DNA of 64,000 bases from Streptomyces spinosisporus (GTDB taxonomy: Bacteria > Actinomycetota > Actinomycetes > Streptomycetales > Streptomycetaceae), in assembly GCF_022698145.1 (NCBI RefSeq), contig NZ_JALDAX010000008.1, positions 62,001-126,000 on the forward strand, read 5' to 3'. The notes under the pieces were generated by a model. That model saw only the letters and a list, made by a program, of their open reading frames with translations. It was not told the origin of the DNA and did not search any database. How positions within the stretch are numbered: position 1 is the stretch's first letter; every line of letters begins with the position of its first letter. The position numbers and the translations under genes are program-made. This document shows positions 1-64,000 of this stretch, piece by piece.

Positions 1-479
1 CCTTCACGCACGCGGGTTTGGGGTCCGTGAGCGACGGCCGCTTCGGCGGCATGTACTGGACCGCGCTGTGGGCCAGGCCGTTCACACCGGGTGACCTGGC
101 GCGGACGGCGGCCGAGGTCGTCGACCTCACCAATCGTGAGCGCGCCAGGGCCGGTCTGCCCCCGCTGACCACCGACGCCCTGCTCACCACCGCCGCACAG
201 GCGCACAGCGCGGACATGGTGGCGCGCACGTTCTACTCGCACACCTCGCCGGACGGCAGCCAGCCCTGGGACCGGGCAGCGGCTGCGGGTTCGCGCCGGC
301 GCACCATCGGCGAGAACATCGCCTGCGGCCAGCGCTCCCCCGCCGAGGTCGTCGACGGCTGGATGAACAGCCCGGGCCACCGCGCCAACATCCTCAAGCC
401 CGAGTTCACGCACATAGGGATCGGCCTCGCGGGCGGCGGCTCGGCAGGCACGTACTGGACGCAGTTGTTCGGCGCCTGA
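1..479 (+). CDS. Tandem CAP-domain (SCP/PR1-like) secreted protein, 5' end outside window
   Basis: The reading frame is open from base 3 to the stop at 477-479, so the gene starts before the window. The first ~24 codons read like the end of one CAP domain (FTHAGLGSVSDG then YWTALWA). A complete second CAP domain follows, from LARTAAEVVDLTNRERARAGL to TYWTQLFGA. It holds the usual CAP blocks: HSADMVARTFYSHTSPDG, GENIACG, WMNSPGHRANIL and FTHIGIGLAGG, with the cavity His and Glu residues present. Bacterial CAP proteins are usually secreted; the signal peptide would lie upstream and cannot be seen. The protein appears to hold two CAP modules in tandem. The TTG at 18 is an internal codon and an unlikely start. 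Confidence 0.85.
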   Translation, partial: FTHAGLGSVSDGRFGGMYWTALWARPFTPGDLARTAAEVVDLTNRERARAGLPPLTTDALLTTAAQAHSADMVARTFYSHTSPDGSQPWDRAAAAGSRRRTIGENIACGQRSPAEVVDGWMNSPGHRANILKPEFTHIGIGLAGGGSAGTYWTQLFGA

Positions 480-566
480 GGCGTTCACGGATCCAGGCAA
501 CCCGGCCCATCGACCGACCCGACCTCGATCTTGGCGGAACGGGAACTTCCGGGACAGGATGCCCGC

Positions 567-1244
567 ATGAAGGGTTCCCTCTTTTCCAGCGATCACATGG
601 TCCAGCCGGCCACCGAAGCGGGCATGACCGTCGAGAACGCCAAATGCATCAAGTACGCGGTGAACGGCGAGATGCTCGCCCGCCAGGGTGCGATGATCGC
701 CTACCGCGGCAACCTCCAGTTCGAGCGCAAGGGCCAGGGCGTGGGCGGCATGCTCAAGCGCGCGGTCACCGGGGAGGGGCTGCCCCTCATGGCGGTGCGC
801 GGGACGGGCGAGGCCTGGTTCGCGCACGAGGCGCAGAACTGCTTCATCGTCGAGGTGGACCCCGGGGACGAGTTCACCGTCAACGGCCGCAACGTCCTGT
901 GCTTCGACGCCACCCTGTCGTACCGCATCTCGACGGTGAAGGGCGCGGGCATCGCCGGCGGCGGTCTGTTCAACAGCGTCTTCACCGGGCAGGGCCGGCT
1001 GGGCCTGGCGTGCGAGGGCAATCCGCTGGTCATCCCGGTCTCGGCGCAGTACCCGGTGTACGTCGACACGGACGCCGTGGTCGGCTGGACGGCCGGACTG
1101 CAGACCTCGCTGCACCGTTCGCAGTCCATCGGGTCGATGCTGCGCGGCGGTTCCGGCGAGGCCGTGCAGCTGATGCTGCAGGGTGAGGGGTATGTGGTCG
1201 TGCGCCCGAGCGAGGCGACGCCGCAGAAGGCTCAGCAGCACTGA
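567..1244 (+). CDS. AIM24 family protein
   Basis: This 225-residue protein has the Gly-rich repetitive beta pattern of the AIM24/DUF124 family (TIGR00266-like): NGEMLARQGAMIAYRGNL, VRGTGEAWFAHEA and VDTDAVVGWTAGL. In yeast AIM24 is a mitochondrial protein. Bacterial members have no firmly assigned reaction, so no catalytic role is claimed. The ATG at 567 is preferred to an in-frame TTG at 531 because it gives the usual N-terminus (MKGSLFSSDHM). No strong ribosome binding site is visible. It follows the CAP gene after about 87 bp and may share its transcript. I see no signal peptide or membrane segment. Confidence 0.8.
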   Translation: MKGSLFSSDHMVQPATEAGMTVENAKCIKYAVNGEMLARQGAMIAYRGNLQFERKGQGVGGMLKRAVTGEGLPLMAVRGTGEAWFAHEAQNCFIVEVDPGDEFTVNGRNVLCFDATLSYRISTVKGAGIAGGGLFNSVFTGQGRLGLACEGNPLVIPVSAQYPVYVDTDAVVGWTAGLQTSLHRSQSIGSMLRGGSGEAVQLMLQGEGYVVVRPSEATPQKAQQH

Positions 1245-1354
1245 GCCCCGCGAAGTGATCTGCGCCTCAGGAGCAACCTCTCCGGCTGCCACGACGTCTT
1301 GATCCACAACAGCTGATGCCCTGGCCCTTCGGGCCCGGGCTCATTTCCGGCGCG

Positions 1355-1471
1355 CTATACACGACATGTATACACAGGATGTATACGCGGCACGTATACA
1401 CGCAGCGTATACACGAGGTGCCTACACGAGGTGCCTACACGAGGTGCGTACAGCGCGCTCATACGGACTGA
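1355..1471. repeat. 13-bp tandem repeat array, nine units, upstream of TPR gene
   Basis: Hexamers related to GTATAC begin at 1355, 1368, 1381, 1394, 1407, 1420, 1433, 1446 and 1459, an exact 13-bp period over 117 bp. The best units read GTATACACGAGGT or similar. The palindromic GTATAC core is perfect at 1368, 1381, 1394 and 1407 and degenerates to GCCTAC, GCGTAC or CATAC towards the gene. The array ends ten bases before the ATG at 1481, with an AAAGGGA ribosome binding site between. It lies in the only promoter-sized gap before the TPR/prenyl synthase operon. An iteron-like operator or a multi-site regulator target is inferred from position only. Confidence 0.85.
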
Positions 1472-1480
1472 AAGGGATCC

Positions 1481-2521
1481 ATGTACGGCAAGGCATTCGC
1501 CCCGGAGTACCAGGGCGCGCTCACGACACTCTCCGTGAACTCCTCGCTGAGCGACGTACTGGCCGCCGGTACACGGGAGTTGAGAGCGGCCGAGCGGTCC
1601 GGGCGGCACGGGGAGGCGGCCCGCTCCGGGCTCGCGGTCGCTGAGGCGCACCGCCGGCTGGGGCAGGTCGCGGACGCCGACCGGGCATGGAAGGCGAGCT
1701 ACCGCGCGGCCCGCGCGGCCGGGGACACGGCAGCGATGGCATGGGCGCTGTGGAGCGGCGGCACGCTGGCCCGGCAGCGGGGAGCCTTCCCGCTGGCCCG
1801 GCGGCTGCTGGGGCTCGCGGCCGAGTTCGGCGAACGGGGTGGTGACGTCGTCGTGCGTGGCTACTCGCTCGCCGGACTCGCCGAGACCGGCCGCATCCAG
1901 GGCGACTACGAAGCCGTCCGCAGACTGCACGAGCAATTGCTCGCCGAGGCACGGCGGCGCGGCGAGGCGCGGCACACGGTGTGGGCACTGGAGGGCATCG
2001 CGCAGATCCACCGCAACACCGGTGCCTACGACACCGCGTTCGCGCTGTTCGAGGAGGCGGCCGAGATAGCCGCCGGCGCCGACGACCGGCGGGGCCACGC
2101 CTGGGCACTGCGCGGCCTCGCCGACATCGTGTCCGTGCGGGACGGGGACGTCGAGCGGGCGCTCGGGCTGCTGTCCGAGGCGGAGACGACGTGCCGGGCG
2201 ATGCATCTGTCCAGCGCGCTGGCCTACAACCACAAGATGCGCGGCAACGTCCTCTACCGCGCGTGCCGTTGGGCCGAGGCCCGCGATCTGTACGAGGAGG
2301 CGCTCGCGGAGTTCCGGGCCATGAGCGAGCCGCGCGGAGCGGCGCTGGCCAGGCTGGGCCTGGTCAAGTCACTGGCCCGACTGGGACGCGACCACACCGA
2401 AACGACCGCCGAACTCACCGCCCTTGCCACCGAGTTGGAGCGGATCGGCCTGAAGCACGCACGTGAAATGGTGACCCGCGCACAGGAAGAGTTCGCGCCG
2501 ACTGCGGAGGCGACACGATGA
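1481..2521 (+). CDS. Tetratricopeptide repeat protein
   Basis: This 346-residue protein is helical and rich in Ala, Arg and Glu, with repeated TPR-like helix pairs. Examples are AARSGLAVAEAHRRLGQVADADRAW, ARRRGEARHTVWALEGIAQIH and AEARDLYEEALAEFRAMSE; the repeats span roughly residues 45-320. It has no DNA-binding domain, signal peptide or membrane segment that I can see, so it is probably a cytoplasmic scaffold or sensor. Its TGA overlaps the ATG of the next small ORF (ATGA at 2518-2521), which implies translational coupling to the prenyl synthase. The 13-bp array immediately upstream suggests tight transcriptional control. Its partner is unknown. Confidence 0.75.
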   Translation: MYGKAFAPEYQGALTTLSVNSSLSDVLAAGTRELRAAERSGRHGEAARSGLAVAEAHRRLGQVADADRAWKASYRAARAAGDTAAMAWALWSGGTLARQRGAFPLARRLLGLAAEFGERGGDVVVRGYSLAGLAETGRIQGDYEAVRRLHEQLLAEARRRGEARHTVWALEGIAQIHRNTGAYDTAFALFEEAAEIAAGADDRRGHAWALRGLADIVSVRDGDVERALGLLSEAETTCRAMHLSSALAYNHKMRGNVLYRACRWAEARDLYEEALAEFRAMSEPRGAALARLGLVKSLARLGRDHTETTAELTALATELERIGLKHAREMVTRAQEEFAPTAEATR

Positions 2522-2819
2522 CGGCACTTCCCTCTACGGTGCGAGCGCCCGCGGACGCCCACCAAGTCCTGGCCCGCTGCCGTGGGTCGGTGCGAGCCGC
2601 GCTCACGGAGGCCTTCGGGCGGATGCATCCGTGGGTGGACGCGATGGTGACCCGCACGCAGGAGGAGGTCGCCCCGGCCGCGGAGGTGGCACGATGACGG
2701 CACTTCCCACGACGGTGCAAGCGCCCGCCGACGTCCACCGAGTCCTGGCCCGCTGCCGTGAGGCGGTGCGGCCTGCGCTCGAGGAGGCCGTTGGGCGGAT
2801 GCATCCGTGGGTGGGCGAG
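2468..2819 (+). repeat. 176-bp diverged tandem duplication spanning a gene junction
   Basis: The segment from 2468 recurs from 2644, an offset of 176 bp. It carries the last codons of the TPR gene (MVTRAQEEFAPTAEATR) and the first ~40 codons of the prenyl synthase (MTALP to GRMHPWV). Both copies keep the ATGA stop-start overlap. Identity is roughly 85 percent by eye, so the duplication is not recent. The junction lies at a short shared ATGG. The product is a chimeric mini-ORF between the two full genes. Confidence 0.85.
2518..2697 (+). CDS. Chimeric 59-residue ORF from tandem duplication
   Basis: The ORF starts at the ATG overlapping the TPR stop and ends with a TGA overlapping the ATG of the prenyl synthase at 2694, so all three frames are joined by ATGA overlaps. 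Its first ~42 residues (MTALPSTVRAPADAHQVLARC...GRMHPWVDA) match the N-terminus of the prenyl synthase. Its last ~17 (MVTRTQEEVAPAAEVAR) match the C-terminus of the TPR protein. The copies differ at many positions yet the frame is still open. It may be a translated linker that passes ribosomes to the synthase, a small protein mimicking both partners, or a relic. Translation is inferred from the coupling alone. Confidence 0.55.
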   Translation: MTALPSTVRAPADAHQVLARCRGSVRAALTEAFGRMHPWVDAMVTRTQEEVAPAAEVAR

Positions 2820-3731
2820 ATGGCTGCCTACTCGCTCGGCTGGTGCGAGGTGGGCGGGGCGCCGGTCGCCGCGTCCGGCGGTAAGGGTGTACGGCAGGCC
2901 CTGGCGGTGCTCGGGGCCGAGGCGGCGGGTGCGCCCGCGGAGGCCGGCGTGCCCGCGGCGGTGGCGGTGGAACTGGTGCACACCTTCTCCCTTCTGCACG
3001 ACGACATCATGGACGGCGACCCGGCCCGGCGCCGCCGTCCCACCGTCTGGAAGGCCTACGGCACCGGGCCCGCGGTTCTCGCCGGAGACGCGCTGTTCGC
3101 ACTGGCCGTCGAGACCCTCGCCGCCGCGCCGGGCGGGCCGCAGGCCGTGCGGGTGCTGTCGGTGGCGCTCAGCGACCTGGTGCACGGCCAGGCCGACGAC
3201 CTGCTGTTCGCCACCCGCCCGTGGACCGGGCCGCAGCGGGTGCGGACGGACGAGTACCGGGCGATGGCCGAGCGCAAGACGGGGGCGCTGCTCGGCTGCG
3301 CCGCCTCGCTCGGCGCCCTGCTCGGCGGCGCGGCGCCCGCAGCGGTCGACGCTCTCGACCGCGCCGGACGCCACCTCGGGATCGCCTTCCAGATCGTCGA
3401 CGACGTCCTGGGCATCTGGGGCGATCCCTCGGTCACCGGAAAGCCCGTCCACGGCGATCTGCGGGAACGCAAGAAGACGTTCCCGGTGCTGGCCGCACTC
3501 GACTCCGACCACCCCCGGTCCGGGCGGCTCGCCGCACTGCTGGACGCCGGCGAGGACGTCGAGGAGGCCGCCGCGCTGATCGAAGCAGCAGGCGGCCGGA
3601 CCGCGGCCATGGCCGAGGCACGCCGCCACATCACCGCAGTGGAGGGTGCTCTCACGGACGCGCCCCTTCAGCAACGGGCAGTGGACGAACTACGGGCGCT
3701 GCTGGAGTACTTGGCCCGGCGGGAGGTGTGA
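2694..3731 (+). CDS. Polyprenyl (geranylgeranyl-type) diphosphate synthase
   Basis: This 345-residue trans-prenyltransferase condenses isopentenyl diphosphate with an allylic diphosphate. The first Asp-rich motif is HDDIMD (D103, D104, D107) followed by RRRRPTVW. The second is FQIVDDVLGIWGD (D236, D237, D244). The region GGKGVRQAL (62-70) matches the usual GGKRLRPAL substrate-binding stretch, with Gly-Val in place of Arg-Leu. Chain length cannot be set from sequence; a C15-C20 product is typical of short enzymes of this kind. The ATG at 2694 overlaps the preceding mini-ORF stop. No cyclase lies next to it; the nearest terpene cyclase is about 17 kb away at 20591. Confidence 0.85.
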   Translation: MTALPTTVQAPADVHRVLARCREAVRPALEEAVGRMHPWVGEMAAYSLGWCEVGGAPVAASGGKGVRQALAVLGAEAAGAPAEAGVPAAVAVELVHTFSLLHDDIMDGDPARRRRPTVWKAYGTGPAVLAGDALFALAVETLAAAPGGPQAVRVLSVALSDLVHGQADDLLFATRPWTGPQRVRTDEYRAMAERKTGALLGCAASLGALLGGAAPAAVDALDRAGRHLGIAFQIVDDVLGIWGDPSVTGKPVHGDLRERKKTFPVLAALDSDHPRSGRLAALLDAGEDVEEAAALIEAAGGRTAAMAEARRHITAVEGALTDAPLQQRAVDELRALLEYLARREV

Positions 3732-3769
3732 CGGGACGCGGGGGGCGTTTCCCTGGGGGGAGGCGCTTC

Positions 3770-4110
3770 CACCTCCTCGGGAGGCAGAGGCTCCCCTCGG
3801 GGGCAGAGGCTCCCCTCGGAAGACGGAGCCCCTCCCGCAAGGCCGAAGCCCCCTCTCGGTAACAGGCGCCTCCCCCTCGGGAGCAGGAGCTCCCCCTCGG
3901 GAGGCGGATGCTGTCCCCTGGGAGGGCGGGCGCTCCCTCCTGAAAGGCGGACGCTGCCCCCCTCAGGGGCGGGCGCACCCCCTCCGCAAAGCAGAACCTC
4001 TTCCTCAGAAGACGGACGCTCCCCCCTCGCAAGGCAGCAACTCCCCCTCAGAGGACGCACACTCCCCCCTCCACAAACAGCACCCTCCTCCGCAAGCAAA
4101 GCCCTCCCCT
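3770..4110. repeat. Degenerate ~21-bp tandem repeat array in intergenic gap
   Basis: Between the prenyl synthase stop (3731) and the dehydratase start (4198) lies a low-complexity tract of about 15 imperfect units with a spacing of 19-22 bp. Typical units read CTCCCCCTCGGGAGGCGGA. Units occur near 3791, 3810, 3870, 3890, 3911, 3933, 3976, 4019, 4041 and 4062. The left units are more alike; the right ones lose GC and drift to CCTCCGCAAAGCA. Several units can form a short stem by pairing CCTC with GAGG. Open frames run across it on both strands, but their proteins are low-complexity Pro/Ser/Gly and I do not regard them as genes. Confidence 0.75.
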
Positions 4111-4197
4111 CCCCCGCAAACAATTTGACCCAACCCCCCACGCACGCAAAAGTGCGAGGCGGCGCGGATCCCTGTCCGCACCAGGAGGGTGAGTGTC

Positions 4198-5157
4198 GTG
4201 ATCGGGATTGGGGATGTCGAGGCCGCGGCGGAGGTCATCGCCGGGTATGTCGTGCGGACGCCGACGTTGCCGAGCCCGGGGCTGACCGGGCTGCTCGGTG
4301 TCCCGGTCACGGTCAAGCTCGAACTGCTGCAGCGCACCGGGTCGTTCAAGGCGCGCGGGGCGACGGCCAAGCTGCTGTCGCTGACCGACGGTGAGCGGGC
4401 CGCCGGTGTCGTGGCGGTCAGCGGCGGGAATCACGGCATCGCCTTCGCGGTGATGGCCGCGGCCCTCGATGTGAAGGCCACGGTGGTCATGCCGCGCACG
4501 GCATCCGCGCGGTCGATCGAGATCGCGCAGGCCACCGGCGCGTCGGTGCGGCTGACCGACGACATGGCCGGGGCGTTCGCGCTCGTGGAGCGGTTGCAGG
4601 ACGAGGGACTGACCCTCGTCCACCCCTTCGACGACCCGCTCATCATCGCCGGACAGGGCACCGTCGGCCTGGAGTTCGCCGCCGACGCGGGCGAACTCAC
4701 CGACGTCCTCGTCAGCATCGGCGGTGGCGGACTGATCTCCGGTGTCGCGACGGCGATGCGGGGGCTGCGGCCCGACGTACGGATCTGGGGCGTGGAAACC
4801 GAGGGCGCCCAGGCCGTGTCGCAGGCGCTGGCAGCGGGCGGCCCGGTCACCGTCGACCTGTCCTCCGTCGTGACCACCCTCAGCGCCCCCTCCGCGTCAC
4901 CGCTGACGTACGAGCATGTGTCCGCGCTGGTCCACGAGGTGCTCGTGGTGCCGGACCGGGACGCGGTGCAAGGCACGCTCGACCTCGCCGACCATGCCAA
5001 GGTGTGGGCCGAACCCGCGGCCGGCTGTCTGCTGCCCGCCGCCCGCCAGGTCCTGGAGCGGGTCGGCGAGGGCGTCCGGCTGGGACTGGTCGTGTGCGGC
5101 GGCAACGCCACGACCAGGGACGTCATGCGCTGGGCGGATCGCTTCGGGCTGCACTGA
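4198..5157 (+). CDS. PLP-dependent threonine/serine dehydratase-family enzyme
   Basis: This 319-residue fold-type II PLP enzyme carries the Schiff-base lysine motif GSFKARGA, the PLP-phosphate Gly-rich loop SIGGGG and the Asn loop VSGGNHGIA. The layout matches serine/threonine ammonia-lyases, which deaminate Thr or Ser to 2-oxo acids. No C-terminal ACT domain is present, so it resembles catabolic or racemase-like members. An AGGAGG at 4183-4188 directly abuts the GTG at 4189 but lies nine bases before the in-frame GTG at 4198, so 4198 is chosen. It stands alone after the repeat tract. Exact substrate is uncertain. Confidence 0.82.
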   Translation: MIGIGDVEAAAEVIAGYVVRTPTLPSPGLTGLLGVPVTVKLELLQRTGSFKARGATAKLLSLTDGERAAGVVAVSGGNHGIAFAVMAAALDVKATVVMPRTASARSIEIAQATGASVRLTDDMAGAFALVERLQDEGLTLVHPFDDPLIIAGQGTVGLEFAADAGELTDVLVSIGGGGLISGVATAMRGLRPDVRIWGVETEGAQAVSQALAAGGPVTVDLSSVVTTLSAPSASPLTYEHVSALVHEVLVVPDRDAVQGTLDLADHAKVWAEPAAGCLLPAARQVLERVGEGVRLGLVVCGGNATTRDVMRWADRFGLH

Positions 5158-5232
5158 CTCCCGCAGGACTCCCGCAGGACTCCTGCGAGACTCCTGCGGG
5201 GCGCCTGCGCGACTCCTGCACGGGTTCCCGCC
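5156..5232. repeat. 11-bp tandem repeat array, seven units, starting at a stop codon
   Basis: Seven consecutive 11-bp units begin at 5156, 5167, 5178, 5189, 5200, 5211 and 5222. The first two are identical (GACTCCCGCAG). The next read GACTCCTGCGA and GACTCCTGCGG, and later ones drift. The first unit overlaps the dehydratase stop codon. The rest of the gap to 5432 holds two similar motifs (CTTGAATTCCGG and CTCGAATTCCGC, near 5275 and 5308) but no clear promoter or terminator. Confidence 0.8.
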
Positions 5233-5432
5233 GGCTTCTGCACCGCCTCCGCGAAACGTCCACGGAAATCGTTTCCTTGAATTCCGGTCAGGAAAAGGGG
5301 AGTTCCTCGAATTCCGCCCGGTGACACATGAGCAAATGGCCCCGCTCACCGTGAATGTGCGGATCCTTTGAACGCTCGCCGCCGCACTCCTCGTACTTCT
5401 GTGAAAGGCGAGACCCACGGGTTCTACGAGGG

Positions 5433-7043
5433 ATGACCATGGTCAAGGCGCATGTCTTCACGCACGAGTCGGTCGCCGGAAGGTACCAACTCGTCGATGT
5501 CGTCCATCGCGAGGCGAACCGGGTCTGCTGGTACGGCAAGGACCTCAACGGTCAACGTCCCTATCTGCTCACCCAGATCGACCTTCCCTACGACCCGGAC
5601 GGCGAGGCCGCACCCCGGGCGACGGCACGCGTCATCCGCATGTCCGAGACCCTGGGGCTGATGTGCCCCGGCGCGGTCGCCACGGTCGTGGACGCCGTGG
5701 AGCAGGACGGCACCCTCTGGATCGTCACCGAGTGGATCGACGGCACGCCCCTGGGCGAACTCATCGCCCAGCAGGGCACGTTCAACTATGTGCGGGCGGC
5801 CCGTATCGGCCTCCAACTGCTCGATGTGCTGGAGACGGCGCACGGTGAGGGCATCACCCACGGCGAGCTCAGTCCGGGGCAGATCTTCGTGCGGGACCGC
5901 GGCTCGATCGTGGTCACCGGATTCGGGCTGGCCGGCGCGACCCTGGCCCCCCGGCTCACCGCGCCGTCGTACGCCTCCCCCGAGCAGGCCCGTGACGAGC
6001 GCATCGGGCCGGCGGCCGACCTGTGGGCGCTCGGCGCGATCCTCTACACGATGGTCGAGGGCCGCCCGCCGTTCAGGGACCGCGACCGGCCCGAGGCGAC
6101 CCTCAAGGGCGTGGACCGGCTGCCGTTGCGCTCGCCGGTGCGGGCGGGTCCGCTCACCCAGACCGTGCAGGGTCTGCTGCGGAAGAACTCCAGGGAGCGG
6201 CTGACCCGGCAGGTGGTGCGGGAGGCCCTCACCCGGGCCGTCACGGAGGACCCCGCCTCGGCGTCGCCGACCATGCCCGGGCCCCGGCTGCGTGGCGTCC
6301 ACACCGCCGCCTGGTATTCCGCCCCCACCTGGGGCCGGCGCGCGATGGCCGCCGGGACGGCCCTGGCCGTCGTCACCGTGGTGGTCGCGGCGCTCGCCGC
6401 CACCGGCAGCCTGCCCGGCACCGGAACGTCGTCGAACGATGCCGGACCCCGGCCGACCGCGGCCGCCACGCCGCCGGACAGCCGCACCGACGGCAGCGAC
6501 GCCACGCCGTCACCGTCGGCCTCGCCCACCACGTCGCCGCCGTCCTCTCCGTCGCCCTCCCCCTCGGGCAACGCGCTCCCGCAGGGCTTCGCCCGCTACA
6601 CGGCGCCCGAGGGCTTCTCGGTCGCCCTGCCCGAGGGCTGGAAGCGGGTGGACACCTCGCGCACCGGTGATGTCTCGTACCGCGTGACCTTCGGCGCGGA
6701 CGACGATCCCCGTGCCCTCGCGATCACCTACAGCACCGTCGTCGGCCCGGACCCGGTCGCCGTGTGGCGCGACGACGTGGAGCCCAGGCTGCGCAAGGAG
6801 GACGGCTTCAGGCGGATCGGCGAGATCGAGGCGACGACGTACCAGGGTCGCAAGGCCGCCGACATGCAGTGGCTCACCGATGTCGACGGCACCCGGGTGC
6901 GCACCTTCGGGCGCGGCTTCCTGCTGGGCGGCAGCCGTGGCTTCTCGCTGCGCTGGACGACCCCGGCCGACGACTGGAACGACTCCGCGAACCGGCAGGC
7001 CCTGCAGACGTTCCTGCGGACGTTCCGGACGTCGTCGAACTGA
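5433..7043 (+). CDS. Membrane-anchored Ser/Thr pseudokinase
   Basis: This 536-residue protein has an N-terminal protein-kinase fold (~17-270), a single membrane segment (~304-325, AMAAGTALAVVTVVVAALAA), a Ser/Thr/Pro linker and an extracytoplasmic domain (~395-536). The lobe layout is kinase-like (SYASPEQARDE, ADLWALGAILYTMVEGRPPF), but key residues are lost. HRDxKPxN reads HGELSPGQ (143-150), DFG reads TGFG (162-165), the beta-3 lysine is absent (LLTQIDL) and there is no Gly-rich loop. It is probably catalytically dead and acts as a binding or signalling scaffold across the membrane. The starts at 5433 and 5439 are equally plausible. Confidence 0.82.
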   Translation: MTMVKAHVFTHESVAGRYQLVDVVHREANRVCWYGKDLNGQRPYLLTQIDLPYDPDGEAAPRATARVIRMSETLGLMCPGAVATVVDAVEQDGTLWIVTEWIDGTPLGELIAQQGTFNYVRAARIGLQLLDVLETAHGEGITHGELSPGQIFVRDRGSIVVTGFGLAGATLAPRLTAPSYASPEQARDERIGPAADLWALGAILYTMVEGRPPFRDRDRPEATLKGVDRLPLRSPVRAGPLTQTVQGLLRKNSRERLTRQVVREALTRAVTEDPASASPTMPGPRLRGVHTAAWYSAPTWGRRAMAAGTALAVVTVVVAALAATGSLPGTGTSSNDAGPRPTAAATPPDSRTDGSDATPSPSASPTTSPPSSPSPSPSGNALPQGFARYTAPEGFSVALPEGWKRVDTSRTGDVSYRVTFGADDDPRALAITYSTVVGPDPVAVWRDDVEPRLRKEDGFRRIGEIEATTYQGRKAADMQWLTDVDGTRVRTFGRGFLLGGSRGFSLRWTTPADDWNDSANRQALQTFLRTFRTSSN

Positions 7044-7066
7044 GGCCGCGGACGTTTTGGGCGTCG

Positions 7067-8512
7067 TCAGACTGAGGGCCGGGGCGCACGCATCGCCCTC
7101 AGCGGAGGGCTTTGCAGCGGGCGTGTGTGCCACCTCGCCGTGAACGTCCGGTCGGGCAGGGAGCAGGTCACGGTCAGCCGGTGCGGTGTCTCCAGGAACA
7201 CGATGTCCACGGAGAGGGTGTCCGCGTCGGCCCAGCCGCCGCTCACCGCCGCGGGCAGCGGCTCCTCGGTCACGGTCCAACCGCTCTCCCCCACGGGCAG
7301 CTCCAGGTCGTGCCCGTCCTCGGTGAGCCGCAGTCTCCAGCCGTCCGCACCTTCGTTCACCGCGACCCCGGTCAGCTTGGGCTGGTCCGCGCAGACATCT
7401 CCGTACGGCGTGAACACGGCGCCCGACCAGTCCTCGGCACCCTCAGGGGGTGCGGCCTTGCCGGGTGCCGGGGACAGGGCGAGTGCGGCCATCCGCTCGC
7501 TCAGGGCCTTGTCCTCGTCCTTTCGGTCCGGCAGCGGCCGCGGCCCGAAGGCGGGCAGCAGATGCTCCCAGACCAGGTTCAGCATCTCCTGCATCTGCTC
7601 GGTCGCCGCGGTCGTGGCGATCACGGCGTCGTGCTCGGGCAGCACCAGACAGAACTGGCCGAACGCGCCGTCGCCGCGGTAGCCGTGCCTCGCCATCCAG
7701 AACTGGAAGCCGTAGCCCTGCTGCCAGTCCGAGAGCGCGCCCTCGGGCGTGCCGTCGGCGTTGTCGATGTGCGGGCGCGTGGCCTCGGCCACCCAGCCCT
7801 CGGGCAGCAGCCGCTCGCCCTCCCAGACGCCGTCCTGCAGATAGAGCTGCCCGAGCCGGGCGATGGCGTCGGTGGCGGCGTGCAGCCCGCTGAAGCCCAG
7901 CTCCCGGCCGGTCCGGTCGCGCAGCCAGGCCGCCTTCCCGATGCCGAGCGGGTCCAGCAGGCGCGAGCGGAGGTATGCGGTCAGCGGCTGTCCCGTGACG
8001 CGCTGGACGATCGCGGCGAGGCTGTAGGTCGCGGGCTGGTTGTAGGCGAAGACGGTCCCCGGGTCTCGCTCCGGCGGCACCAGCAGGAAGCCGCGCACCA
8101 GGTCCGCGCGGTCGGTGGTGAGCGCGCGGTCGAGCGTCTCGGCCTCGTGTCCGCTGGCCATCGACGCCACATGCCGCACCAGCATCGCGCGGCTGCGCGG
8201 GTCGGTGATGTCGGCCTCGAACTCCGGGAAGTACGAGATCACCGGGTCGTCGAAGCGCAGCAGTCCCTCCGCCGCGGCCAGCGCGGCGGCCGTCGCCGTG
8301 AAGCTCTTGCTGAGGGAGTACAGCAGATGGGGGCGTTCGGGGGTGTACGGCTCCCACCAGCCCGATGCCACCAGACGGCCGTGCCGCAGGATCATCAGGC
8401 TGTGCGGCTCGATGTCCGGGGCGGCTTCGAGGGCGTCGAGGAAGGCGTGGACGCCGGTGGCGTCGACACCCTGGGCCGCGAGGTCGCTGGAGGGCAGCGG
8501 GCGAGCATCCAT
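7067..8512 (-). CDS. Serine hydrolase, beta-lactamase class C family
   Basis: This 481-residue protein carries the SxxK motif as SLSKS, with nucleophile Ser and Lys, within LLYSLSKSFTATAAALA. The second motif reads YNQ in FAYNQPATYSLAAIV. These place it with class C beta-lactamases, DD-peptidases and esterases. A ~100-residue C-terminal beta-rich extension follows the hydrolase fold. There is no evident signal peptide (MDARPLPSSDLAAQ), so a cytoplasmic esterase-like role is more likely than cell wall work. It converges with the pseudokinase gene and diverges from the oxidoreductase at 8587. Confidence 0.85.
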   Translation of the reverse strand: MDARPLPSSDLAAQGVDATGVHAFLDALEAAPDIEPHSLMILRHGRLVASGWWEPYTPERPHLLYSLSKSFTATAAALAAAEGLLRFDDPVISYFPEFEADITDPRSRAMLVRHVASMASGHEAETLDRALTTDRADLVRGFLLVPPERDPGTVFAYNQPATYSLAAIVQRVTGQPLTAYLRSRLLDPLGIGKAAWLRDRTGRELGFSGLHAATDAIARLGQLYLQDGVWEGERLLPEGWVAEATRPHIDNADGTPEGALSDWQQGYGFQFWMARHGYRGDGAFGQFCLVLPEHDAVIATTAATEQMQEMLNLVWEHLLPAFGPRPLPDRKDEDKALSERMAALALSPAPGKAAPPEGAEDWSGAVFTPYGDVCADQPKLTGVAVNEGADGWRLRLTEDGHDLELPVGESGWTVTEEPLPAAVSGGWADADTLSVDIVFLETPHRLTVTCSLPDRTFTARWHTRPLQSPPLRAMRAPRPSV

Positions 8513-8586
8513 GCAGGCATCCTCCCCCGGTGATCGACGGTCGATCCACTCCGTTTTCCGCCGCCGGTACCGGGGACCCGGCCCCT

Positions 8587-9558
8587 ATGGTGCAAATCGG
8601 ATACACGATGATGACCGAGCAGGCCGGCCCGCGTGAGCTGGTCGACCATGTGGTGCGCGCCGAGGAGGCCGGTTACGACTTCTCGGTGACCTCGGACCAC
8701 TACTTCCCGTGGCTGCGCTCGCAGGGGCACTCGCCGTACGCGTGGAGCGTGCTCGGTGCCGCGGCCCAGGCGACCTCGCGCATTCCGCTGATGACGTATG
8801 TGACCTGCCCGACCGTCCGCTACCACCCGGCGGTCGTCGCGCAGAAGGCCGCGACGATGCAGTTGCTCTCCGAGGGCCGCTTCCGGCTCGGCCTCGGCTC
8901 CGGGGAGAACCTCAACGAGCATGTGGTGGGCGGCGGTTGGCCCTCGGTCGACGTACGTCACGAGATGCTCCAGGAGGCCGTGGAGATCATCCGGGAGCTG
9001 TTCGAGGGCGGCCATGTGGCCCGTCACGGCACGCACTTCGACGTGGAGTCGGCCCGGCTGTGGGACCTCCCGGACGAGCCGCCGCCCATCGGCATCGCCG
9101 TCTCCGGCGGGCAGTCCTGCGCCCTCGCGGGCCGGCTCGCGGACCTCGTCATCGCCACGGAACCCAAGCCGGACCTGCTGGACGCCTTCGACCGGCACGG
9201 CGGCGCGGGCAAGCCCCGCGTGGGCCAGCTGCCCGTCTGCCACGACCCCGACCGGGACGCGGCCGTGCGGCGCGCACACGAGCAGTTCCGCTGGTTCGGC
9301 AACGGCTGGAAGGTCAACTCCGAGCTGCCGCACCCCGATTCGTTCGAGCAGGCGACCCAGTACGTGACCCCCGAGGACGTCGCCGCGTCGATCCCCTGCG
9401 GCGACGACCCCGAGGACTTCGTCGAGGCCGTACGCCCTTACGCCGAGGCGGGGTTCGGCGAGATCGCGCTCGTGCAGATCGGCGGTGCGTCGCAGATGGC
9501 GTATCTGGACTGGGCGGAGAAGACACTGCTGCCCGCGCTGCGCGAGGCCTTCGGCTGA
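8587..9558 (+). CDS. LLM-class F420-dependent oxidoreductase
   Basis: This 323-residue luciferase-like protein starts MVQIGYTMMTEQAGPRELVDH and contains TSDHYFPWLRSQGHSPYAWSVLGAA and LGLGSGENLNEHVVG. These blocks are typical of the TIGR03557-type F420-dependent glucose-6-phosphate dehydrogenase-like group. F420 as the cofactor and hydride transfer are family knowledge; the substrate is unknown. The ATG at 8587 gives the family-typical N-terminus. No strong ribosome binding site is visible. It is divergent from the serine hydrolase and 97 bp from the next gene. Confidence 0.85.
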   Translation: MVQIGYTMMTEQAGPRELVDHVVRAEEAGYDFSVTSDHYFPWLRSQGHSPYAWSVLGAAAQATSRIPLMTYVTCPTVRYHPAVVAQKAATMQLLSEGRFRLGLGSGENLNEHVVGGGWPSVDVRHEMLQEAVEIIRELFEGGHVARHGTHFDVESARLWDLPDEPPPIGIAVSGGQSCALAGRLADLVIATEPKPDLLDAFDRHGGAGKPRVGQLPVCHDPDRDAAVRRAHEQFRWFGNGWKVNSELPHPDSFEQATQYVTPEDVAASIPCGDDPEDFVEAVRPYAEAGFGEIALVQIGGASQMAYLDWAEKTLLPALREAFG

Positions 9559-9599
9559 CACCGGCAGGGAGCGGCGTCCTCGGCCCCACGGGGTCCGGT

Positions 9600-9626
9600 T
9601 AGGCTGCCTGTCTGCACTTTTGCAGA
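9600..9626 (+). promoter_or_regulatory. -10-like box and 16-bp inverted repeat before gene 9656
   Basis: A TAGGCT box lies at 9600-9605. A perfect inverted repeat TCTGCA-CTTT-TGCAGA follows at 9611-9626, 30 bp before the GTG at 9656. The repeat would overlap the expected transcription start, a typical operator position. The downstream protein may have a helix-turn-helix and might be autoregulated; this is inference. Confidence 0.5.
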
Positions 9627-9655
9627 CCGACCAGCCCTGCACAGGAGAGCCGTCC

Positions 9656-10672
9656 GTGACCGTAGCGATCGTCCCGTCCGAGCCGTCCCCCATCCCGCTG
9701 TCCGACCACATCGCGCGGGACGCACGCGAGTTCGGGGTCTACGCGCGGACCGGAGGCTGGGCCTTCGGCCTGATGGTGGCGCGCAGCGTACGGCCCGGCG
9801 GCCAGGGCGCCGAGGAGACGCCGAAGGTGTCCGCGAAGGAGTTCGCGGAGCTGGCCGGCTGCTCCCCGGACCGCGTCATGCGCTACTACAAGGCCTGGGA
9901 CCGGGCGGCCGACGACGGCATGGTCCCGCACTTCGAGGCCCTCACCCCCGGCCAGGAGGTGGAGCTGCCGGACGCCGACGTGTGGCTGAGCTACTACGTC
10001 TCGCGCAACAGCGCCACCTCCGAGCGCGGCACGGCCATCTCCGAGGCCGCCGAGGCCGAGGGGATCCGCCCGACGAAGGCGCTGGAGGTCGCCGAGAACC
10101 CCACGGCCCTGCGCGCCGCGATCCTCGCCGACCCCTCCACCGCCCGCGCGGCTCGCCGGGCACTCCTCGACCGCGTCCGTGAAGACCCGGAGCTGCAGGC
10201 GGAGTTGGCGCGCGATGTCGTGCGCACCGACGACCTGAAGAAGGCGGTCGCCACCGAGAGCCGATCGGCGGACCGCATCGGCTACGTACGCCAGATCGCC
10301 GAGTCCGGCCAGGTCAAAACGCCTGCGGGGCAGACCGTCGACGCGCCGGTCGACCTGCGCCAGGAGGCCGAACGGCATCTGTCCCTGCTCGACGAGCTCG
10401 ACGAGGACGAGAACGCCGGCGAGTGGGCCGCCGAGGCCTACGACACCATGAAGTCCCTCGTCGCCGAGGCCGTGGAGGCCGACCCCGAGCTGCGCGTCCA
10501 GGAGCGGCGGACGAAGTTCTACAGCAGCATCCAGCGGGCGACCAAGGCGTTCGAGGAGCTGACCTTCGACGACGTGGAGGACTTCGTCGAGGACGACATG
10601 GTGCAGCGCCTGGAGGAACTCCAGCAGGCGATCGCGGGCTGCCTGAACGCGCTGCGCGGCTCCAGGGGCTGA
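9656..10672 (+). CDS. Conserved hypothetical protein with possible N-terminal HTH
   Basis: This 338-residue acidic protein is soluble and largely helical. Residues ~50-75 (KVSAKEFAELAGCSPDRVMRYYKAWD) look like a helix-turn-helix. The centre is rich in Ala, Glu and Arg, and the C-terminus (FDDVEDFVEDDMVQRLEELQQAIAGCL) is strongly acidic and may be coiled. I do not recognise the family. The GTG start is chosen because it follows a GGAGAG at 9643-9648 by about seven bases. An inverted repeat sits just upstream, which would fit an autoregulated DNA-binding protein. Confidence 0.7.
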   Translation: MTVAIVPSEPSPIPLSDHIARDAREFGVYARTGGWAFGLMVARSVRPGGQGAEETPKVSAKEFAELAGCSPDRVMRYYKAWDRAADDGMVPHFEALTPGQEVELPDADVWLSYYVSRNSATSERGTAISEAAEAEGIRPTKALEVAENPTALRAAILADPSTARAARRALLDRVREDPELQAELARDVVRTDDLKKAVATESRSADRIGYVRQIAESGQVKTPAGQTVDAPVDLRQEAERHLSLLDELDEDENAGEWAAEAYDTMKSLVAEAVEADPELRVQERRTKFYSSIQRATKAFEELTFDDVEDFVEDDMVQRLEELQQAIAGCLNALRGSRG

Positions 10673-10733
10673 GTCCACCGACCCGGCCGGGCTGAGTAGG
10701 CGTACTCATGCCGCCGCTCTCCGGGGCCAAGAG

Positions 10734-10764
10734 CATGGGGGCTCCACGAGAAGGAGCCCCCATG
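10734..10764 (+). promoter_or_regulatory. 12-bp perfect hairpin burying the RBS and ATG of gene 10762
   Basis: CATGGGGGCTCC (10734-10745) is the exact reverse complement of GGAGCCCCCATG (10753-10764), separated by the 7-nt loop ACGAGAA. The right arm contains both the GGAG ribosome binding site and the ATG start of the DUF2238 gene, so a transcript reading through would hide its own start signal. In-frame ATGs at 10708 and 10735 offer alternative starts upstream or within the left arm. Confidence 0.6.
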
Positions 10765-11433
10765 ACTGCTGCAGTCCACCCCGCCGTCGCGCGACGGCAG
10801 CTGCCCGCCGTACTCGCCACCGTCGTGGTGGCGGGGCTCGCCGTGTCGGCCTGGGCGCCGCGCGAGCGCGCCACCTGGTTCCTGGAGACGGTGTGGGTGC
10901 TGGTCGGACTGCCGCTGGTGGTGTTCACCTGGCGACGCTTCCCGCTCACGAACCTGCTGTGCTGCCTGCTGGCCGTGCACGCGCTCGTCCTGGCGGTGGG
11001 CGGTCACTACACCTACGCGCAGGTGCCCCTGGGCGACTGGGTGCGCGACATCTTCGGTCTCGACCGCAACCCCTACGACCGCTTCGGCCATCTGATGCAG
11101 GGCTTCGTCCCGGCCGTGCTGGTACGGGAGTTGCTCAGTCGTACCTCGCCGCTGCGCGGCAGTCGCTGGCTCGCCCCGCTGACCGTGTGCGCGTGCCTCG
11201 CCTTCAGTGCCGTCTTCGAGATGCTGGAGTGGCTGGCCGCGGTGGTCGGCGGGCACTCGGCGGACGCGTTCCTGGCCACGCAGGGCGATGTCTGGGACAC
11301 GCAGTGGGACATGTTCTGCGCGCTGATCGGAGCGACGGTCTCGGTGCTGGTGCTCTCGCGCCCGCACGACCGGCAGCTCGACGCGCTCGGCGTCACTTCT
11401 CGCTGCCGCGGCGCCGGGTCCACAGCGGGATGA
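10762..11433 (+). CDS. DUF2238 (YjdF-like) membrane protein
   Basis: This 223-residue protein has about six hydrophobic segments: LPAVLATVVVAGLAVSAW, FLETVWVLVGLPLVVFTW, LLCCLLAVHALVLAVGG and later ones. It carries the polar signature HYTYAQVPLGDWVRD, RNPYDRFGHLMQGF, FEMLEWL and DVWDTQWDM, characteristic of DUF2238. Conserved His, Asp and Glu in or near the membrane suggest metal or proton handling, but the function is unknown. The start at 10762 has a GGAG nine bases upstream, lying inside a strong hairpin. Its 3' end overlaps the convergent gene at 11393 by 41 bp. Confidence 0.82.
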   Translation: MTAAVHPAVARRQLPAVLATVVVAGLAVSAWAPRERATWFLETVWVLVGLPLVVFTWRRFPLTNLLCCLLAVHALVLAVGGHYTYAQVPLGDWVRDIFGLDRNPYDRFGHLMQGFVPAVLVRELLSRTSPLRGSRWLAPLTVCACLAFSAVFEMLEWLAAVVGGHSADAFLATQGDVWDTQWDMFCALIGATVSVLVLSRPHDRQLDALGVTSRCRGAGSTAG

Positions 11434-11893
11434 CGTACCAGCACAGCGCGTACCACACGACGATCCCCGTGACGATCCAGGGCACGGCCTCGTTGTGGGT
11501 CGCGACCCGCAGGACCAGCAGAAGCGCGGAGGCCATGGTGGCGAACAGCAGCGCCAGGCCGACGAAGGTCATGCGGGAGGCCCACTCGACAGCCTCCGCC
11601 TTGACCCGCCGCCCGGACACCAGGCGGTGCAGGGAGACGGGCCCGATGAGCGCTCCGGTCGCGGCGGCGCCCAGGACGACCGTCACGATGTAGATGGTCT
11701 TGTCGGTGTCCTCCAGCGAGTCGAACTTCTGCTGGAACACCACGGTGAGCAGGAAGCCGAACAGGATCTGCACCCCGGTCTGGGCGACCCTGACCTCCTG
11801 GATCAGCTCGCCCCACTTGCGGTCGGCGCGCTCTTCCTCGGTCTCGTGCCGTCCCCACTCGCTCAGTTCTGCACCCTTGTTCGCGGCCGGCAC
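11393..11893 (-). CDS. DUF6328 family membrane protein
   Basis: This 166-residue protein has an acidic-basic N-terminus (ETEEERADRKWGELIQEVRVAQTGVQILFGFLLTVVFQQKF) followed by four hydrophobic helices: LFGFLLTVVF, TVVLGAAATGALIG, FVGLALLFATMASALLLV and TGIVVWYALCWYV. The R-x-A-Q-T-G-x-Q-I-L-F-G-F block is characteristic of the family now labelled DUF6328. Function is unknown. It is convergent with, and overlaps, the DUF2238 gene. Confidence 0.78.
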   Translation of the reverse strand: MPAANKGAELSEWGRHETEEERADRKWGELIQEVRVAQTGVQILFGFLLTVVFQQKFDSLEDTDKTIYIVTVVLGAAATGALIGPVSLHRLVSGRRVKAEAVEWASRMTFVGLALLFATMASALLLVLRVATHNEAVPWIVTGIVVWYALCWYVIPLWTRRRGSEK

Positions 11894-12021
11894 GGTGTCC
11901 TCCCGGGCTTGCGTCGTCCCTGATGTCCTTGCGCACCGTGTTCCCCGTTCCCGCCCGATCGACCGGGCCGTACGCGAATCAGTTGCTGTTTGGACGATGC
12001 ACGAGCGGTTACACGGGGCGC

Positions 12022-12405
12022 ATGGCGCATGACGACCACCCGAGGAACCAGCAGCCCGACTCCGCCACCGAGCTCACGGTCACCGTCAGCGGTGGCACGG
12101 CCGCCGACGCGCGTGCGGTGGTGCAGGTCCTGGAGCCCGTTTTCGGCAGTCCGCAGGACGACCTTCCCGCCGCCGAGGACGTCACCGTCCACACGGCGCG
12201 GTTCGCGCACGATCCGGAGCACCGGTCGTCCGGGCCCGGCCCCGCCGCGGGCCGGCTGTCCGGTGCGGTGACGCTGACCGTGCAGGGTTCGCCGGATGCG
12301 GTGGCGACGGCCCGCGACAGGCTCACCCAGGCCTTCACGGCGCAGGACCAGGGCTCGGTCTCCGGCGACCAGGAGCAGGAGTGGCAGCTGCTCCTGGAGC
12401 CGTGA
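12022..12405 (+). CDS. Small hypothetical protein
   Basis: This 127-residue hydrophilic protein starts MAHDDHPRNQQPDSATELTVTVSGG. Two beta-rich halves of similar rhythm (TELTVTVSGGTAADARAVVQVLEPVF and GAVTLTVQGSPDAVATARDRLTQAF) suggest a repeated beta-alpha unit. I do not recognise a family, and there is no signal peptide or membrane segment. The start is the first ATG that gives a typical composition; no strong ribosome binding site is seen. It is convergent with the aldo/keto reductase, with 16 bp between the stops. Confidence 0.6.
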   Translation: MAHDDHPRNQQPDSATELTVTVSGGTAADARAVVQVLEPVFGSPQDDLPAAEDVTVHTARFAHDPEHRSSGPGPAAGRLSGAVTLTVQGSPDAVATARDRLTQAFTAQDQGSVSGDQEQEWQLLLEP

Positions 12406-12421
12406 GCGGACCCGGTACGGG

Positions 12422-13405
12422 CTACCAGCGACCCTCGACCTGTTCCTTGATCCGGCGGTCGTATAGGTCGCGGATCGCGGCGTGCGTGCCGGCGTCCAGC
12501 TGCGGGAGCCGGGCGGCGGCCGCGTTGGCGCGGGCCTGCTCGGGCGAGCGGGCCCCGGGGATCACGCTGGTCACCCCGGGCTGTTCGACGATCCAGCGCA
12601 GGGCGAGCTGGGCCGGGGTGTACCCCTCGGGCGCGAGGGCGGCGAACTCGGCGGCGGCCTCGACGCCCGTCGTGTAGTCCACGCCCGAGAAGGTCTCCCC
12701 CACGTCGAAGGACTCGCCGTGCCGGTTGTAGGTGCGGTGATCGTTGGCGGGGAAGACGGTGTCCTTGGTGTACTTGCCCGACAGCAGACCCGAGGCGAGG
12801 GGGACGCGGGCGATGATGCCGACCCCGGCCTCCCGCGCGGCGGGCAGGACCTCGCGCAGCGGCTTCATCCGGAACGGGTTGAAGATGATCTGCACGCTCG
12901 CCACGTTCGGCCGGGCGATCGCGGTCAGCGCCTCCGCGCAGGTCTCCACGCTGACCCCGTACGCCGCGATGCGCTCCTCCTCGACCAGGGTGTCGAGGGC
13001 GTCGAACACCTCGTCCGTGGAGTAGACGGGCGTGGGCGGGCAGTGCAGCTGTACGAGGTCGATGCGGTCGACGCCGAGGTTGCGTCGCGAACGGTCGTTC
13101 CAGGCGCGGAAGTTGTCGAGGACGTAGTTCTCGGGGATCTGCTCGACCCGGCGGCCCATCTTGGTGGCGACCAGCACATGCAGATCGGGCCGTCCCGCGA
13201 GGAACGTGGCGATGGTCTGCTCGCTGCGCCCGTCGCCGTACACGTCCGCGGTGTCGAAGAAGGTGACCCCCGCCTCGGCCGCCGCCTCCAGTACCGCCAG
13301 GGCCTCCTTGTCGTCGACGTCTCCCCAGTCCGCGCCCAGCTGCCATGTGCCGAGTCCGACCACGGATGCGTGCTGATCCGACCTACCGAAAGTGCGCTCG
13401 TCCAT
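12422..13405 (-). CDS. Aldo/keto reductase
   Basis: This 327-residue TIM-barrel NADPH-dependent oxidoreductase has the catalytic tetrad visible: Asp and Tyr in FFDTADVYGDG, Lys in VATKMGRR and His in LVQLHCPP. The C-terminal cofactor-binding region reads VTSVIPGARSPEQARAN. The substrate is unknown. It lies upstream of the exporter genes on the same strand orientation block, ending next to the small gene at 12022. Confidence 0.88.
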   Translation of the reverse strand: MDERTFGRSDQHASVVGLGTWQLGADWGDVDDKEALAVLEAAAEAGVTFFDTADVYGDGRSEQTIATFLAGRPDLHVLVATKMGRRVEQIPENYVLDNFRAWNDRSRRNLGVDRIDLVQLHCPPTPVYSTDEVFDALDTLVEEERIAAYGVSVETCAEALTAIARPNVASVQIIFNPFRMKPLREVLPAAREAGVGIIARVPLASGLLSGKYTKDTVFPANDHRTYNRHGESFDVGETFSGVDYTTGVEAAAEFAALAPEGYTPAQLALRWIVEQPGVTSVIPGARSPEQARANAAAARLPQLDAGTHAAIRDLYDRRIKEQVEGRW

Positions 13406-13417
13406 GGCGTCAGTGTG

Positions 13418-14062
13418 TCATCCGGCGTCGCCCGGGGTGAGGTGCGCCTGCACCGCGGGCGCGTACCGGTCCACGATGTCCTCCAGCGCGGCAGCGCGCA
13501 CATGGGTACTGCGCGCGATGCCGAACATCACCCCGAGGCCGAGCAGGCCCGCGACGGCCAGTTCCGCGCGCAGGCCGGCGTCGGGGCCGTCGAGGCGTGC
13601 GGTGAGGCGTGCGGTCACCTGGGTGCGGAAGTTGGCGCGCAGGATGTCGCCCTGCTCGCCGTGCAGGGGCGCGAACACGATGCGCAGCAGCGGGTCGGCG
13701 CCCTGCCGCGTCTGGCTGACCAGCACATGCCGCACCATGTGCCGGCCCAGTCCGTCCAGCGGGGCATCCAGCAGGGCGTCGGCGTCGGCCTCGAAGGACA
13801 TGACGCGGGCGAAGAGGGTGTCCTTGTTGCCGAAGTACTTCAGGATCAACGGCGCGCTGACACCGGCGCGTTCGGCCACCGCCTTGAGCGTGATGTCGGC
13901 GTGGGCGTGCCGGGCCAGCAGATGGCGGGCGGCCTTGAGGATCGCGGCCTTCGTCGCCTCGGCGTCGCGGCGGACGGGCGTGGACCCGGAGGACGCGGAC
14001 GACGCGGAGGGTGTCGGTCCGGTGGAGCCCGGGGCGGTCGGAGGAGTGCTCACGGCACTCAT
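13418..14062 (-). CDS. TetR/AcrR family transcriptional regulator
   Basis: This 214-residue protein has a low-complexity Ser/Pro N-terminus and then a TetR DNA-binding domain: TKAAILKAARHLLARHAHADITLKAVAERAGVSAPLILKYFGNKDTLFARVM. The C-terminal ligand-binding half is helical. Its ATG overlaps the stop of the upstream MFS gene (ATGA at 14059-14062), so exporter and regulator are co-translated. It probably represses the operon through the paired operators at 15570-15609. Confidence 0.88.
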   Translation of the reverse strand: MSAVSTPPTAPGSTGPTPSASSASSGSTPVRRDAEATKAAILKAARHLLARHAHADITLKAVAERAGVSAPLILKYFGNKDTLFARVMSFEADADALLDAPLDGLGRHMVRHVLVSQTRQGADPLLRIVFAPLHGEQGDILRANFRTQVTARLTARLDGPDAGLRAELAVAGLLGLGVMFGIARSTHVRAAALEDIVDRYAPAVQAHLTPGDAG

Positions 14063-15540
14063 GCTCCCTCCAGTGCCTCGTCCCGGCTGTCCCGGGTGGT
14101 GCCGCGGGCCCGGCGTGTCCCGCCGGTCGTGGGGTCGCCGGGGATGGTCAGGGCCGCGGCGCAGGCCACCAGGGCGACCGCGCCGGCCATCCCGAAGGCG
14201 AGCAGATAGCCGTGCAGGGTGGCCACGGGGGCACCGCCGACCAGGCTGGTGTGGTGGACGAGGACCGCGGCCACGGCGGCGCTGGAGGTGGCCTGGCCGA
14301 TGGTGCGCATCAGTACGTTGACGCCGTTGGCGGAGGCGGTCTGCTCGGCCGGGACGGCGCGCAGGATCAGGGTCGGCAGGGCCGAGTAGGCGAGTGTGGT
14401 GCCGGTCGACACCACCGTCGCGCCGACGATGATCATCCACAGGTCGCGGCTGTCGGCGATGCGCACGGCGTAGCCGCAGGCGATGACCGCGGCCCCGAGG
14501 GCGAGCGTGATGCGCGGGCCGCGGGACGCGGAGATCCGGGCCGACAGGGGCGAGAACAGCAGCATCGTGACACCGCCGGGCAGCAGGCACAGGCCGGTCT
14601 CCACGATCGACAGGCCGAGGCCGTGGCCGGTGGCCTTCGGCGCCTGCACCAGCTGGGCCGTCACCAGCGAGTTGGCGTAGAACGCGAAACCGGTGAGCAG
14701 GGCCGCCACATGGGACAGACCCACCCGGGGCCGCGACACCAGCCGCAGGTCGACGAGCGGCTTGGTGGCGTGCAGCTGCTGCCACCACCACAGGGCCAGG
14801 ATCACGACGGTGGCGGCGAACAGGCCGAGGATCCGCGTGCTGCCCCAGCCCCACTGCCCGCCCTGGGACACGCCGAGCAGCAGGCACACAAGTCCGGCGG
14901 CCAGCCCCAGCGCGCCGGGCACGTCGAAGCGTCCGGGCTCGCGCACGGGCGACTCCTTGACCGCCCACCACACCGCCGAGACGCCCAGGACGCCGAGGGC
15001 GCTGGTCAGCCAGAACATGGTGTGCCAGTCGTAGTACTGCACGACCAGCGCGGCCAGCGGCAGGCCGAGTGCGGCGCCGATGCCGACGGTGGAGCTCATC
15101 AGGGCCACCGCGGAACCCCGGCGCTCGGGCGGCAGTTCGTCGCGCAGGATGCTGATCGACAGGGGCACCACGGAGGCGGCGGCGCCCTGCAGCGCGCGGG
15201 CCGTGATGAGCACGGTGATGTCGGACGACAGGGCGCACATCACCGAGCCGATGGTCATCAGGACGAGCGCCGCGGTCAGCACCCTGCGCTTGCCGTACAT
15301 GTCGCCGGCCCGGCCGAGGACCGGGGTGAGCACGGCGCCCGACAGCAGGGTCGCCGTGACCGTCCAGGAGACCGCGCCCGGTGAGGCGCCCGTCAGTCGC
15401 GGCAGATCCGGCAGCAGCGGCACGACCACGGTCTGCATGACGGCCATGAGGATGCCGCCGAACGCCAGCACCGGAATCGTGAGCCGGTCGCGCAGGGGCG
15501 CCGCTTCGGCGGTGCGGGGTATCGGGCCCGGCTGGTCCAT
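14059..15540 (-). CDS. MFS drug:H+ antiporter, DHA2 (EmrB/QacA-like)
   Basis: This 493-residue protein has about 14 hydrophobic segments. Motif A reads GRAGDMYGKRRVL and a motif-C-like region reads VALMSSTVGIGAALGLPLAALV. Members of this group export hydrophobic or cationic drugs using the proton gradient. The start at 15540 (MDQPGPIPRT) is preferred to upstream in-frame codons because those overlap the operator palindromes. The TetR gene follows with a 4-bp overlap. Confidence 0.88.
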   Translation of the reverse strand: MDQPGPIPRTAEAAPLRDRLTIPVLAFGGILMAVMQTVVVPLLPDLPRLTGASPGAVSWTVTATLLSGAVLTPVLGRAGDMYGKRRVLTAALVLMTIGSVMCALSSDITVLITARALQGAAASVVPLSISILRDELPPERRGSAVALMSSTVGIGAALGLPLAALVVQYYDWHTMFWLTSALGVLGVSAVWWAVKESPVREPGRFDVPGALGLAAGLVCLLLGVSQGGQWGWGSTRILGLFAATVVILALWWWQQLHATKPLVDLRLVSRPRVGLSHVAALLTGFAFYANSLVTAQLVQAPKATGHGLGLSIVETGLCLLPGGVTMLLFSPLSARISASRGPRITLALGAAVIACGYAVRIADSRDLWMIIVGATVVSTGTTLAYSALPTLILRAVPAEQTASANGVNVLMRTIGQATSSAAVAAVLVHHTSLVGGAPVATLHGYLLAFGMAGAVALVACAAALTIPGDPTTGGTRRARGTTRDSRDEALEGA

Positions 15541-15569
15541 CGACGCTCCAGCGTGCATGTGAAGACTGG

Positions 15570-15609
15570 GTGAATTCCTATTCACCTTACTCAGTGAATT
15601 GCCATTCAC
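15570..15609 (-). promoter_or_regulatory. Double 16-bp palindromic operator for the TetR-MFS operon
   Basis: GTGAATTCCTATTCAC (15570-15585) and GTGAATTGCCATTCAC (15594-15609) are two perfect 6-4-6 palindromes with the same half-site, 24 bp apart centre to centre. They lie 30 bp upstream of the MFS start and outside any other gene. TetR-type repressors commonly bind such sites near their own operon, so the adjacent TetR is the likely ligand-controlled binder. Confidence 0.75.
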
Positions 15610-15637
15610 CCAATTCCGGTGCACGCGGTGGAGTGCG

Positions 15638-16177
15638 TCAGGTTCCGGCCGCGTAGCAACGGACGGCCACCCTCTGCTGCGGGCTCCACTGCTGTTCGAC
15701 CGTGCCCAGCAACTGCCAGCCCAGCCGCTCGTACAGTGCTGCCGCCGCGGTGTCGGACGCCACCACGTCGAGCACCGGATGCAGACCGCGCCCCCGTGCC
15801 TCCGCGACGACCTGCGCCATCAGCGACGCACCGATGCGGTGGCCGCGGGCCGAGGGGGCGACGAACAGCCGGTTGACCACGGCGATCGCGTCCGTGCTCA
15901 CGCCTGTGCGTTCGCTCCAGAGCCCGGGCGCGACATCTCCCGCCGCACTGCGGGACAGGCCGACATGGCCGACGACGCGGCCCTCCAGTTCCACCACCCA
16001 CGAGGCGATGAGCGAGTCGGGCGTGAGCCATGCGCCGGGGAGGTCGGGCCAGTTCACCGGGTACCCGTCGTGCGCATGGACTTCTGCCAGCACCCGCACA
16101 CAGTCGCCGAGGTCGTGATCGGCCCGACGCCGGACACTCCGGGTGGTGCTGTCGCCGGACACGTTCTTGCTCGTCAC
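15638..16177 (-). CDS. GNAT family N-acetyltransferase
   Basis: This 179-residue protein carries the acetyl-CoA binding block VNRLFVAPSARGHRIGASLMAQVVAEARGRG (R/Q-x-x-G-x-G/A type) and the later LYERLGWQLLG. The substrate is unknown. The GTG start overlaps the stop of the RNase HI gene (GTGA at 16174-16177), so the two are coupled. The start also excludes the long in-frame extension inside the RNase gene. Confidence 0.85.
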   Translation of the reverse strand: MTSKNVSGDSTTRSVRRRADHDLGDCVRVLAEVHAHDGYPVNWPDLPGAWLTPDSLIASWVVELEGRVVGHVGLSRSAAGDVAPGLWSERTGVSTDAIAVVNRLFVAPSARGHRIGASLMAQVVAEARGRGLHPVLDVVASDTAAAALYERLGWQLLGTVEQQWSPQQRVAVRCYAAGT

Positions 16178-16911
16178 CCCGCCTGGCCCGCCGCCTCCGC
16201 CGTACGGCATTCCGGGTGGCCCCAGCCCTGGGGGTTCTTCGCGATGGGCTCGCCCGCGCCGTAGGAGCGTCCGCACAGGCAGCGGCCCGGGAACTTCGCC
16301 TTGATGGTGCGGGAGGACGAGGCACCGCCCTGGCGTGTCCCCGCGGACTTGCGGCGTGCGCCACCCGACTTCGCGGAGCCCGGCTTCGTGCCCGGCTTCG
16401 GGGTGTCCGGGGAGGGCGGCGGCTCGGCCGAGCCGAGGGCGCTGCCCGCCTGCTCCTGGATCTTCGCCGCCTGGCTGGCCGCGCGGTCGGCGAAGTCGTT
16501 GAGCGGGTCGCCGTCGACCTGGTGGGCGGGAACGTAGCGGAAGTCGACCGAGCGGCCGTCGAGCAGCGCGTCGATGCGCACGACCAGTTCCTGGTTGGCG
16601 ACCGGCTTGCCGGCGGACGTCTTCCAGCCGTTGCGCTTCCAGCCGGGCAGCCAGGTGGTGACCGCCTTCATGGCGTACTGGGAGTCCATCCGGACCTCGA
16701 GCGGGACGCTCGGGTCGGTCGCCGCCAACAGCCGCTCCAGGGCGGTGAGTTCGGCGACGTTGTTGGTCGCTCTGCCGAGCGGTCCCGCCTCCCAGCGGGC
16801 CGGGTTCTCCGAGCCGTCCGCGACGACCCAGGCCCAGCCCGCCGGCCCGGGGTTTCCCTTCGAAGCCCCGTCGCACGCGGCCACAACACGTTCACGCATG
16901 CGCCCGATCAT
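16174..16911 (-). CDS. Ribonuclease HI with C-terminal Cys-rich extension
   Basis: This 245-residue protein degrades RNA in RNA-DNA hybrids. The N-terminal RNase HI domain (~1-135) shows the metal-binding carboxylates: CDGASKGNPGPAGWAW (first Asp), NNVAELTALERLL (Glu), RMDSQYAMKAVTTW (Asp) and DPLNDFADRAA (last Asp), with RYVPAHQVDGDPLND. A ~60-residue Pro/Ser/Lys linker then leads to a short C-terminal module CLCGRSYGAGEPIAKNPQGWGHPEC, with Cys and His spaced like a zinc ribbon. The start could be 16911 or 16899. It is coupled to the GNAT gene. Confidence 0.87.
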   Translation of the reverse strand: MIGRMRERVVAACDGASKGNPGPAGWAWVVADGSENPARWEAGPLGRATNNVAELTALERLLAATDPSVPLEVRMDSQYAMKAVTTWLPGWKRNGWKTSAGKPVANQELVVRIDALLDGRSVDFRYVPAHQVDGDPLNDFADRAASQAAKIQEQAGSALGSAEPPPSPDTPKPGTKPGSAKSGGARRKSAGTRQGGASSSRTIKAKFPGRCLCGRSYGAGEPIAKNPQGWGHPECRTAEAAGQAG

Positions 16912-16943
16912 GCCATGGACCGACAGGCCCGCCCGGCCCCGGT

Positions 16944-17744
16944 TCAGGAGGCGTCGGTGGTCTGCGGCATCTCTCCGGCGGTCGTCGTGATGTCGATCAC
17001 CGAGAAGTTCGCGCCCTGCGGGTCGCTGAGCGCGGCGAACCGGCCGAACGGGCTGTCCATCGGCCCGAACCGCAGCACACCGCCAAGCTTGGTGGCGCGG
17101 GCGACGGCGTCGTCGCAGTTGCCTACGGTGAAGTAGACGTTGATGTACGGCGGCACCTCGGGCGGGAAGTCGTCGGTCATCCTCATCCGGCCGAGCACGG
17201 TGTTGCCGCCGAGTTCGAACATGCGGAAGTCGATCGCGTCGTCCTGCAGTTGCTTCGCCGTGTACCCGAAGACCGCGGTGAAGAAGGCGTCGGACTTCTC
17301 GGGTGCGCGGGTGAAGACCTCGGCCCAGCAGTACGCGCCGGTCTGCTGCGGCGACGCCTCGAACCCCTCGTGGGTGCCTCCCTGCCACACGCCGAACACC
17401 ACGCCGCTGGGGTCGCGGGCCAGGCACATGGTGCCGAAGTCGCCGACCCGCATCGGCTCCATCAGTACCTCGCCGCCCTTGTCGCGGATCTTGGCGGCGG
17501 TCGCCGCCGCGTCCGGCGACGCGAAGTACAGGCACCACTGCGACTGCCCCTCCTGGCCGGGCATCGGCGGTACGACGGCGGCGACGGCCTTGCCGTCCGC
17601 GTAGGCCTGGGTGTAGTTGCCGTACTCCGACGACGACTCGCCGAAGGTCCAGCCGAGGACGTCGCCGTAGAAACTCTTCGCTCCCTCGACGTCGCCGAAC
17701 ATCGCGTCGGCCCAGCAGGGGGTTCCCTCAGGTTGCACGGCCAT
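16944..17744 (-). CDS. VOC family protein, two glyoxalase-like domains
   Basis: This 266-residue protein has two vicinal-oxygen-chelate repeats. The first reads PCWADAMFGDVEGAKSFYGDVLGWTF to DPSGVVFGVWQGG. The second reads AYCWAEVFTRAPEKSDAFFTAVFGY to SDPQGANFSVIDI. The pattern matches the CFP32/27-kDa antigen-like VOC proteins of actinomycetes, which have no established reaction. It lies upstream of the RNase HI gene on the same strand, 32 bp away. Confidence 0.87.
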   Translation of the reverse strand: MAVQPEGTPCWADAMFGDVEGAKSFYGDVLGWTFGESSSEYGNYTQAYADGKAVAAVVPPMPGQEGQSQWCLYFASPDAAATAAKIRDKGGEVLMEPMRVGDFGTMCLARDPSGVVFGVWQGGTHEGFEASPQQTGAYCWAEVFTRAPEKSDAFFTAVFGYTAKQLQDDAIDFRMFELGGNTVLGRMRMTDDFPPEVPPYINVYFTVGNCDDAVARATKLGGVLRFGPMDSPFGRFAALSDPQGANFSVIDITTTAGEMPQTTDAS

Positions 17745-17916
17745 GACTCGGCCCTCTCCCGGATAGGTGGATGGTCCGTTTCCTCACGCTAGTCATCCCT
17801 CCGTCGAAGCGCGCGCCGAACACAGGGGTCCGTTTCACACTGGGGAGAGGGGCTTCGGCGCGGGGGAACGGGCCCCGGCACGGCGGGAGACGGACGGCGA
17901 CGGGACGGGGTGCGCG

Positions 17917-18939
17917 ATGGCGGAAGGGACCATGCGGGCATGGTCGGTGGTGCGGCCGGAGCCGGTGGAGAAGGGGGGCCTGCGTCTCGTCGAGAAGCCG
18001 GTTCCGGTGCCGGCCGACGACGAGCTGCTGGTGCATGTGCGCGCGTGCGGGGTGTGCCGGACCGATCTGCACGTCGCCGAGGGGGATCTGCCGGTGCACC
18101 GGGCCGGGGTGACACCGGGGCACGAGGTGGTGGGCGTCGTGGCCGGGCTCGGCGCGAGGGCGGAGGGCTTCGCCGTCGGTGACCGGGTGGGCGTGGCGTG
18201 GCTGCGGCACACGGACGGCACCTGCGGATACTGCTCGCGCGGGGCCGAGAACCTCTGTCCGGCCTCGCGGTACACCGGCTGGGACGCGGACGGCGGTTAC
18301 GCGCAGTACACGACGGTGCCCGCGGACTTCGCCCACCGGCTGCCGTTCTCGCTGGACGACGAGGCGCTCGCACCGCTGCTGTGCGCCGGGATCATCGGCT
18401 ACCGCGCACTGCGGCGGGCGGCGCTGCCGCCGGGCGGACGGCTCGGTCTGTACGGGTTCGGTGGCAGCGCCCATCTGTGTGCGCAGCTGGCGCTGGCCGA
18501 GGGCGCCACGGTGCATGTCCTCACGCGCGGGGCGGCGGCCCGGCGACTGGCGCTCGCGCTGGGCGCGGCCTCCGCGCAGGACGCGTACGCGATGCCGCCG
18601 GAGCCGCTGGACAGCGCGATCCTGTTCGCGCCGGCCGGCGACCTGGTGCCGGTCGCGCTGCGGGCCCTGGACCGGGGCGGGACGCTGTCGATCGCCGGCA
18701 TCCACCTCAGCGACACGCCTCCACTGCACTACGAGAGCGAGCTCTTCTACGAGAAGCAGGTGCGCAGCGTCACCTCCAACACCCGTGCGGACGCGCGGGA
18801 GTTCCTGGCCCTGGCGGCCCGGCACGAGGTGCGGGCCACCACGCACACCTATCCCCTCTCGCGGGCCGACGCGGCACTGCGGGACCTCAAGGCCGGGCGC
18901 TTCGACGGCGCGGCGGTGCTGGTGAACGACCTGTCCTGA
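17917..18939 (+). CDS. Zinc-type alcohol dehydrogenase
   Basis: This 340-residue MDR-family enzyme has catalytic zinc ligands in [10 protein letters not shown] and PGHEVVG, and a nucleotide-binding loop [12 protein letters not shown]. The structural-zinc lobe reads [16 protein letters not shown] and so has three of the usual four cysteines; the first position is Asp. It resembles AdhA-type long-chain alcohol dehydrogenases. The start is 17917, or 17932, which has a GGAAGGG just upstream. It is divergent from the VOC gene and stands 194 bp before the encapsulin operon. Confidence 0.85.
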
Positions 18940-19133
18940 GCGCCCGGGCGCGGGGTGCACTCGGGTGCTGCGCCCGGCGTGCGATCACTTCGCCGACCGC
19001 GTCCTGCGCCGACCGCGGAGTTTGCGCCTCCGCGTGGTGAAGCCGCCCCCTTCACGCCGTACCGGCGCATCACCGCGGCTGTTTGCCTTGTACATGCGGT
19101 GCGTATCTGTCATCCACCCCCCAGGGAGGGAAT

Positions 19134-20576
19134 GTGTCCGCGCCCGACAGCGCCTCCGGACCCGCCACCGACGAGCCCCTGCCCGCATCCGACGGCCAGG
19201 CGCAGCCGACCAGTCTGAGCACGCGGGCGGCGCGCCAGCTCACCACCACGACCAAGTCCGAACCGCAGATGCAGGCCATCAGCTCGCGCTGGCTGCTGCG
19301 GGTGCTGCCCTGGGTGGACGTCAAGGGCGGCACCTACCGGGTCAACCGGCGTCTCCAGCTGCGTATCGGCCGGGGGCGTGTGCAGTTCGAGCAGAACGGC
19401 GCCGACGACATCAAGGTCATCCCCGAGACGCTCACCGAACTGCCGGTGCTGCGCGGCTACTCCGACACCGACGTGCTCAAGGAGGTCGCCACGAGGTTCC
19501 GGGTCCGCGAGGTGCGGGCCGGGCAGGTGCTGTACGAGGCCGGGCAACCGGTCACGGAGGCCTATCTCGTGGTGCACGGCAGGTTCACCCGCTACGCCGC
19601 CGGCAAGTACGGCGAGGAGGAGATCGTCGGGGTCGTCACCGACGGCGACCAGATGGGCGACGAGGCCATCGGGCAGTCCGATCCGCTGTGGCTGACCTCG
19701 GTGCGGGCGGAGACGGCAGGCGTGCTGCTGGTGCTCCCCTGGGATGTCGTCAGGGAGTTCACCGATCGGGTGCCGTCGCTCGCCGCGCACCTGGCGGCGT
19801 TCGCGGAGCGGCAGAAGCTGCCGATGAACCGCAAGGGCGAGGCCGACGTCCCGGTGCAGGCCGGCCATGTCGGCGAGCCGACCATCGGCGGCGGTTTCGT
19901 GAACTACGAACTCGCCCCGCGTGAGTACGAGTTGTCGCTCACGCAGACCGTGCTGCGGGTCCACACCCGGGTCGCCGACCTCTACAACGACCCGATGAAC
20001 CAGACCGAGCAGCAACTGCGCCTGACCGTCGAGGAGATCCGCGAGCGCCAGGAGTGGGAGCTGGTCAACAACCGGGAGTTCGGTCTGCTGCACAACGTGG
20101 ATTACGGCCAGCGCGTCAGCACCTTCACCGGTCCACCCACTCCGGACGACCTGGACGAACTGCTCGCCATGCGGCGCAAGACCAAGGTGTTCCTCGCCCA
20201 TCCCAAGGCGATCGCCGCGTTCTTCCGGCAGTGCAACCGGCGCGGCCTGGTGCCGGGTACGGCGACCGTGGAGGGGCACGAGATCCCCGCCTGGCGCGGG
20301 GTCCCGATCTTTCCCTGCAACAAGATCCCCATCAGCCCTCAGCACACCAGCAGCATCATCGCGCTGCGCGTCGGCGAGTCCGACCAGGGGGTGATCGGCC
20401 TGCACCAGACGGGCATCCCCGAGGAGTACCAGCCGAGCCTGAACGTGCGGTTCATGGGCATCGACACGGCCGCGATCATCCGGTACCTCGTGACCGCCTA
20501 CTACTCGCTGGCCATCCTCGTGCCGGACGCGGCCGGGATCCTGGAGAACGTCCAGCTCGGCCGGACGGCCGACTGA
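19134..20576 (+). CDS. Family 2B encapsulin shell protein (EshA-like, cyclic-nucleotide-binding domain)
   Basis: This 480-residue HK97-fold shell protein carries an inserted cNMP-binding-like domain (~115-225: [28 protein letters not shown] to [14 protein letters not shown]). The shell regions on either side include [77 protein letters not shown] and [36 protein letters not shown]. Family 2B encapsulins in Streptomyces form protein nanocompartments and are often encoded beside 2-methylisoborneol synthase, a cargo enzyme. The GTG at 19134 follows AGGGAGGG by three to four bases and gives the usual disordered N-terminus. The cyclase starts 14 bp downstream. Confidence 0.92.
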
Positions 20577-20590
20577 GGGTGGAGTCAGCG

Positions 20591-21640
20591 ATGAGTGCGC
20601 CCGCATCCCCGGCCCCGCTGCCGGGGCCGCCGAACCTCGCCCGCACGGTGCGCGCCCGCCGCACCGGGGCGGTCCCCGGCCTCAGACACCGGGCCGTCGC
20701 CCCCGCCGACCCGGCCACGGTCGAGGAGGTCGACCGCAGACTGGAGGCCTGGGCCCACGGTCTCGATCTGTTCCCGAAGGCCTGGTCGGGGGACTTCTCC
20801 GGCTTCCAGTTCGGCCGGGCCGTGGTCCTGCAGCACCCGGCGGCGGCCGACCTGGAGCGGCTCACCGCCGCGGGCAAGCTGCTGCTGGCCGAGAACCTCG
20901 TCGACAGCTGCTACTGCGAGGAGGACGAGGGCAGGGGCGGCGCCCGCCGCGGCCTCGGCGGCCGGCTGATCCTGGCCCAGTCGGCGATCGACCCGTTCCA
21001 CGGCACCCCCGCCCTGCAGGAGCAGTGGGCGCACGGTGTGCAGGCCGACGGTCCGCTGCGCTCGTACCACTGGGCGCTCAAGGACTACGCCGCCTTCGCG
21101 ACCCCCAGCCAGACGGACCGGTTCGTGCACGACATCGCCCGGCTGCACCTCGGCTATCTCGCCGAGGCGGCGTGGGCGGAGACCCGCCATGTGCCGCAGG
21201 TGTGGGAGTACCTGGTGATGCGGCAGTTCAACAACTTCCGCCCGTGTCTGTCGATCGTCGACGCCGTGGACGGCTACGAGCTGCCCGAGGCGGTCTACGC
21301 CCGTCCGGAGATCCAGCGCATCACGGCGCTCGCCTGCAACGCCACCACCATCGTCAACGACCTGTACTCCTTCACCAAGGAGCTGGCGAGCGACCCCACC
21401 CATCTCAATCTGCCGCAGGTCGTCGCCGCCAACGAGCGGTGCGGTCTGAAGGCCGCCTACCTCAAAGCGGTCGAGATCCACAACGAGATCATGACCGCCT
21501 TCGAGGAGGAGTCCGCCGTCCTGTCCGCCACCTCGCCCCTCGTGGAGCGCTACGCCCGGAGCCTGTCCGACTGGGTCGCCGGCAACCACGAGTGGCACGC
21601 CACCAACACCCACCGCTACTCCCTGCCCAACTACTGGTAG
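20591..21640 (+). CDS. 2-Methylisoborneol synthase-like terpene cyclase, short N-terminus
   Basis: This 349-residue class I terpene cyclase resembles 2-methylisoborneol synthase, which cyclises 2-methylgeranyl diphosphate. The NSE triad is intact: NDLYSFTKE (N256, D257, S260, E264). Family-typical blocks include TPSQTDRFVHDIARLHLGYLAEAAWAE, MRQFNNFRPC and the C-terminus RYSLPNYW. The first metal motif reads VDSCYCEEDEG (D105, S106), where the family has VDDCYCED, and a ~3-residue insertion follows. The disordered N-terminal region, thought to target such enzymes to the shell, is only ~40 residues (MSAPASPAPLPGPPNLARTV), much shorter than in the S. coelicolor enzyme as I recall it. The product may differ. 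Confidence 0.88.
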   Translation: MSAPASPAPLPGPPNLARTVRARRTGAVPGLRHRAVAPADPATVEEVDRRLEAWAHGLDLFPKAWSGDFSGFQFGRAVVLQHPAAADLERLTAAGKLLLAENLVDSCYCEEDEGRGGARRGLGGRLILAQSAIDPFHGTPALQEQWAHGVQADGPLRSYHWALKDYAAFATPSQTDRFVHDIARLHLGYLAEAAWAETRHVPQVWEYLVMRQFNNFRPCLSIVDAVDGYELPEAVYARPEIQRITALACNATTIVNDLYSFTKELASDPTHLNLPQVVAANERCGLKAAYLKAVEIHNEIMTAFEEESAVLSATSPLVERYARSLSDWVAGNHEWHATNTHRYSLPNYW

Positions 21641-21687
21641 ATCCAGCACTACTGACACCACGTCAGGCACAGCACAAGGAGTCATAG

Positions 21688-22566
21688 TTGACGATCGCCC
21701 CCGACGCCGACACCACCTCGGCACCGGTGCCGACCCAGTCCACGTACCAGAACCGCGTCGCGGAGTACTGGAACGCCGAGGAGAACCCGGTCAACCTCGA
21801 ACTCGGCAAGATCGACGATCTCTACCACCATCACTACGGCATCGGTGACGCCGACCGGACCGTGCTCGACGAACCCGACCCCGCGCGGCGGCGGAAGCGG
21901 ATCACCACCGAACTGCACCGTCTGGAACACGCCCAGGCCGAATTGCTGGCCGACCGCCTCGGCCCGCTCTCCCCCGCCGACCGGGTCTTCGACGCGGGCT
22001 GCGGACGCGGCGGCGGCAGCGTGGTGGCTCATCTGCGCCACGGCTGCCACGCCGACGGCGTGACGATCTCCGCCAAGCAGGCCGCGTTCGCCAACGAGCG
22101 GGCCCGTGAGCGGGGCATCGACGACCATGTGCGCTACCACCACCGCAACATGCTCGACACCGGCTTCGAGACCGGCGCGTACGCGGCGTCGTGGAACAAC
22201 GAGTCGACCATGTACGTCGAGCTGGACCTGCTGTTCGCCGAGCACGCCCGGCTGCTGCGCCGCGGCGGACGCTATGTGGTGATCACCGGCTGCTACAACG
22301 ACACCTACGGTCGGGCGTCCCGCGAGGTGTCCCTCATCAACGCCCACTACATCTGCGACATCCACCCGCGCTCGGAGTACTTCCGCGCGATGGCCCGCAA
22401 CCGCCTCGTCCCGGTCCATGTGCAGGACCTGACCGCCGAGGCCATCCCCTACTGGGAGTTGCGCAGGCAGGCCGACCACCTGGTCACGGGCATCGAGGAC
22501 ACGTTCCTGACGGCGTACAAGAACGGCAGCTTCCAGTACCTGCTGATCGCCGCCGACCGCATCTGA
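21688..22566 (+). CDS. Geranyl diphosphate 2-C-methyltransferase
   Basis: This 292-residue SAM-dependent methyltransferase is of the type that converts geranyl diphosphate to 2-methylgeranyl diphosphate. It has the SAM motif VFDAGCGRGGGS (~100-111), the family N-terminus STYQNRVAEYWNAEENPVNLELGKIDDLYHHHYGIG, and WNNESTMYVELDLLF. The TTG start follows AAGGAG (21676-21681) by six bases. Together with the cyclase and the encapsulin shell it forms a three-gene operon for a methylated monoterpenoid. A composite hairpin follows the stop. Confidence 0.92.
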   Translation: MTIAPDADTTSAPVPTQSTYQNRVAEYWNAEENPVNLELGKIDDLYHHHYGIGDADRTVLDEPDPARRRKRITTELHRLEHAQAELLADRLGPLSPADRVFDAGCGRGGGSVVAHLRHGCHADGVTISAKQAAFANERARERGIDDHVRYHHRNMLDTGFETGAYAASWNNESTMYVELDLLFAEHARLLRRGGRYVVITGCYNDTYGRASREVSLINAHYICDIHPRSEYFRAMARNRLVPVHVQDLTAEAIPYWELRRQADHLVTGIEDTFLTAYKNGSFQYLLIAADRI

Positions 22567-22612
22567 TCGCCCACGGTCACACGCGAGGCGGTTTCGCCCG
22601 CCGATGAGGCAC

Positions 22613-22674
22613 GTTCCGGCACGAGCCTGTGCGATGGTTGCGCCGTCCGCGCATCGCACGACCCGTGCCGGAAC
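22613..22674 (+). terminator. Composite stem-loop after the encapsulin operon
   Basis: GTTCCGGCACG (22613-22623) pairs perfectly with CGTGCCGGAAC (22664-22674). Inside it GTGCGATG (22629-22636) pairs with CATCGCAC (22652-22659), giving a two-tier stem of 11 and 8 bp. It lies 46 bp after the methyltransferase stop and has no U-tract, as is common in Streptomyces. Confidence 0.6.
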
Positions 22675-22801
22675 TCCCCCCGGGCGGCTCCCCCTTGAAC
22701 CGTGGGCATTCACTGTTCTACCTTCGCCACATGGTCGGGGCATCAACGCCCGCTCACCAGCGACACAACGAGCGGACGCCGGATGGGCCGGGTGATGCGG
22801 A

Positions 22802-23476
22802 ATGCGTCCGCACCTCGCCCTGATCGAGGACGACCCCGACTTCGCACTGATGTGCCGTTCCTATCTGGAGCTGGTCGGCTTCACGGTCACCTGGGCCATG
22901 GACACCCGCGCCGGAAAGGCCGCCCTGTACGAGAGCGGCGTCGATCTCGCCGTACTCGACCTGGGTCTTCCCGACGGCAGCGGTCTGGAGCTGCTGCGGG
23001 CGCTACGGTCCACGAGCCGGCTGCCCGTCATCGTCGTCTCGGGCCGCGGAGCGGAGGCCGACCGGGTGGCGGGCCTGGAGATCGGCGCGGACGACTATCT
23101 GGTCAAGCCGTTCTCGCAGCGCGAGCTGGTGGCCCGGATCCACGCCGTGCTGCGCCGGTCGCAACCGCCACAGACCCCGGACGTGCTCCAGGTGGGAGCG
23201 CTGCGCATCGACTCCGGGGCCCGGCAGGCGTCCGTCGCGGGCGTTCCGCTGGAACTGCGCCCCAAGGAGTACGCGCTGCTGGAGATGCTGGCCGCCGCGC
23301 CCGCCCGGGTGTTCTCGGCGGATCAGCTGCTGGAGCGGATCTGGGGCTCGTCCTGGTGGCAGCCCGCGACCGTGGTCGAGCATGTGTACCGGCTGCGCGG
23401 CAAGCTCGCGCGGACGACCGGGCCGGCCCCGCGGATCACCACCGTCCGCGGCTACGGCTACCGCCTCGACCCCTGA
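22802..23476 (+). CDS. OmpR/PhoB-type response regulator
   Basis: This 224-residue protein has a receiver domain (~4-118) with acidic pocket IEDDPD, phospho-acceptor D53 in AVLDLGLPDGSG and Lys in LVKPFS. A winged-helix output domain follows (~125-224: LELRPKEYALLEMLAAAPARVFSADQLLERIWG to TTVRGYGYRLDP). It controls transcription with the histidine kinase 31 bp downstream. No clear ribosome binding site is seen. The preceding 235-bp gap holds the terminator of the encapsulin operon. Confidence 0.92.
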   Translation: MRPHLALIEDDPDFALMCRSYLELVGFTVTWAMDTRAGKAALYESGVDLAVLDLGLPDGSGLELLRALRSTSRLPVIVVSGRGAEADRVAGLEIGADDYLVKPFSQRELVARIHAVLRRSQPPQTPDVLQVGALRIDSGARQASVAGVPLELRPKEYALLEMLAAAPARVFSADQLLERIWGSSWWQPATVVEHVYRLRGKLARTTGPAPRITTVRGYGYRLDP

Positions 23477-23507
23477 GGGTCGCCGCCCCGGACGCGGAGG
23501 TCCGCCC

Positions 23508-25166
<1,659 letters not shown>

Positions 25167-25248
25167 ACTCACGTGTGTGTCTTCCGCGTCGGGCCCTCCT
25201 GTGCTTGCCTGGTGGGCCGTTTCCGGTCGCCGGGGCAGGAGTTGCCGT

Positions 25249-26166
25249 ATGCGGAAGCCGTGGATCGCGGGGGTACTGACCGCAGTGCTGCTGCTCGGCG
25301 CGTGCGGCGACCCGTCGTCCGGGCCGGAGGCGGCGCCCTCACCCGCCGTGCCGGGGACTCGGGCGAGCACGACCCACCAGCCGGCACCGGCCTCCCCGAG
25401 CGCACTCGCCGTCGAGCCGCGCGTGCTGTACCTCGGCGACTCGCTCGCCATGGAGGCGCGGAACGTCGTCGGGCAGCAGCTGCGCATGGACCTCGGGGCG
25501 AGGTACACGAGCGCCCCGTACTCGGGAACCACGCCGTGCGACTATCTCGAGGACACCGGGAGGCGTTCGCTGGTGCCGGACGCGGACAAGGCGGCCGCGC
25601 TGGTCCGTGCGGAGCATCCGGACTATGTGGTGCTGCAGTTCTGGGGCAACGCGTGGGGCTACACCTGGTGCATGGACGGCATCACCTACGACGCCTCCCA
25701 GCAGCGGTACTTCACGCGCTACCGCTCCGATCTGCGCAGGCTCACCGAGCAGATCGCCGCGGCCGGCGGGGACGACCGCCCGCGGATCGTCTGGGTCCTC
25801 CAGGGCCCGGACCCGATCACGCCCGACCGGGTGCGGCGGGTGAACCGGATGTACGAGCAGCAGGCCGCCGCCTCGGGCGACCTGGTCTCCGACGCGGGCG
25901 CCTCGGTGAGCCCGGCGGGGGACCGCTACGCGTGGGCGCAGTACCTGCCGTGCTCGGCCTACGAACACCGGCATCCCGACTACTGCACCCAGCCGGACCG
26001 CGACCGCACCGCGCTCCACCTGGACAAGGACTATCTGCACTTCTGTCTGGCGCCCACGACGTCCACGCCGAAGCCGTGCCCGGTGCGCTCCCCCGGCATC
26101 CTGCGGATCGCGCGCGCGATCACGCGGACGGTCGCGGAAGACGTTCGCGGTCGACGATCCGGTTGA
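25249..26166 (+). CDS. SGNH/GDSL-type hydrolase lipoprotein
   Basis: This 305-residue protein has a lipoprotein signal peptide MRKPWIAGVLTAVLLLGAC with the modified Cys at 19. A Pro/Ser linker follows, then a hydrolase core: VLYLGDSLAMEARN (nucleophile Ser), VVLQFWGNAWG (block III Asn) and DKDYLHF (block V Asp and His). It probably removes esters from cell-surface material; the substrate is unknown. The ATG at 25249 has GCAGGAG eight bases upstream, which favours it over the start 72 bp upstream. Confidence 0.8.
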   Translation: MRKPWIAGVLTAVLLLGACGDPSSGPEAAPSPAVPGTRASTTHQPAPASPSALAVEPRVLYLGDSLAMEARNVVGQQLRMDLGARYTSAPYSGTTPCDYLEDTGRRSLVPDADKAAALVRAEHPDYVVLQFWGNAWGYTWCMDGITYDASQQRYFTRYRSDLRRLTEQIAAAGGDDRPRIVWVLQGPDPITPDRVRRVNRMYEQQAAASGDLVSDAGASVSPAGDRYAWAQYLPCSAYEHRHPDYCTQPDRDRTALHLDKDYLHFCLAPTTSTPKPCPVRSPGILRIARAITRTVAEDVRGRRSG

Positions 26167-26217
26167 GGCAGCGTCCGCCGGCGCGAAAATCCATCACTTC
26201 CGTCTCTCCAGGCGCTG

Positions 26218-26245
26218 TTGACATCACCCGAGGGACGCATAGCGT
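26218..26245 (+). promoter_or_regulatory. HrdB-type promoter for the GH127 gene
   Basis: TTGACA (26218-26223) and TAGCGT (26240-26245) are separated by 16 bp, close to the housekeeping Streptomyces sigma-70 consensus. This places transcription start near 26252 and gives a leader of about 98 nt before the ATG at 26350. Confidence 0.65.
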
Positions 26246-26349
26246 GTCCTGCGCACAGCATGTCGCACAACATTCGGTATCTCGAACATGAGTGGGGCGG
26301 TGGAGGGACACCACCGTCCCGGCTCCTCGACATGCGAAGGACATCGGTC

Positions 26350-28884
26350 ATGACCCCACCCCTCGGCAGACGTCAGTTCATCGCCGCCACCGGGACCGCC
26401 TCGGCGGCCCTGGCCCTCGCGGGCGGCGGGCAGGCACACGCCGCACCTGCCGGTGCCGGCCCGGCCGCGACACCGCGGGTGCGGCCCTTCCCGCTCACCG
26501 CGGTGACCCTGCTGGACAGCCCCTTCCGCGACAACCAGCGACGCAACTCCGCCTATCTGCGCTTCGTCGACCTCGACCGGCTGCTGCACACCTTTCGCAC
26601 CAACGTCGGCCTGCCCAGCAGCGCCGAGCCCTGCGGCGGCTGGGAGGGGCCGGCCGTCGAACTGCGCGGCCACTCCACCGGCCATCTCCTCTCCGGTCTC
26701 GCCCTCGCGTACGCCAACACCGGCGAGAGGGCCCTGCGCGACAGGGGCCGCACCCTGGTGGCCGAACTCGCCGCCTGCCAGGCCGCGTCACCGGCCGCAG
26801 GCTTCAACAAGGGGTATCTGTCCGCCTTCCCGGAGAGCTTCTTCGACCGGCTGGAGGCGGGGACCGGCGTGTGGGCGCCGTACTACACGATCCACAAGAT
26901 CATGGCCGGACTGGTCGAGCAGTACCGTCTGGCCGGGAACGACCAGGCCCTGGACGTGGTGCTCCAGCAGGCACAGTGGGTCGACGCGCGCACCTCGAAG
27001 CTGTCGTACGAGCAGATGCAGCGGGTGCTGGAGACCGAGTTCGGCGGGATGAACGACGTGCTCGCCGACCTGCACGCGCTCACCGGTGACGGCAGATGGC
27101 TCGACGTCGCCGAACGCTTCACCCACGCCCGGGTCTTCGACCCGCTGGCCCGGGGCGAGGACCGGCTCGCCGGTCTGCACGCCAACACGCAGATCCCCAA
27201 GATGGTGGGCGCCCTCCGGCTGTGGGAGGAGGGCCTGCCCGAGCGCTACCGCACCATCGCCGCGAACTTCTGGCAGATCGTCACCGACCACCACTCGTAC
27301 GTCATCGGCGGCAACAGCAACGGCGAGGCGTTCCACGAACCGGACGTCGTCGCAGGCCAGTTGTCGGACAGCACCTGCGAGAACTGCAACAGCTACAACA
27401 TGCTGAAGCTGACCCGGCTGCTGCACTTCCACGCGCCGGAGCGCACCGACCTGCTCGACCACTACGAGCGCACCCTGTTCAACCAGATGCTGGGCGAGCA
27501 GGACCCGGACTCCGCGCACGGCTTCAACATCTACTACACCGGACTTGCGCCCGGCTCGTTCAAACGCCAGCCGTCCTTCATGGGCACCGACCCGAACGCC
27601 TACTCCACCGACTACGACAACTTCTCCTGCGACCACGGCACGGGCATGGAGACGCAGGCCAAGTTCGCCGACACGATCTACACGCACGACGACCGCGACC
27701 TGCTGGTCAACCTGTTCGTGCCCTCCCAGGTCGACTGGCGCGAGCAGGGCATCACCTGGCGGCAGACCACCGGGTTCCCCGACCGCCCGAGGACCACGCT
27801 GACGGTGACCTCCGGGCGGGCCACCCACCGGCTGCGCATCCGCATCCCGTCGTGGACCTCCGGCGCCCGAGCCACCCTCAGCGGCCGTGCGCTGCCCGAC
27901 CGTCCGGCGCCCGGCAGCCTGCTCACCCTGCAGCGCACCTGGCGCACCGGCGACCGCGTCGAGGTGACCCTGCCGATGCGCACGGTCGTCGAGCCGACCC
28001 CCGACGACCCGGAGGTGCAGGCGGTGCTGCACGGCCCGGTGGTGCTCGCCGGAGCGTACGGCGACCGGGCGAACCCCTGGCTGCCCCGGCTCGACACGAC
28101 CACGGTGCGCAAGGAGCACGGCAGCACCCTGCGCTTCACCGCCCGCGCCGACGACGAGGATGTGACCCTGCTGCCGATCGCCCGGGTCCACCACCAGCAC
28201 TACTCGGTGTACTGGCTCACCGGCGAACCCCCGCCCCCTCCCCCGGAGTTCGCGGCCTGGCACCGCTTCGACGAGACGTCGGGCACCGTCGCGGCGGACG
28301 CGACCGGCAACGGCAAGGTGGCTCAACTGGCCGGCGGTGCCTCGTGGTCGGCGTCGGGGCGGATCGGCGGGGCGGTCGTCCTGGACGGGACGGACGGCCA
28401 TGTCGCCCTCGCAGAGGACCTGTTGGCCGGGGCGTCTGCGTACGCCCTCGCCGCGTGGGTGCGCCTCGACGGTGAACCGGGAGCCTGGAGCCGGATCTTC
28501 GACCTCGGCACCGGTGTCACCGCCAACCTGTTCCTGACCCCGCTCAGCGGCGACGGCACACTGCGCTACGCGATCACCGCCGGCGGCGCGGGCGGTGAAC
28601 AGCGCATCGAAGCCGACCCGTTGCCCACCGACCGCTGGGTGCATGTGGCCGTGACGTACGGCGACGGAATCGCCGTCCTGTACGTCGACGGCGCCGAGGC
28701 GGGCCGGAACGCGAACGTCACCGTGGAGCCGCGGCACTTCGGCAACCACATCCGTGCCGGGTACATCGGCAGGTCGCAGTACGCCGACCCGTATCTCAAG
28801 GGAGCGGTGGACGACTTCCGGGTGTACGGCAGGGCGTTGAGCGCCGCCGAGGTGGCGGCGCTGGCGGAGGCCTCCTCCTCGTAG
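26350..28884 (+). CDS. Secreted GH127-type (DUF1680) glycosidase with LamG-like domain
   Basis: This 844-residue protein has a Tat signal (RRQFIAATGTASAALALAGG) and an alpha/alpha-barrel DUF1680/GH127 domain (~45-620), then a LamG/concanavalin-like domain (~640-840, AAWHRFDETSGTVAADATGN to DDFRVYGRALSAAEV). GH127 enzymes are mostly beta-L-arabinofuranosidases that use a zinc-bound Cys nucleophile. Here STCENCNSYNMLKLTRLL and DNFSCDHGTGMETQAKF occupy the conserved Cys regions, but the second has one Cys where many relatives have a CC pair. It probably trims plant-cell-wall arabinose side chains. ATG 26350 follows GAAGGA by nine bases. Confidence 0.85.
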   Translation: MTPPLGRRQFIAATGTASAALALAGGGQAHAAPAGAGPAATPRVRPFPLTAVTLLDSPFRDNQRRNSAYLRFVDLDRLLHTFRTNVGLPSSAEPCGGWEGPAVELRGHSTGHLLSGLALAYANTGERALRDRGRTLVAELAACQAASPAAGFNKGYLSAFPESFFDRLEAGTGVWAPYYTIHKIMAGLVEQYRLAGNDQALDVVLQQAQWVDARTSKLSYEQMQRVLETEFGGMNDVLADLHALTGDGRWLDVAERFTHARVFDPLARGEDRLAGLHANTQIPKMVGALRLWEEGLPERYRTIAANFWQIVTDHHSYVIGGNSNGEAFHEPDVVAGQLSDSTCENCNSYNMLKLTRLLHFHAPERTDLLDHYERTLFNQMLGEQDPDSAHGFNIYYTGLAPGSFKRQPSFMGTDPNAYSTDYDNFSCDHGTGMETQAKFADTIYTHDDRDLLVNLFVPSQVDWREQGITWRQTTGFPDRPRTTLTVTSGRATHRLRIRIPSWTSGARATLSGRALPDRPAPGSLLTLQRTWRTGDRVEVTLPMRTVVEPTPDDPEVQAVLHGPVVLAGAYGDRANPWLPRLDTTTVRKEHGSTLRFTARADDEDVTLLPIARVHHQHYSVYWLTGEPPPPPPEFAAWHRFDETSGTVAADATGNGKVAQLAGGASWSASGRIGGAVVLDGTDGHVALAEDLLAGASAYALAAWVRLDGEPGAWSRIFDLGTGVTANLFLTPLSGDGTLRYAITAGGAGGEQRIEADPLPTDRWVHVAVTYGDGIAVLYVDGAEAGRNANVTVEPRHFGNHIRAGYIGRSQYADPYLKGAVDDFRVYGRALSAAEVAALAEASSS

Positions 28885-28896
28885 CGGACGCGTCGC

Positions 28897-28941
28897 CGCG
28901 GCCGGTCCGTCCTCTCCCCTGCGGAAGGCGGACCGGCCGCG
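28897..28941. terminator. Bidirectional terminator hairpin
   Basis: CGCGGCCGGTCCG (28897-28909) is the exact reverse complement of CGGACCGGCCGCG (28929-28941), with a 19-nt loop. It sits between the stops of the convergent GH127 and PhnB-like genes. Confidence 0.7.
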
Positions 28942-28965
28942 ACCCCGGACAGGGACCGCAGGCGG

Positions 28966-29448
28966 TCACTCGCCCGCGTAGGCCCGCTCCAGGGCGGCGA
29001 TGTCGAACTTGCCCATCGCCATGAACGCCTTGGTGGTGCGCGCGGCCTTCTCCTGGTCCGCGTCGCTGATCATGTCGATCAGTTTGTCCGGTACGACCTG
29101 CCAGGACAGGCCGTACTTGTCCTTGAGCCAGCCGCAGGGGCCGGGCTCGCCGCCGCCCTCGGTGAGCTTGGTCCAGTAGTAGTCGATCTCCTCCTGGTCC
29201 TTGCAGAAGATCTGGAAGGAGACCGACTCGTTGAACGTGAACTGCGGTCCGCCGTTCAGCGCGACGAACTTCTGGCCGTTGGCCGTGAACTCCACGGCCA
29301 GCACGGAGCCGGCCGGGCCCGCTCCCCCCTCGACGTTGCGGCCGACGCGGTCGACGCTGGAGTTCTTGAAGATCGAGACGTAGTAGTGCGCGGCCTCCTC
29401 GGCCTGGCCGTCGAACCAGAGACATGTGGTGAAACCGCCGGTGGTCAT
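28966..29448 (-). CDS. PhnB-like VOC protein
   Basis: This 160-residue protein matches the PhnB/3-demethylubiquinone methyltransferase-like VOC group: TTCLWFDGQAEEAAHYYVSIFKNSSV, NGQKFVALNGGPQFTFNESVSFQIFCKDQEEIDYYW and CGWLKDKYGLSWQVVP. These proteins have no confirmed enzymatic activity. It is the only gene on its transcript and ends at a strong bidirectional terminator. Confidence 0.88.
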   Translation of the reverse strand: MTTGGFTTCLWFDGQAEEAAHYYVSIFKNSSVDRVGRNVEGGAGPAGSVLAVEFTANGQKFVALNGGPQFTFNESVSFQIFCKDQEEIDYYWTKLTEGGGEPGPCGWLKDKYGLSWQVVPDKLIDMISDADQEKAARTTKAFMAMGKFDIAALERAYAGE

Positions 29449-29570
29449 GGGGGCACCTCCTGGTGGGGAAACGCGTTCACCTCTGTCGACCGGTCCCCGG
29501 CTCGGAACTCATCGGTGAGCGGCCGATTAATCCATGGGGCCCCGCCCCGGCCCCGATCTAGGCTCCGCAC

Positions 29571-30782
29571 ATGACGTCATCCCCCACGAACACGGGCCCG
29601 GACACGATCCGGCCGTTCCGCCTCGACATCCCGCAGAGCGCCCTCCACGACCTGCACGAACGCCTCGACCGCACCCGCTGGCCGGACGAGCTGCCCGGCA
29701 CCGGCTGGGCCTACGGCGTACCGGCCGACTATCTGCGGGAGCTGGCGCACCACTGGCGCCACGCCTACGACTGGCGCGCCGCCGAGGCACAGCTCAACGC
29801 GTGGCCGCAGTTCACCACCACCATCGACGGCTCCACCGTGCACTTCGCCCACGTCCGCTCCCCCGAACCGGACGCCACCCCGCTGATCATCACCCACGGC
29901 TGGCCCGGCTCGATCGTCGAGTTCCTGGACGTGGTCGGTCCGCTCACCGATCCCGTCGCGCACGGCGGCGAGGCGGCCGACGCCTTCCATGTCGTCGTAC
30001 CGAGCATCCCCGGGTTCGGACTGTCCGGACCCCCGGCGGACACCGGCTGGGAGGCGGGCCGGGTCGCAGACGCCTGGGCCGAGCTGATGCGGCGGCTCGG
30101 ATACGAGCGGTTCGGGGCGCAGGGCGGCGACTGGGGCGCCGCGATCTCCCGCGAGCTGGGGCGCGCGCATCCCGACCGGGTGATCGGCGTCCACCTCAAC
30201 CTGCTGCCGGGCGCTCAGCAGGCGAGTGAGCCGACGCAGGACGAACTGGACGAGCTGGGCACGGAGGAGCAGGAGCGGGCGCTGCTGTCCTGGCAGCGCT
30301 GGCGCGAGTGGTCGCGCGAGAGCACCGGATACGCCGTCCAGCAGGCGACCCGGCCGCAGACCCTGGCGTACGCGCTGACGGACTCGCCCGTCGGTCAACT
30401 CGCCTGGATCGTCGAGAAGTTCCGGGAGTGGACGGACTCGCAGCTGCTGCCCGAGGAGGCCGTCGACCGGGACCGGATGCTCACCAACGTGATGCTGTAC
30501 TGGCTGACCGGCACCGCGGGTTCCGCGGGCCGCATCTACTACGAGCGTGCCCATGCCACCGGCCGCGTCGCCCTGCAGACCGAGCCGTCGGCCGCGCCCA
30601 CCGCGCTCGCGCTGTTCCCGGCCGAACCCCAGGTCGCGCTGCGGCACAAGGCGGAGCGGACCGAGAACCTGGTGCGGTGGACGGAGTTCGAACGCGGCGG
30701 GCACTTCCCCGCGATGGAGGCGCCCGACCTGCTGGTGGGGGACGTCCGGGCGTTCTTCCGGCAGCTGCGCGAGAAGGGGTGA
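29571..30782 (+). CDS. Epoxide hydrolase family protein
   Basis: This 403-residue alpha/beta hydrolase has the N-terminal epoxide-hydrolase domain (FRLDIPQSALHDLHERLDRTRWPDELPGTGWAYGV). The core shows an oxyanion HGWPGS, a nucleophile Asp in AQGGDWGAAIS and a C-terminal His in GGHFPAMEAPDLL. It converts epoxides to diols by way of an ester intermediate on the Asp. TAGGCT at 29559-29564 lies six bases before the ATG, so the transcript may be leaderless. It is followed by the clpP operon. Confidence 0.9.
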   Translation: MTSSPTNTGPDTIRPFRLDIPQSALHDLHERLDRTRWPDELPGTGWAYGVPADYLRELAHHWRHAYDWRAAEAQLNAWPQFTTTIDGSTVHFAHVRSPEPDATPLIITHGWPGSIVEFLDVVGPLTDPVAHGGEAADAFHVVVPSIPGFGLSGPPADTGWEAGRVADAWAELMRRLGYERFGAQGGDWGAAISRELGRAHPDRVIGVHLNLLPGAQQASEPTQDELDELGTEEQERALLSWQRWREWSRESTGYAVQQATRPQTLAYALTDSPVGQLAWIVEKFREWTDSQLLPEEAVDRDRMLTNVMLYWLTGTAGSAGRIYYERAHATGRVALQTEPSAAPTALALFPAEPQVALRHKAERTENLVRWTEFERGGHFPAMEAPDLLVGDVRAFFRQLREKG

Positions 30783-30790
30783 ACGCGGGC

Positions 30791-30820
30791 TCTGCCCTCG
30801 GCGAATCTGCCCCGGGCAGA
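30791..30820 (+). promoter_or_regulatory. PopR box upstream of the clpP operon
   Basis: TCTGCC-CCG-GGCAGA (30806-30820) exactly fits the palindrome TCTGCC-N3-GGCAGA that I recall for PopR activation of clpP3clpP4 in S. lividans. A second, imperfect copy (TCTGCC-CTC-GGCGAA) starts 15 bp upstream at 30791. The perfect copy lies 78 bp before the first clpP start. Confidence 0.8.
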
Positions 30821-30897
30821 TAACGCGGCTTTTCGCGTCGCCCGAGGTCAAGAGTGGAGTCGAGGGCAACACCGCCCGACGCTCGACAGGAGAGACC

Positions 30898-31536
30898 ATG
30901 ACTCCACTCACCGCCTTCTCGCCCCGCGCGGAGGAGGGCGACACCCCGCCCAGCCGGTTCGACGACCATCTCGCGGCCCAGCTGCTCGGTCAGCGCATCG
31001 TGCTCCTCGGCACCCAGGTCGACGAGGTCTCCGCGAACCGGGTCTGCGCGCAGCTGCTGCTGCTCTCCGCGGAGGACCCGCGCACCGACATCAGCCTGTA
31101 CATCAACAGCCCCGGCGGTTCGGTGCACGCGGGACTCGCGATCTACGACACCATGCGGCTGATCCCCAACGACGTCTCCACCCTCGCCATGGGCTTCGCG
31201 GCCAGCATGGGCCAGTTCCTGCTCAGCGTGGGCACGGCGGGCAAGCGGTACGCGCTGCCGAACGCGCGGATCATGATGCACCAGCCGTCCGCGGGGATCG
31301 GCGGCACCACCGCGGACATCGAGATCCAGGCCGACAACCTGGAGCACACCAAGCGGACCATCGAGCAGCTCACCGCCGAGCACACGGGCCAGAGCCCGGA
31401 GACCATCTCGCGCGACGGCGACCGCGACCGCTGGTTCACGGCCGAGGAGGCCAGGGAGTACGGCATGGTGGACCGGGTCGTGGAGTCCCTCGCGGACGTC
31501 CGCCCGACCGCCTCGAAGCGACGGATGGGGCTGTGA
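30898..31536 (+). CDS. clpP3: ATP-dependent Clp protease proteolytic subunit (ClpP3-like)
   Basis: This 212-residue serine protease subunit has a complete triad: S103 in [11 protein letters not shown]128 in ARIMMHQP and the Asp in [26 protein letters not shown] and [19 protein letters not shown] are standard ClpP blocks. It forms a barrel with a partner ClpP and is fed by ClpX or ClpC ATPases. It is the first gene of a two-gene clpP operon behind a PopR box, as in the S. lividans clpP3clpP4 operon. The ATG follows GACAGGAGAG. The clpP3 name rests on context and is not proved by alignment. Confidence 0.9.
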
Positions 31537-31537
31537 C

Positions 31538-32140
31538 ATGGGGAACTACACGATTCCGTACGTCGTCGAGCGGACCGCACACGGCGAGCGCTCCTCGGAC
31601 GTCTTCAGCCGGCTGCTGTCCGAGCGGATCATCTTCCTCGGCACCGAGATCGACGACGGCGTGGCCAACGTCGTCATCGCGCAGCTCCTCCACCTGGAGT
31701 CCGCGGCGCCCGACCAGGAGGTCTCGATCTACATCAACTCCCCGGGCGGCTCGTTCACTTCCCTGATGGCGATCTACGACACGATGACGTTCGTGCAGGC
31801 GCCGATCTCCACGTTCTGCGTGGGCCAGGCGGCCTCCACCGCGGCCGTGCTGCTGGCCGGCGGCGATCCGGGGCGGCGGTTCGTGCTGGAGCACGCGCGT
31901 GTGCTGCTCGGACAGCCGGCCAGCGGCGGCCGTCAGGGCACCGTCTCCGATCTCACCCTGCAGGCCAAGGAGATGGTGCGGATCCGCTCCCAGGTCGAGG
32001 AGGTGCTGGCGCGGCACACCCACCACGACACCGGGACGCTGCGCGCGGACATGGACCGCGACAAGGTGTTCACCGCCGAGGAGGCCGTGGCGTACGGCCT
32101 GGCCGACGAGGTGCTGAGCCGGCGTCTCGTGGCGGTCTGA
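31538..32140 (+). CDS. clpP4: ClpP-family subunit lacking the catalytic histidine (ClpP4-like)
   Basis: This 200-residue ClpP-fold protein begins one base after the upstream stop, so the two are coupled. The Ser is present (S100 in [11 protein letters not shown]) and the Asp region is kept ([10 protein letters not shown]). The His position in the MMHQP motif is Gly (ARVLLGQP, G125). It is therefore probably inactive alone and acts as the partner ring or a structural subunit of the ClpP3-like protein. [18 protein letters not shown] and AYGLADEVL confirm the fold. Naming follows operon context. Confidence 0.88.
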
Positions 32141-32179
32141 GACGCCGGCCGGGGCCGGGACGCGGTGCGCGCAGCGCCG

Positions 32180-32569
32180 TCAGGCGGCCAGGCAGAGGCC
32201 GTTGTACGGGGCGGCGGGCGCGGTCCGGCTGTGCTGGGCCGACCGGCTGGTGACCCGGGTGAGTTCGCCCTGTGCCAGCGACAGCAGGTCGCCGAGGCCG
32301 AGACCGAGAGCGTGGGCGGCGGCCGCGAGGACCTCCGACGAGGCCTCCTTGCGGCCCCGCTCCACCTCGGAGAGGTAGGGCATCGAGATGCGGGCCTCGT
32401 CGGCCACGTCCTTCAGGGTACGCTCCTGGGCGAGGCGCTCGCGCCGCAGCACATCACCGACCAGGTCCCGCCACAGGGGTTCCCTGGGCGGCGGCGCGGG
32501 GGCGGGGCGCGCACCCTGCGAGGGGCGCAGCTCGATGACTCGGGCTTCGTTCGGCGCTTGGCTGCTCAC
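32180..32569 (-). CDS. popR: XRE-family activator PopR
   Basis: This 129-residue protein has a Cro/CI-type helix-turn-helix (LWRDLVGDVLRRERLAQERTLKDVADEARISMPYLSEVERGRKEASSEVLAAAAHALGL). PopR activates clpP3clpP4 in S. lividans and is itself removed by ClpP1. Here the C-terminus ends GLCLAA, an ssrA-like Ala-Ala degron as expected for a Clp substrate. The gene converges on the clpP operon, which carries its palindrome. TAGGCT (32576-32581) lies six bases before the GTG, so the message may be leaderless. Confidence 0.82.
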   Translation of the reverse strand: MSSQAPNEARVIELRPSQGARPAPAPPPREPLWRDLVGDVLRRERLAQERTLKDVADEARISMPYLSEVERGRKEASSEVLAAAAHALGLGLGDLLSLAQGELTRVTSRSAQHSRTAPAAPYNGLCLAA

Positions 32570-32648
32570 CCTCCCAGCCTAGATTTTGTCGCCGCGATGG
32601 GAAGAGATCGGCATTCCGCCCTGAGTGGAATCACGTGAGGTGTGCCGG

Positions 32649-32673
32649 GCATGCCCCGGCGGAGTCGGGGTAC
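32649..32673 (+). promoter_or_regulatory. Sigma-B-type promoter for the sigma factor gene
   Basis: GCAT (32649-32652) and GGGTAC (32668-32673) are 15 bp apart and fit the GNNT-N14-16-GGGTAC pattern recognised by Streptomyces sigma-B-family factors. It lies 81 bp before the sigma gene start, so the factor may drive its own gene. Confidence 0.55.
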
Positions 32674-32753
32674 TCGCCCCCGCAGCAGGACTCGACAACA
32701 AGGACACTCGATAACAAAGACAGATGTCGATCCGTGACTTCGTGGGAGAGGGA

Positions 32754-33641
32754 ATGGACACCGCCGTGGAACGGTCGGAGACCAAGGTCGTCGAGGAGAC
32801 CGGCAGGACCAGCGCGGGTGAGGGAGCACTGCCGGGGATCGAGGAGCCACGAGCGGTGGCGCCGCGTGACGCGCGCGAGCTGTCCCGTCAGTTCTTCCAG
32901 CGCCTTTCCGAACTCGAGGAAGGCACGCACGAGTACCAGTACGCACGCAACACGCTGATCGAGATGAACATCTCGCTGGTGCGGTTCGCCGCCGGACGGT
33001 TCCGGGGGCGCGGCGACGACATGGAGGACATCGTCCAGACCGGCACGATCGGCCTGATCAAGGCCATCGACCGGTTCGACCTGTCCCGTGAGGTCGAGTT
33101 TACCTCGTTCGCGCTGCCCTACATCGTGGGCGAGATCAAGCGCTTCTTCCGTGACACCACCTGGGCGGTGCACGTGCCGCGCCGGCTGCAGGAGCTGCGG
33201 GTCGAGCTGGCCAAGGCGCGCGAGGAGCTGTCCAGCCGGCTGGACCGGGAGCCCACCGTCGCCGAGCTCGCCACTTTGATGAACCTCTCCGAGAACGAGG
33301 TGATCGAGGGGCAGATCGCCTCCAACGGCTACAACTCCTCGTCCCTGGACGCCGCGCTCACCGGTGACGGTGCGGAGAGCGGCGAGTCGGTGCTCGCCGA
33401 CTTCATCGGCGTGGAGGAGGACGGGCTGCGGCTCGTCGAGGACTTCCATTCACTCGCTCCGCTGATGGCGGAGCTGGACGAGCGTGACCGGCAGATCATC
33501 CACATGCGGTTCGTGGAGGAGGCCACGCAGGCGGAGATCGGTGAGCGACTCGGCTGCTCCCAGATGCATGTGTCCCGGCTGATCAAGCGGATCATCACGC
33601 GGCTGCGCGAGGGGATGCTGGGCGAGCTGGGCTGCGCCTGA
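32754..33641 (+). CDS. RNA polymerase sigma factor, SigB/SigF/SigG family
   Basis: This 295-residue group 3 sigma factor shows region 2 (LIEMNISLVRFAAGRFRGRGDDMEDIVQTGTIGLIKAIDRFDLSREVEFTSFALPYIVGEIKRFFRD), region 3 (VHVPRRLQELRVEL) and region 4 (LDERDRQIIHMRFVEEATQAEIGERLGCSQMHVSRLIKRIITRLRE). The ATG at 32754 has GGGAG five bases upstream and is preferred to the ATG at 32724. Placement beside clpP3clpP4-popR matches the S. coelicolor sigL neighbourhood as I remember it. It probably serves stress or development, with the anti-sigma-like ATPase encoded downstream. Confidence 0.9.
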   Translation: MDTAVERSETKVVEETGRTSAGEGALPGIEEPRAVAPRDARELSRQFFQRLSELEEGTHEYQYARNTLIEMNISLVRFAAGRFRGRGDDMEDIVQTGTIGLIKAIDRFDLSREVEFTSFALPYIVGEIKRFFRDTTWAVHVPRRLQELRVELAKAREELSSRLDREPTVAELATLMNLSENEVIEGQIASNGYNSSSLDAALTGDGAESGESVLADFIGVEEDGLRLVEDFHSLAPLMAELDERDRQIIHMRFVEEATQAEIGERLGCSQMHVSRLIKRIITRLREGMLGELGCA

Positions 33642-33658
33642 GGGGCGGGCACACACGG

Positions 33659-33700
33659 GTGACCGCCGGGGCCGTGGGCGCAGGCGCCCCGGGCGGTCAC
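33659..33700. terminator. Bidirectional terminator between sigma and anti-sigma genes
   Basis: GTGACCGCCGGGGC (33659-33672) pairs with GCCCCGGGCGGTCAC (33686-33700), with one bulged base and a 13-nt loop. It separates two convergent genes and reaches the stop codon of the minus-strand gene. Confidence 0.6.
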
Positions 33701-34152
33701 TCGTCGGCCAGCTCCAGCACGGCACAGACCCGCTTGCCGACGGGCACCCGCTCCACGGTGACTCTTTTCGCCAGCGCGTGGACGATCTCCAGGCCGTGCC
33801 GGCCGACGCGCTCGGGGTCCTTCGGGAAGCGGCGCGGCAGGGCGGCGCTGCTGTCGTAGACGCAGACGGACACCGTGGTGTCGGTGCCTTCGAGTTCCAG
33901 GATGTACGGGCCGTTGCTGTGCCGGTCCGCGTTGGTGACCAGCTCGCTGACCACCAGCATCACCTCCTCGAGGGCCCGGTCCTCGATCTCGGCGCACCAC
34001 TCGGTCCTGAGCTGATCCACGAAAGCCGAGGCCAGGGCGCGTGCCTCCGCGATGCATCCCGGTTCCCCGGTGTAGTGTGCCGCCCGCCTCAGCGGTTCGA
34101 CGGGCACGTCGAAACCAGTCGGTATCACTGCCCCGCCCGCGTTGTCGATCAT
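33697..34152 (-). CDS. ATP-binding protein, RsbW/SpoIIAB-like anti-sigma type
   Basis: This 151-residue GHKL-fold protein has an N box ELVTNADRHS and later Gly-containing boxes (DSSAALPRRFP, RHGLEIVHALAKRV). Many Streptomyces proteins of this kind are serine kinases that act as anti-sigma factors or on anti-sigma antagonists. Its convergent placement next to the sigma-B-family gene suggests that sigma factor as the partner. A direct interaction is inferred. Confidence 0.82.
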   Translation of the reverse strand: MIDNAGGAVIPTGFDVPVEPLRRAAHYTGEPGCIAEARALASAFVDQLRTEWCAEIEDRALEEVMLVVSELVTNADRHSNGPYILELEGTDTTVSVCVYDSSAALPRRFPKDPERVGRHGLEIVHALAKRVTVERVPVGKRVCAVLELADE

Positions 34153-34257
34153 GCATGTCTCTCTCGGAAGCCGGCTGCGCCGGACGCTGCTGCATCATGC
34201 TCGTACCCCGAGCCGCGTCCGGCAGTCCCCCATCCGGGTCGATGTGTCCCCTTCCGC

Positions 34258-35415
34258 TCAGGGCGCCGGTGATGCGGCGGACGTCTCGGGCGACGCGGGC
34301 GGGCTCGTGACGGGTTCATCGGAGGGCGGCTCGGAGGGCGGCTCGGAGCTCGGAGCCGAGGAGGACGGGGCGGTCGACGTCGTCTGCGGGCAGGGGGTCG
34401 CGCCCTGGTCGGCGCCGGGCGAGGAGGCGCAGGCGGACGGGGAGGACGAGGAGGACGGTGCCGTGGGCGTGGACACGCTCACCGACGGAGAGGGCTTCGC
34501 AGGCGGATGCGTCCTGCTGTCGTGGCGCCCTGAGTCACCCCGGTGCCGGGCGATCCAGGTGCCGTGGTCGGCGTCGTAGAGGACGAACACGTCGATCGTC
34601 TCCGGTGCGGGGGTGACCGTGATCATGTTCGAGGAGCGGTACGACGGCCAGCTGTCCCCCCTGAGCCTCGGCGTGCTCGTCAGCGCCACGGGCGGGGTCA
34701 GCGGGTTGCCGCAGGTGCAGCGCACCCGCGGGATGCCGCGGCCGTCGACGAGGACGGCGGTGCCCGTCTGCAGAACCGCCTGATAGGTGGTGGCGGCGCC
34801 GTTGCGGTAGCCGTGATTGGTGATCCGGGTGTCCATGCGCAGCTGCACCGGTGTGAGGGAGCGCAGATAGGCGGGGACGCGGGAGGGGGCGACGCCTTCG
34901 ACCGAGGCGAACGCGCGGTTCTTCGCCGGGTCCGCTCCCAGGGCCTTGATCTGCTTCTCCACGTTGCAGCTGGAGACGTTGCGGCTGCCGCCGTACAGAC
35001 CGGGCGCCCCGCCGTCGACGCGCCGCACCACGTTCGCGGACGCCGAGCCGGTGGCCGGGGAGGCGGACAGGGTGGCGGGAGGGACGGAGCTGTCCTCGGC
35101 CGTCGACTCCGTGAACGGGTCGGGGCCGGTCTTGTCCGCGGCCTGTGCGAAGAGCTCGCCTCCGCGGCCCGAGCCGCCGTCGGAGCGGGACAGGACGACG
35201 GCCAGGACCACGGCGGCGACCACCGCGGCGGTGAGCGCGGCGAGGCGCGGCGCGGACTTCCACCAGGGCCTGCGGGGTGGGGGCGACGGTGTGCCTCCGC
35301 TGCTGCCCGGTGGTTGCGAGGGCGGGCCCGAGGGTGGTTCGGAGGGGCCCGAGAGCGGACCGGAGGGCGGTCCTGTGGGGCGGCCGGAGGACGGCGGTTC
35401 GACGCTCAAGAGCAC
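34258..35415 (-). CDS. DUF6777 membrane protein with Pro/Ser-rich ends
   Basis: This 385-residue protein has a Pro/Gly/Ser-rich cytoplasmic N-terminus (~1-50) and a single membrane helix (LAALTAAVVAAVVLAVVLS, ~57-76). An extracytoplasmic DUF6777-like domain follows (~80-290: PGLYGGSRNVSSCNVEKQIKALG, VRCTCGNPLTPP, TIDVFVLYDADHGTWIARH). The C-terminal ~95 residues are Ser/Pro/Thr-rich. Two Cys pairs could form disulfides. Function is unknown. The gene diverges from the streptophobe gene across a 170-bp gap with a 20-bp palindrome. Confidence 0.75.
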   Translation of the reverse strand: MLLSVEPPSSGRPTGPPSGPLSGPSEPPSGPPSQPPGSSGGTPSPPPRRPWWKSAPRLAALTAAVVAAVVLAVVLSRSDGGSGRGGELFAQAADKTGPDPFTESTAEDSSVPPATLSASPATGSASANVVRRVDGGAPGLYGGSRNVSSCNVEKQIKALGADPAKNRAFASVEGVAPSRVPAYLRSLTPVQLRMDTRITNHGYRNGAATTYQAVLQTGTAVLVDGRGIPRVRCTCGNPLTPPVALTSTPRLRGDSWPSYRSSNMITVTPAPETIDVFVLYDADHGTWIARHRGDSGRHDSRTHPPAKPSPSVSVSTPTAPSSSSSPSACASSPGADQGATPCPQTTSTAPSSSAPSSEPPSEPPSDEPVTSPPASPETSAASPAP

Positions 35416-35462
35416 TGCTCCCGGGAGGAGTGTTCCGCGGTCTGCCCCGATTCAGGCCGTTC

Positions 35463-35482
35463 TGATGAAGTCCACTTCATCA
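35463..35482. promoter_or_regulatory. 20-bp perfect palindrome in a divergent promoter gap
   Basis: TGATGAAGTCCACTTCATCA is a perfect 9-2-9 inverted repeat. It lies 48 bp upstream of the DUF6777 start and 104 bp upstream of the streptophobe start, so one regulator could act on both. No regulator gene is adjacent. Confidence 0.5.
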
Positions 35483-35585
35483 CCTGATGACCCTATTGTG
35501 TGTTCCGATCCGGTGCCGCCCGCAAGCCGACGCGGACGGCTCTCCCGGCGGGCGGAGTGCGCGGGCGCTGCTTAGCGTGACGAGG

Positions 35586-36872
35586 GTGAGCCCGCGAACC
35601 GCCTCCACCCCGGTCGTCGCCCGCCATGGCTGGGTGCAGGCCCTCCTGGCGGTACTGGCGGCCCTGGTCGCCATGTCGGTGGTGGCCGCTCTGGGACTGC
35701 TGGCGGCCGGGGCGGGGGATCTTCCCGACGGCGCGTTTCTACGGGTCGTGGTGGCGACGGTGGTCACGGCCGTCGGCGGGACGGTCGAGCTCTCCGGGAA
35801 CGCCGGCGCGCTGGCCGAGTCCGCGGCCGGGCTGACCGTGATGCCGCTGTCGGTCACGCTGGTCGGGGCGCTCGTCCTCGGCTCCGGCTTCCTGCGTCCG
35901 CTACGGCATCGAGCGGTGGCCGGGGGGCCGGAACTGGCCGGATGGGCCGCCAGGATCGCGGTGCTGTGGCTGCTCGCACTCCTCGGGCTGGCCTTCGGCG
36001 CCCGCCAGACCTTCGCCGTGTCCCTCGGCGACGGGACCCTCGGCGACCTCGGTGACGTGTTCGGCCTGTCGCCGAAGGTGGGGTTCACGACCGACGTACC
36101 GCTGACGCTGGTCTTCGGTGTGCTGTGGCCGGCCGGTGTGCTGGTGCTGGCGCTGCTGGTGTCGCGCGGGGCGCCGTTGCCGGGGCGGCTGCTGCGCTTC
36201 CAGGAGTCGGTACGGCCCGCCGCGTACGCCATGGTCGTCCTGCTGCTGGCGTTCGTCGTCCTCGGTGTCGTGATCGCCCTGATCACGGCGGCGACGCGTG
36301 GTCATGCCGCAGAGACCCTCGCGGTGATCCTGCTGGGCATGCCGAACCTGGTCTGGCTCGCGCTCACGCTCGGCCTCGGTGCCACCTGGCACGGCAGGGT
36401 GCACGGGCCCTTCGGCCTGCCGATGCCCCACGTCCTGGACGAGGTGCTGCGCACCGAGGACGTCGCCACCCTCAACCTGCACACGCTCGCCGAGCACGAC
36501 GGACGGGTGTGGTGGCTCGTGGCGGCCGACGCGGTGCTGCTGCTGGGCGCGGCCTTCCTCATGGCGGCCCGCTCCCCGGCCCGCACACCGCCCTGGCGAC
36601 ACGCCCTGCACATGGCCGCCGCCCTCGCCCTGACGATCCTCATGATCTGCCTGGTGGGCCGGATCTCCGCCCACTACGGACTCTCGCTGCTCGGCATTGG
36701 AGACCTGGGGGGCGACCTGTCCGGCGAACTGTTCCTGAAGCCGGACCTGTGGTCAGCCCTGGGGATCGCTGTTCTGTGGGGGCTGGTGACGGGCCTTCTC
36801 GGCGCACTGCCGGCGCGGGCGCTACGGCGGCGGGAGTCGGCACCCTCGACACGGGCAGGCGGACCGCACTAG
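35586..36872 (+). CDS. Streptophobe family membrane protein
   Basis: This 428-residue protein is very hydrophobic, with roughly ten membrane segments. It carries the polar stretches GGTVELSGNAGALAESAAGLTVMPLSVTLVGALVLG, MPNLVWLALTLGLGATWHGRVHGPFGLPMPHVLDEVLR and GDLSGELFLKPDLWSALGIAVLWGL seen in the actinobacterial family named streptophobe. Function is unknown. TAGCGT at 35573-35578 lies seven bases before the GTG, consistent with a leaderless message. Its stop overlaps the convergent kinase stop by 4 bp. Confidence 0.82.
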   Translation: MSPRTASTPVVARHGWVQALLAVLAALVAMSVVAALGLLAAGAGDLPDGAFLRVVVATVVTAVGGTVELSGNAGALAESAAGLTVMPLSVTLVGALVLGSGFLRPLRHRAVAGGPELAGWAARIAVLWLLALLGLAFGARQTFAVSLGDGTLGDLGDVFGLSPKVGFTTDVPLTLVFGVLWPAGVLVLALLVSRGAPLPGRLLRFQESVRPAAYAMVVLLLAFVVLGVVIALITAATRGHAAETLAVILLGMPNLVWLALTLGLGATWHGRVHGPFGLPMPHVLDEVLRTEDVATLNLHTLAEHDGRVWWLVAADAVLLLGAAFLMAARSPARTPPWRHALHMAAALALTILMICLVGRISAHYGLSLLGIGDLGGDLSGELFLKPDLWSALGIAVLWGLVTGLLGALPARALRRRESAPSTRAGGPH

Positions 36873-37855
36873 CTCCGGTCACGGAACACCGGCGCCGCCC
36901 AGCGGGGTGGTGGTTTTAGTGGGTTGTCGCCGGTCGGGGGGCGTAGGTCGACCTCTGTGGGTGGGTGCTCCAGGGGTGGGGGGACAGTGGTGGTGCGGAG
37001 GGCTGTGATGAAGGTGCGGCAGGAGGGGTGGCGATCTTCGGGGGTCTTGGCCAGGGCCTTGGCGAAGACCGCGTCCGTCTCGGGGGCCAGGTCGGGGCGG
37101 AGTTCCGTCGGTGGGGGTGGCTGGTCGTACTGGTGGGCCCACAGCAGGGCCATGTCGTCGTCGCGCCGGAAGGGCGGGCGGCCGGTCAGGCACTCGTAGA
37201 CGACGCACGCGAATCCGTAGACGTCGCAGCGCCCGTCGACGGGCCGGCCGGCGATCTGTTCCGGGGCCACGTAGTCGAGGGTGCCGACGAACTGGCCGAC
37301 GGAGGTGAAGCCGGTCAGGGAGAGCGACTTCTTGGTCAGGCCGAAGTCGGTGAGGTAGGCGTGCTCGGGGTGGTCGCTGTCGGTGCCGCGGGCGACCAGG
37401 ATGTTGCCCGGCTTCACGTCACGGTGCACCAGCCCGTGTTCATGGGCCGCGTCGAGCGCGGAGGCGATCTGCGCGGCGATCCGCAGCGTGACGGCGAAGG
37501 CGAGCGGGCCGCGCCGGTCGAGCAGATGGCGCAGATCGCGGCCCTCGACGTAGCGCATGGCGATGTAGAGGATGCCGTCCGTCTCGCCCGCCTCGAAGAC
37601 CGGCACGATGTGCGGGTGGTCGATCGCGGCGGCCGCCCGGGACTCATGGGTGAAGCGCAGCCGGAAGGTGTCGTTGCGGGCGAGTTCCGGGGCGAGCAGC
37701 TTGAGGGCGACCGTGCGCTCCAGGCGCAGGTCCCGGGCGCGGTAGACGACGGCCATGCCGCCGCGGCCGATCTCGCGCTCGATGCGGTAGCCCGCGATCT
37801 GTCTGCCGATCAGTTCGGAGGGCCGGCCCGAGAAGAGGCCGGTGTCATGGGCCAT
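36869..37855 (-). CDS. Serine/threonine protein kinase
   Basis: This 328-residue Hanks-type kinase is complete: Gly loop GRGGMAVVYRA (30-40), Lys52 in VALKLL, HRDVKPGN (144-151), DFG (170-172), APEQI and DVYGFACVVYECLTGRPPF. The C-terminus is Pro-rich and has no membrane segment, so it is cytosolic. Its start overlaps the stop of the SH3-like gene by 11 bp. With the two-FHA ABC exporter upstream, it forms an operon in which the FHA domains could bind the phospho-threonines it makes. Confidence 0.92.
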   Translation of the reverse strand: MAHDTGLFSGRPSELIGRQIAGYRIEREIGRGGMAVVYRARDLRLERTVALKLLAPELARNDTFRLRFTHESRAAAAIDHPHIVPVFEAGETDGILYIAMRYVEGRDLRHLLDRRGPLAFAVTLRIAAQIASALDAAHEHGLVHRDVKPGNILVARGTDSDHPEHAYLTDFGLTKKSLSLTGFTSVGQFVGTLDYVAPEQIAGRPVDGRCDVYGFACVVYECLTGRPPFRRDDDMALLWAHQYDQPPPPTELRPDLAPETDAVFAKALAKTPEDRHPSCRTFITALRTTTVPPPLEHPPTEVDLRPPTGDNPLKPPPRWAAPVFRDRS

Positions 37856-38390
37856 CGGGGGTCACGACCTGGGTGGGCGCGTGGCCGGGCTGCGCGGTCG
37901 CCGCGCGCGGCTCGTCGTCGGTGGCGCAGGTGCTCAGGCGTGTGCCGTCGCCGTACACCCATCGGCCCTGCTCGCCGTCGTACAGCCACATGTTCTCGCC
38001 GTCGACGACGACCCCGATGCGCAGTCCTCGCGTACGGCCGTGGAAGGACTCTCCGTCGAGCCCGCCGCGGGCGCGCTCCTCGACCGCGGCCCGGTAGCGC
38101 GCCAGGGTCTGTTCGGCGCGGGCGAGCAGGGGGCGCGGGTCGGCGGTGCGGTCCTGGGGTCCGCCGGTGGCGGGCGGGTCCTGCGGTACGGCGACCAGAT
38201 GGCGGCCGTCGACCCACGCCGACCAGCCGTTGGAGCACAGGACCTGCGCCCATTCACCGCGTCGTTCGACCAGCCGGACGGGCAGCAGCGGGTCCAGCGG
38301 GACGGTGGCGCGGGCGGGATCGGGCTCCTCCCAGGCCGGCATGCCGTGCTGGGGCACCACGTGCGTGGGCCTGAAGCCTTCGGTCGTCAT
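37845..38390 (-). CDS. Hypothetical protein with SH3-like segment
   Basis: This 181-residue soluble protein contains an SH3-like strand pattern, RLVERRGEWAQVLCSNGWSAWVDGRHLVAV (~38-68), then a helical middle and a second beta segment (IGVVVDGENMWLYDGEQGRWVYGDGTRLSTC). No signal peptide is present. It lies between the FHA-ABC exporter and the kinase in one transcript and overlaps the kinase start. It may be an adaptor or a kinase substrate; this is inference. Confidence 0.72.
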   Translation of the reverse strand: MTTEGFRPTHVVPQHGMPAWEEPDPARATVPLDPLLPVRLVERRGEWAQVLCSNGWSAWVDGRHLVAVPQDPPATGGPQDRTADPRPLLARAEQTLARYRAAVEERARGGLDGESFHGRTRGLRIGVVVDGENMWLYDGEQGRWVYGDGTRLSTCATDDEPRAATAQPGHAPTQVVTPDGP

Positions 38391-38429
38391 CGCCCGCTCC
38401 TAGTTCCGACGCCTGTTTCCGCATCACGG

Positions 38430-40778
38430 CTATTTCCGCATCACGACGGGCTCGCGCCGGCGCAGCAGCCGTGAGACCAGGAATCCGAAGAGCGCCGAGA
38501 GGACCAGCAGCATGGCGATGTCGAGCAGCCATATGCCGGCGGAGTGCTCGAACAGCGGATCTCCGGTCAGGTCGCCCGGCACGATCCGCGCCAGCCCGAC
38601 CGTGCCCGCCATCGCGCCGAGCGCCCACCGCGAGGGCACGAGCCACGACAGCTGTTCCAGTCCCGGCACGCCGTGCAGCTTCAACAGGGCGCCGCAGAAG
38701 ACGACTTGGACGATGGCCAGCAGCACCAGCAGCGGCATCGTCACCTCTTCCTTGCGCACCAGCGCGGAGACCAGCAGACCGAGCATCATCGCGGTGAACG
38801 CCAACAGGGCCACGGCGACGGTGATTTCGACAAGGGGCGGCATCAACACGCCTTCGTCGTCGGGCGCGTTGAGATCGACGCCCAGGAGGGCCACCAGGGT
38901 GAGCACCACGGCCTGCAGGACGGTGATCGTGCCCAGGACGACGACCTTCGACATCAGGTACGCCGATCTGGACAGACCCACGGCGCGCTCGCGCCGGTAG
39001 ATGGTGCGTTCCTTGACGAGTTCGCGCACGGCGTTGGCCGCGCCGGTCAGGACTCCGCCGACGCACAGGATGAGCAGCGCGTTCATCGCGGTCGCCTGAG
39101 TCAGCTTGCTGCCGGCCAGGGCCCGGGCCATCGCGCCCATCACGAACGGCAGGGCGATCATGATGGCGAGGAAGGTGCGGTCGGCGCTGAGCGCGGCGGT
39201 GTACCGGCGTATCAGCGTGCCGAGTTGGGCGCCGCGGCTGCGCGGCCGGGGCGGCGGGGTGACGACGAGTGGACCGGAGTCGGGCACGCGGGGCTGCGCC
39301 GACGCCTCGGTGACGTAGTGGCGGTGGAAGGGCGAGTATCGGAAGTCGCCCGCCCAGTCGCGGTCGCGATCCCGTTCGAAGGACTCGAAGGCCTCAGGCC
39401 AGTGCTCGAAGCCGAAGAAGGCGAGGGCGTCGTCGGGCGGGCCGTAGTAGGCGATCGTGCCGCCGGGTGCGAGCACCAGGAGCCGGTCGCACACGTCGAG
39501 GCTCAGGACGCTGTGGGTGACCACGACGACCGTGCGGCCGTCGTCGGCGAGGCCGCGCAGCATGTGCATCACCGAGCGGTCCATGCCGGGGTCCAAACCC
39601 GAGGTCGGCTCGTCGAGGAAGAGCAGCGAGGGCTTGGTCAGCAGTTCCAGGGCCACGCTGACCCGCTTGCGCTGGCCGCCGGAGAGGCTGTGCACCGGCT
39701 GGCCGGCGCGCTGTTCGAGGCCGAGTTCACGGATGACCTCGTCGACCCGGGCCCGCCGCTCGGCCTTCGCGGTGTCCTGCGGGAAGCGCAGCTCGGCGGC
39801 GTAGGACAGGGCGCTGCGGACGGTCAGCTGGGCGTGCAGGATGTCGTCCTGCGGGACCAGTCCGATGCGCTGGCGCAGCTCGGCGTAGTCGCGGTAGAGG
39901 TCCCGGCCGTCGTAGAGCACCGTGCCGTGGTCGGCGGGCCGCTGGCCGGTGAGTGCGTTCAGCAGGGTGGACTTTCCGGCGCCGCTCGGTCCGACGACCG
40001 CGAGCAGGCACTTCTCCCCCACAGGGAACGACACATGGTCGAGCAGGGTCTTGCGGCCGCGGTCGACGACCACGGTGAGGTCCTGTACGTCGAGGGAGAC
40101 CTCGCCGGTGTCGACGTACTCCTGCAGCTGGTCGCCGACGAGGCAGAACGCCGAGTGGCCGATGCCGACGATGTCGCCGGGACCCACGGGCGCGACGGTG
40201 ACGGGCGAGCCGTTGAGGAACGTGCCGTTGTGACTGCCCAGGTCGGCGATCTCGTACGTCCCGTCGGGCAGGGCGCGCAGCTCGGCGTGCCGGCGGGAGG
40301 CGAGCAGGTCGTCCACGACGAGGTCGTTGTCGGCGGCCCGCCCGATGCGGATCGTGCGGGCGGGCAGCGGCCGTACGCTCGTGGGGCGGCGGAACGTGGC
40401 GGTCAGGCCGGGCATGGACACCGCCGCGACCGCCGAGGGGCGCTCGGGGGCGGGCGCCGGGCGGCTGGTCAGGACGGCGCACGGGCCGTCGGAGGGGCTG
40501 CCGAAGTGGATGACGCTGCCGGGGCCGACGCCCCAGGCGGTGATGCGGCGGCCGTCCGCGAAGGTGCCGTTGGTGCTGTTCTCGTCCTCGAGGGTCCAGT
40601 GGTCGGAGTCGGTCCGCAGGACGGCGTGGTGCCAGGAGACCCGCTTGTCGTCGAGGACGATGTCGCTCAACGGGTCGCGTCCCACGTGGTAGTCGCGACC
40701 CGGGCTCATCACCGTGGAGCCCGCCTCGGTCTCCACGACGAGTTCGGGCGCAGTCGGCGCGACAGGCCGGTCTGCCAT
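38430..40778 (-). CDS. ABC transporter fused to two FHA domains (Rv1747-like)
   Basis: This 782-residue protein has two FHA domains (~30-95, YHVGRDPLSDIVLDDKRVSWHHAVL; ~143-200, IRIGRAADNDLVVDDLLASRRHAEL with GSHNGTFLNG). The ATPase follows with Walker A GPSGAGKST (263-271), signature LSGGQ (365-369) and Walker B LLFLDE (385-390). An ABC-2 permease with about six helices ends the chain (~540-775). The layout matches mycobacterial Rv1747, which is phosphorylated by PknF. FHA domains bind phospho-threonine, so transport is probably gated by the kinase in the same operon. Confidence 0.93.
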   Translation of the reverse strand: MADRPVAPTAPELVVETEAGSTVMSPGRDYHVGRDPLSDIVLDDKRVSWHHAVLRTDSDHWTLEDENSTNGTFADGRRITAWGVGPGSVIHFGSPSDGPCAVLTSRPAPAPERPSAVAAVSMPGLTATFRRPTSVRPLPARTIRIGRAADNDLVVDDLLASRRHAELRALPDGTYEIADLGSHNGTFLNGSPVTVAPVGPGDIVGIGHSAFCLVGDQLQEYVDTGEVSLDVQDLTVVVDRGRKTLLDHVSFPVGEKCLLAVVGPSGAGKSTLLNALTGQRPADHGTVLYDGRDLYRDYAELRQRIGLVPQDDILHAQLTVRSALSYAAELRFPQDTAKAERRARVDEVIRELGLEQRAGQPVHSLSGGQRKRVSVALELLTKPSLLFLDEPTSGLDPGMDRSVMHMLRGLADDGRTVVVVTHSVLSLDVCDRLLVLAPGGTIAYYGPPDDALAFFGFEHWPEAFESFERDRDRDWAGDFRYSPFHRHYVTEASAQPRVPDSGPLVVTPPPRPRSRGAQLGTLIRRYTAALSADRTFLAIMIALPFVMGAMARALAGSKLTQATAMNALLILCVGGVLTGAANAVRELVKERTIYRRERAVGLSRSAYLMSKVVVLGTITVLQAVVLTLVALLGVDLNAPDDEGVLMPPLVEITVAVALLAFTAMMLGLLVSALVRKEEVTMPLLVLLAIVQVVFCGALLKLHGVPGLEQLSWLVPSRWALGAMAGTVGLARIVPGDLTGDPLFEHSAGIWLLDIAMLLVLSALFGFLVSRLLRRREPVVMRK

Positions 40779-40838
40779 GTCCAGGATTCTACCGATTCGT
40801 CGACATCTGCGCCCGGCCGCGACAGGTGGCGCCGGGGC

Positions 40839-41249
40839 TCAGCCCACCGGCAGGACGAGGGCCGGGACGGTGCGCTGCATACGGAGGGCGTCGACAGACT
40901 CCGCCAGCAGTTCGTACTCGGTCGTCTCGTCGCACGTCGCGATCCGCACCAGGCGCCCGGCGGCCAACTGCTCGCCGACCAGCTCCTGTTGGGCGACATC
41001 GCCGCACCATGATCGAAGGACGGCGGGCACATCGGGGACGTCGTCGGCGACGGGGACGAGCGAGCCGGGCGGGAAGTGCTCCGCCTCCGGCTGCGGGTCG
41101 AGTCGGTCGGCGATCCAGATCGCACGGTCGCGCAGCCACCACAGGGCGAGGGCGAGGGTCGGGGCGCGGTAGGTGCCCAGTGGCACTCCGATGCGCTCGC
41201 CTCCGCAGGTGCCGTAGGCCGTTACGTGGCATAAGAACTCGTCGTGCAC
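40839..41249 (-). CDS. Small hypothetical protein
   Basis: This 136-residue protein starts MHDEFLCHVTAYGTCGGERIGVPLGTY and continues as a soluble mixed fold with a Trp-rich helix (ALALWWLRDRAIWIADRL). I do not recognise the family. The GTG at 41249 has GGGAG about nine bases upstream, which rules out the long in-frame extension. It lies just upstream of the FHA-ABC gene, 60 bp away on the same strand, and may be the first gene of that operon. Confidence 0.6.
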   Translation of the reverse strand: MHDEFLCHVTAYGTCGGERIGVPLGTYRAPTLALALWWLRDRAIWIADRLDPQPEAEHFPPGSLVPVADDVPDVPAVLRSWCGDVAQQELVGEQLAAGRLVRIATCDETTEYELLAESVDALRMQRTVPALVLPVG

Positions 41250-41595
41250 GTTTCTCTCCCCCGCTGATCGTTCGACTGTCGGCTGTCCTCGCTTTCGATG
41301 CGGCCCGGGTGCAACTCCTGCACACTCATGCGCTGTGAGTGATCGCGCCTTCGCTCCGCGTGAAGTCCCTTGACTGTTGAGTATGTTCACTACTGAAACA
41401 CTGTCACCACGACTTTCCGGCCACTCTCCTGGCATATTCACAGGGGGTGTTGGCCGAAATCCTGCAGCCACCGCCATTACCCGAGGGGTAATCGACGGCG
41501 CCGGGCGCGGCCGGGCATGGTTGCCGTACCGGGTCGCCGAAGCGCGCATCCGGGTCCTGACCAGCACCGACCACCTCGATGGAGGCTGATCCGCC
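41250..41595. other. 346-bp intergenic region with two palindromes
   Basis: The gap separates divergent genes at 41249 (minus) and 41596 (plus). It holds an inverted repeat CACTCA-N7-TGAGTG at 41323-41341 and a perfect 17-bp palindrome ATTACCC-GAG-GGGTAAT at 41476-41492. GGAGG occurs at 41581-41585, 11 bases before the ATG at 41596. I see no gene or RNA in the gap. Confidence 0.55.
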
Positions 41596-41976
41596 ATGTC
41601 TGCGAACACCGACCGTTACGAGAACGCCGTCGCCCGTTACTTCGAGGCCTGGAACGCCGGCGGGTCCGAGGAACTGACGAAGGCGGTCGCGGCCGCCTGG
41701 ACCGCGGACGGCACCTATACCGACCCGCTCGCCGACGTCACCGGGCACGAGCAGATCGCGGCCGTGATCACCGCGGCCCACGAGCAGTTCCCGGGTTTCG
41801 TCTTCCGCCCGAGCGGCGCCGTGGACGGCCACCACGACACGGCACGCTTCTCCTGGGAACTGGTCGCCGAGGACGGCTCGGCCCCCGTGGCGGGCTTCGA
41901 CGTGATCACCCTGGACGCCGACGGCCGCATCAGGAACGTACTCGGCTTTCTGGACCGGGTGCCGGCCGGGGCCTGA
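41596..41976 (+). CDS. NTF2/SnoaL-like protein
   Basis: This 126-residue protein has the cone-shaped NTF2-like sequence pattern: RYENAVARYFEAWNAGGSEELTKAVAAAWTADGTYTDPLADVTGHEQIAAVI and ARFSWELVAEDGSAPVAGFDVITLDADGRIRNVLGFLD. SnoaL-like members include cyclases and isomerases as well as proteins of unknown role. It is preceded by GGAGG and has its own promoter gap with palindromes. Confidence 0.82.
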   Translation: MSANTDRYENAVARYFEAWNAGGSEELTKAVAAAWTADGTYTDPLADVTGHEQIAAVITAAHEQFPGFVFRPSGAVDGHHDTARFSWELVAEDGSAPVAGFDVITLDADGRIRNVLGFLDRVPAGA

Positions 41977-42132
41977 GGGCCGCGAGTCCTCACGGGAGTC
42001 GCCCGCGGTGGTCGCATCAGGATCCGGTCACCGCGGGCGGCTTCCGTGAAGTCGACATGTCACCAAAGGCACTCGCCACGACGTCGCTCGGCAGGGCCCC
42101 TTCGGCAGGGCCCCTGTCGTCGATGGCTCTCC

Positions 42133-43584
42133 TCAGCGCGAGTCGGCCGGGGTCGCCGCCGGGGCAACCGCGGCACCCTTTCGCGGTATCGCTCGCTCGC
42201 CGGCGCTGCGGGTCAGGCGTATGCCGATCAGGGTGCACGCCAGACCGAGAGCGGCGGCGGCCAGCCAGGCCGCGCGGAAGTCCTGGCGCTGGGCCGGGCC
42301 GACATGCGAGCCGAGGATGGCGACCAGGACGGCGATGCCCACGGTGGCGGACATCTGACGCACGGAGTTGACCAGGGCCGATCCGGTGGCGGAGCGGTGC
42401 GCCGGCAGGGAGCTGACGCCCGCGGCCATCAGCGTGCCGATGGTCAGTCCGACGCCCACACCGCTGAGCAGCTGGCTGGGCAGCAGATCGAGCATGTAGT
42501 CGGGGGTCAGGGAGGCGAAGCAGGCCCGCCAGACCATCGCCGCGGCGAACAGCAGGCCGCCCGCGGTGATCAACGGCCCGTGACCGAGACGCTGCGCGGC
42601 GCGCGCCGTGAGCAGCGTGACGACCGGGACCAGGGCCGGCCCCGGCACCATGGCGACGCCGGTGCGCAGGGCGCTCCAGTGCCAGACCTCCTGGCACCAC
42701 AGGACGTTGGACAGCAGCATGATGGCGAAGGCCACACCGAAGACGAACGTGCCCAGGCTCGCGGTACCGAACCCCGGCAGCCGCAGCAGACGCAGCTCGA
42801 ACAAGGGGTGGCTGTGGTGCAGCGAGCGGAACGTGAAAGCGGTCGCGGTGACCAGCGTGACGGCGAACAGGGTGAGGGTTCCGGCACTCAACCACCCCCA
42901 GTCGGGCGCCTGCACAAGGGCTCCGGAGAGGGCAGCGACGGCGACGGTGACGAGCAGTGCGCCGAGCAGGTCCGGCAGACGCCCCTGCTCCCGCCGTACC
43001 GCGTGCGGCAGGACGCGGAGGCCGACCACGGCGGTGGCGATGCCGATGGGTACGTTGATCACGAACACCCAGCGCCAGTCGACCTGAACCAGCAGCCCCC
43101 CGGCCACGGGACCCGCAGCTGCCGCGAGCCCGCCGACGGCAGCCCAGTTGCGGGTGGCACGCGTGCGCCCCTCGACGGGCACGGTCGCCAGCAGGAGAGC
43201 CAGCGAGCTGGGCAGTTGGGCCGCGGCCCCTGCCGCCTGCACGGCCCGCGCCGCGACGAGCGTCCACAGGTCGGGGGCCAGGGCGCACGCGAGCGAGGCG
43301 AGGGTGAAGAGGGTCACCCCGGCCAGGAACACGGGCCGCGGTCCTATGCGGTCACCGGTACGGCCCGCGACCACCAGAAGCGCGGCCAGGGCGATGGCGT
43401 AGGCATTGAGCACCCAGGACAGGGAGTTGAGGGTCGCGCCGTGCCCGTGGGGCGGCGCGAACGCCTCGCCCATGGCGGGCAGGGCCACGTTGACGATCCA
43501 CAGATCCAGATTCGTCATGAAGACCGCGAGCAGGATCACCACCGAGGCGGTGCGCTGCTTTGAAAACCATACCGACCGTGTCAT
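42133..43584 (-). CDS. MFS transporter, DHA2 (EmrB/QacA-like)
   Basis: This 483-residue protein has about 14 hydrophobic helices. It begins with the DHA2 motif AVFMTNLDLWIVNVALPAMGEAF (D1 motif in helix 1), followed by motif A GRTGDRIGPRPVF and motif C GGLAAAAGPVAGGLLV. It probably exports small molecules by proton antiport. It diverges from the HxlR regulator at 43676 across a gap with two matching operator-like sites, which suggests regulator and exporter form a response pair. Confidence 0.88.
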   Translation of the reverse strand: MTRSVWFSKQRTASVVILLAVFMTNLDLWIVNVALPAMGEAFAPPHGHGATLNSLSWVLNAYAIALAALLVVAGRTGDRIGPRPVFLAGVTLFTLASLACALAPDLWTLVAARAVQAAGAAAQLPSSLALLLATVPVEGRTRATRNWAAVGGLAAAAGPVAGGLLVQVDWRWVFVINVPIGIATAVVGLRVLPHAVRREQGRLPDLLGALLVTVAVAALSGALVQAPDWGWLSAGTLTLFAVTLVTATAFTFRSLHHSHPLFELRLLRLPGFGTASLGTFVFGVAFAIMLLSNVLWCQEVWHWSALRTGVAMVPGPALVPVVTLLTARAAQRLGHGPLITAGGLLFAAAMVWRACFASLTPDYMLDLLPSQLLSGVGVGLTIGTLMAAGVSSLPAHRSATGSALVNSVRQMSATVGIAVLVAILGSHVGPAQRQDFRAAWLAAAALGLACTLIGIRLTRSAGERAIPRKGAAVAPAATPADSR

Positions 43585-43605
43585 GCGGACAGGGAAGCAT
43601 GGCGT

Positions 43606-43654
43606 GCTTTGATATTCAAACCGTGATGACGTCTTCAGCTTTGGGATTCAAAGC
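43606..43654. promoter_or_regulatory. Two 17-bp operator-like sites between MFS and HxlR genes
   Basis: GCTTTGATATTCAAACC (43606-43622) and GCTTTGGGATTCAAAGC (43638-43654) share the pattern GCTTTG-N2-ATTCAAA, 32 bp apart, about three helical turns. The second is a perfect 6-5-6 palindrome. The position between divergent start codons fits binding by the adjacent HxlR regulator. Confidence 0.7.
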
Positions 43655-43675
43655 ACAGGGCGGATACTGGTCGGC

Positions 43676-44155
43676 GTGACGACACAACGCATCGATCCCG
43701 GTGAGGTGCCCGGGCGGCCCTGTTCGATCGCTGCCTCCCTTCAGGTGGTCGGCGACCGATGGGCGCTGCTCGCCATCCGCGAGGTCACGTTCGGCAACCA
43801 CCGCTTCCGGCAGATCGCCAAGAACACCGGCGCCCCCACCGACCGCCTGTCCGCCCGTTTGAAGGGCCTGGTCTCGGCCGGGGTGATGGAACGCCGTCCG
43901 CTGCCCGACGAACCTCGCCACGAGGGCTACTACCTCACGGACGCGGGCCGTGACCTGGTCGGCGTCCTGCGCGAACTGCTGCGCTGGGGAGACCGCTGGA
44001 TCACGACGTCCCCCTCGATGCGACTGCGCCACCACGATCACGAGTTCACCCCGCGTGCCGTGTGCGCACACTGCGGCGAGGCAGCCGATCGGGACGACGT
44101 CGAGCTCGAGGTGACCGCCGACGGCTGGACGCTGGAGGGTCCCAGCACACCGTAA
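43676..44155 (+). CDS. HxlR-family transcriptional regulator
   Basis: This 159-residue protein has the HxlR winged helix: CSIAASLQVVGDRWALLAIREVTFGNHRFRQIAKNTGAPTDRLSARLKGLVSAGVMERRPLPDEPRHEGYYLTDAGRDL. A C-terminal extension includes CAHCGEAADRDD, with a Cys pair. It probably senses a redox or small-molecule signal and controls the divergent MFS gene through the paired sites upstream. The GTG at 43676 is the likely start. Confidence 0.88.
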   Translation: MTTQRIDPGEVPGRPCSIAASLQVVGDRWALLAIREVTFGNHRFRQIAKNTGAPTDRLSARLKGLVSAGVMERRPLPDEPRHEGYYLTDAGRDLVGVLRELLRWGDRWITTSPSMRLRHHDHEFTPRAVCAHCGEAADRDDVELEVTADGWTLEGPSTP

Positions 44156-44223
44156 GGAAAAGTGTGCGGTCTGCAAAAAACTACTAAATGGATCTTTTGC
44201 CTCACGGCTGTCACGTTGGAGAG

Positions 44224-45240
44224 GTGAAGAAGCGATCCGCATCCCCCCGGTTCCTCGCCCTCGCGGGCACCGTCCTGCTGTGGGCCTGCGCCTTCCCCGC
44301 CATCCGTGTGGGCGTGGCGGGGCTCGGCCTGGTCGCGCTGTCCTTCCTGCGGCTCGCCGTCGCGGCCGTCGCCCTGCTGGCCATGGCTCCGTTCGCCGGC
44401 GTACGCCTGCCGCGCAAGCGGGACCTGCCGCTGATCGGACTGTGCGGACTGACCGGCATGACCGCATACCAGGTGCTGCTGAACTGGGGGGAGGTGCATG
44501 TCGAGGCAGGCACGGCGAGCCTGTTGATCGCGATCGCTCCGGTGTTCAGCGTCCTCTTGGGCAGTGTGTTCCTGTCCGAGCGTCCGACCCGCAATGTCGT
44601 CCTCGGCAGCCTGATCGCCATCGCGGGCACCGCGGTCGTGACCCTGGCCGAGGGGTACTCCGGTTTCAGCCCGGCCTCGCTGGTGGTGCTGGCCGCCGCC
44701 GTCGTCCAGGGCGTGTACCACTTCGCCAGCAAGCCGCTGCTGAAGCACTACAGCGGACTGGAGGTGGCGACCTACGCGATGGTCGCTGGCACCCTCTTCG
44801 CCCTGCCCCTCGCACCCCGCGCGGTGAGCGCGACGGTCGGCGCCCCGGCAGACGCGCTGTGGTCCGCCGTGTTCCTGGGGCTGCTGCCTTCCGCGCTCGG
44901 CTTCGTCATCTGGGGGTACGCGGTCGCCCGTCTGCCTCTGGCGGCTTCCACGGCGGCTCTGTACCTGGTCCCGCCCGTGGCCCTCGTGGTTTCGTTCGTA
45001 TGGCTGGGTGAGCGACCTCTTCCGCTCGAACTGGCCGGGGGCGCGATCACCGTGGCCGGGGTCGTCCTGATCAATCGCCGCAGGGCCGAAGAACCCGGGA
45101 CAGACGTTGAGGCGGTCCCCCTGTCGGCGTCCGGCTCCGCGCGCGACGACACATGCACGGACGCGACGGGGAGCACGAGCGGTCGTGAGGATCGCAGGCC
45201 CACCGGCTCCCTCGCGCGGACGTCTCCGCGACACCACTGA
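44224..45240 (+). CDS. EamA/DMT-family transporter
   Basis: This 338-residue protein has ten hydrophobic helices in two EamA repeats: FLALAGTVLLWACAFPAIRVGVAGL to LLIAIAPVFSVLLGSVFLSERP, and SPASLVVLAAAVVQGVYHFASK to AALYLVPPVALVVSFVWLGERP. A ~45-residue hydrophilic tail ends it. Members export amino acids or metabolites. The GTG at 44224 gives the family N-terminus (MKKRSASPRF) but its GGAG is only two bases away; an ATG at 44188 is the alternative. The LysR gene follows 13 bp later, suggesting one transcript. Confidence 0.82.
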   Translation: MKKRSASPRFLALAGTVLLWACAFPAIRVGVAGLGLVALSFLRLAVAAVALLAMAPFAGVRLPRKRDLPLIGLCGLTGMTAYQVLLNWGEVHVEAGTASLLIAIAPVFSVLLGSVFLSERPTRNVVLGSLIAIAGTAVVTLAEGYSGFSPASLVVLAAAVVQGVYHFASKPLLKHYSGLEVATYAMVAGTLFALPLAPRAVSATVGAPADALWSAVFLGLLPSALGFVIWGYAVARLPLAASTAALYLVPPVALVVSFVWLGERPLPLELAGGAITVAGVVLINRRRAEEPGTDVEAVPLSASGSARDDTCTDATGSTSGREDRRPTGSLARTSPRHH

Positions 45241-45253
45241 TGAGGTGCTCTTC

Positions 45254-46201
45254 ATGCTCGATGTGCGACGGCTGCGGATGCTGCAGCACCTGGCGGCCTA
45301 CGGGACGATCGCGGCGACAGCCGATGCGCTGCACCTGACCGGCCCGGCTGTGTCACAGCAACTGGCCGTGCTGGAACGCGAGGCCGGCGTGCCGGTGGTC
45401 GAGAAGCGGGGACGCACGCTGTGTCTGACCCCCGCCGGAGAACTCCTCGTGGCGCACGCCGAGGTGATCCTCGGCGACCTCGCCGCCGCGGAGTCCGATC
45501 TCGCCGCGCTCAAGGGCGGGCACCACGGGGTGCTGCGCGTGGCTGCTTTCGCCTCGGTCGCACGCACCTTGCTGCCCCACGTGTACCGGGCGCTCTCCCG
45601 GCACGAGGACGGGACGGCACCCACGCTGACCCTCCGGCTGGACGAGCAGGAACCGGACCAGGCGCTGGAGGCCCTGCGGAAACACCGGACCGACGTGGTC
45701 GTGGCCCACAGCTACACGGTGCTGCCCCGGAACTTCCCGCACCACAGTCAGCAGGAGTTCCTCATGGAGGATCCGGTGGTGCTGTGCGTGCACCCGGAAC
45801 GGGCCCGCAGCCTCGGCCTCTCACCCGGTCAGCCCGCCGACCTCGCCCGGCTCGCCGACGACCCATGGCTCACGCCGGGCCCCGACACCTCCTGCTACGA
45901 GATGATCCAACGGGCCTGCGGAGCAGCCGGGTTCGTACCTGACATCCGGGTCCGCAGCAGCGACTTCTCAGTACTGCTGACCCTCGTCGCCGCACATGCC
46001 GGCGTCGCCCTGGCCCCTCGCCTCGCCGTCCCCGAACCTCATGACGGCGTCAGCCTGCACCCCCTGCTCGCACCGGTCGCCCGCACCATCTGCACCGTCG
46101 TTCGCCCCGGCACGGCGCGCAACCCGGACGTACACCAATTCCGCTCTCTCCTCGAACAGGCAGCAGCCCGGCACGGGTCGCCGCCGACAGCGGACTCATG
46201 A
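45254..46201 (+). CDS. LysR-family transcriptional regulator
   Basis: This 315-residue regulator has the LysR helix-turn-helix (MLDVRRLRMLQHLAAYGTIAATADALHLTGPAVSQQLAVLEREAGVPVVEKRGR) and a two-lobed effector domain. The ATG at 45254 has GAGG about eight bases upstream. It begins 13 bp after the EamA stop and may control that exporter. Its stop overlaps the convergent AraC gene by 6 bp. Confidence 0.88.
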   Translation: MLDVRRLRMLQHLAAYGTIAATADALHLTGPAVSQQLAVLEREAGVPVVEKRGRTLCLTPAGELLVAHAEVILGDLAAAESDLAALKGGHHGVLRVAAFASVARTLLPHVYRALSRHEDGTAPTLTLRLDEQEPDQALEALRKHRTDVVVAHSYTVLPRNFPHHSQQEFLMEDPVVLCVHPERARSLGLSPGQPADLARLADDPWLTPGPDTSCYEMIQRACGAAGFVPDIRVRSSDFSVLLTLVAAHAGVALAPRLAVPEPHDGVSLHPLLAPVARTICTVVRPGTARNPDVHQFRSLLEQAAARHGSPPTADS

Positions 46202-47146
46202 CCGCAGCCGAGCGTCACGTTCCTCGGTCCTGGCCGCCTCCCTGTAACGCCGCGGCGCAACACCCATCGCCCGCTTGAAGGCGTTGCTGAAGGCGCTCTC
46301 CGAGGTGTAGCCAACGGAGCGGGCGAGGGAGGCGACGGGGGTCGTGTCCTGGCGCAGGGCTCGGGCGGCCAGGCTCATCCGCCAGTTCATCAGGTAGGAC
46401 AGGGGCGGCACTCCGGCCGCCTCCTTGAACCGTACGGCGAAGGTGGTGCGGGACATCGCGGCGGCCCCGGCCAGCTCCTCCAGCTGCCAGGGGTGCGCCG
46501 GGTCGCCGTGCATCAGACGCAGGGCGGGGGCGAGCCGGGCGTCGGCGAGGGCGCGCAGCCAGCCCGCGGGCAGCCCGTCGGCCTCGGTGAGACAGACCCG
46601 CAGCACCTGGACGAACACGAGCTGGGCGAGCTGGTCCGAGGCGAACTCCCCACCGGCGCGGTGCGGTTGCATCTCCTCGGTCAGCTGCCCGATCAGCCAG
46701 CGCAGCGCGGGTGCCTCGGCCGCGTCGGCGCGCACATGGATCATCTCGGGCAGCGCCCGGCGCAGCAGCTCGCCGCTGTCCCGGCTCAGGTCGATGTGCC
46801 CGGAGACGCACATGACGTCCTCGACCTCTCCCCCGCCGAGCCGTGCCATGCCGGTCTCGGGGTCCACGGCGACGTCGGCCGAGTCGACCGGCTCGGGGCC
46901 GGGTTCGCTGCACATCACGTACGCCTGCCGGCCGTCGGAGACGACGACGTCGCCCTCGGACAGCTTCAGCGGCTCCCCGCCGTCCTCGCGGACGAGCAGA
47001 CAGCCGCCCCGCACCACCGCGTTGACCTTGAGCCTGTCGCGTCCGCGCAACCGGATCGCCCAGGACCCGCCGGCCGTGAAGCCGCCGGAGAACACGCTGC
47101 GGGCATCGGCGACGGCCAGGGCGTCGGAGAGGGGATCCGCGGACAT
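46196..47146 (-). CDS. AraC-family transcriptional regulator
   Basis: This 316-residue protein has an N-terminal cupin-type AraC_binding_2-like domain (VFSGGFTAGGSWAIRLRGRDRLKVNAVVRGGCLLV) and a C-terminal double helix-turn-helix (WQLEELAGAAAMSRTTFAVRFKEAAGVPPLSYLMNWRMSLAARALRQDTTPVASLARSVGYTSESAFSNAFKRAMGVAPRRYR). It diverges from the SDR gene over 101 bp and is its probable regulator. The ATG at 47146 (MSADPLSDAL) is preferred to a codon 18 bp upstream. Confidence 0.88.
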   Translation of the reverse strand: MSADPLSDALAVADARSVFSGGFTAGGSWAIRLRGRDRLKVNAVVRGGCLLVREDGGEPLKLSEGDVVVSDGRQAYVMCSEPGPEPVDSADVAVDPETGMARLGGGEVEDVMCVSGHIDLSRDSGELLRRALPEMIHVRADAAEAPALRWLIGQLTEEMQPHRAGGEFASDQLAQLVFVQVLRVCLTEADGLPAGWLRALADARLAPALRLMHGDPAHPWQLEELAGAAAMSRTTFAVRFKEAAGVPPLSYLMNWRMSLAARALRQDTTPVASLARSVGYTSESAFSNAFKRAMGVAPRRYREAARTEERDARLRS

Positions 47147-47247
47147 GCTCGAACTATCACGCAAGTAATGCGGATTCTCAAGTATTCATCGTACGGAATC
47201 GCGGACCTACGGTGGCGTGGACGGCTCATTCAGAGGAGTTACCCACC

Positions 47248-48234
47248 ATGACCACCGCACAGCATCCCCTGCCCTCCGGCTTCGGCGCCGCGAGCACCGC
47301 CGAGGAGGTGATCAAGGGCATCAACCTGACCGGCAAGGTCGCCGTCGTCACCGGCGGCTACTCCGGCATCGGCCTGGAGACGGCCCGCGTCCTGCGCTCG
47401 GCGGGCGCCGAGGTCGTCGTACCGGCGCGCGACCTCGAACGCGCACAGGACGCGCTGAAGGATGTGCCCGGTGCCGAGGTCGAGTACATGGACCTGCTGG
47501 ACCCGGCGTCGATCGACGCCTTCGCGGAGAAGTTCCTGGCCTCCGGGCGCCCGCTGCACATCCTGGTCAACAGCGCCGGCATCATGGCGACCCCGCTGAC
47601 CCGCGACGCCCGCGGCTACGAGACGCAGTTCGCCACCAACCACCTGGGCCACTTCCAGCTGGTGAAGCGCCTGTGGCCGGCGCTCGTCGCGGCCGACGGC
47701 GCGCGCGTCGTGTCGGTGTCCTCGCGGGGCATCCGGTTCGGCGACGTCGACTTCGACGACCTGCACTTCGAGCACCGGACCTACGAACCGTTCCTCGCCT
47801 ACGGCCAGTCGAAGACCGCCAACGCGCTGTTCGCCGTGGAGCTGGACCGGCGCGGGCGGACCGAGGGCATCCGGGCCTTCTCCGTGCACCCGGGCACCAT
47901 CATCGACACCAATCTCGCCAAGCATCTGCCCGCCGAGGCCTTCCGCGCGGCCGGGGCCGTGGACGCCGAGGGACGGACCGTCCGCGACCCCTCCCGGCAG
48001 CTGAAGACGATCCCGCAGGGAGCGGCCACCAGCGTCTGGTGCGCCACCAGCGCGCGGCTCGCCGGTATGGGCGGGGTCTACTGCGAGAACTGCGACGTCA
48101 GCCCCCTCGTGTCGGCCGAGGAGGAGGCCGCCTGGCGTGCCGGGGCCGAGACCCCCGGTGTGCTGCCCTACGCCGTCGACCCAGAGGCGGCGGCCCGCCT
48201 CTGGGAGGTCAGCGAACGACTGCTCACACGGTGA
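47248..48234 (+). CDS. Short-chain dehydrogenase/reductase
   Basis: This 328-residue SDR has the NAD(P) motif TGGYSGIGLETARVL, the structural NSAGIM, and YGQSKTAN as the catalytic YxxxK with Ser in VSVSSRG. It resembles the retinol dehydrogenase/protochlorophyllide reductase-like SDR group. The ATG follows AGAGGAG by about nine bases. It is divergent from the AraC regulator. Its stop overlaps the convergent aldo/keto reductase stop by 11 bp. Confidence 0.9.
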   Translation: MTTAQHPLPSGFGAASTAEEVIKGINLTGKVAVVTGGYSGIGLETARVLRSAGAEVVVPARDLERAQDALKDVPGAEVEYMDLLDPASIDAFAEKFLASGRPLHILVNSAGIMATPLTRDARGYETQFATNHLGHFQLVKRLWPALVAADGARVVSVSSRGIRFGDVDFDDLHFEHRTYEPFLAYGQSKTANALFAVELDRRGRTEGIRAFSVHPGTIIDTNLAKHLPAEAFRAAGAVDAEGRTVRDPSRQLKTIPQGAATSVWCATSARLAGMGGVYCENCDVSPLVSAEEEAAWRAGAETPGVLPYAVDPEAAARLWEVSERLLTR

Positions 48235-49216
48235 CGATCTCGTCGATGCGGGCCAGCTCGTCGGCGTCGAAGTCCAGGTTGCGGGTGGCCGCGACGCTGT
48301 CCTCGATCTGCTGCGCGCTGCTCGCACCGACCAGCGCCGAGGTCACCCGGCCGCCGCGCAGCGCCCAGGCCAGGGCCAGCTGGGCCAGGGTCTGACCGCG
48401 GCCCTTGGCCAGGTCGTCGAGGGCCCGCAGCCTGCCCACCAGTTCCTCGGTGACCGCGTCCGAGTTCAGGAAGGGACTGTCGCTCGCCGCCCGCGAACCC
48501 TCCGGGATGCCGTCGAGGTAGCGGGAGGAGAGCAGGCCCTGCTCCAGCGGGGAGTACACGATCGAGCCGACCTGCAGCTCGTCGAGGGCGTCCAGGAGGC
48601 CCTCGGTCTCCGGGCGGCGGTCGAGCATCGAGTAGCGCGGCTGGTGGATCAGCAGCGGGGTGCCCAGCTCGTCGAGGATGCGGGCGGCCTCGCGGGTCTG
48701 CTCCGCCGAGTAGTTGGAGACGCCGACGTAGAGCGCCTTGCCCTGCTGCACCGCCGAGTGCAGGGCGCCCATCGTCTCCTCCAGGGGAGTGTCCGGGTCG
48801 TGGCGGTGGGAGTAGAAGATGTCCACGTAGTCCAGGCCCATCCGCTTAAGGCTCTGGTCCAGCGAGGACAGCAGGTACTTGCGGGAGCCGAACTCGCCGT
48901 ACGGCCCGGGCCACATCCGGTAGCCGGCCTTGGTGGAGATGACCAGCTCGTCGCGGTGGCCGGTGAAGTCCGCCTTCAGGGCCTCGCCGAGGGCGGACTC
49001 GGCGGCGCCGGGCGGCGGGCCGTAGTTGTTGGCCAGGTCGAAGTGGGTGACGCCGAGGTCGAAGGCGCGGCGCAAGATGGCCCGCTGGGTCTCGACCGGA
49101 CGGTCGGGACCGAAGTTGTGCCAGAGGCCGAGCGAGATCGCGGGGAGCCTCAGGCCGCTGCGTCCGGTGCGCCGGTAGGGCATGTCCGCGTAACGGTCGG
49201 GGTGTGCGGTGTACAA
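48224..49216 (-). CDS. Aldo/keto reductase, YghZ/L-glyceraldehyde 3-phosphate reductase-like
   Basis: This 330-residue enzyme has the tetrad visible: Asp and Tyr in THFDLANNYG, Lys in ISTKAGYRMWPGPYGEFGSRKYLL and His in FYSHRHDPDTPLEETM. The KAGYRMWPGPYGE block and the N-terminus MYTAHPDRYADMPYRRTGRSGLRLP match the YghZ-type subgroup that reduces L-glyceraldehyde 3-phosphate and related aldehydes. The TTG at 49216 has GGAG about six bases upstream and gives that N-terminus. It diverges from the LysR gene at 49353. Confidence 0.88.
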   Translation of the reverse strand: MYTAHPDRYADMPYRRTGRSGLRLPAISLGLWHNFGPDRPVETQRAILRRAFDLGVTHFDLANNYGPPPGAAESALGEALKADFTGHRDELVISTKAGYRMWPGPYGEFGSRKYLLSSLDQSLKRMGLDYVDIFYSHRHDPDTPLEETMGALHSAVQQGKALYVGVSNYSAEQTREAARILDELGTPLLIHQPRYSMLDRRPETEGLLDALDELQVGSIVYSPLEQGLLSSRYLDGIPEGSRAASDSPFLNSDAVTEELVGRLRALDDLAKGRGQTLAQLALAWALRGGRVTSALVGASSAQQIEDSVAATRNLDFDADELARIDEIVTV

Positions 49217-49352
49217 CGCGACTCCAGAGGGGTTGGCACACGAGATTCCGGTTCCGGGAACTGCCGGGAAACCGGTACCCACTCTCGCGCGACCTGCGGC
49301 CAGTGGTCCAACAGGAGAATGCGATGGAACTCAGCGGCTAGGCTTCTCAATC

Positions 49353-50246
49353 GTGGAACTTCGTCATCTTCAGCACTTCGTCGCGGTCGCCGAGGACCAG
49401 CACTTCACCCGGGCAGCGGAACGGCTGATGGTGTCCCAGTCGGGGCTGTCGGCCTCGATCCGCGCGCTGGAGCGGGAGTTGCAGACCCCGCTCTTCGTGC
49501 GCACCACCCGCCGGGTCACGCTCACGGAGGCCGGGCGGGCGCTGCTGGGCGAGGCGGAACGGATCCTGGCGCAGGTGCGCTCGGCGCACGAGGCGGTCGC
49601 CGCCGTGCAGGGCGTCCTGCGCGGGACGCTGTCTCTCGGCACCGAGCAGTGCATCGCGGGAGTCCATGTGGCGGGGCTGCTCGCCGCCTTCCGTCGGATG
49701 CACCCGGACGTGGAGATCCGGCTGCGGCAGGAGGGCTCGGGCGCGCTCGCGGAGGAGGTCGCGGCCGGGCGCCTGGACCTCGCCTTCGCCTACCGCACGC
49801 AGGCCGACACCGACCAGCTGCGCTCGGTCTCGCTGACCGGCGAGCCGATGACCGTGCTGTGCCACCCCTCCCACCGGCTGGCGACCGGCGGTGCGGCGGT
49901 CACGCCGGACGACCTCGGCGGTGAGGTGTTCGTGGACTTCCATCCGGACTGGGGACCGCGCCGCACCACGGACGCGGCCTTCGCCGAGGCCGGCGTGCGG
50001 CGCACCGTCGCGCTGGAGGTCAACGACGTGCACAGTCTGCTGGACCTGGTCGACGAGAACCTCGGCATCGCCGTCGTGCCCCGGCACTTCCGGCACAAGC
50101 GCGAGTCGCTCAGCGCGCTGCCCGTGAAGGGCACCGGCGAGACCGTCTACGAGACTGTGGCCCTGCTGCCGCCGCCGCAGGCGACCAGTCCGGCGGCCCG
50201 GGCGCTGATGTCGCTTCTCCAACAGGGGACGCACGAGGCGCCGTAA
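49353..50246 (+). CDS. LysR-family transcriptional regulator
   Basis: This 297-residue regulator has MELRHLQHFVAVAEDQHFTRAAERLMVSQSGLSASIRALERELQTPLFVRTTRRV as its DNA-binding half and a two-lobed effector domain. TAGGCT at 49339-49344 lies eight bases before the GTG, so the message may be leaderless. It diverges from the YghZ-like aldo/keto reductase across 136 bp and is its probable regulator. Its stop overlaps an ATG at 50246 of the next frame. Confidence 0.9.
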   Translation: MELRHLQHFVAVAEDQHFTRAAERLMVSQSGLSASIRALERELQTPLFVRTTRRVTLTEAGRALLGEAERILAQVRSAHEAVAAVQGVLRGTLSLGTEQCIAGVHVAGLLAAFRRMHPDVEIRLRQEGSGALAEEVAAGRLDLAFAYRTQADTDQLRSVSLTGEPMTVLCHPSHRLATGGAAVTPDDLGGEVFVDFHPDWGPRRTTDAAFAEAGVRRTVALEVNDVHSLLDLVDENLGIAVVPRHFRHKRESLSALPVKGTGETVYETVALLPPPQATSPAARALMSLLQQGTHEAP

Positions 50247-50263
50247 TGCGCGATGGTGGATGG

Positions 50264-50779
50264 ATGCATGCCAAGGACATCCTCATCGACGCGTTCAACC
50301 GCATCCAGGAAGAAGTCCACTCCGCCGTCGAGGGACTCGAACCGGACGTGCTCAACGCCCGCCCCTCGCACGACGCCAACTCCATCAGCTGGCTCATCTG
50401 GCACCTCACCCGCGTCCAGGACGACCACATCGCCGATGCCTTCGGGCTTGACCAGGTCTGGCTCACGCAGGACTGGCACAAGCGCTTCGGCCTGGATATG
50501 CCGCCCCGGGACACCGGCTACGGCCACAGCTCCACCAAGGTCGGCAAGGTGCGGGTCGACTCCGGCACCCTGCTGACCGGCTATTACGACGCCGTCCACG
50601 AGCAGACGCTCGGCGCGCTGCGCGATCTCGCCGCCAAGGATCTGGAGCGCGTGGTCGACGAGCGCTGGGACCCGCCGGTCACCCTGGGCGTACGGCTGGT
50701 CAGTGTCCTGTCCGACGATCACCAGCACGTCGGACAGGCCGCCTATGTACGGGGACTGCTGCAGAGCGCGGCTTCGTAG
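50264..50779 (+). CDS. DinB/DUF664-type (mycothiol-dependent-like) protein
   Basis: This 171-residue four-helix protein has the DinB-fold metal ligands [16 protein letters not shown] and [17 protein letters not shown]. Related actinobacterial proteins are mycothiol-dependent transferases or maleylpyruvate isomerase-like. The start is 50264 (MHAKDIL); an ATG at 50246 overlapping the LysR stop (TAATG) is also possible and would couple the two. It overlaps the convergent adenosine deaminase gene by 37 bp. Confidence 0.82.
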
Positions 50780-51831
50780 CCCGGCAGGACGACGTCCTCG
50801 ATGAGGGCCCTGCGCTCGCCGAACGGGATGAACGCGCTCTTCACGGCGTTCACTGTGACCGTGCGCAGGTCCTCGGTCGTCCAGCCCGCCTGCTCCACCA
50901 GCAGGGACATCTCACGCGTCATCGTCGTGCCCGACACCAGCCGGTTGTCGGTGTTGAGGGTGACCCGGAAGCCGAGGTCCTTCAGCTCGGTGATCGGGTG
51001 CTCGGCGATCGAAGTGGCCGCGCCCGTCTGGAGGTTGGAGGTCGGGCACATCTCCAGCGCGACACGGCGGTCGCGGACCCAGCCCGCGAGCCGTCCGAGC
51101 TTGCCGTCCACGATGTCGTCCGTGATGCGCACGCCGTGCCCGATGCGCTGGGCGCCGCACACCTGCAGTGCCTGGTGGACGCTGGGCAGGCCGTGGGCCT
51201 CGCCGGCGTGGATGGTGAACGGCACGCTCTCGCGGCGCAGGTGCTCGAAGGCGTCGAGGTGGTCGGCGGGCGGGAAGCCGTCCTCGGCGCCCGCGATGTC
51301 GAAGCCGACGACGCCGGCGTCGCGGAAGGCGACGGCGAGGTCGGCGGTCTCGCGCGTGCTGTCGAACATCCGCATGCCGCACAGCAGGGTGCCGACGCGG
51401 ACCGGCGTGCCCGCGGCCGCCGCCTTCGCCATACCCGCCCCGAGCCCTTCCTGGACGGTCTCGACGACCTCCGCCAGGGTGAGCCCGCCGTTCAGCATCA
51501 GCTCGGGGGCGTAGCGCACCTCGCCGTACACCACGCCGTCCGCGGCCAGGTCGAGGACGTACTCCTCGGCGGTGCGCAGCAGGCCCTCGCGGGTCTGCAT
51601 CACCGCGAGGGTGTGCTCGAAGGTGGCGATGTAGCGGACCAGGTCACCGGAGTTGGCCGCCTCGAAGTACCACGCGGCCAGCTCGTCCGGATCGGTGGTG
51701 GGCAGGGCGTGGCCGACCGCTGCGGCGAGCTCCACCACGGTGGCGGGGCGCAGGCCGCCGTCGAGGTGGTCGTGCAGGACGGCCTTGGGGAGGCGGCGGA
51801 TCACATCGGCGTCTACGCGCGTAGCGGTCAT
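50743..51831 (-). CDS. add: Adenosine deaminase
   Basis: This 362-residue TIM-barrel metalloenzyme deaminates adenosine to inosine. Zinc ligands are in [14 protein letters not shown] (two His), HAGEAHG (His with catalytic Glu) and [10 protein letters not shown] (Asp). [12 protein letters not shown] and IGHGVRI are further family blocks. It serves purine salvage and probably acts alone, because neighbours differ in strand or function. The 3' end overlaps the DinB-like gene. Confidence 0.9.
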
Positions 51832-51920
51832 GGCGGGGTCTTTCGTCGAGCGGGGTGGTTGGGGGACGGGGTTGGTCTTCGCCGGCCCGGGGAACCGGGT
51901 CCGGGCGGCGGGAGGAGCGG

Positions 51921-52307
51921 TCAGCCGGCGGGCTGGAGCAGGTCCCAGCGATTGCCGTAGAGGTCTTGGAAGACGGCGACCGAGCCGTACGGCTCGTGGC
52001 GCGGCTCCTCCAGGAAGGTCACGCCGGCGGCGAGCATCCGGGCGTGATCGCGAGCGAAGTCGTCGGTGTGCAGGAAGAACCCGACGCGCCCGCCGGTCTG
52101 GTCGCCGACCCGGGCGCGCTGCTCGTCACCCTTGGCCCGGGCGAGCAGCAGCGCGGTGCCCTGATCGCCCGGCGCGACGACGACCCAGCGGGAGCCGTCG
52201 GGGCGCGGGCTGTCCTCGACGAGGTGGAAGCCGAGGGCTTCGGTGTAGAAGCCGATCGCCTCGTCGTAGTCGTCGACGACGAGGGTGACCAGGGCGACGT
52301 GTCTCAT
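51921..52307 (-). CDS. VOC-family (glyoxalase-like) protein
   Basis: This 128-residue single VOC protein reads [46 protein letters not shown] and ends [24 protein letters not shown], with a metal-type His near the start and a Glu in the C-terminal half. Substrate unknown. The ATG at 52307 excludes a long in-frame extension. It lies 89 bp upstream of the adenosine deaminase gene on the same strand. Confidence 0.87.
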
Positions 52308-52488
52308 CGGGGCCTTCCGGGAGGGGCGATTGACGGGAGAGGTTATACGTAAAACCCTTCGGGCGCCAGCCGGATGCGCCCCGGGGCACGGCTCGGCCGG
52401 AATCGCTCGTCCTAGGTCCCGGGTACGAGCCGGAGCCGGGCCCCGGACCGACGCGCGGGACCGTTGCGGGCGGCTAGCGTTCACGGGC

Positions 52489-52947
52489 ATGAAGATCGAC
52501 ACGTCGCCGCGCGATCCCCGGCAGCGCAGACAGGACGTCCTGCGCCGGCTGGACGAGGAGATCGACATCTGGGTGGCCTCAGCGGACGTCGACGGTCTGC
52601 CGTGTCTGGTTCCGCTCTGGTTCGTGTGGCACGACGCGTCCGTGTGGCTGGCGACGCGGACGACCAATCCGACCGGCCGCAATCTGAGCGCCGGGCGCCG
52701 GGCCCGGCTGGCGCTCGGGGACACCCGTGACGTGGTGCTCATCGACGGCGACGTGGAGGCCTGGGGCCTTGAGGAGGTGCCGGATGCGGCGGCCGAGGCG
52801 TTCCTCGCCAAAACGGGCTGGGATCCGCGGCGGGACAGCGCGTCGTACGCCTTCTTCCAGGTCCGTCCGCGCGCGGTGCAGGCCTGGCACGAGCAGCGCG
52901 AACTGCCCAAGCGGCATCTCATGAAGGACGGCGCCTGGCTGGTGTGA
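52489..52947 (+). CDS. Pyridoxamine 5'-phosphate oxidase-fold (FMN/F420-binding-like) protein
   Basis: This 152-residue split-barrel protein has WVASADVDGLPCLVPLWFVWHDASVWLATRTTNPTGRNL, matching the PNPOx-like flavin or F420-binding family. Its substrate is unknown. TAGCGT at 52475-52480 lies eight bases before the ATG, suggesting a leaderless message. It converges with the alcohol dehydrogenase at 52994. Confidence 0.82.
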   Translation: MKIDTSPRDPRQRRQDVLRRLDEEIDIWVASADVDGLPCLVPLWFVWHDASVWLATRTTNPTGRNLSAGRRARLALGDTRDVVLIDGDVEAWGLEEVPDAAAEAFLAKTGWDPRRDSASYAFFQVRPRAVQAWHEQRELPKRHLMKDGAWLV

Positions 52948-52993
52948 GGCGGCCACCCGGGGGGCGCGGCTCGGCCGCCCGGGTGGGTGTCCG

Positions 52994-54019
52994 TCAGCGG
53001 TTGGTGAGGACCATCCGGAAGCGGGCGCGGCCGGAGAGCATCTTCTGGTACGCCTCGTCGACCTGCTCCAGCGGCACGACCTCCGTCATCGGACGGATGC
53101 CGTGCAGGGCGCTGAAGGCCATGGTGTCCTGCACGTCCTGGGCGGTGCCGGACGGGTGGCCGCGGATGACCCTGGCGCTCATCAGCAACTGGTTGGGGTT
53201 GATGCCGAGCGGTTGGGCGTCGGCCCCGATGACGACCAGCTCGCCGCGGGGCGCCAGTCCGTCGAAGGCGGCGGTGATGGCGTCGGAGTTGCTGGCGGTG
53301 GCGACGACGACCTTGGCGCCGCCGAGAGACTGCAGCGCCTCCGCGACGGGGGTGTCCGCGGTGCTGTCGATGTAGTGGTGGGCGCCGAGCTGCTTGGCGA
53401 AGTCGGCCTTGTCGGCTCCGCGGGCGATGCCGACGGTCTCGAAGCCCATCGCGACGGCGTACTGCACGCCCAGGTGGCCCAGTCCGCCGAGGCCGAGCAC
53501 GGCGACCAGGTCGCCCGGCTGTGCGGAGCTGCGCCGCATCCCGTTGAACACGGTGACGCCCGCGCAGGCCATGGGGCCCGCGTCGGTCGCAGAGAGGGCT
53601 TCGGGAATGCGGGCCAGCGCGTCGACGGGCGCGATCATCGACTCGGCGAAGCCGCCGTCGTAGGCCCAGCCGGGCACCTTCAGGGTGTCGCAGACGATGA
53701 AGTCGCCCTGCCGGCACCGGGTGCAGTGGCCGCAGCTGCCGCCGAACCAGCCGACGGCCACCCGGTCGCCGACCTGCCAGCCCATGTCCGCCGCGCCGTC
53801 GCCGAGCTCCTCGATCCGCCCGGCGTTCTCGTGTCCGGGCACGACAGGGAAGCGGACTCCCGGCAGCAGGGCGTTCACGAAGGCGGCGTCGCTGTGGCAG
53901 ATCCCGCAGGCCTCCACGGCGATCCGCACATGGCGCGGGCCCGGCCGCGGCACTTCACGCTCGACGATCCGCAGGGGTCCGCCGGCGGTGTCGACCTGGG
54001 CGACTCGGTAGGTACTCAT
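52994..54019 (-). CDS. NAD(P)-dependent zinc alcohol dehydrogenase
   Basis: This 341-residue MDR enzyme has complete catalytic zinc ligands (EACGICHSD, PGHENAG) and a full structural zinc set CGHCTRCRQGDFIVC. The nucleotide loop is GLGGLGHLGVQ. It resembles AdhA/YahK-type alcohol and cinnamyl dehydrogenases. It lies before the 323-bp gap that holds a decayed aldo/keto reductase fragment. Confidence 0.9.
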   Translation of the reverse strand: MSTYRVAQVDTAGGPLRIVEREVPRPGPRHVRIAVEACGICHSDAAFVNALLPGVRFPVVPGHENAGRIEELGDGAADMGWQVGDRVAVGWFGGSCGHCTRCRQGDFIVCDTLKVPGWAYDGGFAESMIAPVDALARIPEALSATDAGPMACAGVTVFNGMRRSSAQPGDLVAVLGLGGLGHLGVQYAVAMGFETVGIARGADKADFAKQLGAHHYIDSTADTPVAEALQSLGGAKVVVATASNSDAITAAFDGLAPRGELVVIGADAQPLGINPNQLLMSARVIRGHPSGTAQDVQDTMAFSALHGIRPMTEVVPLEQVDEAYQKMLSGRARFRMVLTNR

Positions 54020-54152
54020 CTGCGTCTCCCGAAGGGTGCGGAATGCTCCTGAACCAGCACACCAGCTGCAGCCGGGTCGCGCGCGCCGAGACGCCGCGAC
54101 GTCGACACGACCGACCCACGTACGCCTTCTACTCCTCCTTCAGCCCCGGGGG

Positions 54153-54385
54153 AAGCTCTCGCACCGGGCGCTCGCAGACCGGTGTCAGTCCGCCGCGCGG
54201 CGCAGCGCGTCCAGTCGTGTCGCCTCCCCGGCGGTCAGCCGCAGCGCGCTGCCGCGACGTTCTCCGCAGGTGTGCCAAGTGGCCGGCATCGCGGCTGGCG
54301 CATGCACCAGAAGCTCTCGCACCGGGCGCTCGCAGACCGGTGTCAGTCCGCCGCGCGGCGCAGCGCGTCCAGTCGTGTCGCCTCC
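54153..54385 (-). pseudogene. Decayed duplicate of an aldo/keto reductase 3' end
   Basis: Within the 323-bp gap 54020-54342, bases 54153-54227 are identical to 54311-54385 (75 bp, offset 158). That block covers the last 43 coding bases and 32 bp downstream of the reductase at 54343. Beyond 54227 the copy continues with only rough similarity and a frameshift. On the minus strand the copy reads SALRLTAGEATRLDALRRAAD, where the intact gene ends GALRLTEEEATRLDALRRAAD. It is probably the stump of a tandem paralogue removed by recombination, with the identical block left at the crossover. Confidence 0.75.
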
Positions 54386-55248
54386 TCCTCCGTCAGCCGC
54401 AGGGCGCCGGCTGCGATGTTCTCGGTGAGGTGGGCGGGGTTGCCGGTGCCGGGGATGGCGAGGACGTGGGGGCCCTGGTGGAGGGTCCAGGCGATGCGGA
54501 TCTGGGCGGGGGTGGCGTCGTGGGCGCGGGCCACCGCGAGGAGTTCTTCGTCGTGTGTGTCGGCGGCGGGCTGCGCCGCGCGCTTGCCGGCGATGGCGTA
54601 GAAGGGCACGAAGGCGATGCCCTGTTCCCCGCAGATGCGCAGGACCTCGTCGGTGGCCGGGTTGCGGGAGTCCAGGCCGTAGCGGTTCTCCACGGACACC
54701 ACCGGCGCGATCGCCTGCGCCTCGGCGAGGTGGCGAGGCTCGACGTCGGACAGGCCCAGATGCCGGATCAGGCCCGCCTCACGCAGTTCGGCCAGCGCGC
54801 CGAAGTGCTCGGCGACGCACTCCTGGCGCATCCGGCGCAGATAGACAAGGTCGAGATGGTCCCGGCCGAGCTGGCGCAGGTTCTCCTCCACGTGTCCGCG
54901 CAGTTGGTCGGGGCGGGCGGAGGTGCCCCACTCGCCGTGGTAGTCGCGGTAGGGACCGACCTTGGTGGCGATGAGCAGGTCGTCCGGGTACGGGGCCAGC
55001 GCGCTGTTGATGATCTCGTTGGCGGAGCGCAGCTGCGAGAAGTAGAAGGCGGCCGTGTCGATGTGGTTGACGCCGAGCTCGATCGCCTTGTGCAGCACGG
55101 CGATCGAGCGTTCCCGGTTGCTCGGCGTGCCGAGGTGGAAGGCGGCGGAGCCCGTCAGCCGCATCGCTCCGAAGCCGATGCGGTTGACGGTCAGGTCGGC
55201 GAGCTTGAAGGTGCCCGCGGCGTCCGCGGTGATCGTTTCGGTGGTCAT
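54343..55248 (-). CDS. Aldo/keto reductase with atypical catalytic tetrad
   Basis: This 301-residue TIM-barrel oxidoreductase has Asp and Tyr in HIDTAAFYFSQ and Lys in IATKVGPY, but the usual His strand reads LVYLRRMRQECV. The tetrad His is not evident, as in some YdbC-like members. GPHVLAIPGTGNPAHLTENI is the cofactor end. The ATG at 55248 (MTTETITADA) is chosen over a codon 18 bp upstream. Just downstream lies a decayed copy of its own 3' end. Confidence 0.85.
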   Translation of the reverse strand: MTTETITADAAGTFKLADLTVNRIGFGAMRLTGSAAFHLGTPSNRERSIAVLHKAIELGVNHIDTAAFYFSQLRSANEIINSALAPYPDDLLIATKVGPYRDYHGEWGTSARPDQLRGHVEENLRQLGRDHLDLVYLRRMRQECVAEHFGALAELREAGLIRHLGLSDVEPRHLAEAQAIAPVVSVENRYGLDSRNPATDEVLRICGEQGIAFVPFYAIAGKRAAQPAADTHDEELLAVARAHDATPAQIRIAWTLHQGPHVLAIPGTGNPAHLTENIAAGALRLTEEEATRLDALRRAAD

Positions 55249-55290
55249 CGGCGGAGTTTCGCACACCCCGCGCCGTGCGCCGTGCGGACT

Positions 55291-56654
55291 TTACGGATAC
55301 GTGTAGGTGTTCAGTTCCGTGACGGCGGAGGCCGGGTCACCGAGGTCGTAGTGGTCCACGGCCAGGAAGTTGGGCTTCTTGCGGGCGGCCGGCAGGCAGA
55401 ACCGCCGGGCGCGGTCGGCCAGTTTGGTGTTGTCCGTCGAGGCCGTGCCGGCGATGGCCGCGTCCCGGAAGTGGTTCATGACGAAGAGCGGGCGGAATCC
55501 GGGTTCCGTGCGGGTCAGCGGGATGTTGGTGTTCGCGTCGTACCACCGGCTGTAGCAGGACCAGTCGGAGGAGCCGACGCCCGCGCCCATGGACCAGTAG
55601 TTCTCCACGGTCCACTCCCGCTGGTACATGACGCCGAAGCTGTCCCGGGTCAGTCCCGCCGACTCGTCCGCCGAGCGGCTGTGGTCGGTGAAGATCAGCA
55701 GCCGCTGACCGGCCGCGATCAGGTCGACCATCTTCGGCCAGCCGTTCTGCCGTCACCGGTCCGGTCGGGCCGGTAGAGGACGTCGGACAGACCGTTCACG
55801 CGGGCGAGTTCGGACCGCAGCACTTCGGGGTCGACGTAGTCCTCCAGGAACACGGTGACGAACTGGTCGGGGTGCGTCTCGAGGAAGTCGACCATGCGCT
55901 GGAGGTCGACCCACAGGGCGACCGGCCTGCTGACCAGGGTGCAGCTGTTGTGGCAGAGGATCGCGCCGTCCGGGGTCTGGTGGATGTCCAGCATGAATCC
56001 GCGGACCCCGTCGGCGAGGTGCCGGTCGATGCCGCGTGTCTGGTTCGGGACGAGGTTGACGAAGGGCGGGGCGAAGCCGCCGTCGACGCCGTTGGCGTAG
56101 GCGTTGTGGGCGGTGAGGAACGTGACCTGGTCGAGGGTGCGTCGGTCCTGCGGGGGCATGGGGTTCGTCGCCGGGGCGACGGGGGTGAGGTACCAGGTGG
56201 CGAGGGTGCCCGAAGCGCCGATCGCCAGCTGGGCCGGGTAGGTGGCGCCGGAAGGCTTGTCCGCCACGGTCAGGTAGCGCTCGGCCCCGGGCACTTTGAG
56301 GGTGTGACGGTCGGCTCCGACGGGGGTCAACTCCCAGGCCGCGTCGGGGTCGGTGCAGGCGACGGTGCGGGCCTGGTCGCCCGAGCGGCCGAGGCAGCTG
56401 CCGGTCGCGTCCGTGCTTTCGAGGACGTACGACGATCCGCTCGCGGCGAGGCGCCACTGCTGGTGGTCCTCGTCGCCCTTGGGTCTGTGCTGCTCGACGG
56501 CGCCCGCGTTGTCGGCCGCGTCGAGTCCGGTCGTGGCGCTCTGCAGGTAGTAGGTGCCCGGTGCCGGGACCGTCGTGGTCGCACCGGCCGGAAGCGGGAC
56601 GACCGCGGCGGCGAGCGCCGCGGTCGTCGCGAGCAGGACGTGGGGGGTGCGCAT
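55291..56654 (-). pseudogene. Secreted PI-PLC-X-like protein with 1-nt frameshift
   Basis: The first part (from ATG 56654) encodes a signal peptide (MRTPHVLLATTAALAAAVVPLPAGA), a ricin/beta-trefoil-like region (TYYLQSATTGLDAADNAG to LGRSGDQARTVACTDPD) and the start of a PI-PLC X-type barrel (TFLTAHNAYANGVDG, GVRGFMLDIHQTPDGAILCHNSC). After LYRPDRTGDG the frame breaks near 55750. The remainder (NGWPKMVDLIAAGQRLLIFTDHSRSADESAGLTRD to NTYTYP) lies in another frame. The span of 1,364 nt is one short of a 454-codon gene. This is either a real single-base deletion or a sequencing error. Confidence 0.85.
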
Positions 56655-56719
56655 GGTGATGCCCTTCCGAGGGAGGTCGGAATGAACAGGTGCATGACAC
56701 CATGGCGCAGAAAGCGGGA

Positions 56720-57427
56720 TCAGCAGTAGAGGTTGTCGCCCGGGGAGACGCCGAGGATCTGGGTGAACTTCTGGTAGGCGTCGACCCGGCTCTGCACCTG
56801 CGCGGGGTTCTTGCCGTCGCACTCCAGCGAGCCGTTGATGGAGCGGATGGTCTGGCCGAAACCGGCGCTGTTGACCATGGCGTTGTGCGGGGTCATGGTG
56901 CCGGGTCCGGACTGGGTGTTCCAGTACCACAGGCCCGTCTTCCAGGCCACGGACGCGTTCTGCTCCACCTGGTACGGGTTGTTGAGCAGGTCGATGCCCA
57001 ACGCGTCGCCCGCCGCCTTGTAGTTGAAGTTCCACGACAGCTGGATCGGCCCGCGGCCGTAGTAGGCGGCCTGTCCGGCCGGGCAGCCGTAGGGCTGGCT
57101 CGCGTCGCAGTAGTGCGGGTAGTTGGAGGTGTTCTGCTCCACGACGTAGACCAGCCCGCCGGTCTCGTGGTTCACATTGGCCAGGAAGGCGGCCGCCTCC
57201 TGCTTCTTCACCGTGTCGCTGCCGGTGTTGGCGAAGCCCGGGTACGCACTGAGCGCATCCGTCAGACCGCTGTAGGTGTAGAAGGAATTCCTGTTCGGGA
57301 ACATCTGGTTGAACTGCGACTCGCTCACCACGAAGCCGGCGGCCGAGGCCGAGGGGGCCGGCTGGAGCGCCACGACGGCGCCACCGAGGGCGAGCGAGGA
57401 CAGGATTGCGGCGATGCGGCGCCTCAC
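56720..57427 (-). CDS. Secreted GH19 chitinase
   Basis: This 235-residue protein has a signal peptide (MRRRIAAILSSLALGGAVVALQPAPSASAA) and a GH19 catalytic domain without a binding module. Blocks include FNQMFPNRNSFYTYSGLTDAL, the catalytic Glu in FLANVNHETGG, YYGRGPIQLSWNFNYKAAGDALG and WNTQSGPGTMTPH. It hydrolyses chitin and may attack fungal walls. DasR-like sites lie about 87-120 bp upstream, fitting chitin or GlcNAc control. The frameshifted phospholipase-like gene lies downstream, on the same strand. Confidence 0.92.
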   Translation of the reverse strand: MRRRIAAILSSLALGGAVVALQPAPSASAAGFVVSESQFNQMFPNRNSFYTYSGLTDALSAYPGFANTGSDTVKKQEAAAFLANVNHETGGLVYVVEQNTSNYPHYCDASQPYGCPAGQAAYYGRGPIQLSWNFNYKAAGDALGIDLLNNPYQVEQNASVAWKTGLWYWNTQSGPGTMTPHNAMVNSAGFGQTIRSINGSLECDGKNPAQVQSRVDAYQKFTQILGVSPGDNLYC

Positions 57428-57513
57428 AACACATCAACTCCTCTACGGAGCACGGCCGCACCCGGCGAGGGGTACGGCCGTGGTGGGGGGTGTGAAGGCA
57501 CACTCAACCGCGT

Positions 57514-57547
57514 TGGTCTGTACCAGTCAAGGGTGTAGACCAGTCAA
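57514..57547 (-). promoter_or_regulatory. DasR-like (dre) sites and 9-bp direct repeat before the chitinase
   Basis: TGGTCTGTACCA (57514-57525) matches 10 of 12 bases of the dre core TGGTCTAGACCA. The 9-mer ACCAGTCAA occurs at 57522-57530 and again at 57539-57547. On the coding strand these read TTGACTGGT, giving two overlapping partial dre sites and a possible TTGACT -35 box. Confidence 0.55.
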
Positions 57548-57646
57548 TCACTGTTCCCGATCCGAAATGTGCACACAGGCGCCCGTCGTGCCGTGCACGA
57601 CGGGCGCCCGAAAGAGACAAGTTCCGCTCGAATCGGCCCTGTTGGG

Positions 57647-58287
57647 TCAGCCGGCGTCCTCGGAGGCCGTGTAGGCGGCCGTGGTGCGGTCCGCCGCCTC
57701 GCGCGCCGTCTTCTCCTCCTCGCCGCCCGCGACATTGGCCGCGTACCAGGCCTCGCTGCTGTCCGTCATGAACCGGCGCCCCTCGTCCGAGCCCATCCAG
57801 GCCATGAACTTCTTCGGGTCGACGGGTGCCCCGCCGCTCGCCAGGTGCAGCGACAGCCCCCGCACCATCAGGTCCCACCCGACCCCGACCGCACCCGGAC
57901 CGAACTCCGCCCACTTGGTGTCGTCGACATGGGCGATGTGGTCCAGCTCGAAGCGGGTGCCGCCCTCCTCGGGTGTCAGCCGGAGCTCGATCCAGCTGGT
58001 CTCCCCGCCGTACTCCCAGGTCGCGGAGAAGCTCTTGGGCGGATCGCAGTGCTCGATCACCCCACCGGCGTTGCCCTCCAGCTGGTAGCGGCCGCCCAGT
58101 CGCAGCTCCCCCGACACCGGCAGCAGCCAGCGCGGGATGCGCTCGGCGTTCGTGCAGGCGTCCCACACGTCGTCGAGGGGCGCGTCGTAGGACCTGCTCA
58201 CGGTCACCACGCGCGCCTCCCCGCCTTGAAGGTGCGCCTGCCGACCTGTCGGCGTACGTCGTTGATGTCGTGGGTCACGTCGGTCAT
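57647..58287 (-). pseudogene. SRPBCC/AHSA1-type protein with N-terminal frameshift
   Basis: An ATG at 58287 has GAGGAG seven bases upstream and overlaps the ArsR stop (ATGA), the expected coupled start. It reads MTDVTHDINDVRRQVGRRTFKAGRRAW and then hits a TGA. The rest of the family sequence (EARVVTVSRSYDAPLDDVWDACTNAERIPRW to YTASEDAG) lies one base out of phase. One G missing in the GGGG run at 58219-58222 explains it. An internal GTG at 58210, with GGGGAGG just before it, could still give a 187-residue protein covering most of the domain. Otherwise it is a relic or a sequencing error. Confidence 0.78.
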
Positions 58288-58646
58288 GGGGTACTCCTCG
58301 GGGTTTCGTCGGCGCCGCCGAGCCGGCGCGCGCGCCTGCCGCGGGCCAGTTCGGTGGCCAGTGCGTCCAGATGCGGGGTCCAGAAGCGGCGGAAGCGGTC
58401 GAGCCAGGCGTCTATGTCCTGCAGCGGCTCCGCGTTGACCGCGTACAGCCGCCGGGCCCCCTGCGGGCGCACGGTCGCGAATCCGTTCTCGCGCAGCACT
58501 TTCAGATGCTGCGACACCGCGGGCTGGGAGATCCCGAACTCCTCCCCTATGACCTCGCAGACCGAGCCTGAGGTCATCTCCCCGTCGGCCAGAAGCTCCA
58601 GAATCCGCCGGCGCACGGGATCGCCGAGCACATCGAAGGCGTGCAT
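58284..58646 (-). CDS. ArsR-family transcriptional regulator
   Basis: This 120-residue winged-helix protein has the ArsR fold: MHAFDVLGDPVRRRILELLADGEMTSGSVCEVIGEEFGISQPAVSQHLKVLRENGFATVRPQGARRLYAV. ArsR regulators paired with an SRPBCC/AHSA1 gene are a common arrangement. The start 58646 is chosen because TATGTT (58654-58659) lies seven bases upstream, a leaderless pattern; 58658 is an alternative. A 32-bp palindrome abuts it and is its probable operator. Confidence 0.87.
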   Translation of the reverse strand: MHAFDVLGDPVRRRILELLADGEMTSGSVCEVIGEEFGISQPAVSQHLKVLRENGFATVRPQGARRLYAVNAEPLQDIDAWLDRFRRFWTPHLDALATELARGRRARRLGGADETPRSTP

Positions 58647-58658
58647 GCGGCCCAACAT

Positions 58659-58690
58659 ATCAGCTGTCACTTATATAAGCGACAGCTGAT
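58659..58690 (-). promoter_or_regulatory. 32-bp near-perfect palindrome, ArsR operator
   Basis: The 10-bp arms ATCAGCTGTC (58659-58668) and GACAGCTGAT (58681-58690) flank a CTTATATAAG centre (58670-58679), with one mismatched pair (A58669 opposite C58680). It overlaps the likely -10/-35 region of the ArsR gene and lies in the gap before the aldehyde dehydrogenase stop. Confidence 0.75.
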
Positions 58691-58713
58691 GAAACCACGT
58701 GAGGACCGGCCGC

Positions 58714-60036
58714 TCAGCGCAGCGGCTTCTCCAGCACCGCCTTGCGGTGGCTGAACGTCTCGATCGAGTAGCGGCCGTGGTAGTTGCCCATGCCGCTCTC
58801 CCCCACGCCGCCGAACGGCAGGTCGGAGACGGTGAGATGGGCGAGCGGCAGGCCGTGGCCGATGCCGCCCGAGGAGGTCTCGGCGGCGATCCGGCCCCGG
58901 GTCTCGTCCGACTCGGAGAACACGTACAGGGCCAGCGGCTTGTCGCGGTCGTTGATGAAGCCGATCGTCGCGTCCAGGTCGGGCACGGTCACGACCGGCA
59001 GGACAGGGCCGAAGATCTCCTCCCGCATGACGGGCGCCTCTGGGTCGACGTCGGCCAGCACGGTCGGCGCGATGTACTTCGTCGTACGGTCGCTGTCGCC
59101 GCCGACGACGACGCGGCCCGAGTCGAGCAGGCCCACGAGCCGGTCGAAGTGGCGTTCGTTGACGATCCGGCCGTACTCGCCGCAGGCCTCCGGGTCGGTG
59201 CCGTAGACGGATTCGACGGCACGGGCGAGCCTCGGTTCGAGGGCGGCGGCCGTCTCCGGGTCGGTCAGGACGTAGTCGGGGGCGACACAGGTCTGGCCCG
59301 CGTTGAGGAACTTGCCGCGCACCAGCCGGTCGGCGACGACGTCGAGGTCGGTGCCGCGGTCGACGAACGCCGGTGACTTGCCGCCGAGTTCGAGGGTGAC
59401 CGGGGTGAGGTGCTCGGCGGCGGCACGCAGGACGACACGGCCGACCGTGCCGTTGCCGGTGTAGAAGATGTGGTCGAACCGCTCGGCCAGCAGGGCCGTG
59501 GTCTCCGGGATGCCGCCCTCGACGACGGCGACCGCGTCGGTGTCGAGGTGGGCGCGCAGCAGGCGGGCGAGCACCGCAGAGGTGGCGGGCGCCATTTCGC
59601 TGGGCTTGACGACCACCGCGTTGCCCGCGGCGAGCGCCCCGACCAGCGGGGTGAGCAGCAGCTGGGCGGGGTAGTTCCAGGGCGCGATGACGAGGACGAC
59701 GCCGAGCGGGTCGTACTGCGTCCAGGCGCGCGCGTCCGTGCCGAGGTGGGCCGGGACCGGGGCGGACTCGGGGCGCAGCCAGTCGGCGAGGTGGTCCAGG
59801 GTGTGGTCGATCTCGCGGATCGTGAAGCCGATCTCGGTGCGCCGGGACTCGGCGGAACTCTTGCCCAGGTCGGCATGGAGGGCGGCGGCGAGGTCCGGGC
59901 CGTTGTCCGTGAGCATCTCGCGCAGCCGGTGCAGCTGCGCGGTGCGCCGCTCGACGGGCTTGGTGCGGCCGGTGCGGAAGGTGGCGCGCAGCCGGGCCAC
60001 GACATCGGCGGGCTGCTCGGGGGCGGGGTGGTTCAC
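58714..60036 (-). CDS. Aldehyde dehydrogenase
   Basis: This 440-residue class 3-like ALDH has the NAD motif VIAPWNYPAQLLLTPLVGALAAGNAVVVKPSE, the catalytic Glu in LELGGKSPAFVD and Cys in GQTCVAPDYVL. FGPVLPVVTV and PFGGVGESGMGNYHGRYSIETFSHRK close the chain. It oxidises aldehydes to acids. Its GTG start lies at 60036. It is a short, membrane-lacking member and its substrate is not known. Confidence 0.9.
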   Translation of the reverse strand: MNHPAPEQPADVVARLRATFRTGRTKPVERRTAQLHRLREMLTDNGPDLAAALHADLGKSSAESRRTEIGFTIREIDHTLDHLADWLRPESAPVPAHLGTDARAWTQYDPLGVVLVIAPWNYPAQLLLTPLVGALAAGNAVVVKPSEMAPATSAVLARLLRAHLDTDAVAVVEGGIPETTALLAERFDHIFYTGNGTVGRVVLRAAAEHLTPVTLELGGKSPAFVDRGTDLDVVADRLVRGKFLNAGQTCVAPDYVLTDPETAAALEPRLARAVESVYGTDPEACGEYGRIVNERHFDRLVGLLDSGRVVVGGDSDRTTKYIAPTVLADVDPEAPVMREEIFGPVLPVVTVPDLDATIGFINDRDKPLALYVFSESDETRGRIAAETSSGGIGHGLPLAHLTVSDLPFGGVGESGMGNYHGRYSIETFSHRKAVLEKPLR

Positions 60037-60108
60037 GGTGCCTCACGGGTGGGGTGGTCCATCGGGTGTATATGCCAACCTTTCACCCACCCACATAAAT
60101 TCCCCGCC

Positions 60109-61305
60109 TCATTCGCCGACCAGTTCCCGCTTCCGGCGGTCCAGATAGCCGCGTTCGGCGGCGCTGTCGCTGCGCGCTATGGCCTCCTCGTACGCCTGCA
60201 CCGCCTCGGTGTCGCGGCCCAGGCGGCGCAGCAGGTCGGCGCGGACCGCGTGGAAGACGTGGTACGCGTCGAGGTCCAGGGGGTCGACGAGAGCCAGGGC
60301 CTGTCCCGGGCCCTCGGTCTCCGCCACCGCGACGGCCCGGTTCAGGGCCACGACCGGACTCGGCGCGACGGTCAGGAGCTGGTCGTACAGCCGCAGGATC
60401 TGGCTCCAGTCGGTGGCGTCCGCGGTGGCCGCGACGCTGTGCACCGCCTGGATGGCGGCCTGGATCTGGTACGGCCCGGGCCGGCCCCGGCGCAGACAGC
60501 GGTGCACCAGCGACTGCCCCTCGGCGATCAGCTCGCCGTCCCAGCGGGCCCGGTCCTGCTCGGGCAGCGGTACGAGTCCGCCGTCGCCGCCCCGGCGCGC
60601 GTCGCTGCGCGAGTCGACGAGCAGCATCAGCGCGAGCAGGCCCACGGCCTCGGGCTCGTCCGGCATCAGATCGGCCAGCAGCCTGCCGAGGCGTACGGCC
60701 TCCGCGGTCAGCTCGGGTGTGCCGTCGTAGCCCTGGTTGAAGATCAGGTAGACGACGGCCAGGACGCCCTTGAGCCGGTCCGGGAGGTCGGCGTCGCGGG
60801 GCACGCGGTACGGGATCCGGGCGTTGCGGATCTTGGCCTTGGCGCGCACGATGCGCTGGGCCATGGTCGGCTCGGGCACCAGGAACGCGCGGGCGATCTG
60901 CGGGGTGGTGAGCCCGCCCAGCAGCCGCAGCGTCAGCGCGACCTGGGCCTGGGGGGCGAGGGCGGGATGGCAGCAGGTGAAGATCAGCCGGAGCCGTTCG
61001 TCGCGCACGGGACCCTCCTCGGGCGGTGCGTCGGCGGAGTGCAGCAGGAGAGCCTCGGCGTGCCGCTCGTCGCGTTTCGCCTCCCGGCGCAGCCGGTCGA
61101 TCGCACGGTTGCGTGCGGTGGTGATGATCCAGCCGGCCGGGCTCGGCGGGACGCCCGTGTGCGGCCACTTCTGCAGGGCCGTGATGAAGGCGTCCTGCAC
61201 CGCCTCCTCGGCGAGGTCGATGTCGCCGAGGAGGCGGACGAGGACCGAGACCGCGCGTCCGTACTCGGCACGGAACGCGGCCTCGACCTCCGGGGCGTCG
61301 GGCAT
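60109..61305 (-). CDS. ECF42-type RNA polymerase sigma factor
   Basis: This 398-residue ECF sigma factor has region 2 (FRAEYGRAVSVLVRLLGDIDLAEEAVQDAFITALQKWPHTGVPPSPAGWIITTARNRAIDRLRRE) and region 4 (RLIFTCCHPALAPQAQVALTLRLLGGLTTPQIARAFLVPEPTMAQRIVRAKAKIR). A long C-terminal extension (YLIFNQGYDGTPELTAEAVRLGRLL to VALNRAVAVAETEGP) is characteristic of ECF42. Such factors have no anti-sigma gene; their extension controls them and they pair with a DGPF protein. Its ATG overlaps the DGPF stop by one base (TGATG). Confidence 0.93.
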   Translation of the reverse strand: MPDAPEVEAAFRAEYGRAVSVLVRLLGDIDLAEEAVQDAFITALQKWPHTGVPPSPAGWIITTARNRAIDRLRREAKRDERHAEALLLHSADAPPEEGPVRDERLRLIFTCCHPALAPQAQVALTLRLLGGLTTPQIARAFLVPEPTMAQRIVRAKAKIRNARIPYRVPRDADLPDRLKGVLAVVYLIFNQGYDGTPELTAEAVRLGRLLADLMPDEPEAVGLLALMLLVDSRSDARRGGDGGLVPLPEQDRARWDGELIAEGQSLVHRCLRRGRPGPYQIQAAIQAVHSVAATADATDWSQILRLYDQLLTVAPSPVVALNRAVAVAETEGPGQALALVDPLDLDAYHVFHAVRADLLRRLGRDTEAVQAYEEAIARSDSAAERGYLDRRKRELVGE

Positions 61306-61655
61306 CAGTGCTGGTCCACGAAGGGCCGCACCTCGATGGGCAGGGTGGTGGCCCGCACGGCCTTCCTGCCCCATTCCAGGGCCGCGTCCAGATCGGGGGC
61401 CTCGATCAGGCAGAGCCCGCCGAGATACTCCTTGCCCTCGGCGTACGGCCCGTCGGTGATCAGCACGTCGCTCCCCGAGGGGCGCAGCATGGTGGCGGTG
61501 TCCGGGCCGTGCAGACCGCCGGCGAAGACCCAGGCCCCGGCGTCGCGCAGTTCCTGGTTGAACGCCTCCACGTTGCGCATGATCTCGCCGAGCTCCGCCT
61601 CGGACGGGGGCTGTCCGTCGGCCGGCGTGACCACGCTGAGCAGGTAGTGCGTCAT
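61305..61655 (-). CDS. YciI-like (DGPF-domain) protein, ECF42 partner
   Basis: This 116-residue protein carries the DGPF signature DGPYAEGKEYLGGLCLIEAPDLDAALEWGRK within a YciI-like fold. DGPF proteins are encoded next to ECF42 sigma factors and are often their targets. Here the sigma factor start overlaps its stop, so they are co-translated. Confidence 0.9.
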   Translation of the reverse strand: MTHYLLSVVTPADGQPPSEAELGEIMRNVEAFNQELRDAGAWVFAGGLHGPDTATMLRPSGSDVLITDGPYAEGKEYLGGLCLIEAPDLDAALEWGRKAVRATTLPIEVRPFVDQH

Positions 61656-61751
61656 GACGTCCTCCTTGGTGTCCCTGTTCTCTCACCTCCTACACGAACG
61701 GCGCACCCCCGGATCGACACCGCGCACGAGGAGACCGGGAGAATCTTCCGC

Positions 61752-62798
61752 ATGGCCGTCGCACCGCACCCTCTCGTCTCCGCCGCCCGGTCCCTCGCCG
61801 AGGACGTCCTCGCCCCGAACGCGGCGCGGGTCGACCAGGAGGGCGTGCCCGTCAGTCATGTCGAGGCCCTCCGGCGTGCGGGGCTGCTGGGGGTGTCCGC
61901 GCCCGAGGAGTACGGCGGAGCGGGTGCGCCCGATGCGGTGGCGCGGGAGATCGCCGAGATCCTGGCCGGGGCCTGCTGCTCGACATGGTTCGTGCAGACC
62001 CAGCACCACACGCCGGTGAGACTGCTCGCGCGGGCCGAACTCCCGGTGCGCGAGCGGCTGTTGCGTCCGCTGGCGACCGGCGAGCTGATGGCCGGGATCG
62101 CGTTCGCGCATGTGCGGGCCTTTCCCCGGGTGCCGGTGCGGGCGCGGGCCGAGCGGGGCGGCTGGCGCTTCGACGGCACGGTGCCCTGGTACACGGGCTG
62201 GGGGCTCAACGACGTGATGCTGCTGGCCGGTGTGACCGAGGCGGACGAGGTGGTGTTCGCCTTCACCGACGCGCGCGAGCAGCCGGGGCTGCGTCCCTCG
62301 CCCCCGATGCGGCTGGCGGCGCTGACGGCGGCCCGCACGGTGACGCTGGAGCTGGACGGCCTGTGGCTGCCCGACGAGTCGGTGGTGTTGCGCACGCCGC
62401 AGAAGGAGTTCGCCCTCGTCGACCGGCCCCGCAACACCAACGCCTCCCCCGCCGTCTTCGGGGTCGCCGAGGCCGCGCTCCGCGTGCTGGACGAGGCCGG
62501 GGAGACCCGGACCGCACACGGCCTTCGCGGCCGTCTCGACGAGGTGCGGCGGCAGGCGTACGAGTTGGCCGAGCACCCCGTGCCGCACGAGCGCATCGAG
62601 GAGCGGCTGACGCTCAAGACCCGGGCCTACGACCTCATGCGCGCGGCCACGACCGCGGCGATCGTGGCCGGGAGCGGCCGTGCCCTGCGACTCGACGGCA
62701 CCGCCCAGCGCCTGGCCCGCGAGGGGATGTTCCTGCTGGTGCAGGGGCAGACGTCCGACGTGCGCCGGGCCCATCTCGCCGCCCTGGCACAGATCTGA
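61752..62798 (+). CDS. Acyl-CoA dehydrogenase-family protein
   Basis: This 348-residue flavoprotein has EALRRAGLLGVSAPEEYGGAGAP as the N-terminal block, LATGELMAGIAFAHVRAFPRVPVRARAERGGWRFDGTVPWYTGWG as the middle domain and LRLDGTAQRLAREGMFLLVQGQTSDVRRAHLAAL at the C-terminus. The catalytic base of classical enzymes is not obvious, so a hydroxylase-like (HpaB/DszC-like) or dehydrogenase role is possible. The gene diverges from the DGPF gene across 96 bp. Confidence 0.8.
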   Translation: MAVAPHPLVSAARSLAEDVLAPNAARVDQEGVPVSHVEALRRAGLLGVSAPEEYGGAGAPDAVAREIAEILAGACCSTWFVQTQHHTPVRLLARAELPVRERLLRPLATGELMAGIAFAHVRAFPRVPVRARAERGGWRFDGTVPWYTGWGLNDVMLLAGVTEADEVVFAFTDAREQPGLRPSPPMRLAALTAARTVTLELDGLWLPDESVVLRTPQKEFALVDRPRNTNASPAVFGVAEAALRVLDEAGETRTAHGLRGRLDEVRRQAYELAEHPVPHERIEERLTLKTRAYDLMRAATTAAIVAGSGRALRLDGTAQRLAREGMFLLVQGQTSDVRRAHLAALAQI

Positions 62799-62947
62799 TG
62801 CGCACGCCGCACGGTCCGGCCCACGGTGACGGAACGACGGTATCGACAGTCCCCACCGCCTACCGGCGCAAGGAGCAGTGGCTGCTGCATGCCGTCCCCG
62901 GCCGACGAGAAGCCAGGTCTTCTTCGGCGGCAAGGTGTGACGCGACG

Positions 62948-64000
62948 CTACGACGTCTGTGCCGTCCGCTCGGCGGTCGGGTGCCGCCACAGTCCCTGTG
63001 CGGCCAGGCGCGGCAGGACGCCCTCGCCGAACCAGTACGCCTCCTCCAGGTGCGGGTAGCCGGAGAGCACGAACTCGTCGATGCCCAGGGCGTGGTACTC
63101 CTTGATCCGTTCGGCGACCTCGTCGTGGCTGCCGACCAGGGCGGTGCCCGCCCCGCCGCGCACCAGGCCGATGCCGGCCCACAGATTGGGGTGGATCTCC
63201 AGTCGGTCGCGACTGCCGCCGCCGTGCAGGGCGAGCATGCGCCGCTGTCCTTCGGACTCGCTGCGGGCGAGGCCCTCCTGGACCGACTGCACGGTCCGTT
63301 CGTCGAAGCCGTCGAGGAGCCGGTTCGCCTCCGCCCAGGCCTGCTCGGAGGTGTCGCGGGTGATGACGTGCAGACGGATGCCGAAGCGCAGGGTGCGCCC
63401 TTCCGCGGCTGCCAGGCCCCGTATCCAGGCGATCTTCTCGGCGACCTGGGCGGGCGGCTCGCCCCAGGTGAGGTAGGCGTCGACGTGCTTGGCGGCGATC
63501 TCTCCGGCGACGGGCGAGGAGCCGCCGAAGTACACGTCGGGGACCGGGTCGGGCAACCGGGCCAGCCTCGCGTCCTCGACCCGCAGGTGCTCGCCGTGCA
63601 GATCGACGGACTTGCCCTCCCACAACTCCCGTACGATCTGCAGGAATTCACCGGTACGCCGGTACCGCGCGTCCTTGTCGAGGAAGTCGCCGTAGGCCCG
63701 CTGCTCACGGCTCTCGCCGCCGGTGACGACGTTCAGGAGCAGCCGTCCGCCGCTCTGGCGCTGGAAGGTGGCGGCCATCTGGGCGGCCAGCGTGGGTGAG
63801 ACGAAGCCGGGCCGGAAGGCGACCAGGAACTTCAGGCGTTCCGTGTGCCGGCTGACCATGGCGGTGGTCAGCCAGGCGTCCTCGCACCAGGCGCCGGTCG
63901 GGGTGAGCGCACCCACGAATCCCAGATCCTCGGCGGCACGGGCGATCTGGCTCAGATAGGCGACCGTCGGCGGCCGGTCCCGTCCGGAGGCGGTGGCGGG
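62948..64000 (-). CDS. LLM-class flavin-dependent monooxygenase (SsuD-like), 5' end outside window
   Basis: The frame is open from the stop at 62948 to the window end, so the start lies beyond 64000. The visible 350 residues include PTVAYLSQIARAAEDLGF, FLVAFRPGFVSPTLAAQMAATFQRQSGGRLLLNVVTGGESREQRAYGDFLDKDARYRRTGEFLQIVRELW and YPHLEEAYWFGEGVLPRL. These blocks match alkanesulfonate monooxygenase SsuD and related FMNH2-dependent enzymes that release sulfite from alkanesulfonates. Substrate and reductase partner are outside the window. Confidence 0.9.
   Translation of the reverse strand, partial: PATASGRDRPPTVAYLSQIARAAEDLGFVGALTPTGAWCEDAWLTTAMVSRHTERLKFLVAFRPGFVSPTLAAQMAATFQRQSGGRLLLNVVTGGESREQRAYGDFLDKDARYRRTGEFLQIVRELWEGKSVDLHGEHLRVEDARLARLPDPVPDVYFGGSSPVAGEIAAKHVDAYLTWGEPPAQVAEKIAWIRGLAAAEGRTLRFGIRLHVITRDTSEQAWAEANRLLDGFDERTVQSVQEGLARSESEGQRRMLALHGGGSRDRLEIHPNLWAGIGLVRGGAGTALVGSHDEVAERIKEYHALGIDEFVLSGYPHLEEAYWFGEGVLPRLAAQGLWRHPTAERTAQTS

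Follow-up and report, generated by a model that had tools for sequence, protein, structure and literature searches.

A tandem duplication across an overlapping TPR–polyprenyl synthase gene junction in Streptomyces spinosisporus and its in-frame chimeric ORF, best seen as a mostly neutral by-product

Tandem duplication by slipped-strand events between short direct repeats is a general mechanism in bacteria. The locus described here resembles such duplications in that the bounding repeat is found in relatives, the copies lie head to tail and their period matches the distance between the repeats, but it differs from the general case in that the duplicated unit spans a stop/start overlap and yields a closed, in-frame chimeric ORF. 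It lies in a 64 kb window (the whole stretch of DNA analysed, positions 62,001–126,000 of contig NZ_JALDAX010000008.1) of the 9.4 Mb genome of Streptomyces spinosisporus (GCF_022698145.1), and its nearest named relatives at the junction locus are Streptomyces. Literature searches for a duplicated junction of overlapping or coupled genes listed no paper whose title or abstract describes such a case.

Gene pairs that overlap by ATGA are coupled by termination–reinitiation in the systems treated in two reports (PMC6728339; PMC10666635). Removal of the ribosome-binding motif substantially reduced reinitiation in four of five E. coli pairs (PMC6728339). In reporter constructs in E. coli and Haloferax reinitiation falls steeply with distance; at a stop-to-start distance of +38 nt it was (almost) abolished in E. 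coli, where no more of the upstream gene than its final 15 nt was needed (PMC10666635). The junction studied here shares the 4 bp overlap, a feature retained by 88 of the 93 distinct relatives; unlike the coupled pairs described, it has a 59-codon ORF between its two original genes and hence two successive overlaps.

The downstream gene of the pair recalls the polyprenyl transferases associated with family 2 encapsulins, which likewise have a variable N-terminal region ahead of the catalytic portion (PMC8346489). The corresponding model, NF041169 (family 2 encapsulin cargo polyprenyl transferase), is its best NCBIfam match, but the score of 385 bits lies below the cut-off of 450, the neighbour is a TPR gene and no encapsulin gene lies beside it. 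The stretch before the conserved part also differs, at about 19 residues (by eye) here compared with 50–100 in the encapsulin-associated enzymes (PMC8346489). The encapsulin gene of the window is found at 19083–20576, about 15 kb away. Among 109 related loci (flanks of 1.5–5 kb) a near full-length encapsulin match occurs in just two, L109 and L112, and a 47-residue piece lies at the edge of L046. An encapsulin-cargo identity of the synthase was rejected for this locus because of the score and the lack of an adjacent encapsulin. Among solved structures the closest is 3nf2, annotated as a putative polyprenyl synthetase, with E = 6.6e-79 and an alignment that begins at residue 13. The distant encapsulin gene itself is of family 2B (NF041163 above its cut-off), with SrpI-like and cNMP-binding domains, and is followed within 19083–22566 by a terpene synthase ORF and a methyltransferase ORF, a gene set that we take to resemble a 2-methylisoborneol cluster.

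Anatomy of the duplicated junction

The elements of the junction, all on the + strand, are as follows.

1355–1452, +: array with a 13 bp period and GTATAC boxes before the TPR gene, a possible operon operator (repeat search, motif counts)
1481–2521, +: TPR protein gene, 346 amino acids, upstream member of the overlapping pair (ORF; Pfam TPR_12, 3.5e-16)
2465–2471, +: GAAATGG, the present form of the left breakpoint repeat (L116, L037 and L117 have GAGATGG; relatives' sequences)
2468–2643, +: repeat copy 1, comprising TPR codons 330–346, the ATGA overlap and synthase-like codons 1–42 (repeat search, copy alignment)
2506–2510, +: GGAGG of copy 1, 7 nt upstream of the mini-ORF ATG (sequence; anti-SD duplex −11.3 kcal/mol)
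2518–2697, +: chimeric mini-ORF, 59 codons (ORF list)
2641–2647, +: novel inter-copy junction, now GCGATGG (relatives' sequences)
2644–2819, +: repeat copy 2, comprising TPR-like C-terminal codons, the ATGA overlap and the true synthase codons 1–42 (repeat search, copy alignment)
2682–2686, +: GGAGG of copy 2, 7 nt upstream of the synthase ATG (sequence; anti-SD duplex −14.6 kcal/mol)
2694–3731, +: polyprenyl (isoprenyl diphosphate) synthase gene, 345 amino acids from the ATGA start (Pfam PF00348, 7.2e-58; start set as in relatives)
2817–2823, +: right breakpoint repeat GAGATGG (relatives' sequences)

The 176 nt direct repeat (score 535) is the sole array with a period above 100 that Tandem Repeats Finder, with a longest period of 500, gives for the window, and is far beyond chance. 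Its copies are identical at 150 of 176 positions (85%), with 26 differences and no indels. The mini-ORF joins 42 codons of the synthase N-terminus to 17 codons of the TPR C-terminus, and both of its junctions, with the TPR gene and with the synthase, read ATGA. An earlier, sequence-only reading of this DNA had described a 176 bp tandem duplication across a two-gene junction, a chimeric 59-codon ORF keeping both ATGA overlaps, and copies about 85% identical with the frame unbroken; each of these descriptions agrees with the present analysis, the ORF containing neither indel nor stop. The ORF-list start of the synthase, GTG at 2631, was rejected since 88 of 93 distinct relatives have a start codon at the overlap.

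Other repeats flank the pair. Upstream, the 1355–1452 array contains five matches to GTATAC-N7-GTATAC with at most two mismatches (0.11 expected), and at least two TATAC motifs occur within 250 bp upstream in 72 of 92 distinct loci, that of the window included, compared with none of 94 coding stretches. In the host genome exact GTATAC pairs are confined to this array and to C21:19569, next to an ORF that by eye resembles a PadR-type regulator; genome-wide, the mismatch-tolerant pattern is not enriched over its reversed control (24 versus 23 per strand). It is possible that the array is an operator array. Downstream, degenerate tandem repeats of about 20–43 bp take up much of the intergenic DNA that follows the synthase (3769–4071).

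The junction in relatives and the origin of the duplication

The 109 loci comprise 80 named ones and 29 from genus genomes, the latter being the best of the 186 genomes, out of 392, that match at E = 1e-95. A TPR gene lies directly upstream in 98 loci, 93 of which are distinct by synthase sequence; ten of the 109 lack it, and L114, with a TPR match 3.8 kb away, was left out of the counts. The overlap between TPR stop and synthase start is GTGA in 55, ATGA in 32 and TTGA in one of the 88 distinct relatives that have it, and the remaining five have no start at the overlap. GGAGG is present at most 16 nt upstream of the start in 49 of these 88, and the synthase N-terminus before HPW, found in 85 of them, varies from 28 to 124 codons.

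A repeat comparable to that of the window was found in none of the 98 TPR-bearing loci by ungapped self-comparison at offsets of 20–499: the window scores 122.8 at offset 176, L138 follows with 70.4 at offset 39 and all others reach at most 21. When the mini-ORF protein was searched against the 392 genus genomes, 154 matched at E = 1e-4, the host genome twice and the other 153 once each, in a search that scored the best candidates per genome and that a strongly diverged second copy could escape. Among the matches listed, none outside the host genome passes residue 47 of the 59. Plasmid records gave 12 matches, all of 60–80% identity and none covering 80% of the query, and a further genus sample around G217 (83% identity), made up largely of genomes already in the 392, and 395 relatives contained no nearer orthologue than G217 itself. 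The comparison with relatives proposed in the sequence-only reading finds the duplication absent from all those examined (0 of 98 loci; one match each in 153 genus genomes), which is one of the two findings that this reading had named as jointly refuting its inference. The second-best repeat score, in L138 (approximately 1218–1531), belongs to a 39 bp tandem, or 13-residue, repeat in the synthase N-terminus, and similar 13-residue steps are visible by eye in the synthase N-termini of L036, L042, L121, L131 and L134.

The four nearest relatives by synthase identity, L116, L037, L101 and L117, all lack the duplication. In L116, L037 and L117 the motif GAGATGG stands both in the TPR codons Glu-Met-Val and in the synthase codons Glu-Met-Ala, exactly 176 bp apart. 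The third-nearest, L101, has a longer N-terminus, a spacing of 395 and a TPR gene without GAGATGG, and was counted against the best explanation. Both motifs were found in 66 of 99 loci (not deduplicated), of which 43 share at least seven bases in register and seven have the 176 bp spacing. The observation that the spacing is 2 modulo 3 in 66 of 66 loci was set aside since its outcome is built in, the motifs having been sought each in its own gene's frame.

These data suggest the following course. In one Streptomyces lineage, on an overlapping gene pair, a slip or unequal exchange between ancestral GAGATGG direct repeats, which lay 176 bp apart and encoded Glu-Met in the C-terminal part of the TPR protein and the N-terminal part of the synthase, would have duplicated the junction; such a slip accounts for both the unit and the inter-copy junction that are observed. 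With the same codon phase at both repeats (GAG-ATG-G), the reading frame of the synthase would run on across the new junction into that of the TPR gene, and the second TPR stop would end the mini-ORF, again overlapping the synthase start by ATGA. Because both repeats read GAG-ATG-G in their own genes, the chimera would be in frame by construction and would need no selection. The copy-to-copy dS is 0.16 for the N-terminal part and 0.21 for both parts; the dS to L116 and L037 is 0.49–0.51 for the N-terminal part and 0.37–0.44 for the synthase body. Since the copy-to-copy values lie below those to L116 and L037, the duplication is probably younger than the splits from these two relatives.

For the product of a slip that is met in just one genome, 15% is nevertheless a large divergence, and one copy might instead be an allele brought in from another lineage by homologous recombination, so that the divergence would be older than the duplication. 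We regard such an import as very unlikely: the breakpoint repeats lie one period apart, and the nearest of five in-register relatives is 22% from either copy, compared with 15% between the copies. Ten relatives were tried for this comparison, and the unit is in register in L116, L037, L117, L065 and L050; the 300 bp upstream values of L040, L119, L039, L127 and L135 were left unused as out of register, L127 being so throughout. The origin of the mini-ORF is in our view largely explained by a well-supported short-repeat duplication, with the slip itself inferred.

Substitutions and the open frame of the mini-ORF

Changes between the copies were polarised with L116, L037 and L117, and 16 distinct relatives of equal N-terminal length were tabulated. 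In the synthase-like part, nine of the 17 differences are new in the mini-ORF, seven in the synthase and one is undecided; in the TPR-like part the nine differences divide into two, four in the TPR gene and three, respectively. An excess of polarised changes in the mini-ORF was expected and was not found (11 versus 11 in the real gene ends, four undecided). The differences fall at the three codon positions as 5/7/5 in the N-terminal part and 4/1/4 in the TPR-like part. In the N-terminal part 71% are nonsynonymous, compared with 72% expected without selection; the copy-to-copy dN/dS is 0.92 (bootstrap 0.39–3.86, on small numbers), and Fisher tests against six orthologue pairs give p = 0.13–1.0. 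The dN/dS is 0.39 in the 17 codons of the TPR-like part, where one copy is the real TPR gene, and 0.68 with a wide error for both parts. The TPR-like part looks more coding-like than the N-terminal part, which counts against near-neutral drift.

Conservation among 71 distinct relatives was also compared, excluding column E42, which lies beside the breakpoint. At 13 columns conserved to at least 90%, the mini-ORF deviates at three and the synthase at one, while 43, 17, 10 and 1 of the relatives deviate at zero, one, two and three, respectively. At 15 columns conserved to at least 80% the mini-ORF again deviates at three, and at least three deviations occur in four of the 71. The changes of the mini-ORF at conserved synthase positions include P27A (a column invariant in the 71 relatives), V33F and E42A. 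With a real gene as one of the two copies at each site, the dN/dS values would fit a mini-ORF under little or no constraint, but they bear weakly on the question either way.

The intact frame was weighed against neutral expectation. In simulated drift, 11 changes on the inferred earlier ORF left 71–74% of runs stop-free, and 24–42% open with 0.1–0.05 indel per substitution; with all 26 changes 45–50% remained open, and 3–14% with indels (3–4% at 0.1 indel per substitution). These simulations assume the indel ratio and count every indel as a break, and the true number of mini-ORF changes is 11 to 15 by polarisation. When the same two genes are read forward but out of frame, 36 of 54 stretches of 59 codons in the window and 3641 of 5442 (67%) in the 93 relatives contain no stop; among random 59-codon stretches of the window, true genes in their own frame included, the share is 1436 of 2554. 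The synthase frame is also open from 2475 through the whole mini-ORF. Because open frames are common here and drift often leaves the ORF open, its intactness is no evidence of selection. The sequence-only reading had argued from the unbroken frame to selection; this step is not sustained, as the frame could well have survived without selection, the codon phase of the breakpoint repeats by itself puts the join in frame and the dN/dS over both parts is 0.68 with a wide error. The weaker form of that inference, selection on the passage of ribosomes, may still apply.

Translation and meaning of the chimeric ORF

Since a start, a ribosome-binding motif and an overlap are present, the mini-ORF is likely to be translated to some degree. 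The anti-SD duplex of copy 1 is equalled or exceeded by 40 of 88 relatives and that of copy 2 by four of 88; pairing was predicted against the 16S tail. Ribosomes leaving the TPR gene could read the mini-ORF and then reinitiate at the synthase, or the synthase, with its own strong ribosome-binding motif, may start independently.

In a translational relay, the frame rather than the amino acids would be kept under selection to carry ribosomes over the 172 nt from the TPR stop at 2521 to the synthase start at 2694, and a frame break would uncouple the synthase. Such a relay is a coherent hypothesis. It would fit the retention of the 4 bp overlap in relatives despite the variable length of the synthase N-terminus, the absence of any stop or indel at 15% divergence, and the (almost) complete loss of reinitiation at +38 nt in E. 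coli (PMC10666635). Open frames, however, come free at this locus, including the synthase frame across the mini-ORF, independent initiation at the strong synthase motif may suffice, and the coupling is known from other pairs in E. coli and Haloferax, so that we hold a selected relay to be rather unlikely.

That the mini-ORF encodes a small protein with a function, such as a decoy for the N-terminal region of the synthase or a partner of the TPR protein, appears to us extremely unlikely. The ORF is intact and has a start and a ribosome-binding motif, and the short TPR-like part has a dN/dS of 0.39, but P27A, V33F and E42A alter conserved synthase positions, the ORF is present in one genome alone among those examined, and at E = 0.001 its product has no match in Pfam or NCBIfam. 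We infer that the peptide itself is without function, its 59 residues being just synthase residues 1–42, before the DDIMD motif, and the last 17 TPR residues.

The account that we favour with reasonable confidence is that a slip between short repeats made the in-frame chimera and that the peptide is functionless and drifts nearly neutrally; in this view the chimeric ORF is a by-product, a probably recent and mostly neutral accident that would at best keep ribosomes moving from the first gene to the second. A slip spanning the junction of an overlapping pair would then offer a clean example of how a chimeric ORF can arise ready-made with its own ribosome-binding motif, and the locus suits a simple reporter test of coupling versus independent initiation in second-gene expression. 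Should a relay operate after all, it would show, in a natural setting, ribosome passage being selected for while the peptide is not. If the ORF is ordinary, as we judge, it cautions against taking an open short frame in high-GC DNA for a sign of selection.
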